Of a DNA stretch of 44,057 nt, positions 1 through 44,057 are shown piece by piece. The stretch spans positions 1-44,057 of the forward strand of contig JABJJO010000125.1 of assembly GCA_018660825.1 (NCBI GenBank), in the 5' to 3' direction. The position numbers and the translations under genes were made by a program. Source of the DNA: Planctomycetaceae bacterium (GTDB lineage: Bacteria > Planctomycetota > Planctomycetia > Pirellulales > Pirellulaceae). The notes under the pieces were generated by a model. The model worked only from the letters and a program-made list of their open reading frames with translations. It made no database searches and was not told the DNA's origin. How positions within the stretch are numbered: the first letter of the stretch is position 1; the number at the start of each line of letters is the position of its first letter.

Positions 1-1
1 C

Positions 2-973
2 ATTCAACTACGAGGAGAACCTGCCAAGTTGGGAGGGCAGGTACCCAGACGTTTCTTGGAAGTGTTTGGCGCCGAGCAGTTACCGAAGGGATACAAAGGG
101 AGTGGTCGCTTGCAGTTTGCGGACTGGATCACAAGCCCGGAAAATCCGCTGGCGGCACGTGTCCTCGTCAACCGAGTTTGGCAATGGCATTTCGGGCGGG
201 GAATTGTCTCCACGCCAAGTGACTTCGGGTTCCGTGGAGCGAGACCCACACATCCAGAATTGCTTAATTGGCTGACCGCAGAATTCATTGCATCCAACTG
301 GTCTATCAAGCATTTACACCGAGTCATGATGCAGTCTCGCGTCTATCAACTATCGAGCATCAACCCATCCGAAAAACCACAAATTGATCCGGGAAACAGT
401 CTGCTGTGGAGATATACAAGACGACCACTGGATGCCGAATCTATGCGGGATGCCATGCTTGCGGTCAGTGGAATTCTTGACCACAGCAAACCAAAACCTC
501 ATCCCTTTCCTGACGTAAACTCGTGGGGATTTACAATTCATCATCCGTTTCATGGTGTATATCAATCGAATCACCGCAGCGTCTATTTAATGCAGCAACG
601 CAATCGTCGTAATCCCTATTTAGAACTATTCGACTCCGCAGATCCAAATGTCAGCATAGGCAATCGCCAACCCACAGTCACGCCAACTCAGGCCCTATTT
701 CTGATGAACTCCAAATTTGTTCATGATCAAGCAAACGCCATGGCACAACGCCTTCTCCTCTCCGCAAAAACGACGGAGCAACGTGTACAACTGGCATTCG
801 AAATAGGACACGGCCGACAACCAAGCAAATTGGATTTCGAGGCAGCAGTTGAATTTGTAACCACCTACAATGAGCAACCTCCTCGACAAACCCCACCCGC
901 CTCCCAACAGGAGGTCTGGTCAGGTTTAGCCCGTGTGATTTTAACCAGCAATGGTTTTCTGTTTGTCGACTAA
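2..973 (+). CDS. PSCyt1/DUF1549/DUF1553 protein, C-terminal part (5' end outside window)
   Basis: This is the C-terminal third of a large secreted planctomycete protein. The reading frame is open from the first bases of the window, so the start lies upstream. What remains is the DUF1553 (PSD1) domain, recognised from the run RLQFADWITSPENPLAARV, the VNRVWQWHFGRGIV segment, the PTHPELLNWLTAEF segment and the RRPLDAESMRDAM segment. In complete family members an N-terminal cytochrome-like CxxCH domain and DUF1549 come first; they are not visible here. The biochemical role of the family is not established; an exported redox or carbohydrate-related role is usually inferred. A DUF1501 gene follows 20 bases downstream on the same strand, the standard pairing. 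Family confidence is high; function is unknown. Confidence 0.88.
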   Translation: MQLRGEPAKLGGQVPRRFLEVFGAEQLPKGYKGSGRLQFADWITSPENPLAARVLVNRVWQWHFGRGIVSTPSDFGFRGARPTHPELLNWLTAEFIASNWSIKHLHRVMMQSRVYQLSSINPSEKPQIDPGNSLLWRYTRRPLDAESMRDAMLAVSGILDHSKPKPHPFPDVNSWGFTIHHPFHGVYQSNHRSVYLMQQRNRRNPYLELFDSADPNVSIGNRQPTVTPTQALFLMNSKFVHDQANAMAQRLLLSAKTTEQRVQLAFEIGHGRQPSKLDFEAAVEFVTTYNEQPPRQTPPASQQEVWSGLARVILTSNGFLFVD

Positions 974-993
974 CATCTTTTCATGAGTTAAGC

Positions 994-2409
994 ATGAGTA
1001 CTCCATTGACCCATAATCGCCGCCAATTCCTGAAGGAAGCCTCAGGTGGTTTTGCCATGACAGCTTTCGCCGGGATGTGTGGCAAGCTGCGGGCACAGTC
1101 AATAGACCCGCTTGCAAATCGATCCCCACATTTTTCTCCAGCGGCAGATCGCGTTATTTTTATTTATTCGACCGGTGGAGTCTCTCATGTTGACACGTTC
1201 GATTACAAACCACAATTATCTAAAGATCATGGCAAATCGATCGTTGCCTCACGGTGGCTCAACAAGCCCGGAGAATTTACCCGCTACTTAATCAAGCCCC
1301 GCTGGAACTTCAAACAATATGGCGAGAGTGGGACGTGGGTTAGCGATCTTTTCCCACATATCGGATCGGTCATTGACGATATATGCGTACTCAATGCGAT
1401 GCACTGTGATAGTGACGGACATGACAAGGGGACACTAGCCGCGCATACCGGTTCCGCACAATTCACACGTCCCAGCGTCGGATCTTGGGTCAGCTATGGA
1501 CTTGGTACGGAAAACCAAAACCTTCCTTCTTTCATGGTCTTAGCCCCCGCTGCTCCCTACGCGGGTGCACAGACATGGGGCAGCTGCTTTCTGCCGGGCT
1601 GTCATCAGGGAACCCATGTCATCCCAGGAAAAAATCCCATCGCCAACGTTGCTCCTAGAGGGTTATCTCCACAACAACAGCAAAAAGAACTGGGCCTACT
1701 GAACCGCCTTAACCGCAGTCACCAGAACAGCCGTCACACGGATTTGGCGATTAATGCTCGGATACGATCGTTCGAGACCGCCTTTGGGATGCAACAAGCG
1801 GCGCCAGAAGCATTTCAAGTGTCCGCTGAGAACCAGCAGACACTGGAAATGTACGGAATGGAACGTGGCGACACCGCTGGGTTTGGCTGGCAGTGCCTGA
1901 TGGCAAGACGATTAGCAGAACGCGGCGTACGGTTTATTGAACTGATCGATGTTGGTTCCAACAATAACTGGGATTCGCACGGCAACATGAAAGACCACGA
2001 GCGACTGGCAAAAAATATCGACAAGCCTCTAGCGGGACTTATACGTGACTTGAAACAGCGAGGAATGCTCGAACGAACACTATTGGTCTGGACTTCGGAA
2101 TTCGGCCGCACCCCTTTTAACACCAATGCAAATCACGCCGGCAGGGAGCACCACAATTCCTGTTTCACTTCGTGGATGGCCGGTGGCGGGGTAAAAGGGG
2201 GCATGGTCTACGGAAAATCCGACGCATACGGCATCATGCCTACAGAGGAATCGGCGCACACACATGATCTTCACGCGACAATTCTAAACCAGGTAGGTCT
2301 TAATCACGAAGAATTAACCTACCGCCATGCGGGTCGTGATTTTCGCTTAACCGATGTCCGTGGGGAAGTCCTTCATGACATACTCCATTCACAGAAGGCA
2401 GTTGGCTAA
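994..2409 (+). CDS. DUF1501 protein, Tat-exported (cassette 1)
   Basis: A 471-residue DUF1501 protein of the alkaline phosphatase/sulfatase-like superfamily. The N-terminus has a twin-arginine signal (NRRQFLKEASGGFAMTAFAG), so export folded through Tat is likely. Family marks are GGVSHVDTFDYKP near residue 65, GSWVSYGLGTENQNLPSF near 160, WTSEFGRTPF near 370, and the C-terminal HDLHATILNQVGLNHEELTY and AGRDFRLTD runs. It is normal length for the family. It lies 20 bases after the partial DUF1553 gene and forms a two-gene unit with it. The ATG at 994 gives the Tat motif about eight residues from the start, as expected. The substrate is unknown; hydrolase activity is an inference from the superfamily only. 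Confidence 0.92.
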   Translation: MSTPLTHNRRQFLKEASGGFAMTAFAGMCGKLRAQSIDPLANRSPHFSPAADRVIFIYSTGGVSHVDTFDYKPQLSKDHGKSIVASRWLNKPGEFTRYLIKPRWNFKQYGESGTWVSDLFPHIGSVIDDICVLNAMHCDSDGHDKGTLAAHTGSAQFTRPSVGSWVSYGLGTENQNLPSFMVLAPAAPYAGAQTWGSCFLPGCHQGTHVIPGKNPIANVAPRGLSPQQQQKELGLLNRLNRSHQNSRHTDLAINARIRSFETAFGMQQAAPEAFQVSAENQQTLEMYGMERGDTAGFGWQCLMARRLAERGVRFIELIDVGSNNNWDSHGNMKDHERLAKNIDKPLAGLIRDLKQRGMLERTLLVWTSEFGRTPFNTNANHAGREHHNSCFTSWMAGGGVKGGMVYGKSDAYGIMPTEESAHTHDLHATILNQVGLNHEELTYRHAGRDFRLTDVRGEVLHDILHSQKAVG

Positions 2410-2419
2410 ACGACAACCA

Positions 2420-3817
2420 ATGAAATACACTCTCGCAATTACTGCTCTGTTCCTAATTGAATCATCGCTAGCGGCGCAGACGTTTGTCGACGTCACCGCG
2501 AATTCCAAACTAACCGGTATGGCAGGGGGTTCCGTGGCTTGGATCGATTTCAACCAAGATGGACACGAGGACCTAAACGTTTCAAATCAGGTATGGATTA
2601 ACAACGGCGATTCAACCTTCAGGAAACTTGCCGACACCGGTCTCGCTGGATCGGCAGTTTGGGCGGATATCAACAATGACGGGTATCCGGATGCTATGTG
2701 TTGGACCGGAAAGGGGTATCTATTTCTCAACCAGCAAGGAACCGCCCTAACCAATATCAGTGACAACCTTCCTGACTTGCCTACAACTGTTAGTCTCGCC
2801 GCCACCATGGGGGATTTCAACGGTGATGGACTGGTTGACCTGTATGTAGGCGGTTACGAGGGCCCCGGCTATTTGACCGATGTCATGTATTTCAATCAGG
2901 GGGCAAGCGTCTTCAAGGAGGTCTGGCGAACCAAAGGAACGACTATGCCAGCCCGGGGCATTACGACTGCTGACTATGACGAGGACGGAGACCTAGATAT
3001 CTATGTTTCCAATTACCGCCTTGTACCCAATACACTTTGGAATAACGATGGCAAGGGGAAGTTTACGCAAGTAGAGAAAACAGCCAAAGTAGACGGTGAT
3101 GGCGGTCTTGGCGCCTGGGGTCATACGATCGGATCGAGCTGGGGCGATATAGATAACGATGGGCACCTTGATCTATTCGTCGGAAATTTCAGTCACCCGC
3201 CTGCATATCAGGATAGGGCAAAGTTTTTAAGAAACCTTGGAAAAGATGGGGCGTATGTCTTTGACGACAGAACAGCCAATGCAGGACTTGCGTGGCAGGA
3301 ATCTTTTGCATCACCAACTCTCGGTGACTACGACAACGATGGTTTACTCGATCTCTATTTTACAACTGTCTATGGCGGGGATCACTGCGTGCTGTACAAA
3401 AATGCCAACGATTTTCAATTCAAAGATGTCACGCAGGCATCTGGAATCACGGCCGACACCACCTATCAGGCCGCATGGGGAGACTATGACAATGACGGCG
3501 ATCTAGATCTCGTCACCAAGGGGCGGCTCTATCAAAACAATACCCCCAAAAAAAACTTCGTGCAAGTCAAACTTGTGGGAACGGGCTTAATCGATAAAAT
3601 GGCATTCGGCGCTCAGGTGCGAATCACGGTGGCCGACCGTGTATACACCCGACAGGTCAGTTCTTCGACTGGACAAGGCAATCAAAATTCATCTATTTTG
3701 CATTTCGGTTTAGGAGATTACGCTGGCTCATTGAAGGCTCAAGTCTCATGGCTAGGTGGCAAACAGACAACAAGAACACTTAAACTAAATCACCTCAATA
3801 CGATCCATCCCCAATAG
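2420..3817 (+). CDS. Secreted FG-GAP/VCBS-repeat protein with UnbV (ASPIC) C-terminus
   Basis: A 465-residue exported beta-propeller protein. The frame is open upstream to 2354, but the ATG at 2420 gives a clean signal peptide (MKYTLAITALFLIESSLAAQ), so it is preferred; this start is 10 bases after the DUF1501 stop. At least seven FG-GAP-type repeats carry Ca-binding-like D-x-D/N-x-D-G-x-x-D cores, for example DFNQDGHEDL, DINNDGYPD, DFNGDGLVDL, DYDEDGDLDI, DIDNDGHLDL, DYDNDGLLDL and DYDNDGDLDL. The last ~90 residues match the ASPIC/UnbV domain (FGAQVRITVADRVYTRQVSS, then HFGLGD and VSWLGG). Such proteins are usually extracellular and may bind partners or matrix. Co-transcription with the upstream cassette is likely from the spacing. 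The specific ligand is unknown. Confidence 0.88.
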   Translation: MKYTLAITALFLIESSLAAQTFVDVTANSKLTGMAGGSVAWIDFNQDGHEDLNVSNQVWINNGDSTFRKLADTGLAGSAVWADINNDGYPDAMCWTGKGYLFLNQQGTALTNISDNLPDLPTTVSLAATMGDFNGDGLVDLYVGGYEGPGYLTDVMYFNQGASVFKEVWRTKGTTMPARGITTADYDEDGDLDIYVSNYRLVPNTLWNNDGKGKFTQVEKTAKVDGDGGLGAWGHTIGSSWGDIDNDGHLDLFVGNFSHPPAYQDRAKFLRNLGKDGAYVFDDRTANAGLAWQESFASPTLGDYDNDGLLDLYFTTVYGGDHCVLYKNANDFQFKDVTQASGITADTTYQAAWGDYDNDGDLDLVTKGRLYQNNTPKKNFVQVKLVGTGLIDKMAFGAQVRITVADRVYTRQVSSSTGQGNQNSSILHFGLGDYAGSLKAQVSWLGGKQTTRTLKLNHLNTIHPQ

Positions 3818-4030
3818 AACTGTAAAACAAAAGATAGCCAGTGTTTCTACTAAATACGTTGCCGAGTTGGGAGAACTGGTCTTCGGCTTGTTAAGCGGAT
3901 TATATATCAGTTGAAAACATTAAGTTTCATCGCATAACAAACCGAGCGTTGCTAAACAGCGTTTACGCTACCGCACATCAGATAACTTCAGATTGCTGCA
4001 AGCCATGACGCTATCCAACTATAACTCGCT

Positions 4031-4606
4031 TCACTCCCAGAGTATTTCATCCAGAACCTGTCCATCCGGGTGATTAGTTTTCCATTCTCCCCAGGACATT
4101 AATTCAAATGGGTACTCCCCATATGGAATATTTTCCGCTTCCTGCAAATACGATTTTCCTTTAACCAATATTGCCATATGCCCCGCGGCCAGCCCTGCCT
4201 GCATGATATCCAGTTTCTCTTCGCCGGGCTGCCCTTGAAAAACACGTACGCATTCCGACTCATTGCAGTAGGTTACCGCAATCGGAAGGCCTTCATAGAC
4301 TTCACTGACCACATGCTCGGACATACCATTCATCCAACGTTTCGGAAAAGCGTAGTGCTGTTCACCAATGTTTAACGTAATCACTTCGTCCTGATCATCA
4401 AGGTTGGCCCCCCCGACAGTCACAAACGAACGCTCTGGTGTTTCAAACTGACCATCCAAAAACTCATCCTGTAGCATTTCGTCATCGGGATACTGCTCTG
4501 TTACTTGAAGCGCAATGTGATCCGTTACAAGCAAACAGCCGTATGCCAGTAGGGCGGCTAGCAGCAACACCCCCGCACCAGCAGTTATATACTTCACTTT
4601 GGCCAT
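4031..4606 (-). CDS. Small membrane-anchored DUF3179-like protein
   Basis: A 191-residue protein with one N-terminal membrane segment (about residues 8-28, AGAGVLLLAALLAYGCLLV) and a soluble, acidic outer domain. The segment GLPIAVTYCNESECVRVF (Cys114 and Cys119) together with the preceding HYAFPKRWM and the following GHMAILVKG resembles DUF3179, where a PVAVTYCP motif is typical; the match is partial, so this is a moderate call. The frame opens at a GTG at 4615, but the ATG at 4606 has GGGAAG eight bases upstream and is the better start. The gene sits alone between a plus-strand propeller gene and a minus-strand DUF1501 gene. Function is unknown. Confidence 0.6.
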   Translation of the reverse strand: MAKVKYITAGAGVLLLAALLAYGCLLVTDHIALQVTEQYPDDEMLQDEFLDGQFETPERSFVTVGGANLDDQDEVITLNIGEQHYAFPKRWMNGMSEHVVSEVYEGLPIAVTYCNESECVRVFQGQPGEEKLDIMQAGLAAGHMAILVKGKSYLQEAENIPYGEYPFELMSWGEWKTNHPDGQVLDEILWE

Positions 4607-4726
4607 CGCATACACTTCCCAGCATTAAAAATAAGCGTTCCTATTAAGATGATGCTCATAACTCGTTGCATCTCCCAAAATTGCCCAGCTGAGCCGAATA
4701 TTGGAAGGTATATAGCGAGTCCTGTG

Positions 4727-6154
4727 TCAGGCCAGAACTTCCTTTACAACTTGTCCATGGATATCGGTCAAACGGAAATCTCGACCTGCATAACGGTATG
4801 TCAATTGTTCGTGATTAAGTCCCAACAGGTGCAACAACGTGGCGTGCAAATCGTGCATGTGGACCTTGTCCTTGACCGCTTTATGTCCGAACTCGTCGGT
4901 GGCACCATGGGCAAAACCGGACTTTAGGCAATCGCCAGCCAACCAGGTAGTAAATCCGTCTGCGTTGTGATCGCGGCCCGTGCCATTCTTTTCAGCATAA
5001 GGAGTACGACCGAATTCACCACTGAACCAGACGATGGTATCTTCGAGCAGTCCTCGCTGTTTCAAATCCTGTAGCAAACCAGCGATTGGCTTGTCAACCG
5101 CCTTTGCCTGCGGTGCATGTTGGGGCAATTTCGAATGCTGATCCCAATTGGAAGCTCCGCCGGCGGCACCCGAGGTGACCTGCACAAACCGAACTCCGTT
5201 TTCGCATAGTCGCCTAGCCATCAGGCACTGACGACCGAAATTATCAGTTTCCTTTTCACCGATTCCGTACATGGCCATCGTATTCTGAGTCTCTTGGCTC
5301 AAATCGAACACACCGGGTGCATTGTTCTGCATCCGCCACGCCAATTCATAGGAACTGATGACCGCTTCTAATTCAAAGTCTCGATTTGTGCTGTTCAATT
5401 GTTCTACGTTGAGGCGTTGTAGGAATTCGAACTGTCGACGCTGTGCATCTTTTGACAAATCCGTGTTGCTCAGGTTGCGAATCGTCGCGTTCGCGTCAAA
5501 TTTTCCAGCCTTACCAATGGCTGTTCCTTGATTTGCTGCGGGAAGAAAAGCGCTGCCGTAATTGCGTGCGCCGCCAGACGTGGGTATCGGACCTAGCGAA
5601 ATAAACCCTGGCAAATTCTCATTCTCAGTCCCTAGACCATACGTAACCCAAGACCCGAATGATGGTCGTATGAAATTTGTTGAACCACAGTGTAGAAACA
5701 GCGTCGCTGGTCCGTGCGCAACCCCTTCCGTTTGCATTGAATGAATAAAGGTAAGGTCGTCTGAATGCACCGCCGTCTCACGAAACAACTCAGAAGTCTG
5801 ACGACCCGAATCTCCATATTGCTTGTACTTCCACATGGGTTTCATAACCCGCTCAGAAGTACCACGTTTTCCTGTATTCGCTATTGTACGAGCATCGTCG
5901 AACGGCATTTTCTTGCCGTCATTCTTGTATAACGCCGGTTTATAATCGTATGTGTCTACGTGGCTGGGCCCGCCCTGCATAAACAGAAAAATAATCCGCT
6001 TGGCCTGAGGACGCAAATGTGGCTTTTTGACCGCGAGCGGATTTCCTGCATAAGCTGAGTCCGCACATAATCCGGCCAACGCCAGACTGCCGAAACCACA
6101 GGCGGATTGCTGCAGGGCGGCTCGTCGCGTGATGAATTTTTTATTCTCACTCAT
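4727..6154 (-). CDS. DUF1501 protein, Tat-exported (cassette 2)
   Basis: A 475-residue DUF1501 protein. The N-terminus has ITRRAALQQSACGFGSLALAG, a twin-arginine signal. Family marks include FLFMQGGPSHVDTYDYKP near residue 60, GSWVTYGLGTENENLPGF near 165, WFSGEFGRTPY near 375, GRDHNADGFTTW near 395, and the C-terminal MHDLHATLLHLLGLNHEQL and AGRDFRLTDIHG runs. AGGTG lies seven bases upstream of the ATG. The gene starts 15 bases after the stop of the DUF1549/DUF1553 gene at 6170-9013, so the two are almost surely one operon. Assignment to the alkaline phosphatase-like superfamily is family knowledge; substrate and activity are unknown. Confidence 0.93.
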   Translation of the reverse strand: MSENKKFITRRAALQQSACGFGSLALAGLCADSAYAGNPLAVKKPHLRPQAKRIIFLFMQGGPSHVDTYDYKPALYKNDGKKMPFDDARTIANTGKRGTSERVMKPMWKYKQYGDSGRQTSELFRETAVHSDDLTFIHSMQTEGVAHGPATLFLHCGSTNFIRPSFGSWVTYGLGTENENLPGFISLGPIPTSGGARNYGSAFLPAANQGTAIGKAGKFDANATIRNLSNTDLSKDAQRRQFEFLQRLNVEQLNSTNRDFELEAVISSYELAWRMQNNAPGVFDLSQETQNTMAMYGIGEKETDNFGRQCLMARRLCENGVRFVQVTSGAAGGASNWDQHSKLPQHAPQAKAVDKPIAGLLQDLKQRGLLEDTIVWFSGEFGRTPYAEKNGTGRDHNADGFTTWLAGDCLKSGFAHGATDEFGHKAVKDKVHMHDLHATLLHLLGLNHEQLTYRYAGRDFRLTDIHGQVVKEVLA

Positions 6155-6169
6155 AAAATAACACCTGCT

Positions 6170-9013
6170 TTAGCGGACGTAACGGAATTCGATGGTCGAG
6201 AACATTGATTGTACCATCTGTGTCCAGGCGTCAACCTGGCGATTTTCAGTCGTATCGGTAACCGATGTCAGAAACTCTTGGGTAAGCAAGAGTTCCGTCT
6301 CCGTTGCCCGCCGTCCTAGGATCTGCAGATAAGCCTGCTCAATACGATTTGTTGTTGTCATTTGTGATTCACTCAGAAGTCGTTCGGCGGTGAGCCGAGC
6401 CTGAGCACTCACGAAGGCATGATTCATCATAAACAGAGCTTGCGGAGCCACGGTGCTGACGTCGCGGCGGCCTGTCACCATACTTGGATTGGCAAAATCG
6501 AACACTTCAAACAGTTCCGGTAAACTGCACCGAAACACTGGTACGTAAACACTGCGACGTGGCGCCTCAAATCGAAAACCGACGTCCGTAGTAAGATTAG
6601 CTGGAAAAGTGGCCCCTCGCATCTGTAACTCTAACGTGCCGCCTACCGACAGCATCGTATCACGGATAGATTCCGCATCTAGACGTCGATGATTCATATG
6701 GGCCAACAGTCGATTCTCAGGATCCGCCTGCTGGTCACCTCGCGCGGACGAAAGGCGATACGTTCTAGAAAGCACAATCGTACGGATCAGCTTTTTGACG
6801 GACCAACCATGCTGAACGAATTGCATCGCTAAATGATCGAGTAGTTCCGGATGCGACGGAGATTCACCCGTGGTGCCAAAGTTGTCAACGGTGCGGACCA
6901 ATCCTGCGCCGAACAACCAATGCCAGACGCGGTTCACCATGACGCGCGATGTCAATGGATTAGCTGGATCGACAATCCAGTGCGCAAGTTCCAGTCGACC
7001 ACTGCTGTTAGTGGGCATTTCAGGTGCTGGTCCGTAGTTGGCAACCTGCAGGACGCCGCGTGGAGCGATGTCGCCCAGACTATCGATACGACCACGAATA
7101 TGAATTCTCAAATCCGTCGACTTCGAATTTTCGACTGCTGAATTAACCATTTCGCGAACAGGCTTTTGTTTATTGAGTCGGGAAAGTTCAGCTGTCAGTG
7201 TAGATATTTTCTTTTTGAGTTCCTGCTGTTCTACAGCTGCCAGTTCTTTCGCCACTTGTGATGCGGAACGGGTTGTGACGGCGTCCTTGGTGACAGGTAG
7301 AAACTGTAGGGCGTCGGCTGTTACAATTCCGTTGGTACTCTCGTTCGAGATCAGGACGCGATTCTGTTGATCTGCACTAAATCGATACGTACCGAGTGAA
7401 AGGAAGCGTCTGTTAAGGGGTGGTTCTTTTCGCATGTCGACGACCACTAACTCTTTACCCGCAGCGCTGAATATCTCAACTGGCACATTGGATGCACGCC
7501 CGCCTCCCCCCGAATAGGCAAAACGCACTTCATATTCCCCATCTGCGAGTTCGGGAATGTAGGTAAGTGTTTTGGCCCCTTTTCCTTTATTATCGTCGTG
7601 AATGTACCCTTTACCGACATAGTGTTTGGAATACACTGAGTTTGTCCATTTACCAACGATTATCACGTCGTCATCATCAACGATGATTCCTGGTAATGAA
7701 GAGGCGGTAACTACTTTAGGAAAAGCTGTTTCCGACTGTGGATCCAGTCTGGATTTCAATGCATTTATTTCATTCTCTACTTTGGCAACCGCTAAATCGT
7801 GAATTTCCAATTCTCGCTGTACCTCTTCAGTAAAAGGCAACGGGATTTCCATAGTCGTTGAAACGTTGGAATGCTTCAACCCCTGAACATTTTTGAGAAT
7901 CCCTGCCATCGCATAATAATCACTAGTAGGGATAGGATCGAATTTGTGATCGTGGCAACGCGCGCAGGTAATCGTTTGTGCCATTAAACCTTTTCCTATA
8001 ACGTCGAGTTGTTCATCGACCACATCCATACCAAGTTGATTCTTGTTTTGATTCTCCAGCAGCGCGTCACCCATTACCAAAAACGTGGTGGCGATCAAAT
8101 TTTGCCGTTGCGCCTCGACTGACGACGCCTCAAGCAAATCACCTGCGAGTTGTTGCGTTAGAAACTGATCAAAAGGCTGGTCCGTATTAAACGCTTCAAT
8201 TACGTAGTCGCGATAACGCCAGGCATATTTGAGCAATTTCCCACGCAGCGACATCGACTCAGCGAAACGCACCACATCAAGCCAGCGCCGCCCCCAACGT
8301 TCCCCGAAGCGAGGTGACGCCATCAACTGATCTACGAGATTCTCGTAAGCCAGCGGCGACTTGTCGTTGATGAACTGAGTGATCTCTTCTGGCGTCGGAG
8401 GCAAGCCGATGAGATCGAAGTAAATTCGACGCACTAAGATAATCTTTTCCGCATCAGGACTCGGATGCAAATTCGCCGATTCCAATTTTGCAAGTATGAA
8501 ACGGTCGATATCGTTATTGGACCAGGCGTCGTTTTTCACCCTAGGTATGACTGGTGTCCGCAGTGGCTGATAGGCCCAGTGTTTTCGACCGGCTTCGATG
8601 TCGATCAAATTTGGTTTGGCAACTTCGGTAGTCTCGCGACGCGGATCCTCTGCACCATCACGAATCCACTTTTCGAAATCGTCAATGATGACTTGCGACA
8701 ACTTCTGCTTCGGAGGCATCTCAAAGGCATCGTGTTTCAACGAGGAAATTAACAGGCTTTCTTCGGGTTCACCGGGAACGACCGCTGGGCCCGATTCGCC
8801 ACCATCTAGCAACCCTTGGCGGGAATCGACAAACAAGCCTCCCCGAAGTGTCTTGGAATCGGCCGCATGGCATTCATAACAATGCTGTACGAGCACCGGC
8901 CGAATTTTCGATTCAAAGAACTCGATTTTCGGATTGGTTTGCGAAAAGACCCACGGCGCAAACGTGCAACTTGTAACCCAGACCGTAATAAATGCGTAGA
9001 CGATTTTCAACAT
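6170..9013 (-). CDS. PSCyt1-DUF1549-golvesin-like-DUF1553 secreted protein (cassette 2)
   Basis: A 947-residue exported protein with signal peptide (about residues 1-24). Domains in order: planctomycete cytochrome C (PSCyt1) with C45-x-x-C48-H49; DUF1549 about 160-375, ending in a second CxxCH (C350, C353, H354) followed by DHKFDPIP; a golvesin/xanthan-lyase-type carbohydrate-binding-like domain about 443-574, with WTNSVYSKHYVGKGYIHDD, the YEVRFAYSGGGGRASNVPV run and VTADALQFLPV; a short coiled coil about 585-615; and DUF1553 about 680-920 (VNRVWHWLFGAGLVR, RLDAESIRDTML). The two CxxCH motifs suggest heme c or a structural relic; only experiment can tell. The inserted golvesin-like module suggests contact with a glycan or surface. 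The partner DUF1501 gene follows 15 bases later. Confidence 0.92.
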   Translation of the reverse strand: MLKIVYAFITVWVTSCTFAPWVFSQTNPKIEFFESKIRPVLVQHCYECHAADSKTLRGGLFVDSRQGLLDGGESGPAVVPGEPEESLLISSLKHDAFEMPPKQKLSQVIIDDFEKWIRDGAEDPRRETTEVAKPNLIDIEAGRKHWAYQPLRTPVIPRVKNDAWSNNDIDRFILAKLESANLHPSPDAEKIILVRRIYFDLIGLPPTPEEITQFINDKSPLAYENLVDQLMASPRFGERWGRRWLDVVRFAESMSLRGKLLKYAWRYRDYVIEAFNTDQPFDQFLTQQLAGDLLEASSVEAQRQNLIATTFLVMGDALLENQNKNQLGMDVVDEQLDVIGKGLMAQTITCARCHDHKFDPIPTSDYYAMAGILKNVQGLKHSNVSTTMEIPLPFTEEVQRELEIHDLAVAKVENEINALKSRLDPQSETAFPKVVTASSLPGIIVDDDDVIIVGKWTNSVYSKHYVGKGYIHDDNKGKGAKTLTYIPELADGEYEVRFAYSGGGGRASNVPVEIFSAAGKELVVVDMRKEPPLNRRFLSLGTYRFSADQQNRVLISNESTNGIVTADALQFLPVTKDAVTTRSASQVAKELAAVEQQELKKKISTLTAELSRLNKQKPVREMVNSAVENSKSTDLRIHIRGRIDSLGDIAPRGVLQVANYGPAPEMPTNSSGRLELAHWIVDPANPLTSRVMVNRVWHWLFGAGLVRTVDNFGTTGESPSHPELLDHLAMQFVQHGWSVKKLIRTIVLSRTYRLSSARGDQQADPENRLLAHMNHRRLDAESIRDTMLSVGGTLELQMRGATFPANLTTDVGFRFEAPRRSVYVPVFRCSLPELFEVFDFANPSMVTGRRDVSTVAPQALFMMNHAFVSAQARLTAERLLSESQMTTTNRIEQAYLQILGRRATETELLLTQEFLTSVTDTTENRQVDAWTQMVQSMFSTIEFRYVR

Positions 9014-9124
9014 TGCTATATTTTAACCAAGATCCTGATTTAGAGACAGTCAAATATTGCCATGCCGTCCGCATGTCCACGCGATTTTCGTCCAAACCTT
9101 GCCAAAACATTTTTAAGTCGAGGC

Positions 9125-9814
9125 TTAGGGTACGGCCTGGAACATCTGCTGTATAACCAGTTCTTTATCCTTGATTTGGATCTGTAGATCAAAGAAACCT
9201 GCACCGCGTGATACGTGGGGAAACGAGATGGAAAAATTCTCTCCTCGTTTGCGGAAACCCATTGGATTTTCCCAGGCTATCTTTTCAAAATTAGCCTGGT
9301 TTACCGCCGGCTCGATAATATAGTTCTTTGTTAAAAGCAGACCCAACATTGATTCTGCCTCTTGCATTGTTAGGCCCTGTATGGTGCGAGTACGATACTC
9401 TTTCTTATCCACCTTCAGGATGATTTCTTTTTGCGCCCTAGGTTTCCCTGCCCAGTATTCTCCTATCTGCAAGTCATCCTCCTTGGGCTCCGCATTAGGA
9501 TGCCACCACTTCTTGTAAGTGACGTTCAGCACTTGGGTGGAAACTTCACGACCCTTGACCTGCTCGACTCCCTGGACCCGAATACCGCGGGCTTGTGTCG
9601 GATAGAGGTTATAAGTGGAAAGCTTGGCGACCTGCTTAATACCTCGTTTTGCTGCCAACTGGATCACAACCTTCTCTTGGTCCTTAGACAGCACCGAACC
9701 GGGCACATAGTCACGCTGGATTTGGTCTTTTTCGACACCGTTCACATGGAACAACTGAGGTATCCCAAACGCCGCTAAACAAAACACTGATACAACAATT
9801 CTTAGGTTTTTCAT
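9125..9814 (-). CDS. Secreted protein of unknown function
   Basis: A 229-residue protein with a signal peptide (MKNLRIVVSVFCLAAFGIPQ). No family is recognised. The mature part is lysine-rich and predicted mostly beta, with segments such as VTYKKWWHPNAEP and GEYWAGKPRAQKEIILKVDKKEY, which give an impression of a small secreted beta-sandwich. GAAGGAAAG lies about nine bases upstream of the ATG and supports this start. It lies 111 bases upstream of the cytochrome-type gene at 9013 on the same strand, so co-transcription is possible but not shown. A divergent DUF1080 gene lies on the other side. Confidence 0.72.
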   Translation of the reverse strand: MKNLRIVVSVFCLAAFGIPQLFHVNGVEKDQIQRDYVPGSVLSKDQEKVVIQLAAKRGIKQVAKLSTYNLYPTQARGIRVQGVEQVKGREVSTQVLNVTYKKWWHPNAEPKEDDLQIGEYWAGKPRAQKEIILKVDKKEYRTRTIQGLTMQEAESMLGLLLTKNYIIEPAVNQANFEKIAWENPMGFRKRGENFSISFPHVSRGAGFFDLQIQIKDKELVIQQMFQAVP

Positions 9815-10184
9815 CTATCGCATCTTTCCTTCTTTGAAAATGGCGGCTAATAAATACGTGAAAATATCGGATTTCCGTGCTACGATCGAGGACCGTATTT
9901 ACTTACCGCAAAACATGGTTTTGGTTCTAATTGAACCGACAACTCTTTTGACGGGTAAGCGGCAAACAAAGTTCCCCAAAATTCTATTAACAACAGATTA
10001 AAGGTTTTACCCCTTGGCGCCGGTCGATGTGGATCACGACACAGTTGAGTATCGTACCGAAGAATTACAACTTTTTCTATCACGAAAGGTTATTTCAACT
10101 AAACTACCGTTATGATGGAAACTTGGAAATTGTTGTAGATTGCCAAGTTTTTTGTATATATATGTAACGATTAGGAGATGCCTT
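9815..10184. other. Divergent intergenic region upstream of the DUF1080 gene
   Basis: This 370-base gap separates the minus-strand unknown secreted gene from the plus-strand DUF1080 gene and must hold promoters for both. No convincing -35/-10 pair was found by eye. The one clear element is a stem-loop with a T tail near its right end, listed separately. No coding potential was recognised. Confidence 0.6.
10119..10153 (+). terminator. Stem-loop with T-tract in the DUF1080 leader (terminator or attenuator-like)
   Basis: AAACTTGG at 10119-10126 pairs with CCAAGTTT at 10143-10150 (8 bp, 16-base loop), and the T run continues to 10153. This has the look of a weak intrinsic terminator. It lies 31 bases upstream of the GTG start of the DUF1080 gene, where no upstream plus-strand gene needs termination, so a leader attenuator is possible. 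The stem is AT-rich and the call is tentative. Confidence 0.35.
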
Positions 10185-10883
10185 GTGAGAAATTTATTGA
10201 CAGTTTATCTGGTTGTATTTGTGGCGGCGACTTTGGCTGCATTTGGAAACCACGCGGTTGCCGGTGAGTGGACCACCTTTTTCAACGGGAAGAACATCAA
10301 AGGCTGGGAAAAGAAGGGTGGCGATGCAACCTACAAGGTCGAGGACGGGTGCCTAGTCGGAACCACGAAACCAAACACGCCAAATACGTTTTTGTGCCCA
10401 CCGAAGACGTATGGAAACTTTGAATTAACTTTCGAAGTCCAGTGTGATGAGGCACTCAACTCTGGTGTGCAAATCCGCTCTATTTCCGATGCCGACGAAG
10501 TACCAACCGGACTGTCGGAGGCTGATGCCGTGAAGGCAAAGAAAAAAGCCGATGGAAAATCTCTATTTGGACCACAGGTGGAAATCGCGGCAAATGGTAA
10601 TGCGGCGGCCGTTTGGTTTGAAGGGGTTGGAGGTTGGTTGCTGGAGCCCAAAACTGAAGTCACCAACAAGGTCTACAAAAAAGACGGTTGGAATAGCTAT
10701 CGGGTTCTCGCCCAAGGTGAGCATATTCAGGTATGGTTAAACGGCACCAAGATTTCTGACGGCAAGGATACCCGCACACACTTTACTGAAGGTCGCCTAG
10801 GTTTCCAAGTTCATGGCATTGGCAAAAAGACCGAGACACTTACCGTTCGCTGGAAGAATATCAAAATTCGCGAAATTGAATAG
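10185..10883 (+). CDS. Secreted DUF1080 (3-keto-disaccharide hydrolase-like) protein
   Basis: A 232-residue exported protein made of one DUF1080 domain, a concanavalin-like beta-sandwich. The frame opens at a TTG at 10140, but AGGAG at 10173-10177 lies seven bases before the GTG at 10185, and that GTG gives a proper signal peptide (RNLLTVYLVVFVAATLAAFG). Family marks are EWTTFFNGKNIKGWEKKGG near the mature N-terminus, YGNFELTFEVQCDEALNSGV near residue 95, GPQVEIAANG near 140, and the final GRLGFQVHGIG and VRWKNIKIREIE runs. Some DUF1080 members act on 3-keto-disaccharides; whether this one does is inference. It converges with the DUF1592 gene and leaves only 61 bases between stops. Confidence 0.9.
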   Translation: MRNLLTVYLVVFVAATLAAFGNHAVAGEWTTFFNGKNIKGWEKKGGDATYKVEDGCLVGTTKPNTPNTFLCPPKTYGNFELTFEVQCDEALNSGVQIRSISDADEVPTGLSEADAVKAKKKADGKSLFGPQVEIAANGNAAAVWFEGVGGWLLEPKTEVTNKVYKKDGWNSYRVLAQGEHIQVWLNGTKISDGKDTRTHFTEGRLGFQVHGIGKKTETLTVRWKNIKIREIE

Positions 10884-10944
10884 ATGCGAACCTGCCGTCT
10901 GAAGGAGCATTCATTGTCTTAGTAAGGGGGGGTCAACAGATTCC

Positions 10945-13413
10945 CTAGTTGTGCAAAAAGCTTTCGCTAGCGACGACGGCTTGGATCAGGTCCCGCAGGC
11001 CCTTCTTGGGGCCAACCATTTCCTTACTAATCCTATCAATGCTCGGTCGATCGCTACTGTTTAGTTTACGGCCGATGGCGTAGGTGAGTAGTTTTTCCGT
11101 GAGACAACGGGTGAAGGCTCTGTCCTCGGCAACTATCAAAGTTCGGAAATCGGCGTTTGATGCGAAACTCTTGCCGTCGGTGAGTTTGCCTGAAGCGTCT
11201 ACTTTAAGCTTACCGGGATATTGATCTCGCCAACCGCCGATTGCGTCGTAATTCTCCAACGCGAAGCCCGGCGGGTCGATCTTGTTGTGACACTGGGCAC
11301 AAGTGACGTCTGCCCGGTGCTTGATCAATTGTTCTCTCAGCGTTGTCGCACCACGTACATCCGGATCGATAGCCGGAACGTCGCCGGGGGGCGACGGCGG
11401 ACTGTAGCCTAGAAGTTTGTTCAGCACGTAAATCCCACGCACCACCGGTGAGGTATCGACGCCATTGGCTGAGGCCGTCAAGAAACTGGCGTGCCCCATG
11501 ATCCCGCCCCGGGACACCTTCGGCAGGTTGACCTTGCGAAAATAATTTCCTTCTAGCCCCGGCATTCCATAATGCTCTGCTAATTCGCGGTTAAGAAAAC
11601 TGTAGTCTGCTGCAAGAAATTCACGAATCGGTAAGTTACGGTCAAGGATATGCCCGAAGAACAATTCAGTCTCCTTGCGCATAGCATCACCTAAGTTGTC
11701 GCGGTAGTAGTTTAGAAAATCCTTCGACGGCGGCATCTTGCCAATATTATCGAGTTCAAGCCAGATCCGCGTGAAGTTGCTCACGAACCGCTGCCCCTTC
11801 GGGTCGGAGAGCATGCGGGCCACCTGCTGACGCCGGGTTTCGGGTTCGCCGAGTGTGCCTCCGGAGGCGCGCTTGAGCAGTTCGTCATCAGGCATGGACG
11901 ACCACAAGAAATAAGAGAGACGCGAAGCTAACGCGTAATCTTCAAGCTGTCCCTCAGACTCCTGCAGGTAGAGGAAACCGGGGGCGCACAGAATAGCTTG
12001 GAACCCAAGTTGCAGAGATTCAAGCGGCTTGAGCCCAGCGTCTAGCTTCGCTTTAACCAGAGCGAGGATTGGTTGGAGCTCACCGTCGGTCGGTGGTCGA
12101 CGAAAGGCGCCACGAGCAAAGGCAATCAGGCGATCGTCTATTGTTTGCGAATTCAATTCATCCAGCCTGATACCACCGTATAGCACGCGGTGCCCCGGCG
12201 GCGGCCAACTCTGCTGGTGTGGGCCCTCAAGTTGTATCTCCCAGATGCGGAGCTTGGGGCCCCGATAGGCTTTCAGCACACCGTGGCTTCTCTCATTGCC
12301 CGGCGGAAGCAAAGCAAATGGCTTAAACTCCGGGTGTTTTTCGGCATCGTTGACGAGCAGTCGCGTCAAACGCTTGGCGGCGCTGGTACCGTTGCGAAAA
12401 CGGACCTCCGGTTCATAGCCCTGTTCGAGGTAACCAGTCCATTCAAACCACTGGGGTTCTGCGCTAGTCAGCTCGTACGTGGTAAGCGACACCATGTTGC
12501 TAACGTTTCCAGCGGAGGTGACACTGCCGCGACGATCCACGGAGGCAATCTCCAGAACCAACGGGTCGCCATTGCGGAAATCATCGACCGTATTGCCGTA
12601 AACGTGTGTGCGATCCACGGCCGCCGCACGAACGCGGATGGTATATTTCCCGCTATGCGCGACGCCTCCCTGCCGCACAAGCGGTAGAAAGCCAATGTGT
12701 CCGCCGCGATAGTGCCGACCATAGAGATCTGTGTATGCAGTCTCCGGGACGAATCGAAACCGGTCGACTTGGAAGAGCTTCGGGAGTCCCGTGGCCTCTT
12801 TCCCACTAAAATAAAATGGCGACTTTTGAGCGTATGCTTTTACTTCAGGCTTGGGACCAAAGTGCGTAGCGCGTTTCACTGCCGACTCAGCCGCGGGAAA
12901 GTATTTTTCCAATAACAAGCCGGAAGTCACCAGTTGGGCACCATCGTTGTCGAAACCCGCGGATGTAACTTCCGCTGGGAAATCTTCCGTCGGGTTCCAA
13001 GCCTCAACGTTCAAACCAAGCAGGTCGCTGATTGTCTTTTGATACTCCACTTTATTCAGCCGACGAAGGACCGTATGACGGTTGCTTCCAGCAAATTTCT
13101 CCCGAGCCACGGCGATGTCCCCGGTCATCACTCGAACCGCCGCGAGCCGCGCCTGCTGACTGGGTTGTTTTTCGTCTACGGGCGGCATCTCCCCTAGATT
13201 GATCTGGTCAACGATATCCTGCCATTGTTCCTGTTGTCGATAATCTCCGATAGTTGTGGGCAAGGTGTCGAAGCGTCGTTCCGCCTGCTGTCTGTCGGAA
13301 CCGTGGCACTTGTAACAGTACTGCTTGAGGAAGGTTTCGGGTAACTCGGCGCGGAGAGCAGTCGCTGAAAAGAATCCAATGACGATAATCCCAAGGAAAT
13401 GTTTGCGATCCAT
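10945..13413 (-). CDS. PSCyt/DUF1587-DUF1595-DUF1592-DUF1588-DUF1585 secreted protein (cassette 3)
   Basis: An 822-residue exported protein of the second planctomycete cytochrome family. Signal peptide about residues 1-22. A cytochrome-like domain carries C33-x-x-C36-H37 and a LGEMPP motif. DUF1587 follows about 115-180 (HTVLRRLNKVEYQKTISDLL). A central beta-rich, possibly carbohydrate-binding region spans about 180-410. DUF1595 lies about 425-490, DUF1592 about 500-630 (ALASRLSYFLWSSMPDDEL), DUF1588 about 640-740 (TSPVVRGIYVLNKLLGYSP) with a second CxxCH in CAQCHNKIDPPGFALENYD, and DUF1585 at the C-terminus. Its start lies three bases after the DUF1552 stop, so the two are translated from one message. 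Role unknown; export with two potential heme motifs is what the sequence shows. Confidence 0.93.
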   Translation of the reverse strand: MDRKHFLGIIVIGFFSATALRAELPETFLKQYCYKCHGSDRQQAERRFDTLPTTIGDYRQQEQWQDIVDQINLGEMPPVDEKQPSQQARLAAVRVMTGDIAVAREKFAGSNRHTVLRRLNKVEYQKTISDLLGLNVEAWNPTEDFPAEVTSAGFDNDGAQLVTSGLLLEKYFPAAESAVKRATHFGPKPEVKAYAQKSPFYFSGKEATGLPKLFQVDRFRFVPETAYTDLYGRHYRGGHIGFLPLVRQGGVAHSGKYTIRVRAAAVDRTHVYGNTVDDFRNGDPLVLEIASVDRRGSVTSAGNVSNMVSLTTYELTSAEPQWFEWTGYLEQGYEPEVRFRNGTSAAKRLTRLLVNDAEKHPEFKPFALLPPGNERSHGVLKAYRGPKLRIWEIQLEGPHQQSWPPPGHRVLYGGIRLDELNSQTIDDRLIAFARGAFRRPPTDGELQPILALVKAKLDAGLKPLESLQLGFQAILCAPGFLYLQESEGQLEDYALASRLSYFLWSSMPDDELLKRASGGTLGEPETRRQQVARMLSDPKGQRFVSNFTRIWLELDNIGKMPPSKDFLNYYRDNLGDAMRKETELFFGHILDRNLPIREFLAADYSFLNRELAEHYGMPGLEGNYFRKVNLPKVSRGGIMGHASFLTASANGVDTSPVVRGIYVLNKLLGYSPPSPPGDVPAIDPDVRGATTLREQLIKHRADVTCAQCHNKIDPPGFALENYDAIGGWRDQYPGKLKVDASGKLTDGKSFASNADFRTLIVAEDRAFTRCLTEKLLTYAIGRKLNSSDRPSIDRISKEMVGPKKGLRDLIQAVVASESFLHN

Positions 13414-13416
13414 AGT

Positions 13417-14670
13417 TCAGGATAAATCCATTTGTGAAAAGGTGCTGTTGCTCTTGCCGAAACTCTCTCGCTCGACGCCGAACCATTGCAGCGATGACAG
13501 CCAAAGATTGGACAGGGGTACGCGCTTGTGGTTTTCCGCAGGACAGATAACATGGCCCCGATGCTTAAGACCACCGCCGGCCAAGAGCACGGGCAGATCC
13601 TTGTTGCTGTGCTTGGAACCGTCGCTCATACCGCTGCCTAGGACCACCAGCGTGTTATCGAATATCTCTGCTTGCTGCAAGCCATCAAATAGACGATTCA
13701 CCTGCGCGAAAATGTAATCTTCGACAACTTTGAGCTGTTCCAGTTTGTGCTCGCCTTTACTATGGTGCGACAGGCCGTGGTAACCAACATCTACGTTTTC
13801 TAGGTCGGAGGTCGTGAACCCAATGGGAATCTCAAAGGTCGCGACCCGCGTGGAGTCGGTCTGCAAGGCGAGGGTGAGCAGATCAAAAAAGAGCGGCAAC
13901 TCCTCGATGTCCATGCGTTCCTCGTCGCCTACCGCTTTGATACCCGGGTTGGGCTTCGGCTTGTCTAGCCATTCCTTGGACATCTGAAGTCGCCGTTCCA
14001 CCTCGCGGACCGAAGTCAAGTATTGGTCAAGTTTGTCACGATCGGCGCCATTAAGATTGCCATATAGAGAATTAGCGGACTCAAGAAGCGCGTCGAGAAC
14101 ACTGTCCCGCTGGCCCAAACGCTGACGCTCGAGATCGCGCTGAGCCTTTGAACTCTCAACGAACAAGGCCTCAAACAACCGCGCGGGATTGTTCACCGGC
14201 GGGATACGTACGCCGCTACGGGTCCAGCACATATCCGTGCCCTCTCCTAATCCGGCGGTGATCGAGGGGAAGCGGGCGGCGCTGCCACTGTGTTCGGCTG
14301 CGACTTGGTCGAGAGAAACGTTTTTCTCCGGAAATCCTCCTGAGTCCTCCTTGCGGATGCCGGTGAGAAACGCGTTCACTCCGCTATGCCCGCCGGTGGT
14401 GCCATGGTCAAGATTCGAAAACACCGTGAAATTCTTACGATGCTTTTCAATGTTCTTCAGGGTAGCGCTGCTAGTGTAGTTAACGCCGGCGGTCTCGGGA
14501 AAGAAAGCTGGAGGGTGAAATCCCAGGTGATTTCCGATGGCCAAAATTCGACGCAACGGCTTATCGGCGGTTGCGGCGGCGACCGCAAAACTTTCGAAGG
14601 TTGGAAGTGATAGAGCAACACCCGATCCCTGAAGGAATTGGCGGCGGTTTAGAGATGACAGTTTTTTCAT
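13417..14670 (-). CDS. DUF1552 protein, exported (cassette 3)
   Basis: A 417-residue DUF1552 protein, the usual partner of DUF1592-type cytochrome proteins. The frame is open upstream to 14796, but the ATG at 14670 puts LNRRQFLQGSGVALSLP about seven residues from the start, a twin-arginine export signal, so it is preferred. Family marks are RILAIGNHLGFHPPAFFPE near residue 45, FSNLDHGTTGGHSGVNAFLTG near 85, FEIPIGFTTSDLENVD near 285, and the NTLVVLGSGMSDGSKHSNKDLP run near 360. It is the first gene of a two-gene unit, with three bases to the next start. DUF1552 is related to DUF1501 and the alkaline phosphatase-like fold; the activity is unknown. Confidence 0.92.
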   Translation of the reverse strand: MKKLSSLNRRQFLQGSGVALSLPTFESFAVAAATADKPLRRILAIGNHLGFHPPAFFPETAGVNYTSSATLKNIEKHRKNFTVFSNLDHGTTGGHSGVNAFLTGIRKEDSGGFPEKNVSLDQVAAEHSGSAARFPSITAGLGEGTDMCWTRSGVRIPPVNNPARLFEALFVESSKAQRDLERQRLGQRDSVLDALLESANSLYGNLNGADRDKLDQYLTSVREVERRLQMSKEWLDKPKPNPGIKAVGDEERMDIEELPLFFDLLTLALQTDSTRVATFEIPIGFTTSDLENVDVGYHGLSHHSKGEHKLEQLKVVEDYIFAQVNRLFDGLQQAEIFDNTLVVLGSGMSDGSKHSNKDLPVLLAGGGLKHRGHVICPAENHKRVPLSNLWLSSLQWFGVERESFGKSNSTFSQMDLS

Positions 14671-15108
14671 TATCTCTGACTCGCTGTGAAAAGATGAGAA
14701 CGTAAAGTAGCTTAGCTTCCAAATATTCGAGCTTTTGATCCGATTGCGCACGGCCCGCCAGTACAGCTTGCAATCAACACAACGAAAAGTAAACAAAAGC
14801 CCCTCAACAATTTCATTCTAATAAAGATTCCGCATTTATAACAGGTAAATCTATCGCTGGGCACATTCTACCTGGCGGGGTTTGGATCAAAAACGATCAA
14901 GGCATTTCGGAAATATAGGCAGGTACATAGCTTTTCGAGCAGGTGATCAAAATCGTCTGTATAGCCGGAAAGTTTAAGGATATTCGGCACGGGCAGAACA
15001 CAGGTGTCGAATTGGGGAGTCCTATATGGGTTTGTCATTTATTACAACCTCGAGTAGTATGGCAATAGAGGTGGAACTCTATACGATATCCTTGCCCAAG
15101 CCTTGAAC
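14671..15108. other. Divergent intergenic region between cassettes 3 and 4
   Basis: This 438-base gap separates the minus-strand DUF1552 gene from the plus-strand cassette 4. A fair promoter for the plus-strand gene is listed at 15032-15060. A small inverted repeat, ATAGAG at 15065-15070 with CTCTAT at 15077-15082, lies just after it, around the expected transcription start, and could be an operator or a leader hairpin. No gene was recognised. Confidence 0.6.
15032..15060 (+). promoter_or_regulatory. Putative sigma-70-type promoter for cassette 4
   Basis: TTGTCA at 15032-15037 and TAGTAT at 15055-15060 are separated by exactly 17 bases. The -35 matches the consensus at five of six positions and the -10 at four of six. 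Transcription would begin near 15067 and leave a leader of about 42 bases before the ATG at 15109. The match is by eye only; planctomycete promoters are poorly defined. Confidence 0.4.
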
Positions 15109-18100
15109 ATGTCTCTAAAACAAATCGCATCGAGCCTTTACCTTACGCTGTGGGCATTTGTTTTCACGGCTCAAGCACAAACCGTGAATTTCGCAAACGA
15201 GGTGTGGCCAATATTCCAGGCACATTGCATTCAATGCCATGGTCCGGACAGCCATGAGGGCAACCTGCGTTTGGATGCACGCGAGATTGCATTTAGAGGT
15301 GGAGTTAGCGGAGTCGGGATTACCGCAGGCAAGCCCCTGCAAAGTCTAATTTACCAACGCCTGATTGTGCGGGATGAAGGAGAACGCATGCCTTTGGAAT
15401 CAGAGGCATTATCGGCTGACAACATCGATACGATTCGTCGCTGGATTACTCAGGGGGCTCAATGGCCTGATGGTATCGGGGCCAAGGTGAAACAGATTAA
15501 GAAACACTGGGCCTATGTTGTTCCCGAACGCCCCAAATTACCTCAAGTTAAGAATCAGCATTGGCCTCAAAACCCGATCGATTTATTCGTTTTACAGAGG
15601 TTGGAAGCCGAAAGGCTTGTGCCCTCCGCGCCTGCGGAACGCCGTCGTCTGATTCGCCGAGTGTTTCTGGATTTGATTGGCTATCCGCCAACCTACAAAC
15701 AGGTACAACAATTTATCACCAATGATCACCCCGAGGCCTACGAGCAAATGGTGGAAGAGTTACTTGCTTCGCCGCAATATGGTGTTCGCTGGGCTCGACC
15801 ATGGCTAGATTTGGCTCGTTATGCCGACAGTAATGGCTATCAAGCAGACCAATATCGCAATGTTTGGCCCTATCGCGACTGGGTGATTAACGCCTTGAAT
15901 ATGGATATGCCATTTGACCAATTTACCACCGAACAAATAGCTGGGGATTTACTGGAGTCGCCTACCATTGCGCAACAAATTGCGACCGGATTTCACCGTC
16001 TAACCACGCTAAATGTTGAGGGTGGGGTGGATCCTGAAATGAGTCGTCTGAATCAGGTGTTCGACAGAGTCAATACGACAGGAAGCGTCTGGTTAGGTTC
16101 TACCATTGAATGTTCTCAGTGCCATAACCACAAGTACGATCCGTTTAGTCAAAAAGAATATTATCAACTGTTGGCTTACTTTAATAACACACCGTTGGAA
16201 GTCAACGGGAAGAGCACGGCTTACAACTTCTTTGGCCCAAAGATCGAGGTGGGCCGTACTAAAACACAGCAGCGTCAATTGGCTTCCCTGGAGGCGGAAA
16301 AGGGGAAACAACGAATACTGTTCGAACAGGTGACTAAGCAGGCCGAGCTCGCATATGCAGATTGGGTCGCGATGCTATCCTCGAAGGTGTCTAGCGAACC
16401 CACCTGGTGCACCTTAACACCTGTCAGTCAAAAATCGCTTCATGGAGCAACGTTAACAGTACTCGAGGATCAATCAATACTGGCTAGTGGTAAAAATCCC
16501 AATCATGACACATTTGTAATAGAGTTTACGACCGATCAACAGCACTTCAGTGGATTCAAGTTGGAGGCCCTGCTCGACGATTCGTTACCAGGCAAAGGAC
16601 CAGGACGCTTTACCGCTGAACGTCCGAACTTTGTGTTGCAGGAGTTTACGTTAGAGGCTGGTGGAAAGAAAATCAAACTCCACAGTGCGATCGCCGATTT
16701 CTCCCAACTCAACTACGCGATTAGCAAGGCCATCGATGGTGACCCTGCAACAGCCTGGGCAATTGCTCCCCAGTTCTTCAAATCCCATTGGGCAGAATTC
16801 CAAACCGAGGGAGCCATAACAATTGAAAGGGCTCAAACCATCAAGGCGACTTTAGTAATGAATCATGGTGGCGGACGAGTTATTGGCCGTTTACGGCTTT
16901 CCGCTAGGACAGGCACTCCTTCAGCAGTCTCGGTACCCCCGGAGATGATTGCGTTGGCAAAAAACACAGCGCGTACCCGCGACCAAGAAACACAGTTGCA
17001 TGACTTCTATCTGAAGCAGCATATCGACTACCAGATGACACAAAAGAAGTTCAACGAAGCACAGGGAAGGATCGATAATTTTCAATCACCAACCGCCCTA
17101 GTCATGACGGAAATGAAAGAACCACGACCGACTTTTTTACTTATTCGCGGTGAATACAAGAACCACGGCAAACAGGTCAAGCCTGCAACCCCATCCGTTT
17201 TACACAAGAATTCAGCGGTGGATAATCCCAGTCGCTTGGATCTAGCTCGTTGGCTGGCTTCGACCGAAAACCCACTGGTTTCCCGCGTGACAGTGAATCG
17301 CTGGTGGGCCGAGATATTTGGCCGAGGTATCGTTGCGACGGAAGAGGACTTCGGCAGTCAGGGAGACGCGCCCTCCCATCCAGACTTACTCGATTGGCTA
17401 GCCGTTGAATTTTCCGATCATGGTTGGTCGATGAAACATATTCATCGTTTGATTGTTCAATCGGCGACTTATCAACAGGACTCCAAAGTACGTTCCGACC
17501 TAGAGGTCGTTGATCCAACCAATATACTGCTAGCACGGGCGCCCCGCGTTCGACTGACTGCGGAAGCCATCCGAGATACGATGTTACAGATTAGCGGTTT
17601 ACTGGAGCTTGAAATGGGTGGCGCCCCAATTTATCCACCTCAACCCGACAGTTTTTGGCGGCATGTGGGGCGTAATGAGCCAAAGTATGCAACCAGCAGT
17701 GGTACCCACCGGTTCCGTCGTGGCGTTTATGTGATCTGGCGGCGCAGCGCTCCTTATCCCAGTTTCACAACTTTTGATGCGCCCGATCGGACATCCTGCG
17801 TCATCAAACGTAGTCGTACCAATACCCCCTTGCAGGCACTCACGTTACTCAACGACCCAACTTACTGGGAAATGACGGGCGCCTTTGCCAAAGAAATTGA
17901 GGCCTGCCCTGATGTTACTATCCGCGGTAAGATCACCTATGCTTTTATCCAGACACTCGCACGTAAACCAACTCAACGCGAAGTGGAAATCCTTGAAAGG
18001 TTGTATGAATCCACCGTTAGTCGGTTGAGTGATCGATCGTCGGATATACAGCAACTCGTTGGCGGTGGCGCCGATACGGCAACCGCAGAATCAGCTGCCT

Positions 18101-18156
18101 GGCGCTATATCGCGAATGTCTTGCTGAATCTAGATGAAACGATTACGAGGAACTAG
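15109..18156 (+). CDS. PSCyt1-DUF1549-DUF1553 secreted protein (cassette 4)
   Basis: A 1015-residue exported protein. Signal peptide about residues 1-23 (SLYLTLWAFVFTAQAQ). PSCyt1 follows with C40-x-x-C43-H44, then DUF1549 about 145-355 with the SPQYGVRWARPWLDLARYAD run and a second CxxCH in CSQCHNHKYDPF. A middle region about 450-610 (ISKAIDGDPATAWAIAP, HWAEFQTEG) resembles an F5/8-type discoidin domain and may bind carbohydrate. DUF1553 occupies about 705-985 (NPLVSRVTVNRWWAEIFGRG). The ATG at 15109 is preferred over a TTG six bases earlier. A DUF1501 gene overlaps its end at GAACTAGTGATG. Two potential heme sites are visible; heme attachment and function are unproven. Confidence 0.92.
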   Translation: MSLKQIASSLYLTLWAFVFTAQAQTVNFANEVWPIFQAHCIQCHGPDSHEGNLRLDAREIAFRGGVSGVGITAGKPLQSLIYQRLIVRDEGERMPLESEALSADNIDTIRRWITQGAQWPDGIGAKVKQIKKHWAYVVPERPKLPQVKNQHWPQNPIDLFVLQRLEAERLVPSAPAERRRLIRRVFLDLIGYPPTYKQVQQFITNDHPEAYEQMVEELLASPQYGVRWARPWLDLARYADSNGYQADQYRNVWPYRDWVINALNMDMPFDQFTTEQIAGDLLESPTIAQQIATGFHRLTTLNVEGGVDPEMSRLNQVFDRVNTTGSVWLGSTIECSQCHNHKYDPFSQKEYYQLLAYFNNTPLEVNGKSTAYNFFGPKIEVGRTKTQQRQLASLEAEKGKQRILFEQVTKQAELAYADWVAMLSSKVSSEPTWCTLTPVSQKSLHGATLTVLEDQSILASGKNPNHDTFVIEFTTDQQHFSGFKLEALLDDSLPGKGPGRFTAERPNFVLQEFTLEAGGKKIKLHSAIADFSQLNYAISKAIDGDPATAWAIAPQFFKSHWAEFQTEGAITIERAQTIKATLVMNHGGGRVIGRLRLSARTGTPSAVSVPPEMIALAKNTARTRDQETQLHDFYLKQHIDYQMTQKKFNEAQGRIDNFQSPTALVMTEMKEPRPTFLLIRGEYKNHGKQVKPATPSVLHKNSAVDNPSRLDLARWLASTENPLVSRVTVNRWWAEIFGRGIVATEEDFGSQGDAPSHPDLLDWLAVEFSDHGWSMKHIHRLIVQSATYQQDSKVRSDLEVVDPTNILLARAPRVRLTAEAIRDTMLQISGLLELEMGGAPIYPPQPDSFWRHVGRNEPKYATSSGTHRFRRGVYVIWRRSAPYPSFTTFDAPDRTSCVIKRSRTNTPLQALTLLNDPTYWEMTGAFAKEIEACPDVTIRGKITYAFIQTLARKPTQREVEILERLYESTVSRLSDRSSDIQQLVGGGADTATAESAAWRYIANVLLNLDETITRN

Positions 18157-18158
18157 TG

Positions 18159-19580
18159 ATGAATCCGCAGTCAACTGAATTACAATGGACTCGGCGCGAA
18201 CTGTTCCGTACAGGCGCGATGGGTATCGGTGTTTCTGCATTGGCGTCGTTGCTGGATGAAGAAGCCAGAGGTGCCCAACAATCTTTTGTAAATCCCTTAC
18301 GCGCGCGTAAGAGTGACTATAACAACCGCGCCAAAAGTGTGATCTATATTCACATGATTGGAGCCCCATCACAACTGGATCTTTACGTAGACAAACCTAA
18401 ATTGCGTGAGATGACGGGTGAACTTTGTCCGGATGAGTTATTCAATAGCCAGCAGTTTGCCTTCATTCGCAGTCGGCCGAAGATGTATGGATCGGCGTTT
18501 AAATTTCGCAACTACGGCGAAAGTGGTCAAGTATTTTCCGAGTTGCTACCCAATATTGGGTCCATGGCGGATGACATTGCTGTGATTGAATCGATGCATG
18601 GTGAGCAGATTAACCACGCACCGGCGCAGTTGTTTATGCAGACCGGTTTTGGTCGATTCGGTCGACCTAGCATGGGCTCTTGGGTTACCTATGGCCTTGG
18701 CAGCGAAAGTGAAAACCTACCTGCATTTGTGGTCATGGTAACAGGAAGCGTTGGAGGTGCGGGCAACAGCTTGTGGGGGAATGGGTTTTTACCCTCGATT
18801 TATCAGGGCGTTGAATTTCGAGCAACGGGTGACCCAGTCCTGTTCCTATCCAACCCAAAGGGAATTCAATCCAACGATCGCCGAAAGATTGTGGATGCGA
18901 TTGTAGCCTTGGATCGTGAACAATTGTTAAATATGCGTGATCCGGAAATCGCTACTCGAATTGGACAGTATGAGATGGCGTTCCGCATGCAGACGTCCGT
19001 ACCGCACCTGATGGATACATCACAGGAATCGGTGGCAACGCATGAGATGTACGGCACAAAACCGGGGCAGGCAGGTTTTGCTAATAACTGCTTGTTGGCT
19101 CGGCGTTTGGTAGAGCAGGGTGTGCGTTTTGTCCAATTATTTGATCAGGGTTGGGATCATCATACTGGAATCGAAAAATCAATTCGAAACAAAACCCGCC
19201 AAGTTGATAAACCGATTGCTGCTTTGCTCAAGGACTTAAAACAACGGGGAATGCTTGATGAGACGCTGGTTATTTGTGGAAGTGAATTCGGTCGAACGCC
19301 AATGGTTCAAGGCGGCTTGAACAACGCTGGCCGCGACCATCACAAAGATTGTTTCGCCATCTGGATGGCAGGCGGAGGAATTCGAGGAGGCTCACGAATT
19401 GGGCAGTCTGATGATCTGGGGTTCTCTATTACCATGGATCCCGTATCCGTGCACGATTTCCACGCCACTATCCTGCATCTACTAGGGAAGAATCATAAAG
19501 AGCTGACATATCGTTATCAAGGCCGTCGATTCCGACTCACCGATGTTTCAGGTACCCCAGTGAAACAGATCGTGTCATAA
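18159..19580 (+). CDS. DUF1501 protein, Tat-exported (cassette 4)
   Basis: A 473-residue DUF1501 protein. A GTG at 18156 overlaps the previous stop, but GAGG at 18147-18150 lies eight bases before the ATG at 18159, which is taken as the start. The N-terminus TRRELFRTGAMGIGVSALAS is a twin-arginine signal. Family marks include IHMIGAPSQLDLYVDKP near residue 65, GSWVTYGLGSESENLPAF near 170, CGSEFGRTPM near 375, GRDHHKDCFAIWMAGGGIRGG near 390, and the final HDFHATILHLLGKNHKELTY and GRRFRLTDVSG runs. Unlike the other two DUF1501 proteins here, the usual HVDTYDYKP segment reads QLDLYVDKP, so it belongs to a different branch. Translation is probably coupled to the preceding cytochrome gene. Confidence 0.92.
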   Translation: MNPQSTELQWTRRELFRTGAMGIGVSALASLLDEEARGAQQSFVNPLRARKSDYNNRAKSVIYIHMIGAPSQLDLYVDKPKLREMTGELCPDELFNSQQFAFIRSRPKMYGSAFKFRNYGESGQVFSELLPNIGSMADDIAVIESMHGEQINHAPAQLFMQTGFGRFGRPSMGSWVTYGLGSESENLPAFVVMVTGSVGGAGNSLWGNGFLPSIYQGVEFRATGDPVLFLSNPKGIQSNDRRKIVDAIVALDREQLLNMRDPEIATRIGQYEMAFRMQTSVPHLMDTSQESVATHEMYGTKPGQAGFANNCLLARRLVEQGVRFVQLFDQGWDHHTGIEKSIRNKTRQVDKPIAALLKDLKQRGMLDETLVICGSEFGRTPMVQGGLNNAGRDHHKDCFAIWMAGGGIRGGSRIGQSDDLGFSITMDPVSVHDFHATILHLLGKNHKELTYRYQGRRFRLTDVSGTPVKQIVS

Positions 19581-19757
19581 ACGGATAATCGCATTCCCCT
19601 TCTGTAGTCATAATATTACTAAGGGCACCCGTTTGTAGCTTAAATAGGACTAGTATTGCTTGACCCACGGCAGGTAAAATTAGCAAGTTGGCCACGATGA
19701 GTGTCTGGGTCAGCTTTGGTCATTTACTGGTGGTAACGTAACCCAAGAGATGATTTA

Positions 19758-22034
19758 GTGAGCACCTATCGTAATATTGTTGGCAGCGAACAGCAGCTAA
19801 CCATTGATGAAATACCGGCCGATCGTGGATTGATTGACGCCTTGCTAGATAAGGGCGTTATCGACAAAACAGTGCATCGCCGTACGTTTCGTCTGCTATA
19901 TCCGCGTCGCGATACAGAACCGCTCGTCCTGAAAAGTATCCTGGCGATCGCTGCGATCTTTTTACTGTTCGGGTTCTCGATGATCATCGCGGCCAACTGG
20001 ACCAGCCTCGGTCTCGTCATTCGTCTGGGCGCGCCCCAACTGCTGCTGATCGCATGTCTGGCAGGCGCTCTGTGGAAAGGACTAGACCATCAATCCGGTA
20101 AACTGTTTGCTTCCGCGGTCGTGGCGGCCGTGGGAGGTAGCCTGATTATCTTAAGTCAGGAGTTCCAGCAAAACGCCGATGCACCTTGGTTGTTTGGACG
20201 TTGGCTGCTGTTTGCATTTCCTATCGTTGTTGTCGCCCGGTTCCTGCCGCTCTGGGTTGGTTGGATCGCACTGCTAAACACCTACCTGTTTTCGATACTG
20301 GAATCCGCCGACAGAGCATTCCTAGACCTCGTCCACTCCTATCTTGGGCGCGAACCGCTATATTTCCTTATTTTGCCATCGGTGGCGCTGCTCGTGATAC
20401 GTGAATATCTACTGTATCGCGGAAAAGATTCAAAATCGTGGGATTGGCTACGGCCCAACTGGCCCATATTCCTGCTGTTGATCTGGTCGTTCAGTCTGAT
20501 TTTGAGTCATCTTGCAATCTTCTACGAAAATCTCATCGATTCTCGCAGTGCTTCCATCCTTTCTTTGTATTTGATTCTTGATGTCGTTCTGTTACTCGCG
20601 GCACACTGGTATTACAGATATAGATCGTTCAACATGTGGCTGCTATCGGTCACCGTTGTGTTTGAGAGCTTTGCCGGTTTGATACTAGTTGTTATTTCGG
20701 CAGCTGAAATATCTGACTATGATTTTACACTGATCATGCTTGGGGGAATGGTGACTTCATTCGGTCTCTTCCTCAATTGTTTCAGATATTTACGGTCGGT
20801 TCGCCGAAAATTGCACGCTGCGGAACCAGAATCCACGCCTGAACCGGTGTTGCCTCAGGAACCGACAGCGGACACGCAGCCCAGTTATGCCCATGAGGTG
20901 AAAACAATGCCGCCAAAAGATCTTCCATATCTTACCGCGGGCAGACTGATCGACGATTTATCGAATTCGGGTGAATTCGACCCACAACAGGCTCGAACCA
21001 TTGCTCAGCACCGGATTCAGCACAATACCTATCCACTCTATCTGAGAGTATTGATTGGTATCGGCGCGTTTACCTCGGGGGCCTTCTTACTGGGGCTCCT
21101 TGCCACTTTGGAGATTTTCGAGGCCGAGGTTCTCGTGTTATTACAGGGCACAACCATGATTGGTCTTGCTATCTACACGCACCTAAAGACAAAAACGCTC
21201 GACAGCTCCACGACGGTTCATGCCATGCTGCAACAGGCTTCCTTTGCCATGGTGTTTGCCGGCAAGATTATGTTTGTAATTGGGGCGAATCAGGTGTTTG
21301 GTGAAGGCGAACTCACCTCATTCCTAGCACTGTTGCTCGTCACCTGCTCCACCTACTTCGTCTACGATATGTATGTTGACCGTTTAATGTCGTCGACAGC
21401 GACCATGGTTGCATTCGGGGTTCTTGTGCTGGACGTAGCCGAACATTTGAGATATTTCTCCGATGATGCGATTGCAACAATCTACAGTTTTGGCATTCTG
21501 GTGGGTGTACCACTGGCGTTTGCCATTATTATTCATCCCCGAATTTCTCAGGCGTTTTCCCCTGTGGGGATGGGGCTGCTGGGGTTGACTGGCTATCTGA
21601 CCACGGCAGTCACGCTACTTCAACTATCGTCGGCCTATATCGCCAGCTTGGCCGTCGCCGGCACTTTGATTGCTACTTTATTATGGGCCTGTGGCGGCAG
21701 ACAAACTCTTGCCACCCGACAAGTGGTCATTGCCATTATCGCTACCCTGCTAATGGCGTCGCTTAAGTTTGTCGCACCTATCATGGCCATTGCCGTTATC
21801 ATCCTCGGGTACGCGGGCCACGATAGGTTGGTGTCGATCATCGGTAGTGTATTCCTATTGCTCAGCCTAGCAGTCTATACGAGAGCACTAGATCTAGGAT
21901 TAATGGAGACCGGTGGGATCTTGTTGACCGGCGGTCTAATCTTAATCGCCGTTTATTGGCTTTATCGCTGTTGGGTTTTCACGAACTCGGCTCCCGCACA
22001 GACAAGCCATCCTGTTGGGGGAGATCTCACATGA
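19758..22034 (+). CDS. Polytopic membrane protein, DUF2157 plus DUF4401 halves
   Basis: A 758-residue integral membrane protein with roughly 20 hydrophobic segments. The N-terminal half (about 1-345) has the DUF2157 layout: a short cytosolic leader with LIDALLDKGVIDKTVHRR, then paired helices with SMIIAANWTSLGLVIRLGAP. A hydrophilic linker of about 50 residues rich in Pro and Glu follows (about 350-400). The C-terminal half restarts with a similar cytosolic helix (LIDDLSNSGEFDPQQARTIAQ) and more helices, as in DUF4401. In many bacteria these are two genes beside a GDYXXLXY gene; here they are one protein. The GTG start has only a weak AGAG upstream. The stop overlaps the next ATG. The function of the system is unknown. 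Confidence 0.85.
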   Translation: MSTYRNIVGSEQQLTIDEIPADRGLIDALLDKGVIDKTVHRRTFRLLYPRRDTEPLVLKSILAIAAIFLLFGFSMIIAANWTSLGLVIRLGAPQLLLIACLAGALWKGLDHQSGKLFASAVVAAVGGSLIILSQEFQQNADAPWLFGRWLLFAFPIVVVARFLPLWVGWIALLNTYLFSILESADRAFLDLVHSYLGREPLYFLILPSVALLVIREYLLYRGKDSKSWDWLRPNWPIFLLLIWSFSLILSHLAIFYENLIDSRSASILSLYLILDVVLLLAAHWYYRYRSFNMWLLSVTVVFESFAGLILVVISAAEISDYDFTLIMLGGMVTSFGLFLNCFRYLRSVRRKLHAAEPESTPEPVLPQEPTADTQPSYAHEVKTMPPKDLPYLTAGRLIDDLSNSGEFDPQQARTIAQHRIQHNTYPLYLRVLIGIGAFTSGAFLLGLLATLEIFEAEVLVLLQGTTMIGLAIYTHLKTKTLDSSTTVHAMLQQASFAMVFAGKIMFVIGANQVFGEGELTSFLALLLVTCSTYFVYDMYVDRLMSSTATMVAFGVLVLDVAEHLRYFSDDAIATIYSFGILVGVPLAFAIIIHPRISQAFSPVGMGLLGLTGYLTTAVTLLQLSSAYIASLAVAGTLIATLLWACGGRQTLATRQVVIAIIATLLMASLKFVAPIMAIAVIILGYAGHDRLVSIIGSVFLLLSLAVYTRALDLGLMETGGILLTGGLILIAVYWLYRCWVFTNSAPAQTSHPVGGDLT

Positions 22035-22600
22035 AAACAACATCTAATTGGGTGCTTGTCCTGACGACGTTGGTCGCAATTGTTTACGTAAACCTATACG
22101 CTTGGCAAGGTCAGCAGATTAAAACACGAGGCGAGATCCTGTTTCTAGAACTCGCACCGGTTGACCCGCTGTCTTTAGTGCAGGGGCAATATATGCGGCT
22201 ACGTTTTGGGATTGAAAAACCATATGCCACAACTCTAGAGGATCAACAAGTCATCCAAAACAGCGTAGGTGATGTACTGGGAATTATCGAACTAGACAGC
22301 AACCGAGTTGGCACCCTCAGCGGACTGCTAGGCAAAACAGACAGCAGTCGACGCCACCAACTGCGCGGTGATTTCTTACTCCTGCAAGTTCAGGCACAGT
22401 TAGGCGAATCACCTCGTGACTCCGATACCCAACAAACTTATTCAATTAAGATCAAGCAGAACTCTTTTTTGTTTCAGGAGAACACCGAGGACCGTTACAC
22501 CCGGGCAAAACACGGCATGTTCCGCGTTCACAAAGATGGCCGCTATGTTTTGGTTGATTTGGCCGACGAACAATTACGTCCCCTATCACCTCAACCCTGA
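22031..22600 (+). CDS. GDYXXLXY-domain membrane-anchored protein
   Basis: A 189-residue protein with an N-terminal membrane segment (NWVLVLTTLVAIVYVNLYAW) and an outer domain. The family signature appears in variant form as QGQYMRLRF (about residues 55-63), preceded by LELAPVDPLSLV. The ATG overlaps the DUF2157/DUF4401 stop in an ATGA junction, so translation is coupled; open frame upstream to 21956 lies inside the previous gene and is not needed. The two are a known conserved pair, which makes the family call firm although the signature's Asp is Gln here. What the pair does is not known. Confidence 0.85.
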   Translation: MKTTSNWVLVLTTLVAIVYVNLYAWQGQQIKTRGEILFLELAPVDPLSLVQGQYMRLRFGIEKPYATTLEDQQVIQNSVGDVLGIIELDSNRVGTLSGLLGKTDSSRRHQLRGDFLLLQVQAQLGESPRDSDTQQTYSIKIKQNSFLFQENTEDRYTRAKHGMFRVHKDGRYVLVDLADEQLRPLSPQP

Positions 22601-22723
22601 AACTCCACCATAAAGTCGCAGGTTTGTTGTCGTGTTGAAGGTATTCAGTTACGAAAATACCAAAAGGCATGGTTTAGTTCGAGATTTACATTAACTCGGT
22701 GGATGCGAGATTTATTGATCTTA

Positions 22724-22738
22724 GAAAGTCGGACTTTC
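22724..22738. repeat. Perfect 15-base palindrome upstream of the STN-repeat gene
   Basis: GAAAGTC-G-GACTTTC is a perfect inverted repeat around one central base. It lies 64 bases upstream of the TTG start at 22802. It could be an operator for a dimeric regulator or a small hairpin. No known regulator site was recognised. Confidence 0.4.
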
Positions 22739-22801
22739 GATTCTTTTTGTCGTACATTGCGCCTCTGCTTCTGCATAAAATTATACTAAACATCATCTTT
22801 C

Positions 22802-24238
22802 TTGAACTGGGGTTGCCATATAAATATTCTGAACTGGTTAGTCATTTGTACGGTTTCATTCGCATTGCCGCTGTTTCCTGTTGGTGCGAATGAACCCTCC
22901 AACAGTGAGGACCGCTTAGACAGCGTGGTTAGAAAACAGTTTTCCCGTCAACAGGGAACTAACTTACAACTAGCTCAAATCTCAACTACCGAGAAAAAAC
23001 TAAAGCGGCGAATCGATCTTATCTTTTTTGACACCGCCTTAAGTGAAGTCTTGGACTCTCTAGGTACCAAGCTCGACGTTCAGTTTTACATCGATAAACG
23101 TGCTCTAACTGAGGTTGGATTGGACAGTAATACTACTATTAATTTCAATTTAAGGAACGTTAAAGCTGAACTCGCCTTGGGATTAATGTTGAAACAAAGA
23201 CAACTGGTTTGGTTTGTTCGGAATAATCTCGTTCATGTGACGACTCCGGAATTTGCGGCATATGAACTGGAAATCCGAATCTACCGCTGTCATGACTTTC
23301 TTGAAATTCCATCGCATCCTCCAGGCCGACGTGGTATGGATGGCGGCATTAGTGATGGTGGCGCGGGCACGAGCGAATTCAGAAACCGGCAAAAAACACT
23401 CAGTGATCTAGTCGAACTTATACCATCCGTAATAGATCCGACGTCTTGGGAAGACCTTGGTGGTACTGGAAGTATCGGAACACTTCCTGATGGAATTTTA
23501 GTAATAGCGCAAACCCGCAGCGTTCATGCCGAGGTGCAACATTTGCTACAAGCGATGCGCATGCAGCGAAAAGGGATCCCAAATGCCGCGAATAAGCCAG
23601 CAGATTTAATTTCAACTACAGAGCAAAAGCTGGAGCAACAGATCGACGCTTTTTTTATGGACGTCCCCTTAAAGGACTTATTGGAATCTTTGGGTACCAA
23701 GCTCGACGTTCAGTTTTATGTCGATGAGCGCGCTCTTAATTCGATTGGAATAGACAGCAATACTCCTGTTAATTTCAGTTTAAGGAAGGTTAAAGCCGAG
23801 CTGGCGTTAAGGATGATAATGAATGAAATTGGTCTGGTAAGTTTTGTTCAGCAGGATCTTGTTCATGTGACGACTCCGGAGGCTGCGGAGAATTTACAAG
23901 TATTGGGAGTTTACTCATGTCCGGATTTACTTGAAACGACAGGTCGACCTCCACATCACAACCACGGAAATCGAATTCAACGGGGATTCCCAGGAGGAAG
24001 GGGGGACACAACAGCCCCTTATCGAGATCAGGGACCTGACAGTCTGATTGAGGTTATCCAAACCAAAATCAGCCAAGATAGTTGGGAGCAGGTTGGTGGT
24101 GCAGGAGTCATTGTTAACTACTATGAAATCTTGGTTGTTTCCCAGATTCCGCCGGTCCACCGCGAAGTGGAAGAAATGCTGAATGGATTACGAACGGCAA
24201 ACAAATCTAAATCGGGCGCCATAATTCGATTGCGATGA
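22802..24238 (+). CDS. Secreted protein with two tandem STN/secretin-N-like modules
   Basis: A 478-residue exported protein. After a signal-like segment (WLVICTVSFALPLFPVGA) come two copies of one module of about 210 residues, near 58-265 and 268-475. Each starts ISTTE-x-KL, continues SLGTKLDVQFY-[IV]-D-[KE]-RAL and LVHVTTPE, has a glycine-rich stretch, and ends in a segment like DSWEQVGGAGVIV followed by VVSQ and E-V. The first half of each module resembles the short secretin/TonB N-terminal (STN) domain often repeated in planctomycete proteins. The copies share near-identical DNA at offset 630. There is no ATG between the upstream in-frame stop at 22787 and the signal-like segment, so TTG at 22802 is the likeliest start; a CTG at 22829 is an alternative. 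Function unknown; protein binding at the envelope is an inference. Confidence 0.75.
   Translation: MNWGCHINILNWLVICTVSFALPLFPVGANEPSNSEDRLDSVVRKQFSRQQGTNLQLAQISTTEKKLKRRIDLIFFDTALSEVLDSLGTKLDVQFYIDKRALTEVGLDSNTTINFNLRNVKAELALGLMLKQRQLVWFVRNNLVHVTTPEFAAYELEIRIYRCHDFLEIPSHPPGRRGMDGGISDGGAGTSEFRNRQKTLSDLVELIPSVIDPTSWEDLGGTGSIGTLPDGILVIAQTRSVHAEVQHLLQAMRMQRKGIPNAANKPADLISTTEQKLEQQIDAFFMDVPLKDLLESLGTKLDVQFYVDERALNSIGIDSNTPVNFSLRKVKAELALRMIMNEIGLVSFVQQDLVHVTTPEAAENLQVLGVYSCPDLLETTGRPPHHNHGNRIQRGFPGGRGDTTAPYRDQGPDSLIEVIQTKISQDSWEQVGGAGVIVNYYEILVVSQIPPVHREVEEMLNGLRTANKSKSGAIIRLR
23063..23880 (+). repeat. Internal tandem duplication, 630-base period
   Basis: Identical 26-base tracts beginning GGTACCAAGCTCGACG occur at 23063-23088 and 23693-23718, and identical 20-base tracts beginning GTTCATGTGACG occur at 23231-23250 and 23861-23880. 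Both pairs are offset by exactly 630 bases (210 codons). They are the best-conserved DNA of the two modules of the STN-like gene. Confidence 0.85.
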
Positions 24239-24354
24239 TTCCATTTACGGTAGGCCGTCGCATCGAGGATGTTCAGGGTGAGTTAAGGCTGTCCAATGCT
24301 CCTCGTGCGTTTATCCACCTCGACCCTCATCAAGATCAGGCCGTGCAAATCTAA
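24235..24354 (+). CDS. Possible small coupled ORF, 39 residues
   Basis: A 39-codon frame whose ATG overlaps the stop of the STN-repeat gene in an ATGA junction. The product would be soluble and basic, with GRRIEDVQGELRLSNAPR in its middle. No family is recognised. The coupled start is the only support; it may equally be chance or the remnant of a longer reading frame. Confidence 0.25.
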   Translation: MIPFTVGRRIEDVQGELRLSNAPRAFIHLDPHQDQAVQI

Positions 24355-24561
24355 ATGAGAAAACAATGTTAATGAAATAGAACACATGAGATTAAAAATC
24401 AAGGCTACCGTTTTGATGGTGCCACTGACCTTACTAGGCGAAAGGCACCCAAGAGAAAGACAAAAACACCTAAACATATTATACTGATATAGTAAATAAC
24501 GCTGCAGACTGCTTACAATTCAGTTTCACTCATCCCATTTACAATTATTCAGAGAATAGAC
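24355..24561. other. Intergenic region upstream of the oxidoreductase gene
   Basis: AT-rich gap before the Gfo/Idh/MocA gene. A 33-codon frame starts at 24386 and ends at 24487; it has a basic, hydrophobic start but no family match and is not called. AT-rich stretches around 24475-24500 could hold the promoter, but no convincing -35/-10 pair was found. Confidence 0.4.
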
Positions 24562-25875
24562 ATGAAACGCTACAACACCGATCGTCGAGATTTCATTAAA
24601 ACCACTGGCATTGTTGCTGGTGGTTACTGGCTGGGAACGTCAGTGCCTGACGTCAGTGCCCGTTCAGCAAATGAACAACTGAATATTGCCTGTATCGGTG
24701 TCGGCGGACGCGGTTCGGCAAATGTCGGTGGTGTATCAGGTGAAAATATCGTCGCCATGTGCGACGTCGACGAGTCCAAGGCTGGAAAGCGATTTCAAGA
24801 ATTTAACAAGGCTGGAAAATTCAAGGATTACCGAGTCATGTTCGACAAGGTCGGACAACAGCTGGATGCGGTCGTAATCAGCACGCCAGATCATACACAT
24901 TTCCATCCAGCACGACAAGCAATGCTCGAGGGCAAACACGTTTATTGCGAAAAGCCTCTTGCTCACTCCGCTTGGGAAATTCGGCAGCTAACAAGAATTG
25001 CTAAGAAAGCTAATGTCGCAACGCAATTGGGGAACCAGCGACATGCCAATGCTGGCATGGCTCGAGCTGTGGAGGCGGTGCAATCCGGAATGGTTGGTAA
25101 AATCAAGGAAGTCTACTGTGCAATCGGCGGTTCACGGGGCATGCCTCCGATGCCTAAAGATTCTCCATCAATTCCAAATCATCTTGATTGGAAATTGTGG
25201 CAGGGGCCTGTTACGCAGCGAGAATATGCACCTGACTATGTGCCCTATAAATGGCGATTCTGGTGGGACTATGGAACTGGTGAAACCGGTAACTGGGGTT
25301 GCCATATTCTCGACATTCCTTACTGGGCGTTAGGACTGAAATATCCCACGCGCGTCGATCTGGACGTCGTCCCTACCGGAGATCAAATCGATGCCCAGCG
25401 CACACCTAAATCAATGAAGACTCGCATGGAGTATAAGGCTGAAAACGGACATGATGCGGTCATTCTGCATTGGTGGCACGGAGACATCAAAGAAGTCTTC
25501 GTAAAACACAACGCTCACGCATATGGGAACACATTGTTCATCGGTGAAAAAGGTACGATATCAGCAGGCTTCAGCGGATATAAAGCCAAGTTGAATGACG
25601 GCGACGAGCCGAAAGCTCCCAGTCCCTCAATTCCAAAGTCACCCGGATTCTATAAGGAATGGATCAACGCCTGTAAGGGTGGTCAGCGCAGCACGTGTGA
25701 CTTCGTGAATTATTCGGGTGCACTTTCCGAAACAGTTCTCCTAGCAAATGCCGCCTACCGCTCTGGCGGCGGGTTTGACTGGGATGCTACAGCCTTCAAA
25801 TCGAGTGGCAATGCCAAGGTGGATCAATATATTAATGCTGAATTTGCGAAGGGTTGGGAAGTCGACGAAATCTAA
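24562..25875 (+). CDS. Gfo/Idh/MocA-family oxidoreductase, Tat-exported
   Basis: A 437-residue NAD(P)-dependent oxidoreductase of the glucose-fructose oxidoreductase/inositol dehydrogenase type. The N-terminus TDRRDFIKTTGIVAGGYWLG is a twin-arginine signal, so the folded, cofactor-loaded enzyme would be exported. The Rossmann fold starts about residue 40 (NIACIGVGGRGSANVGG, a GxGGxG-type nucleotide loop), with the STPDHTHF run near 107 and the catalytic EKPL at 130-133. The C-terminal substrate domain has WDYGTGETGNWGCHILDIP near 235. This branch is common and multicopy in planctomycetes and usually acts on sugars or inositols. The ATG has AGAGAATAG just upstream. The gene stands alone with about 276 bases to the next gene. 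The substrate cannot be told. Confidence 0.93.
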   Translation: MKRYNTDRRDFIKTTGIVAGGYWLGTSVPDVSARSANEQLNIACIGVGGRGSANVGGVSGENIVAMCDVDESKAGKRFQEFNKAGKFKDYRVMFDKVGQQLDAVVISTPDHTHFHPARQAMLEGKHVYCEKPLAHSAWEIRQLTRIAKKANVATQLGNQRHANAGMARAVEAVQSGMVGKIKEVYCAIGGSRGMPPMPKDSPSIPNHLDWKLWQGPVTQREYAPDYVPYKWRFWWDYGTGETGNWGCHILDIPYWALGLKYPTRVDLDVVPTGDQIDAQRTPKSMKTRMEYKAENGHDAVILHWWHGDIKEVFVKHNAHAYGNTLFIGEKGTISAGFSGYKAKLNDGDEPKAPSPSIPKSPGFYKEWINACKGGQRSTCDFVNYSGALSETVLLANAAYRSGGGFDWDATAFKSSGNAKVDQYINAEFAKGWEVDEI

Positions 25876-25995
25876 TTTCGGTACCGGTCGCTCTATATTG
25901 AGGACAATCAAACGCTGCGATCCTCCCGATGACTGGTGCGTCCTATAAAGATCCCACCGAAATGGCAGACGCCGTTGGATAGCTACATAACAAAT

Positions 25996-26024
25996 TTGAC
26001 TAGGTTTCTAAAATTTGATATAAG
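25996..26024 (+). promoter_or_regulatory. Putative sigma-70-type promoter for the carbonic anhydrase gene
   Basis: TTGACT at 25996-26001 and TATAAG at 26019-26024 are separated by exactly 17 bases, five of six consensus matches each. Transcription would begin near 26031 and give a leader of about 120 bases. Near the start of that leader AAGAGTG at 26041-26047 can pair with CGCTCTT at 26057-26063 (one G-T pair, 9-base loop); no T run follows, so it is not a clear terminator. Confidence 0.5.
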
Positions 26025-26151
26025 ATGCTGCAAATATACCAAGAGTGGGTTGCGCACGCTCTTATGCTAGACATTCCCTCATTCACCATCGTCTGAGGAG
26101 CAAGCTTAGCATTTTGTTAATCAAATTTAATAAGTAACAGAAATTGGACCA

Positions 26152-26790
26152 ATGCAAAAACTGATTAATGGATTACTTCAATTTCAAAACGAGGGCTTTG
26201 GCAAATATCAGGATTTATTTGAGACACTCGCCGGGGGGCAGAATCCCGCCGCACTTTTCATCACCTGCTCCGATTCACGGGTAAATCCTAACCTACTGAC
26301 CGGCTCCGATCCCGGCGATTTATTCGTGCTTCGAACTGCTGGTAATATCATACCACCCTACAAGAATGCACTCGGGGGAGAAGCGGCTACGATCGAGTAC
26401 GCCGTGCAAGTCCTGAAAATACCCGACATTATCATCTGCGGTCACTCTCAATGTGGAGTAATGGGTGGATTACTTTCCCCAGAATCAATCGAAGACCTGC
26501 ACGCGGTCAAAGCATATCTTGAGCACGCTCAATCGTGCCTTTCAGTTGTTGAACAGAAACACAGTCAAATACCCGACAGTGAGACGCGCCTCGCACGGAC
26601 CATCGAGGAGAATATCCTCTTGCAACTTGAAAACATTCAAACACATCCGTCCGTTGCAGACGCTATTGGTCGCGGAGATTTGAAACTACACGGATGGGTA
26701 TATAAATTTGAGACCGGCGAAGTATCTGCTTACAACTCGGATCAGAACGCATTCCTTCCGCTGGAATGCAATTCGCCTCCGATAACCTAA
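26152..26790 (+). CDS. Beta-class carbonic anhydrase
   Basis: A 212-residue beta-carbonic anhydrase that interconverts CO2 and bicarbonate. All active-site landmarks are present: CSDSR with zinc ligand Cys39 and the Asp41-Arg43 pair, GDLFVLRTAGN, GGEAATIEYAVQVL, and GHSQCGVM with zinc ligands His98 and Cys101. There is no signal peptide, so it is cytosolic. Length is typical. An SLC4-type anion transporter gene with an EIIA domain follows 246 bases downstream on the same strand, which fits a joint role in bicarbonate uptake or pH control. A promoter-like sequence about 130-155 bases upstream suggests its own transcript. Confidence 0.96.
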   Translation: MQKLINGLLQFQNEGFGKYQDLFETLAGGQNPAALFITCSDSRVNPNLLTGSDPGDLFVLRTAGNIIPPYKNALGGEAATIEYAVQVLKIPDIIICGHSQCGVMGGLLSPESIEDLHAVKAYLEHAQSCLSVVEQKHSQIPDSETRLARTIEENILLQLENIQTHPSVADAIGRGDLKLHGWVYKFETGEVSAYNSDQNAFLPLECNSPPIT

Positions 26791-27036
26791 CTGACCAAAT
26801 TTGCATTTCTAACACCCGTTAACGATTAGCACTTATTACGTTTCCGGTGAACCGAAGAAAGCATTTTCACAGTACTTTCTTTTTAAAAGTTTATCTTGCA
26901 ACAAAGGCAATGTTATTATAAACTTCCCGACACAGACGTGTCCAAACGGGATTATAAAGCGTTTCCACCCTACCAGTTGTGGTGTGTGCGGCTTTTCCCT
27001 CATAACATCTCTTAAATCGATAACAACGGAAAACTC

Positions 27037-27744
27037 ATGCATCTTCTACGAGAAGCGATCGAGGCCGGGAATTTATGGCTTGACCTTTCAGAGGATCAAG
27101 TCGAGCCAATTTTTGACCACGTACTGGATCATTTGGTCGACTCCAATGTAATCTCCCACGAAAATCGGGGGGTAATTCTAACCGAATTACTATCAAATGA
27201 AAGTGTGTCGAGCAGTGCTCTGAGCGACTCCGTCGCCATTCCCCACGTCTACATAGACGAGCTGAGCGAGCCGATAATTTACTTTGTCCGTTTAGCTCAT
27301 CCTGCCAATTTAGGTGCTGCGGACGGAATTGCCACTCGGTTTATATTCTTTTTGTTGGGGCCCACACATGCAGGGTCTGAGCACCTCAACACTCTGGCTG
27401 CTATCACTTCATTGGCATCCGACGACGAATTTCGTTACGACATTGGGAAATCCAAATCAAAGCACGAGTTCCTTTCGGCAATGGATCGTTTCCAACAACG
27501 ACATCCGAAACAATACGACGAAGAGACTTCACAAGCCAAGTCGGGCCATGTGGGACTTGAATTCACTGGAAAATTTGGAGGAGGAGTCCGCGAGGATATT
27601 GCTCGAAGACTACCTCACTATTGGAACGATTTCACCGAGGGCTTTAATTTAAAATGTGTTGGTTCCATATTTTTTCTACTCTTTGCCTGTTTGGCACCGG
27701 CCGTTCTGTTTGCCGGTCTGATGGGTGTTTACACCGATAATTAA
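27037..27744 (+). CDS. PTS EIIA-like domain fused to the start of an SLC4 (band 3) transporter; ends at an in-frame stop
   Basis: A 235-residue frame. Residues about 1-150 form a fructose/nitrogen-type PTS EIIA domain; VAIPH places the phosphorylatable histidine at His70. After a linker, residues about 178-235 match the N-terminus of the SLC4 transport domain: GGGVREDIARRLPHYWNDFT, then a first membrane helix (FFLLFACLAPAVLFAGLMG) and YTDN. The frame then meets TAA at 27742-27744, and the next codons in the same frame read IGVVEMILATAICGV, exactly the continuation expected for the family. Human band 3 has a Gln at the matching place, so one C-to-T change of CAA would explain the stop. Start: ATG with CGGAA six to eight bases upstream. 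A fragment alone would hold one transport helix, so function as such is doubtful. Confidence 0.82.
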   Translation: MHLLREAIEAGNLWLDLSEDQVEPIFDHVLDHLVDSNVISHENRGVILTELLSNESVSSSALSDSVAIPHVYIDELSEPIIYFVRLAHPANLGAADGIATRFIFFLLGPTHAGSEHLNTLAAITSLASDDEFRYDIGKSKSKHEFLSAMDRFQQRHPKQYDEETSQAKSGHVGLEFTGKFGGGVREDIARRLPHYWNDFTEGFNLKCVGSIFFLLFACLAPAVLFAGLMGVYTDN

Positions 27745-27750
27745 ATCGGC

Positions 27751-29094
27751 GTGGTCGAAATGATTCTGGCGACGGCAATCTGTGGTGTGCTATATGCTCT
27801 ATTTTCAGGAACACCACTAATTATTTTGGGCGGAACCGGGCCGTTACTCGTCTTTACGGGTATATTATTTCTACAGTGCAAGCAACTGGAGATTGCATTT
27901 CTTCCGACCTACGCTTGGGTTGGGATTTGGTCGTCCATACTATTGCTAATCGCAACCATGTTCGACGCCAGTTTTCTTATGCGATATTTCACACGCTTTA
28001 CCGATGAAATATTCGCGGCGCTGATTTCAATTATCTTTATTGTCGAGGCCATTAAGAGTCTTGTTGCGGTCTTTCAGAGTCCGGACAAAACGACGTTTGC
28101 CGAACCGCTCTTGGCGTTGGTCTTGGCCTTGGGAACATACAGTGTTGCCATGTATCTGTCACGTTTGCGCGGAAGCGACTTTTTGCGATCGCAACTTCGG
28201 CAAATATTGTCAGACTTTGGCCCAGCTATTGCGTTGGGGCTCATGAGTCTCATTGCCGTTTTAACAAGCGACGCTATACCCCAAGATTTTCTTTCGGCGC
28301 CGCAAGAATTTGGAACGACCAGTGGTCGTGCTTGGATAGTGGATTTATGGTCGGTTCCGATGTGGGTACGAGCGGCGGCGATTATTCCAGCCATCCTAGT
28401 GTCGGTTTTGGTTTACCTCGATCAAAATATTACCGCCCGTTTGGTAAACAGTCCGGACCACCATCTTCATAAAGGGGTCGCTTATCACTTAGACCTAGGT
28501 CTGGTAGGCATCCTGATGGCGATATGTTCGTTTTTTGGTCTTCCTTGGTTAGTCGCCGCGACAGTTCGGTCTTTGAATCACGTACGTAGTTTGGCAACTG
28601 TAGAAGCGGAAACCGATGCCAACGGGCATTCGCATGAACGAGTCATTCACGTTCGAGAGAACAGACTGACTGGGATTGTCATCCATCTGGCGATCGGTGT
28701 AATACTGTTCTTAATGTTGGACAAACTAGCATTGGTCCCAAAATCTACGCTCTACGGATTGTTCTTGTTTATGGGAGTCGTATCCATATCCGGCAACCAG
28801 TTTTTTACACGAATTAGCCTGTGGATTCGAGATCCCTCGCTCTACCCAACAACGCATTATTTGCGACGGGTTCCGCATTCCGTCATTCACCTCTTTACCG
28901 CGTTTCAAGCAGCATGCTTGGCGGTTCTATGGATTGTCAAAAAAGACAAGGACCTAGGAATTCTATTCCCCTTGTTTATCGCAATTCTCGTTCCCATTCG
29001 GATGCTGGCTGGAAAGTTTTTTAAAGAAGAACATCTCCAAGCATTAGACGCAGACGAACTCCCCGAGGAGGAGAGCAACCACTACTCAGTATAA
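27751..29094 (+). CDS. SLC4-type (band 3/HCO3-) anion transporter, remainder after the in-frame stop
   Basis: A 447-residue frame continuing in register from the EIIA fragment. GTG at 27751 is the first usable start, without a visible ribosome site. It carries the rest of the SLC4 membrane domain: ALFSGTPLIILGGTGPLLVF, GLPWLVAATVRSLNH, LYGLFLFMGVVSISGNQFF, HLFTAFQAACLAVLWIVK and the tail LQALDADE, each close to the matching motif of animal anion exchangers. About 11-12 hydrophobic segments are visible. The first helix lies on the other side of the stop. There are no frameshifts or further stops, so the sequence has not decayed. Inferred substrate: bicarbonate, given the family and the neighbouring carbonic anhydrase. 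It may work by readthrough, as a split protein, or not at all; a base-call error is also possible. Confidence 0.85.
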   Translation: MVEMILATAICGVLYALFSGTPLIILGGTGPLLVFTGILFLQCKQLEIAFLPTYAWVGIWSSILLLIATMFDASFLMRYFTRFTDEIFAALISIIFIVEAIKSLVAVFQSPDKTTFAEPLLALVLALGTYSVAMYLSRLRGSDFLRSQLRQILSDFGPAIALGLMSLIAVLTSDAIPQDFLSAPQEFGTTSGRAWIVDLWSVPMWVRAAAIIPAILVSVLVYLDQNITARLVNSPDHHLHKGVAYHLDLGLVGILMAICSFFGLPWLVAATVRSLNHVRSLATVEAETDANGHSHERVIHVRENRLTGIVIHLAIGVILFLMLDKLALVPKSTLYGLFLFMGVVSISGNQFFTRISLWIRDPSLYPTTHYLRRVPHSVIHLFTAFQAACLAVLWIVKKDKDLGILFPLFIAILVPIRMLAGKFFKEEHLQALDADELPEEESNHYSV

Positions 29095-29123
29095 AATGGC
29101 ACTCCGCGTTTTGGTGAGCCTAG

Positions 29124-30590
29124 TCATTTCGATTTACTAAGCTCGACGCGAGTGTAAGGACTGGATATATAGGTATTGTAGATCAGGTCTCGATATTTCA
29201 TCGTCTTCCGATGGTTGCTGAATAGATCGATGCGAGACGCCGAAGAATCGATCTTGATCTCTGTGGTCCACACGTCCTTCTTCATATCGCGTGTCATTTC
29301 CTTTGAATTCGCATCGGGAATGAGTTCCTTTAGATATCGCGGACTTCCGTCGGGGCCGCGATTGTTGATCCACCAAATTCTCCCTGTTTCTTCACGGGCA
29401 TTGGGGGGGAATCGAACGGTGACTCGCAGGACATCGTTCTTTACCTCTGTTTCGATCGCGGGGGGAGACAGCAGCGTTTCTGTAAACTCATCAGGGAAAA
29501 AATGCCGCAATAGTAACGCAGCTTTGTTTTGCTGATCGCGTTCGATTTTTAGGTGCCCCTTTTTCCCGTGACCACTGTTAGCTCCCAGGTAAATGGGAAT
29601 TGAAGGGTGATTGGCTCCACCCCAGGCCATATCGTAGGCCACCATGTCGTGAGTTCCGGGGTGAAACAGCATATCAACTCCCCGACTGCGAAGGTCTTTT
29701 AAGTTTCTCGAAATAAATACCTGATCCGAAATATCTTCGGTAAAGCCTTGTAAATCCTCCCATGTCTGACCGGCGTTGAGCGCGCGTTGGTTAAAGTTGG
29801 GGCCGAAATGCCCACCGGAGAAGCCACGTTGCTGACCTCCCGCTTCGAGATGCTGATCCCAGGCCTGCTGATCACAGAGCCGAAGGGGAGAATCCCAGAT
29901 GGGGGAAACGGTCGCGTGCAGCGCCGTCATACGGTCGTCGTGTATAATCGCCATCGAAGGCGAGGCACCATTTTTGGACGCGCCCGTCACGGCGACTTTT
30001 CCCTCGTCAAAGTATTCCGCCTCCGCATAGGCAGTCGTAACAGCTCGCATCAACGTTGCTGGCCAAGCCCAATACTGGATTTTGTAATGAGGATTTAGCG
30101 TTTTCGCGAAGCGTGCTTCGGCGGTACCTGCCAGTTCGGCTTTCCCGTAGGATCCAGGCTCCTGGACGACGGTCATCACCAATCCCACGCCACCTTTAAG
30201 TAATTCCAAATTCGTTCCCCTTGGTCTGACTTCGCGTTGAACACTAACAGGGGAATTCCCACCCGTAAGATGAAAACCATGGGCTTTCCGATCACCCGGA
30301 ACCACCATTCGAACGGGTACTCGATATTCCTGGCCCGCCCAAATTTCTCCGACGTTGATGGTAACGAGTTTTTGTCGGGTAACGACTGGTCCATTGACTG
30401 TTCGCCACGGTTGCACAATCTCAATTTCCAGCGTGTCCGGATCGCTAATCGCTCGCATATCAAACACCTGCTGAGCTTGTGCGAATGTCGTTAGCATCAA
30501 AACAAATCCAAGACAACAAAGCTGACTAGCGACATGACTTACATTGAGCGCGTTACCAAGACTTACAAAACCGCTGCGATGACATTTCAT
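29124..30590 (-). CDS. Secreted alpha/beta hydrolase, PhoPQ-activated-protein-related
   Basis: A 488-residue exported protein. The ATG at 30590 is preferred over a TTG two codons earlier; the signal peptide hydrophobic core is CCLGFVLMLTTFAQAQ. The segment VAVTGASKNGASPSMAIIHD holds a GxSxxG nucleophile (Ser205), followed by ALHATVSPIWD, and later VDMLFHPGTHDMVAYDMAWGG and YLGANSGHG give likely Asp and His positions. This layout resembles PhoPQ-activated pathogenicity-related proteins, a hydrolase family of unclear substrate. A C-terminal beta-rich part of about 100 residues follows. The gene converges with the transporter gene, with 29 bases between stops. An esterase role on sugars would suit the neighbouring genes but is inference. 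Confidence 0.65.
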   Translation of the reverse strand: MKCHRSGFVSLGNALNVSHVASQLCCLGFVLMLTTFAQAQQVFDMRAISDPDTLEIEIVQPWRTVNGPVVTRQKLVTINVGEIWAGQEYRVPVRMVVPGDRKAHGFHLTGGNSPVSVQREVRPRGTNLELLKGGVGLVMTVVQEPGSYGKAELAGTAEARFAKTLNPHYKIQYWAWPATLMRAVTTAYAEAEYFDEGKVAVTGASKNGASPSMAIIHDDRMTALHATVSPIWDSPLRLCDQQAWDQHLEAGGQQRGFSGGHFGPNFNQRALNAGQTWEDLQGFTEDISDQVFISRNLKDLRSRGVDMLFHPGTHDMVAYDMAWGGANHPSIPIYLGANSGHGKKGHLKIERDQQNKAALLLRHFFPDEFTETLLSPPAIETEVKNDVLRVTVRFPPNAREETGRIWWINNRGPDGSPRYLKELIPDANSKEMTRDMKKDVWTTEIKIDSSASRIDLFSNHRKTMKYRDLIYNTYISSPYTRVELSKSK

Positions 30591-30786
30591 TACCAAAATA
30601 TTCCCTTCATGAATTTCGCAAATTTCTCACTCTGACCTAACTCAAACACTACAAGCTCATAGCCAATATAGCTGATGGGGATTTTTGTTTCACCATGCAC
30701 CCTTGACGAAAGATGACTTCATTACTTTTTCTTGCATTGCGTTTTCGTCCTTTCCCGTTGACGTCCGGTACTATAAAGTGCTTGCG

Positions 30787-32508
30787 TCAGTCTTGCTGCG
30801 ACTTACCAAACGGCACGCCCTCGAGTGTGGCCGGGTCGAGCAAAAACCGGCCCCGATCAGATGCGAGGAAAAGACGGCTCCCCGCAGCGTAGATCCAACG
30901 AGCCTGCTCCCAGCGAGCCGTCTGGGGTTCGGCATCGAGCGAACGTGGAGAAAATCTGTGCAGCACATCGCCTTGCAAAAGGAAGATGTATCCGGCGGCG
31001 GCGGTCACAAAACTCGCATTGGAAAAATTACCCTGATGGGTTCGGATGCCCCAACCCGAGGGATTCACCTCATGCAGACCCGTTGCCGTAATGACATAGA
31101 GTCGCCCGGCGCTGTTGTCCGCCGCGTTTTCCACTGCTACCATGCCTCGAACATCATCCCACAGCTGTGGACACGTTTCGTAGGCCCAACTGTCTGGGGT
31201 CACCATGTCGAGCACACCGTCGCTGATGACAAAGAGCCGCCCGCCAAGTTTCGCCACGTGACTCGCCTGTTTCCATCTCGCATCAGGTTCCACCAAGCTA
31301 CTATCGGTAGGTTTACCGTTGGGATAATCAAAGGAACTGACTTTCACACACCACTCGGGATGTTCTGGCTTCGGATTGAGATCAATATTATTCCCAAGGC
31401 CCACGCTCGAGTTTCCCGACACTACCCAGATTCCCACATAATTGGCGCCAAGAATCCGGTTATTGATCAACTTATTGTCTTTGGTGGGCCGGTTCAGGAT
31501 TTCATCCCCCTCGACGCTGATCCCGATGGCACGAGGATCAACAATCAGATTATGAGAGATCGTGACACTGCTGGAGCGGGCACAGACGACCGCGGGGTTA
31601 TACCAGCGCGGGTTCTTGCCCTCGATATCATGGTTAATAATCAGGTTATTTTCGACGTGAACATTTCCGCCAGGTGCGGCTCGCGCCACGTAGATACTGT
31701 GACGCGTGGCCTCCTCGATGACGTTACCAGAAACCATGACGTTTTTGGCGTTGGAGAGGTGGATGCCGTAGCCGTAACCCGCTTCCGTACCGATTGTCTG
31801 ACTCACGGTGTTATCCCGTATTACCACATCCTCGTAGACGCCGGTTAGGTCCGTACCGACACTGATGCCAACGGTAATCTTTTCCACCCGCAAGCCGCTG
31901 AACCGAACTCGGCGAACATTGGTCGAGCCGGAATAGTTCCCGATCGCGGTGGTGTTGGGCTCCGCTGCTGGATTGCCGCGGATGGTGAGATTCTGGATAA
32001 CCAGATCGCTGTTATTGCTAGCGATAAAAAAACCGAACTTGGTGTCGGGTGAGAGCTCGATCCGTGTCATGCCGGCGTCTCGCGACGTCAAAGTTAAGTG
32101 TTTCTTGCTTTCAATCAGCACGGCCTGATCATAGGGGGGCTGGGGCCTCAACTTGTAGCTCCCTGGCTCCAGAACAAGCGTAGTGTAGGGAGCCGCACCC
32201 TGCACAATAGCCGCGAGGTTCTGCGATGGTGTAACGCTAACGAATGTCGTCCTCTGTTGCACCTGGACGTACGTGCGGTCGGGTTGGCTTAATTTGGACA
32301 GGGGAACGGAAATTTCTGTCTCGTCTTTCTGCTGCAGTACGACCTGACCACCACTGAGGCGGACAAACGTAGCTTCAATACTGAATTGCCCCGTCGAATC
32401 CTTCCAGATGCGCAGTTCCCCCAGCGGTGTTTCCTGGGCTTTAAGGTCGAACCCAGCGAATAGAACAATCACTAGCAGGGACAGCAGGAAAACAAACTTT
32501 CGTTTCAT
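30787..32508 (-). CDS. Secreted SHD1-domain, right-handed beta-helix protein
   Basis: A 573-residue exported protein. Signal peptide about residues 1-24 (FVFLLSLLVIVLFAGFDL). An SHD1 domain follows about 30-80 (LRIWKDSTGQFSIEATFVRL, then VPLSKLSQPDRTYV). Residues about 95-395 form a parallel beta-helix with pectate-lyase-type repeats such as HLTLTSRDAGMTRIEL, DLVIQNLTIRGNP, NVMVSGNVIEEATRHSIYV and VTISHNLIVDPRAIGISVEG. The C-terminal ~150 residues have several aromatic-rich repeats with GGRLFVISDG and GSRLFLASD, probably a small propeller. GAGGTG precedes the ATG by five bases. Beta-helix folds include polysaccharide lyases and epimerases; no catalytic set can be assigned here. A sulfatase gene lies upstream. 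Confidence 0.85.
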   Translation of the reverse strand: MKRKFVFLLSLLVIVLFAGFDLKAQETPLGELRIWKDSTGQFSIEATFVRLSGGQVVLQQKDETEISVPLSKLSQPDRTYVQVQQRTTFVSVTPSQNLAAIVQGAAPYTTLVLEPGSYKLRPQPPYDQAVLIESKKHLTLTSRDAGMTRIELSPDTKFGFFIASNNSDLVIQNLTIRGNPAAEPNTTAIGNYSGSTNVRRVRFSGLRVEKITVGISVGTDLTGVYEDVVIRDNTVSQTIGTEAGYGYGIHLSNAKNVMVSGNVIEEATRHSIYVARAAPGGNVHVENNLIINHDIEGKNPRWYNPAVVCARSSSVTISHNLIVDPRAIGISVEGDEILNRPTKDNKLINNRILGANYVGIWVVSGNSSVGLGNNIDLNPKPEHPEWCVKVSSFDYPNGKPTDSSLVEPDARWKQASHVAKLGGRLFVISDGVLDMVTPDSWAYETCPQLWDDVRGMVAVENAADNSAGRLYVITATGLHEVNPSGWGIRTHQGNFSNASFVTAAAGYIFLLQGDVLHRFSPRSLDAEPQTARWEQARWIYAAGSRLFLASDRGRFLLDPATLEGVPFGKSQQD

Positions 32509-32547
32509 AGCAGCACCTCGTGATCTTCAGAGAATTGCGTTTCCTCG

Positions 32548-32562
32548 ATTGTATCACATCAC
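32548..32562 (-). promoter_or_regulatory. Weak third copy of the GTG-box -10 motif
   Basis: On the minus strand the sequence reads GTGATGTGATACAAT, similar to ATGACGTGGTANAAT found before two other genes of this block. It lies 40 bases upstream of the beta-helix gene start. There is no recognisable -35. The similarity is weaker than between the other two. Confidence 0.25.
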
Positions 32563-32640
32563 CACCGCAAGTTGCGGCCTGCTCGTTCGCAGGGAAGGTC
32601 GACAAGGTTTAACCCAATTCCGACCGCCCCGTCCCGGACC

Positions 32641-34452
32641 TTAATCGTCCAGATATTTGACCGTGACCGGCTGGCTATGTAAATACTGCAGCTTATTCTC
32701 AAAATCTTCACCAGCCCAAATCGCAAAAGAGACTTTCCCATCAGTCGGATTGGAAGGAATATCAAATTTCACAACCAACATCCCTTTTCCCTCAACGGTA
32801 ATTTCGCGTCGATCCACTCGTGCACCCTTGTTGCCTTGTTTCAGCGTAATGGTCAGACCAACCTTACCATGCGCTGTGGGCACATCATGTTTGAGGGAAT
32901 ACTCGACGGTCGTTGCGGCCGTAACCTCTTTTGGGAAAACTGCGCTGAAGACGTCTCTTTTTACCGGCTTGGTTCCCTGGGGTTTTGGTTTCTTGTTTTT
33001 CGAACCACGGGCTGCGGAGGCTGCTTCCATAGCAACCACATACGCCTCTCTGGCATCGGCATCCGTTCGATTACGGTACATAGGTAGCATATGGTCGTTT
33101 GTCTTTTCCATCCACGCTAATAACCTTTGACGCTGTTGCTCAATGACCGCCTCATACTTATTTTCGTTGATTAGATTGTGCAAACACGCGGGATCCTTGG
33201 CCACATCGTACATTTCCTCAACAACTCTGTGTTTATATATCTGCAGACGCTTTGCCAAAGAGGCATCTGTCTTGGCCAAAGCGGCCAGTCGGCGATAACT
33301 GCTCGTCCCCGTGGTTGCCGTGGCAAACACACGCGTGCCGTTGGACCACGGATTAAAGATATAAAGAAATTGTTTGGTCTGTACTGCCCGCATCGGGTCG
33401 CGTGACCGACCGGCATTTTCATTGTATTCTTTGACAACAAATTCGCGATCCGCTTGCGTTTCACCGCGAACAATTGTTGCAAAGGAACGTCCATCCATCG
33501 ACGGGTGCTTCGCGGCGCCAGTGATATCCATAATGGTTGGCAATAGGTCGACGGCGGAAACCATGTGTTGCTTATCCAGGGTTTCCGACTGCGTCACACC
33601 TGGCCAATAGATCGCGAGCGGCGTGTGCGTGCTGTGGTGGTATAATTGCGTTTTGGCGAACGGTAGCGGCATCCCATGATCCGACAGAAAGATTACCACG
33701 GTTTGTTCTTCCATTCCGGATGCCTTCAGCGAATCCATAATGCGTCCTACGCAATCGTCAGACCGGCTTACGGAAGAATAATACAACGCGAGTTCTTCTC
33801 GTACCACGGGGTCATCAAATAGAAAATCTGGGACGGGAACTTGATCCGCTTGATAAACATGTGAGGGTTGAAAGGGGTCGTCAACGCCTTTGTAGAACGG
33901 TTTATGTGGGTCAGCGACATTGATCATGACGCAAAACGGTTTGCCAGCCTTTTTCGCAGCTGCGATCGCACGAGAAGTCGCAGCACCATAGGCCGCCGGA
34001 TTTTTCTTGTTGTACGGTTTTCCGTCGGGGTCTGTGTCGAAGACTTCATCCCAGGCATAGGGATTATAGGGGGTCGAGTGGCTCGTCTTGCCGCTGATGG
34101 CTGTAAAATATCCCGCCGACTTCATCACATCAACCAGATGCGGTTGCGGCGGCTGTTTGACCTGATAAAATCCCTCGACTGCATTATTGTGCGGATAGCA
34201 ACCGGACCACATGACATTCCGTCCTGGCATGCAATTGCCAACTTGCACATGCGCATATTTAAATCGCAGCCCTGACTTCACCAGCCTATCCATATTGGGC
34301 GATATATTCGGCAGCGGACACCCATACGCTCCGATGGAATCCGCATTCATGTCATCGACAGTCACAATCAATACATTCGGCCTGTCGGGGGCAGCCTGGG
34401 ACCATACTGGCATCAGACAAACAATGGAAACCGCTAGCAAGGATCGTATCAT
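32641..34452 (-). CDS. Type I sulfatase, secreted
   Basis: A 603-residue sulfatase with signal peptide (MIRSLLAVSIVCLMPVWSQA). The catalytic formylglycine motif is C74-M-P-G-R, of the C-x-P-x-R kind, in the context VGNCMPGRNVMWSGCYPHNN. Metal-binding Asp33 and Asp34 lie in VTVDDMNADSIGAYGCP, and FLSDHGMPLPFAKTQLYHHS supplies further Asp/His ligands. The catalytic part ends about residue 470; a C-terminal beta-sandwich of about 110 residues follows (about 490-603) and is an extra module. GGAG lies seven bases before the ATG. It removes sulfate esters or sulfamates, probably from a polysaccharide. It sits between a beta-helix protein and an alpha/beta hydrolase on the same strand. Maturation needs a formylglycine-forming enzyme not seen in this window. 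Confidence 0.93.
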   Translation of the reverse strand: MIRSLLAVSIVCLMPVWSQAAPDRPNVLIVTVDDMNADSIGAYGCPLPNISPNMDRLVKSGLRFKYAHVQVGNCMPGRNVMWSGCYPHNNAVEGFYQVKQPPQPHLVDVMKSAGYFTAISGKTSHSTPYNPYAWDEVFDTDPDGKPYNKKNPAAYGAATSRAIAAAKKAGKPFCVMINVADPHKPFYKGVDDPFQPSHVYQADQVPVPDFLFDDPVVREELALYYSSVSRSDDCVGRIMDSLKASGMEEQTVVIFLSDHGMPLPFAKTQLYHHSTHTPLAIYWPGVTQSETLDKQHMVSAVDLLPTIMDITGAAKHPSMDGRSFATIVRGETQADREFVVKEYNENAGRSRDPMRAVQTKQFLYIFNPWSNGTRVFATATTGTSSYRRLAALAKTDASLAKRLQIYKHRVVEEMYDVAKDPACLHNLINENKYEAVIEQQRQRLLAWMEKTNDHMLPMYRNRTDADAREAYVVAMEAASAARGSKNKKPKPQGTKPVKRDVFSAVFPKEVTAATTVEYSLKHDVPTAHGKVGLTITLKQGNKGARVDRREITVEGKGMLVVKFDIPSNPTDGKVSFAIWAGEDFENKLQYLHSQPVTVKYLDD

Positions 34453-34535
34453 TCTAGTTCTCCAGATCAGAAATCGTTTTTTTTAGCAATTCAAAAACAA
34501 AGCCGTCGTAACGATTATTGGGTGATTTACCGAAT

Positions 34536-34550
34536 ATTATACCACGTCAT
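34536..34550 (-). promoter_or_regulatory. Putative extended -10 promoter of the sulfatase gene (motif copy A)
   Basis: On the minus strand this reads ATGACGTGGTATAAT: a perfect TATAAT preceded by TG-G, an extended -10. An ATGACG 16 bases upstream of TATAAT may act as -35. It lies 84 bases from the sulfatase ATG. The same eleven bases ATGACGTGGTA occur before the hydrolase gene at 36473-36487. Confidence 0.4.
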
Positions 34551-34586
34551 GGTGCCCCGTCATGTCCCCCCTCGGGGACAGGCACC
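34551..34586. repeat. GC-rich inverted repeat downstream of the hydrolase gene
   Basis: TGTCCCC at 34563-34569 pairs perfectly with GGGGACA at 34574-34580 around a 4-base loop, and GGTGCC (34551-34556) and GGCACC (34581-34586) lie outside it. It starts 20 bases beyond the stop of the minus-strand hydrolase gene and could end its transcript, but no T run follows on that strand. It may instead be a dispersed palindromic repeat. Confidence 0.45.
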
Positions 34587-34606
34587 CGCATCTGCGTGTT
34601 CAGGCC

Positions 34607-36430
34607 CTAATCCACCAACTTGATTCGTTGCAAAATCAATTGTCCTTCTTTGGAGGTCAAATTGACGGTCTGACGAGTCGTTATATCGACAATGGTGACG
34701 GTGAACGTAGCAATCTTAGACCATTCAAGCGTCTTATCGTCTCCGCTCTTAAATTCACTCCGGTCGATCAGCACTTCCAGCGGTTTCTCGCCCTGAACAA
34801 GCTTGGAATACGAAAAATCTCCTAGGTTGTCCTTTTGATCCAGAAACTTGCTGCTGGCGCTGAGACGCAGCGAAAGCTGCTTCCCTCGGGGATCAATGGT
34901 CAGGGCCAGTTTTTTGTTGTTCGAATTATCCAAATCGGGGCTCTGGAATTTATAGGTCTTGATGCTCCGCTGATCTCTCGTGGACCAGTCCTGAATTCCA
35001 TTGCTGAAGTCTTCGAACACGGTACGGCTCTTCGGAAACTGTGCCAATGCATCCAGATCGACCGTATCGGGAACAATCGACTGTTCAACGGAATTCAACA
35101 CGAACGTCGAGGTTTCCCCGTGCTCAAGCTGAACTGTTTGCGTTAAGCGATAACGACACATCGCAAACACATAGAGCGGCAGATCAGCATGGACAGGCAA
35201 CTGCACCGACCAACTTTGATTCGATTGTTTTGCGTCCACCCGATTCCAGAACCGAGTTCTCGAGTTGGGGTCATAGCTAAAATAAATCTCCGCGTTAACC
35301 AATCGATCTCGAGCTTCCGGTTTAACCGCAAACGTCGCGGTATCGCCACTGACGATGAATGTTGAGGGAGGCGTTGCTGGAATGTTTTGATCGATTCCCT
35401 TGAGATACTGGTTGAACCACTGATTCAAAAGCACCCACTGCTCCGGTCCAGGACCGTGGTTTTGATGAATGTTGGTACTGACCCGCCAGTTGGAATGCTT
35501 CAAAAGTGCCAGCGACTGGTAAATTCGGTCGAAGGTTGAATGGAAATCATTGGAGGAACTGATAAAGAGGACCGGACATTTAACGAGTGGCCAATACGCG
35601 CTGGCGTCCATGGTTGTTTTGTATAGTTCCACGTCACGAAGATGCAACCGGATACTGCTTCCTTTGATGCCACCTGGAAAGTCCACATGCTTGAATCCCG
35701 AGCCACCCACAAATGGAACCACCGCCTTGAGGCGTGGATCGATAGCCGCCAGTGCCGTGATCATTCCGCCCATCGAATATCCGGATAAACCAATTCGTTC
35801 CGAGTCAACTTCCGGCTGCCGTTCGAGAAACGTAATGGCGCGTCTGGCGGCGACGGTCAACAGAAACCAGTTGCTATTACGCGGACTGACAACGGGATCG
35901 ATCGAGTATGGATCGGGCTGGAGATTTTGTTTCCAACTCTTTCTTAACGCTTTGGTATAAAAGCGCGGCCCCTGTGTTGGGTCGACATTGCCCCAATCAG
36001 TGTTTACGTCGATTCCATCCTCAAGCGGACGACCCAGCCAGTTGATGTCAATCGTCGCAAAACCTTGTTTGGCGAAGTATATACCGCGTTTACGCTCGGC
36101 CCGCTGACCTCCACCGTGACTCCAGACAAACGCTGCGTGCTTGTTGCCGCCAACCGGAAAAGAATAGTATGCCGCGACACGGGCGTCGGAGCCTTTAAAC
36201 GTCCCGACTTTGAAAGTCACGTACCGCGTGACGACTCCATCCTCTTTCCACTCTTTGACGACCTTGATGTCTAGCGGTTCCCTGCGAGCGTCATAGTCTT
36301 TCCAGAGCTCGACTACGTTTTGAGGAACTTGGTTCGCTTTGTAGGGCGGGAACGTCTCCGCGGCGGAAACTGCCGTAGCAGACGTGAGTAAAATAATCAC
36401 CGGACAACAGAATTGGATAAATCTATTCAT
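34607..36430 (-). CDS. Secreted alpha/beta hydrolase (acetyl-xylan-esterase/dienelactone-hydrolase-like)
   Basis: A 607-residue exported protein with signal peptide (CCPVIILLTSATAVSAAE). Residues about 60-400 form an alpha/beta hydrolase domain: AAFVWSHGGGQRAERKRGIY holds the oxyanion-region glycines, and ERIGLSGYSMGGM gives the nucleophile Ser219 in GxSxG. CPVLFISSSNDFHSTFD likely holds the acid, and NIHQNHGPGPEQW the histidine. The remaining ~200 residues are beta-rich and contain a segment NGIQDWSTRDQRSIKTYKF that looks like a carbohydrate-binding or jelly-roll domain. An esterase acting on decorated polysaccharides fits the neighbouring sulfatases but is inferred. There is no clear ribosome site before the ATG. 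Confidence 0.82.
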   Translation of the reverse strand: MNRFIQFCCPVIILLTSATAVSAAETFPPYKANQVPQNVVELWKDYDARREPLDIKVVKEWKEDGVVTRYVTFKVGTFKGSDARVAAYYSFPVGGNKHAAFVWSHGGGQRAERKRGIYFAKQGFATIDINWLGRPLEDGIDVNTDWGNVDPTQGPRFYTKALRKSWKQNLQPDPYSIDPVVSPRNSNWFLLTVAARRAITFLERQPEVDSERIGLSGYSMGGMITALAAIDPRLKAVVPFVGGSGFKHVDFPGGIKGSSIRLHLRDVELYKTTMDASAYWPLVKCPVLFISSSNDFHSTFDRIYQSLALLKHSNWRVSTNIHQNHGPGPEQWVLLNQWFNQYLKGIDQNIPATPPSTFIVSGDTATFAVKPEARDRLVNAEIYFSYDPNSRTRFWNRVDAKQSNQSWSVQLPVHADLPLYVFAMCRYRLTQTVQLEHGETSTFVLNSVEQSIVPDTVDLDALAQFPKSRTVFEDFSNGIQDWSTRDQRSIKTYKFQSPDLDNSNNKKLALTIDPRGKQLSLRLSASSKFLDQKDNLGDFSYSKLVQGEKPLEVLIDRSEFKSGDDKTLEWSKIATFTVTIVDITTRQTVNLTSKEGQLILQRIKLVD

Positions 36431-36472
36431 TTGTTTTTAAATCGTTGAACAATTAATGCACATTTATAGTCT

Positions 36473-36487
36473 ATTTTACCACGTCAT
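36473..36487 (-). promoter_or_regulatory. Putative promoter of the hydrolase gene (motif copy B)
   Basis: On the minus strand this reads ATGACGTGGTAAAAT, with TCGACA 16 bases before TAAAAT as a possible -35. It lies 43 bases from the ATG at 36430. It matches copy A at 34536-34550 at fourteen of fifteen positions. Confidence 0.4.
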
Positions 36488-36616
36488 TGTTTGCTGTCGA
36501 GACGCGCTAGACACTCATGGCGGAACAGTAACTAGTTGTGTTGCAATCACAGTTTCTGCAGGCCTCACTTACCCTCAACCCCCACTGCTATTTATTGAGC
36601 AACTTGACGCGAACAG

Positions 36617-36625
36617 TGCTATAAT
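36617..36625 (+). promoter_or_regulatory. Putative extended -10 for the sigma/FecR/sulfatase operon
   Basis: TGCTATAAT is a perfect extended -10 element on the plus strand. A TTGAGC at 36595-36600 is 19 bases from TATAAT and would be a poor -35. If used, the leader before the chosen sigma factor ATG would be about 260 bases long. Confidence 0.35.
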
Positions 36626-36890
36626 CAACTCTACCAGATATTCGTGGTCGCAAAGATGGCCTCCAAATAGTATCGGGGCACCAGATGCGGAATTTCTAAA
36701 TCCTCATAGGTGCCACTCGCAACAACGACATACTACCTATCTAATTGTTTCCGCACGGATACCGAGGGTAACAACAAACATCATGCGCCAACACTCCACT
36801 AGCGATTTGAATCCGGCACTAGCGACGGTGGAAACAGTAATTCCGGCGATAATAATGTCCAATTCCGGCGTCGAACTGCGGAATCTTAGT

Positions 36891-37412
36891 ATGGAAGCTA
36901 TTGATCCCCACGAACAATTCACTCGGTTTCTGATCGAACATGAACCAGAACTTCTGCGGTTCATACTTGTGACAGTGCCCAATCGCACCGACGCGCGTGA
37001 CATACTGCAGGAATGTTCCGTTGCTTTGTGGCGACGGTTTTCTGACTATGATCCAGAACGACCATTCGTGGCCTGGGCCTACGGATTTGCGCGGATGGAA
37101 GTTCGACGCTTTCTACGTAAATCCCAGCGACGTGCCCAGTTGACTGAGCGAGCCATAGACCTGTTAATTCAGGATCAGCAACAGCATCAGCACGAATCTG
37201 ACGAACGAGACATTCATCTGGAGCACTGCCTAAATACACTGGCCGAGCATCAACGCAAATTACTTACTGGCTACTATCACGAGGGGCATTCTGTCAACGA
37301 ATTGTCAGAGCAAAATGGCCCAACAATTGAAGCGATTTATAAGAGTCTGCAGCGAATTCGGGGCGCTTTACATCGTTGCATTGAAACACGAATCCGAGGT
37401 GCAGAAATATGA
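36891..37412 (+). CDS. ECF RNA polymerase sigma factor (Rhodopirellula/Verrucomicrobium type)
   Basis: A 173-residue ECF sigma factor. Region 2 is seen in LLRFILVTVPNRTDARDILQ, then ECSVALWRRFSDYDPERPF and VAWAYGFARMEVRRF; region 4 in LAEHQRKLLTGYYHEGHSVN followed by the helix-turn-helix TIEAIYKSLQRIRGALHRCI. The frame is open back to 36456, but upstream codons show no conserved sequence. The ATG at 36891 gives a normal family length and has CGGAA seven bases before it; ATGs at 36855 and 36783 are alternatives. The stop overlaps the ATG of the FecR gene (ATGA). The operon context suggests that it switches on the sulfatase genes behind it, and perhaps itself; its target promoters are unknown. 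Confidence 0.9.
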   Translation: MEAIDPHEQFTRFLIEHEPELLRFILVTVPNRTDARDILQECSVALWRRFSDYDPERPFVAWAYGFARMEVRRFLRKSQRRAQLTERAIDLLIQDQQQHQHESDERDIHLEHCLNTLAEHQRKLLTGYYHEGHSVNELSEQNGPTIEAIYKSLQRIRGALHRCIETRIRGAEI

Positions 37413-38848
37413 ACCAATTAGATTGGGAATTTGTGATTGGACGACATTTGGATGGGGTCGCCACAGCGGAAGAAGTCATGGCGCTTTCAGCAAAACTAGA
37501 GTCTGACGAACATGCGCGGTTGTTATACCTTCGACTGGCGGGAATCCACGCGAAACTGGCAACCGGTGCGCTTGCTGAACCTACCGGCGGAGAAACTGAA
37601 GACCAACTTCGAGATTTGGTAGTACAACTCGAATCTTCCGTTAAGCGGCGGAAGGACCTTGACGGAGTTAGCGACCAGCGATGGCCGAAATCCACGTTGC
37701 AGCGACTGCTAGCGGTCGCTGCCGGAGTCATCACAGTTCTTTCGGTGGGCTTGGTCTATCAACTGAGTTATCCAGGGCAGGGGATCCGCGAGGCCAGTAA
37801 TATTGTCACACACCTTCCCATTACAGACGTGCCTATTGCTACGATTACCGGCCTGAGTGGATCGCTTATCTGGACGGGAGACCGTGGACAAATCGTTCGT
37901 GACATCAAAGTCGGAAGGGAACTGGCCGGTGGCACAATTGAAGGAGTGGCCCCTGACTCATGGTTCGAACTTCAGTTCAACGACGGTTCGACTGTGATGA
38001 TTTCCGGTACTTCGATGCTGACGTTTGCCGACACTGGGCAAAAACAATTACGGTTGAGGGAAGGCACCTTTTCAGCCAATGTCGTCCCGCAACCCAATGG
38101 CAAGCCAATGTTGATCCACACACCGTCCACGTTGCTAGAGGTTCTGGGAACGCAATTCGACGTCGAAGCCAATATGGCTTCCACCGTACTAAATGTCAAC
38201 GAAGGCACGGTCCGGGTGAGGCGACTGAGCGATGGTCGCGAGATTGACGTTCCGGCAAAGCATCGCGTGATCGCCGAGGGGGGCGGGGACCTAACACTCC
38301 AGTCGGTTGCAGAATCGGTGAATCACTGGAGGAGTCAGCTTCACCTGCGGCCTGGAAACTATGGAAAATGGTTGCCAGCAAGTCAAAAGCGGGCAGCCGC
38401 CCAGAAAGCAATCCCCTTCGTAGTTCCGAAAGACCCCAGCATTACGCTGTATTTGCTGGGGATTACGGTGTCCCGCAGCGATGGTCCACCGGTGGTTATT
38501 GGATCGGATTCACAGTTCGTCGTCCGCGGTCGCCTAAACAAACCGGCCAAAGTTTATTTTGGCATTTCGGTGTCGGATGGCAATGGCGAATTCGCCGGAA
38601 AGTTCCGCTTGGACCTTGAAAGCAAGCAACCGATTTCCAAGCCAGACGCGGATGGCAATTTCGAAGTCGCCTACCGACTCAGCGACTTCACACTCGATCC
38701 GAGCGTTAGCAATCGGAAAGAAGAATTAGCAGTTAGTCCCGACAACTTGGTTCTCAATTGCATTTGGGCCTTCACCCATACAGGCAGTCCGAGTGGTCTG
38801 GAAATCAGCGGCGTCGAATTGATCTCACCGAACAAAGAGGAACAGTGA
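37409..38848 (+). CDS. FecR-domain membrane regulator (anti-sigma-like)
   Basis: A 479-residue single-pass membrane protein. The cytosolic N-terminal ~95 residues (DWEFVIGRHLDGVATAEEV) are an anti-sigma-type segment. One membrane helix lies at about 100-119 (LLAVAAGVITVLSVGLVYQL). The outer part has a FecR domain about 165-285: APDSWFELQFNDGSTVMISG, EGTFSANVVPQPNGKPMLIH and STVLNVNEGTVRVRRLSDG. A further beta-rich domain of about 170 residues completes the protein (FVVRGRLNKPAKVYFGISVS). It overlaps the sigma factor gene by four bases, so translation is coupled. By family logic it holds the sigma factor and senses an outer signal, perhaps a sulfated glycan; the ligand is unknown. Confidence 0.88.
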   Translation: MNQLDWEFVIGRHLDGVATAEEVMALSAKLESDEHARLLYLRLAGIHAKLATGALAEPTGGETEDQLRDLVVQLESSVKRRKDLDGVSDQRWPKSTLQRLLAVAAGVITVLSVGLVYQLSYPGQGIREASNIVTHLPITDVPIATITGLSGSLIWTGDRGQIVRDIKVGRELAGGTIEGVAPDSWFELQFNDGSTVMISGTSMLTFADTGQKQLRLREGTFSANVVPQPNGKPMLIHTPSTLLEVLGTQFDVEANMASTVLNVNEGTVRVRRLSDGREIDVPAKHRVIAEGGGDLTLQSVAESVNHWRSQLHLRPGNYGKWLPASQKRAAAQKAIPFVVPKDPSITLYLLGITVSRSDGPPVVIGSDSQFVVRGRLNKPAKVYFGISVSDGNGEFAGKFRLDLESKQPISKPDADGNFEVAYRLSDFTLDPSVSNRKEELAVSPDNLVLNCIWAFTHTGSPSGLEISGVELISPNKEEQ

Positions 38849-39819
38849 TGAAAAAAGTCGACACACTTGCCTGCATGGCGACCGCATTGCTGGCGATCAC
38901 TGGCGTCCTGTCAGCAGATGACGGTGGCAAGTCGGCGAACCAAAGCACAAGCTTTCGAGGCTCGTATTACGTTAACGGCGAAATCCACGTCAACACCTAT
39001 GGTCAGCCCGAGGGCAAACCGCTCACCACCGGACACCAAGACTTCAAGCCATCCTGGTCAAAAACCGGCGACATGCTCGTCTTCTTTCGCAAGGTGAAAA
39101 ACGACCCCGATGTATCAAAATGGAAGACAGCCATTCACATTATCCATGCAGATGGAACCGGGCTACATCAACTAACCGACGGCACGCACACGGACTTCAA
39201 TCAAACCTGGACGCGCGACGGCAACAATACTCCGATTTGGAATCGAAAAAACCCAAAGACGGGTGGTTACGTGGTGATGGCCAGCAAGGTTGGTGCAAAG
39301 CCTGGTGAGGAAGTCCCTCTCACCGACAAAGGACATAGTACCTGGGCCTACACGTGCCTTACGGATGGCCGGATCTTGGTGCGATCGAATCCACCAGGCC
39401 AAGGCATGGGGTACTACCTGATGACACCCGGAAAAAACGTCCATCCGACGTTCGAACGCATTGAGTGTGAATTGGCAAAGACGGGAGTGCTTGCCCGAGT
39501 CAGTCTCTCATCGAACGAAACGAGAGTCTGTTTCGAGTTCCAACGTGGATTCCAACGACGAGTTCCCGGACGCGCGCTTTACGTCGCGGATTTCGATGCC
39601 AAGAGCCGCAAGATCACCAATGCAAAACCGTTCGCGAACGAGGATGGAAAACCGATCTGGTTTGCGTACCCACGGTGGTCGAAAGACGAATCCTCGATCG
39701 TTTATCACGCGGGCGGCAAGCTCTATCTCTACAAACTTGAAGATGGTTCGACGCATAAGGTCTCGACGGACGACAAAGCCGACTACCGTTATCCACACTT
39801 CGAAGGCGCACCAAAGTGA
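38848..39819 (+). CDS. Secreted TolB-like WD40/PD40 beta-propeller protein
   Basis: A 323-residue exported protein. The ATG at 38848 overlaps the FecR stop (TGATG) and is preceded by GAGGA; frame open before it lies inside the FecR gene. Signal peptide about residues 1-22 (TLACMATALLAITGVLSA). PD40-type blades are seen in FKPSWSKTGDMLVFFRK, IHIIHADGTGLHQLTDGTH, FNQTWTRDGNN and WFAYPRWSKDESSIVYHAGG. This is the TolB propeller pattern, here without the TolB N-terminal domain. It may bind a ligand or partner for the operon's enzymes; the role is inferred from position only. Confidence 0.82.
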   Translation: MKKVDTLACMATALLAITGVLSADDGGKSANQSTSFRGSYYVNGEIHVNTYGQPEGKPLTTGHQDFKPSWSKTGDMLVFFRKVKNDPDVSKWKTAIHIIHADGTGLHQLTDGTHTDFNQTWTRDGNNTPIWNRKNPKTGGYVVMASKVGAKPGEEVPLTDKGHSTWAYTCLTDGRILVRSNPPGQGMGYYLMTPGKNVHPTFERIECELAKTGVLARVSLSSNETRVCFEFQRGFQRRVPGRALYVADFDAKSRKITNAKPFANEDGKPIWFAYPRWSKDESSIVYHAGGKLYLYKLEDGSTHKVSTDDKADYRYPHFEGAPK

Positions 39820-39854
39820 GCAACTTCGTCCACACAAAATGCCCCAGAAGCAAA

Positions 39855-41339
39855 ATGAAACTTTTTCCGATAGATATCGCAACGAAGATCAATCGATTCG
39901 CAGCCAAACTGGCGATCGCATTGCTCTTCGTTTCGCTACTTGCTTTCGAACAAACTCACGCCGCCGACTCGATCGACAGGCCGAACGTCCTGTTCATTGC
40001 TGTCGACGATCTAAATGACTGGGTCGGTTGTCTTGGAGGACATCCCCAGGCGAAGACACCAAACATCGACAAACTGGCTCGCCAAGGAGTCCTCTTCGAG
40101 CAGGCTTATTGCGCCGCACCGCTGTGTAGCCCTTCGCGGACGGCGGTTATGATGGGGCTTCGTCCATCGACGACCGGTATTTACGGCAACCTGAACTGGT
40201 TTCGCGACATGCCGCAGTATGAGGATTGGGTGACCCTCCCGCAATATTTCCGCCAACATGGTTACCTCGCCTGGGGCGGCGGCAAACTTTATCACAAGGC
40301 GCATGGCAAATTCTCCGATGCAGACGCGTGGGATCATGTCTATTCCACACGCACCGGCGCCGTACCGCCTCCCCAGTACGAGCGCTACCAGCACGGACTA
40401 CGCCCCAAGTTCGAATCCAATCCCATTCTCGCCCGCCTCATCGACTGGGGACCGACCGATCATCCCATCGAAGCCAATCCGGATTGGAAGACCGCGGAAG
40501 GTGCTGCCCAGTTCTTACAACGTGATCACGATAAACCTTTCTTCCTCGGCTGTGGCATCTACCTGCCCCATCTTCCTTGGTATGCCCCGAGGAAATTCTT
40601 CGATATGCATCCACTCGAAGATATCGAACTTCCGCCCTACAAGGCAAATGATTTCGACGATATACCCGCCATTGGCAAACGGATGGGCGAACGTCACATT
40701 AAGCACATCCGTGAGAGCGGCAAATGGAAGGAAGCCGTCCAGGGTTGCCTTGCCGCGGACTCTTTCGCTGATGCCTGCGTGGGGCATGTTCTCGATGCAT
40801 TACGAAAGTCGCGTTATCGCGACAACACGATCATCGTCCTTTGGGGCGATCACGGCTACGACGTCGGCGAAAAGAAAATTGCGAAGTCGGCGCTCTGGGA
40901 ACAGACAACCCGCACTCCGCTGATCATTCACGTTCCCGAAAAACTTAGCGGTCTCACCAGACCCACTCCCTGTAAACGCCCCGTCAGCTTGCTCGATCTC
41001 TACCCCACGCTGATTGAACTCTGTGGTCTGCCTGCCAATCCCATGATCGAAGGTCGCAGTATCGGCCCCCTGATTCGCAATCCCCAGGCCGAATGGCCTT
41101 ATTCGGCACTGATCACTCATTCACCCCACTGGTTGGGAATCAATCATGCGATACGCTCCGAGCGTTTTCATTACATACACTACAGTGACGGGGGTGAGGA
41201 ACTTTACGACGTCCAAGCCGATCCACTTCAGCGGAAGAACCTCGCCAATGACCCGACCCACGCCCCGACCAAGGCAAAATTGAAAAAATGGCTTCCTAAG
41301 AAAAACGCACCGCACTTTGGTGCGCCCAAAAAGGAATAA
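39855..41339 (+). CDS. Iduronate-2-sulfatase-like sulfatase, secreted
   Basis: A 494-residue sulfatase. Signal peptide core is LAIALLFVSLLAFEQTHA. The formylglycine motif is C91-S-P-S-R in the context YCAAPLCSPSRTAVMMGLRP. Metal-binding Asp51 and Asp52 lie in VLFIAVDDLNDWVG, and the FFLGCGIYLPHLPWYAPRK and LWGDHGYDVGE runs supply later ligands. The first of these, with NIDKLARQGVLFEQAY, is typical of the iduronate-2-sulfatase branch. Start choice: ATG at 39855 gives a compact signal peptide; a GTG at 39816 overlapping the previous stop (GTGA) would add 13 residues and cannot be excluded. Only one base separates its stop from the next ATG. Codon third positions become markedly richer in G and C along this gene. 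Confidence 0.92.
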   Translation: MKLFPIDIATKINRFAAKLAIALLFVSLLAFEQTHAADSIDRPNVLFIAVDDLNDWVGCLGGHPQAKTPNIDKLARQGVLFEQAYCAAPLCSPSRTAVMMGLRPSTTGIYGNLNWFRDMPQYEDWVTLPQYFRQHGYLAWGGGKLYHKAHGKFSDADAWDHVYSTRTGAVPPPQYERYQHGLRPKFESNPILARLIDWGPTDHPIEANPDWKTAEGAAQFLQRDHDKPFFLGCGIYLPHLPWYAPRKFFDMHPLEDIELPPYKANDFDDIPAIGKRMGERHIKHIRESGKWKEAVQGCLAADSFADACVGHVLDALRKSRYRDNTIIVLWGDHGYDVGEKKIAKSALWEQTTRTPLIIHVPEKLSGLTRPTPCKRPVSLLDLYPTLIELCGLPANPMIEGRSIGPLIRNPQAEWPYSALITHSPHWLGINHAIRSERFHYIHYSDGGEELYDVQADPLQRKNLANDPTHAPTKAKLKKWLPKKNAPHFGAPKKE

Positions 41340-41340
41340 C

Positions 41341-44057
41341 ATGAAACCCATCCTCACATTTACATTTCTCCTGTTTCTGGTTTGCCCCGGTTTTGCCAAA
41401 GACAAACAGCCCAACGTCGTCACCCTTCTCGTCGACGATCTCGGCTACCGCGACATCGGCTGCTACGGCGGTCCCGTCAAGACCCCTGTCCTCGACAAAT
41501 TGGCCGCCGGTGGCGTGCGTTTCACCGACTTCCATTCCGGCGCTCCGGTCTGCTCCCCCTCGCGCGCCACCTTCCTCACCGGCCGCAACCACATCCGCGC
41601 CGGAGTCTATTCCGTCCTCAGTGAACAGCGTCACCGAATGCATCTCTTAAAGAGCGAAACGACGCTCGCCGAAGTCCTGAAAGACGAAGGCTACGGCACC
41701 GCTCACTTTGGCAAATGGCATCTCGGTATGCCGGTAAACAATCGCGACAACCCCACGCCTGCCGAACATGGCTTCGACTACTGGTTCGGCCTGGTCAATG
41801 GGGCTCATCCCAGTCACAAAGACCCCACCAACTTTCTGCGCAACGGCAAACCCGTCGGGCCCATGAAAGGCTACTCCTGCCAGCTCGTCGTTGACGAAGC
41901 CATTGCCTGGCTCGACGAGAAACGCGACGCCGACGCTCCCTTCTTCATCAACCTCTGGTTCAACGAGCCCCACGCCGTCATTGCGGCCCCCGACGAGATC
42001 GTCTCTCGGTATGGCGCACTCAACAATCAAGCCGCCATCTACAACGGCACCATCGACAACACGGACCGAGCGATTGGGCGACTCGTCGCCAAGCTCGAAA
42101 AACTCGACGAGCTCGACAACACCATCATTCACTACTCCTCTGACAACGGCAGCTACCGCCAGGAGCGCAGCGGAGAACTGCGTGGCAAAAAGGGATCACA
42201 TCATGAAGGAGGCCACCGCGTGCCGGGCATCTTCTACTGGAAAGGAAAAATCCCCGGCGGCCGCGTTGAGAAAGAACCTGCCGGAGCCGTGGACCTGCTT
42301 CCGACCATCTGCGGGCTTCTCGGCATCGACAAACCCAATGACGTCTTCCTGGACGGCTCTGACCTCACGCCTTTGCTCACCCGCACCGGCAGTTTTGAAC
42401 GTCATCAACCCCTTTTCTGGATGAACGGCTCCACCATGGCGATGAGAATGGGGGACCATACCCTTTTGGCACCGAGCACAGCCCGACTCCCGTTTGACAA
42501 TGCGAAGGCGAACCGCTTGCTGCAGCAGACAAAATTGGCCCTGAGGGACGATCTTGAGAAAGAGCTGGGCGGATTGGATCTGCGCTCACGCATGTTCAAC
42601 GGCAGATTCGCCAATCGCGAAGCCAACCGACTGCGCGATGAATTCCGGGCCATGTTCTATTTTAATGAAGCCTTGATCCCCCTGATGAAGAAGGGAGGCG
42701 TCGATCGGGTTCAACTCTACGACCTCTCGAAGGATCTCGGCCAGCAAAACGACATTGCGAAAGAGCGTCCCGAACTCGTCGCCCGAATGAAAAAGCAGGC
42801 CAACCTCATCCACAAAAGTGTCATGGCCGATGGACCGGAATATGTCACCCCGGAAGAACAGGTCGCCGCGAAGAAGCCCCGAGGAAACGGACCGCAACGG
42901 CCTGCCACCGGAGCACCCGACACCGATATCGCGAAGCTCCTTGCCCGCATCGACAAGAATCCCCTGCCCAAGGGCTACCAGGGAAGCCGCCACCAGGCCT
43001 ACGTCGACAAGGTCATGACCGGTCTCAAACCCGAACAGCGTGCCCGGGTCGGCCAACTATGGAAAGAAAAGCGCCGCCTCGGTTCCGACATGCCCAACCC
43101 GGGAGCCTCTTTCGTCAGGATTCTCACCCACGTCGCAGGAGAGGCAGGAAAAAGCAAACAGCCCAACGTCATCGTGCTGCTGGCCGATGATCTCGGCTCA
43201 AAGGATCTCGGCTGTTATGGCGGACCAGTGAAGACGCCGGTGCTCGATGGACTGGCGGCGAAGGGAGTCCGGTTCACCGACTTTCATGCTGGGGCGGCAG
43301 TCTGTTCGCCGTCGCGGGCGACCCTCCTTACCGGGAGGCAGAATCTCCGCACCGGCATTTACGGTGTCCTACAGGATCACATGCACGACATGCACTTGCT
43401 CGAGCGTGAAGTGACGATCGCGGAAGTGCTGCAGCAAGCCGGATACGGAACAGCCCACTTCGGCAAGTGGCACATCGGCATGACCTCCGGCAAACGGAAA
43501 AAACCTTCACTCCAGGATCACGGTTTTGACTACTGGTTTGGCTTGTCCAATGGCGCAAATCCCAGTCACAGGAATCCCACGAACTTTATGCGCAACGGCA
43601 AGCGAGTCGGACCGGTGAAAGGCTATTCCTGCCAGATCGTCGTCAGTGATGCAATCAACTGGTTGGAAACCAAGGCAAATCCTGATCAGCCGTTCTTTAT
43701 GAATATCTGGTTCAATGAGCCTCATGCCACCCTCGCGGCACCCGACGAGATCACCTCGATCTATGGCGACCTCAAGGATGAGGGGGCGCTCTATTCCGCC
43801 ACGGTCGACAATACAGATCGCGCCATTGGTCGCCTCGTTGCAAAGCTCAAGGAAACAGGCAAACTGGACAACACGTTGATCATCTATTCCTCCGACCACG
43901 GGAGCTACCGGACTGATCGCAATGGCGGATTAACCGGCAACAAGGGGTCAAATTTCCAAGGCGGTTTGCGTTCGCCCGGCATTTTCTTCTGGCCCGATGG
44001 CGTTCGCGGCGGCCGGATTGAAAGCACGCCATCGGGCGCGGTCGACCTGTTGCCTAC
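41341..44057 (+). CDS. Tandem two-domain sulfatase (3' end outside window)
   Basis: One uninterrupted frame of at least 905 codons running off the window. A signal peptide (about 1-19) is followed by sulfatase domain 1, about residues 22-510: D32-D33, formylglycine motif C71-S-P-S-R, HFGKWH with K125 and H127, and SSD268-N269-G. A linker of about 90 residues follows (helical GLKPEQRARVGQLWKEKRR, then MPNPGASFVRIL). Domain 2 begins at KQPNVIVLLADD (D616-D617), with C655-S-P-S-R, HFGKWH with K709 and H711, and SSD852-H853-G. Over the first 60 aligned residues the domains share 49 identities. Both keep the visible catalytic set, so both may be active. Only the first has a signal peptide. GC-rich codons prevail (17 of 20 third positions in 41401-41460). 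The start has AAGGA just upstream. Confidence 0.92.
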   Translation, partial: MKPILTFTFLLFLVCPGFAKDKQPNVVTLLVDDLGYRDIGCYGGPVKTPVLDKLAAGGVRFTDFHSGAPVCSPSRATFLTGRNHIRAGVYSVLSEQRHRMHLLKSETTLAEVLKDEGYGTAHFGKWHLGMPVNNRDNPTPAEHGFDYWFGLVNGAHPSHKDPTNFLRNGKPVGPMKGYSCQLVVDEAIAWLDEKRDADAPFFINLWFNEPHAVIAAPDEIVSRYGALNNQAAIYNGTIDNTDRAIGRLVAKLEKLDELDNTIIHYSSDNGSYRQERSGELRGKKGSHHEGGHRVPGIFYWKGKIPGGRVEKEPAGAVDLLPTICGLLGIDKPNDVFLDGSDLTPLLTRTGSFERHQPLFWMNGSTMAMRMGDHTLLAPSTARLPFDNAKANRLLQQTKLALRDDLEKELGGLDLRSRMFNGRFANREANRLRDEFRAMFYFNEALIPLMKKGGVDRVQLYDLSKDLGQQNDIAKERPELVARMKKQANLIHKSVMADGPEYVTPEEQVAAKKPRGNGPQRPATGAPDTDIAKLLARIDKNPLPKGYQGSRHQAYVDKVMTGLKPEQRARVGQLWKEKRRLGSDMPNPGASFVRILTHVAGEAGKSKQPNVIVLLADDLGSKDLGCYGGPVKTPVLDGLAAKGVRFTDFHAGAAVCSPSRATLLTGRQNLRTGIYGVLQDHMHDMHLLEREVTIAEVLQQAGYGTAHFGKWHIGMTSGKRKKPSLQDHGFDYWFGLSNGANPSHRNPTNFMRNGKRVGPVKGYSCQIVVSDAINWLETKANPDQPFFMNIWFNEPHATLAAPDEITSIYGDLKDEGALYSATVDNTDRAIGRLVAKLKETGKLDNTLIIYSSDHGSYRTDRNGGLTGNKGSNFQGGLRSPGIFFWPDGVRGGRIESTPSGAVDLLP

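Follow-up and report, generated by a model that had tools for sequence, protein, structure and literature searches.

A second, diverged EIIA-SLC4 transporter gene of a planctomycete, probably broken recently by one nonsense codon

Why does the gene for a bicarbonate-type transporter of a planctomycete carry a stop codon within an otherwise open frame? The gene lies in the window, by which we mean the whole 44,057-nucleotide stretch of Planctomycetaceae DNA that was analyzed (contig JABJJO010000125.1). Upon translation, the frame runs from an ATG at 27037 to a TAA at 29092-29094 with 685 codons before this final stop, and the TAA at 27742-27744 (codon 236) is the sole internal stop among them. 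The original prediction had described an EIIA domain and an SLC4 (band 3) membrane domain in one frame, interrupted by this TAA and open from there to the final stop. Both the description and its coordinates agree with translation and Pfam. The parts of the gene are as follows.

27037-27741, plus strand: N-terminal part of the interrupted gene, 235 codons, comprising the EIIA / band 3 cytoplasmic-type domain, a linker and the first membrane helix (translation, Pfam, model)
27244-27246, plus strand: codon of His70, at the position of the EIIA phospho-acceptor histidine (PtsN alignment)
27742-27744, plus strand: in-frame TAA in the TM1-TM2 loop, a stop at 236 between model helices 205-232 and 239-256
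27745-29094, plus strand: rest of the SLC4 membrane domain, in the same frame and with no further break (translation, Pfam)

Pfam assigned the sequence on both sides of the stop. PTS_EIIA_2 (PF00359) matched residues 12-149 (E 3e-19, 69.8 bits against a cut-off of 27), and the best stretch of Band_3_cyto, residues 73-152 (E 1e-19), falls on the same domain. HCO3_cotransp (PF00955) begins at residue 181, before the stop, with E 1.5e-15 on 55 residues, and goes on past it with E 1.7e-140; at 57 bits before and 470 bits after the stop, both parts pass the cut-off of 27 bits. When the whole genome was searched with PF00955, this place was again reported as a single frame with one TAA inside. Since both sides match one family in register, the stop-bearing frame did not arise by chance. 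An SLC4 protein is expected to be one uninterrupted polypeptide, which the window gene, with its TAA at codon 236, does not encode; as read, it would give no whole protein unless the stop is bypassed or erroneous.

An AlphaFold2 model of the read-through protein, built with 52 relatives, had a mean pLDDT of 84.2 and a pTM of 0.71, and placed the stop directly after the first membrane helix, where it had been predicted. The model has the SLC4 fold by Foldseek: as a whole it matched AE2 (8gv9) with E 3e-45 and a whole-chain rmsd of 13.0, and the membrane-domain chain 8jni (497 residues) matched with an rmsd of 2.1 over 514 columns. For the human AE2, AE3, AE1 and BTR1 chains, both domains were aligned to the model, with a large overall rmsd and a close fit of the membrane domain alone. 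Sequence matches to human SLC4 proteins (AE1-3, NBCe1, NBCn1, NDCBE, BTR1) reached E values down to 8e-118. Among the human N-terminal domains listed, the significant match begins at window residue 72-74, past the EIIA active-site loop.

One way to account for the stop is a natural split transporter, in which an EIIA-TM1 piece ends at the TAA, translation restarts at GTG 27751 or ATG 27760 and the parts assemble in the membrane. These codons begin 7 and 16 bases past the last base of the stop. Such a split is physically possible because complementary fragments of human band 3, for example co-expressed TM1-2 and TM3-14, reassemble into a functional unit, as stated in an excerpt of PMC8914234. 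For GTG 27751 the predicted anti-Shine-Dalgarno pairing is poor (-1.7 kcal/mol), and for ATG 27760 it is intermediate (-5.1); with values from -0.5 to -9.6 at 16 hand-picked ORF starts of the window, the gene's own included, it is no discriminator for a restart. The TM1-TM2 loop is extracytoplasmic in SLC4 proteins, which means that the second piece would need to be inserted with an N-terminus that faces outward.

We compared homologues across the junction, as the original prediction had proposed. From the contig-collection scan we took the best 80 of 123 loci. In 78 of these 80, residue 236 lies within a single tblastn match that has no stop there, and the remaining two (L071 and L073) begin after residue 236 at a contig end. 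A second set of 29 loci came from genome searches; it includes another copy from the window's own genome, and at least eight of the others are genes also present among the 80. Here, 28 of 29 cross residue 236 without a stop and one (L045) is a contig fragment. None of the 78 and 28 loci with a spanning match, two groups that overlap, is split at the window's position. The natural two-gene form that had been offered as an option finds no counterpart among the loci examined, and we regard it as quite improbable. Stop-codon readthrough, yielding some full-length protein from a frame that stays open past the stop, faces the same comparison, in that no locus with a spanning match has a stop at 236. 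Moreover, TAA is generally the least leaky stop codon. We consider readthrough very unlikely, and both of these options rank below a nonsense mutation or a sequence error.

Breaks at other positions do occur in the family. Among the relatives' matches, L019 and L111 alone contain an in-frame stop, at residue 154 and in the form without the EIIA part; their contigs are both 82,978 bases long, and the two loci probably represent one gene. L078 (3297-3912) and L085 (3294-3545), two draft-genome copies, are frameshifted within the EIIA part, which shows that the EIIA-SLC4 gene is broken or misassembled in other genomes as well. We also considered L037 (G121) as a second stop-bearing homologue and dismissed it, its one TGA being the ordinary C-terminal stop.

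The same genome contains a second EIIA-SLC4 gene, on contig C186 (L005:2097-4780, with its neighboring gene), of 679 codons and with no internal stop. The two copies are 54 percent identical over their whole length. This identity and the tree placement do not support the window copy as a recent duplicate of the intact one: in the midpoint-rooted membrane-domain tree, the window copy forms a long-branched group with L042, L043 and L084 (support 0.942), a grouping that may reflect long-branch attraction. In the second copy the EIIA domain scores above the Pfam cut-off and has Arg at the RE-motif position, where the window copy has Asn54. None of its conserved EIIA sites is changed (0/14 and 0/24 at the 95 and 90 percent levels).

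For these conservation counts we scored, in each row, departures at sites conserved in the other rows. The main set held 71 rows, equal to 69 distinct genes: the window copy, the second copy and EIIA-keeping relatives. Frameshifted, EIIA-less and contig-cut loci were left out, as was L104; L011, which begins at residue 60, was kept. After the stop, the window copy changed 2/106 sites at the 95 percent level, with 30 of the 71 rows changing more, and 7/149 at the 90 percent level, with 17 rows changing more. From the linker to the stop, the counts were 1/14 (95 percent) and 1/19 (90 percent). The proposed check for selection on the downstream part, made here across relatives and not strains, therefore found a normally constrained membrane part. 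Conservation on both sides of the stop (1/14 before and 2/106 after) also suits the split transporter discussed above.

The EIIA part of the window copy stands out more. Its changes numbered 3/15 at the 95 percent level (R54N, I62L and G63S), a count exceeded by one row and equaled by another, and 8/24 at the 90 percent level, a count exceeded by one row. The exact count varies with the rows taken: an earlier set of 68 rows gave 6/19 at the 95 percent level (rank 2) for the EIIA part and 3/114 after the stop, and a 77-row set with duplicates gave 2/14 for the EIIA part. When the 68-row tree was fixed, the window copy had a long terminal branch in every part (EIIA part rank 3, TM1 part rank 1, the rest rank 6), and its EIIA-to-rest branch ratio was unremarkable (rank 18 of 68). 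The idea that only the part before the stop has relaxed is therefore not sustained: the evidence is mixed, with high EIIA losses but branch lengths that single out no part. In our reading of the alignment, the transporter part would have been under selection for nearly all its history, and the EIIA part would have drifted or changed role.

The residue lost at codon 236 had been predicted as Gln. Among the 70 other rows, Gln is indeed the commonest residue there (25), followed by His (10), Glu (7) and Ala (7), with the remainder scattered; the position is variable and does not fix the ancestral codon.

How old could the stop be? In a neutral calculation, the chance of no further break fell to 5 percent after 0.042 substitutions per site when only point changes were counted, and after 0.014 substitutions per site with 0.1 indel per substitution. 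Together with a frame that is otherwise unbroken, this implies that the stop is young, or is not real, or is bypassed in a gene still in use. The second of these would mean that the stop is absent from the living population, arising by consensus error or strain mixture in a draft, probably metagenome-assembled genome, with the gene whole. The assembly (4.94 Mb in 221 contigs, 96.6 percent complete, 2.11 contamination) leaves room for this, and an otherwise open frame, a normally constrained membrane part and the frameshifts of L078 and L085, possibly flaws of the same kind in other drafts, are all in keeping with it. Against it stands the type of change, which is a substitution and not an indel; long-read errors are typically indels, and at ordinary coverage substitution errors seldom reach a consensus. 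We judge an error or mixture unlikely and rank it second, after a true mutation. There is a single assembly, and even the nearest relatives share only ∼58 percent identity with the full-length protein (65 percent after the stop; L091, best 80 of 123); a true mutation and a consensus error therefore look alike here, and the stop's recent age is given only as a bound.

With one interrupted gene, no split among the relatives examined and an intact second copy, a fresh nonsense mutation or a base-call error keep the leading place that the original prediction gave them. Our preferred reading, to which we assign a probability of roughly 60 percent, is that the window carries a second, strongly diverged EIIA-SLC4 gene of the planctomycete that was recently broken by one nonsense codon. 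Judging by its family, the whole gene would have encoded a membrane protein that transports bicarbonate or a similar anion, acting beside the carbonic anhydrase encoded upstream and regulated via its cytoplasmic EIIA-like domain. If the stop is real in the cell, the product would be a fragment of 235 residues that comprises the EIIA domain and the first helix and is presumably unable to transport. The function is presumably supplied by the intact copy on contig C186, and the broken copy is probably redundant. One point tells against a broken gene, as a conserved membrane part is equally expected of a gene that still works. The stop itself carries little weight, be it a break in a probably redundant gene or an assembly flaw.

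The carbonic anhydrase gene lies upstream of the transporter on the same strand, with a gap of 246 bases.

26152-26790, plus strand: beta-type carbonic anhydrase gene (PF00484; Pfam E 1.6e-46)

In the second copy, a carbonic anhydrase frame (L005:2097-2744) overlaps the transporter ATG (L005:2741) by 4 bases, as in tightly coupled operons; in the window pair such close spacing was lost or never existed. An AAGGAG precedes the ATG of the second copy, and the window pair is without such a motif. A sigma-70-like promoter match (11/12) lies at 26915-26944 in the gap after the window's carbonic anhydrase gene, on the minus strand and pointing away from the transporter; in total, sigma-70-like matches were at chance level (4 found, 4.3 expected).

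Based on the family and the neighboring carbonic anhydrase gene, the whole gene product would be expected to transport bicarbonate or carbonate. Arg511 of the window protein stands where AE2 has Arg, a position that we take to be R730 of AE1, and is Arg in 70/71 rows. Asp462, which is Asp in 53/71 rows, aligns with NBCe1 Asp754. An excerpt of PMC8191340 names Asp754 as a sodium-site residue and describes residue signatures of sodium-coupled transporters and exchangers. The Asp and Arg pair mixes the two signatures, and hence we claim neither sodium coupling nor exchange.

PF00955 matched in 15 of 98 genomes searched and the downstream part matched in 14 of 392 genomes of the phylum at E ≤1e-30, the window's genome being included in both counts. 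Eight further members of the genus, with genomes 69-99 percent complete, were searched and gave no PF00955 match, which suggests that the group can probably do without the function. The genes at 24562-25875 and 29124-30596 have DNA-level relatives in these congeners, and no SLC4 match lay beside them within the short loci examined. Synteny does not demonstrate an empty site, because those SLC4-free loci are short and the two relatives lie on different contigs in one congener (G008).

The original prediction called the EIIA-SLC4 fusion unusual. By tblastn reach, 56 of the best 80 of 123 loci have the EIIA part, 19 are without it and 5 are cut by contig ends, which makes 56 of 75 decidable loci; L123 is counted among the 56 for a neighboring second gene, and L104 among them has no EIIA match in Pfam. 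The EIIA domain was above the Pfam cut-off in all three further proteins scanned (the second copy, L051 and L112). The 19 EIIA-less loci are six planctomycete ones and, by record titles, others from Bacteroidota, Deltaproteobacteria or Myxococcales. Judged from these alignments, bacteria of this kind commonly have the fused form. That the N-terminal domain of SLC4 has an EIIA-like fold is, moreover, already published in PMC4664831, and the claim of an unusual fusion is not supported. Thalassoglobus neptunius (L077), Roseiconus nitratireducens (L107) and Rhodopirellula baltica (L117) have the same domain order as the window copy, with 52, 47 and 47 percent identity to it across the matched stretch and with His70 kept; across 52 aligned bacterial sequences, identity to the window copy is 45-58 percent. 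These bacterial EIIA-SLC4 relatives are uninterrupted, whereas the window copy has the stop and has lost Arg54 and Gly63. The EIIA part of bacterial SLC4 proteins and the animal domain probably have one origin.

This raises the question of whether the EIIA domain works as a phosphorylation switch, as the original prediction had suggested from the fusion. His70, noted there in the motif VAIPH, falls on the corresponding motif His of PtsN (EIIA-Ntr; 4gqx, 3urr), which matches window residues 6-144 with E 3e-13. It is His in 70/71 aligned rows, the exception being L084, and His116 is conserved in 70/71 as well. Such conservation of the EIIA His in bacterial SLC4 proteins was new to us. The window's EIIA differs from PtsN in being fused to a transporter and in having Asn for the RE-motif Arg, an active-site residue of PTS EIIA type 2. 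Thus the window copy has the profile score and the phospho-acceptor His of that type and lacks its Arg (Asn54). Arg54 is kept in 66/71 rows (one row gapped) and Gly63, Ser in the window copy, in 70/71.

Components of a phosphorelay were found by profile on contig C104 of the window's genome.

L143:4285-4761: PtsN-like EIIA
L143:4953-5303: HPr
L143:5556-7298: EI

In L143:3510-8949 these genes stand in a row between an hpf-like and an rng-like gene, as we take the flanking genes to be, in the order hpf-like, PtsN-like EIIA, HPr, EI, rng-like. By its gene content, the row looks like a PTS-Ntr-like relay. No EIIC of PF02378, the EIIC family searched, was found in the window's genome. All tested genomes with EIIA-SLC4 have EI (23/23) and HPr (23/23), whereas EI is present in 8/20 and HPr in 7/20 tested genomes with EIIA-less SLC4. 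The 23 came from genome searches and leave out G162 and G243 (fragments) and the genomes behind EIIA-bearing contig-collection loci, and among the 20, L098 is truncated at the edge of its contig, which leaves its EIIA absence undecided. The twelve EIIA-less genomes without EI are eleven Bacteroidota and one labeled Deltaproteobacteria (L089); of the six planctomycete genomes whose SLC4 is EIIA-less, all have EI and five have HPr. The contrast follows phylum, so it shows no functional link and lends no real support to PTS control.

Of the suggested control by phosphorylation, the general part holds up better than the particular one. A near-invariant His and the presence of EI and HPr genes make PTS control of bacterial SLC4 plausible from sequence, but phosphorylation of the window copy is doubtful since it has lost Arg54 and Gly63. 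We put forward tentatively, with the odds somewhat against it, that bacterial SLC4 proteins are controlled directly by a sugar-free (PTS-Ntr-like) phosphorelay: EI and HPr would phosphorylate the conserved His in the fused EIIA, thereby gating bicarbonate transport according to cellular carbon or nitrogen status; in animal band 3, the cytoplasmic domain would be a remnant of this switch; and the window copy, its Arg and Gly lost, would have been uncoupled before breakage. With a near-invariant EIIA His in genomes that have EI and HPr, a direct biochemical test is possible. SLC4 proteins matter in human physiology, and their human cytoplasmic part is related to a bacterial domain that keeps the phosphorylation-type His. 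What the large cytoplasmic domain fundamentally does is raised as a key question in PMC4664831, the only title on PTS control of SLC4 among the open-licence literature looked at; we claim no novelty for such control.

Three loci deserve brief mention. In a Sandaracinus draft (L104:1613-3340), the SLC4 frame is open for up to ∼560 more residues N-terminally with no Pfam match there, and an EIIA-like part that tblastn counts as present is below Pfam detection. A second SLC4 copy at L091:139-1551 begins inside the first helix, perhaps cut by an insertion; the sequence ahead of it resembles, we presume, the end of an IS3-type transposase. Lastly, L123 holds two SLC4 genes (517-2346 and 3051-4562) close together on opposite strands, the match of one reaching into the EIIA part (query residue 63) and that of the other starting at 163.
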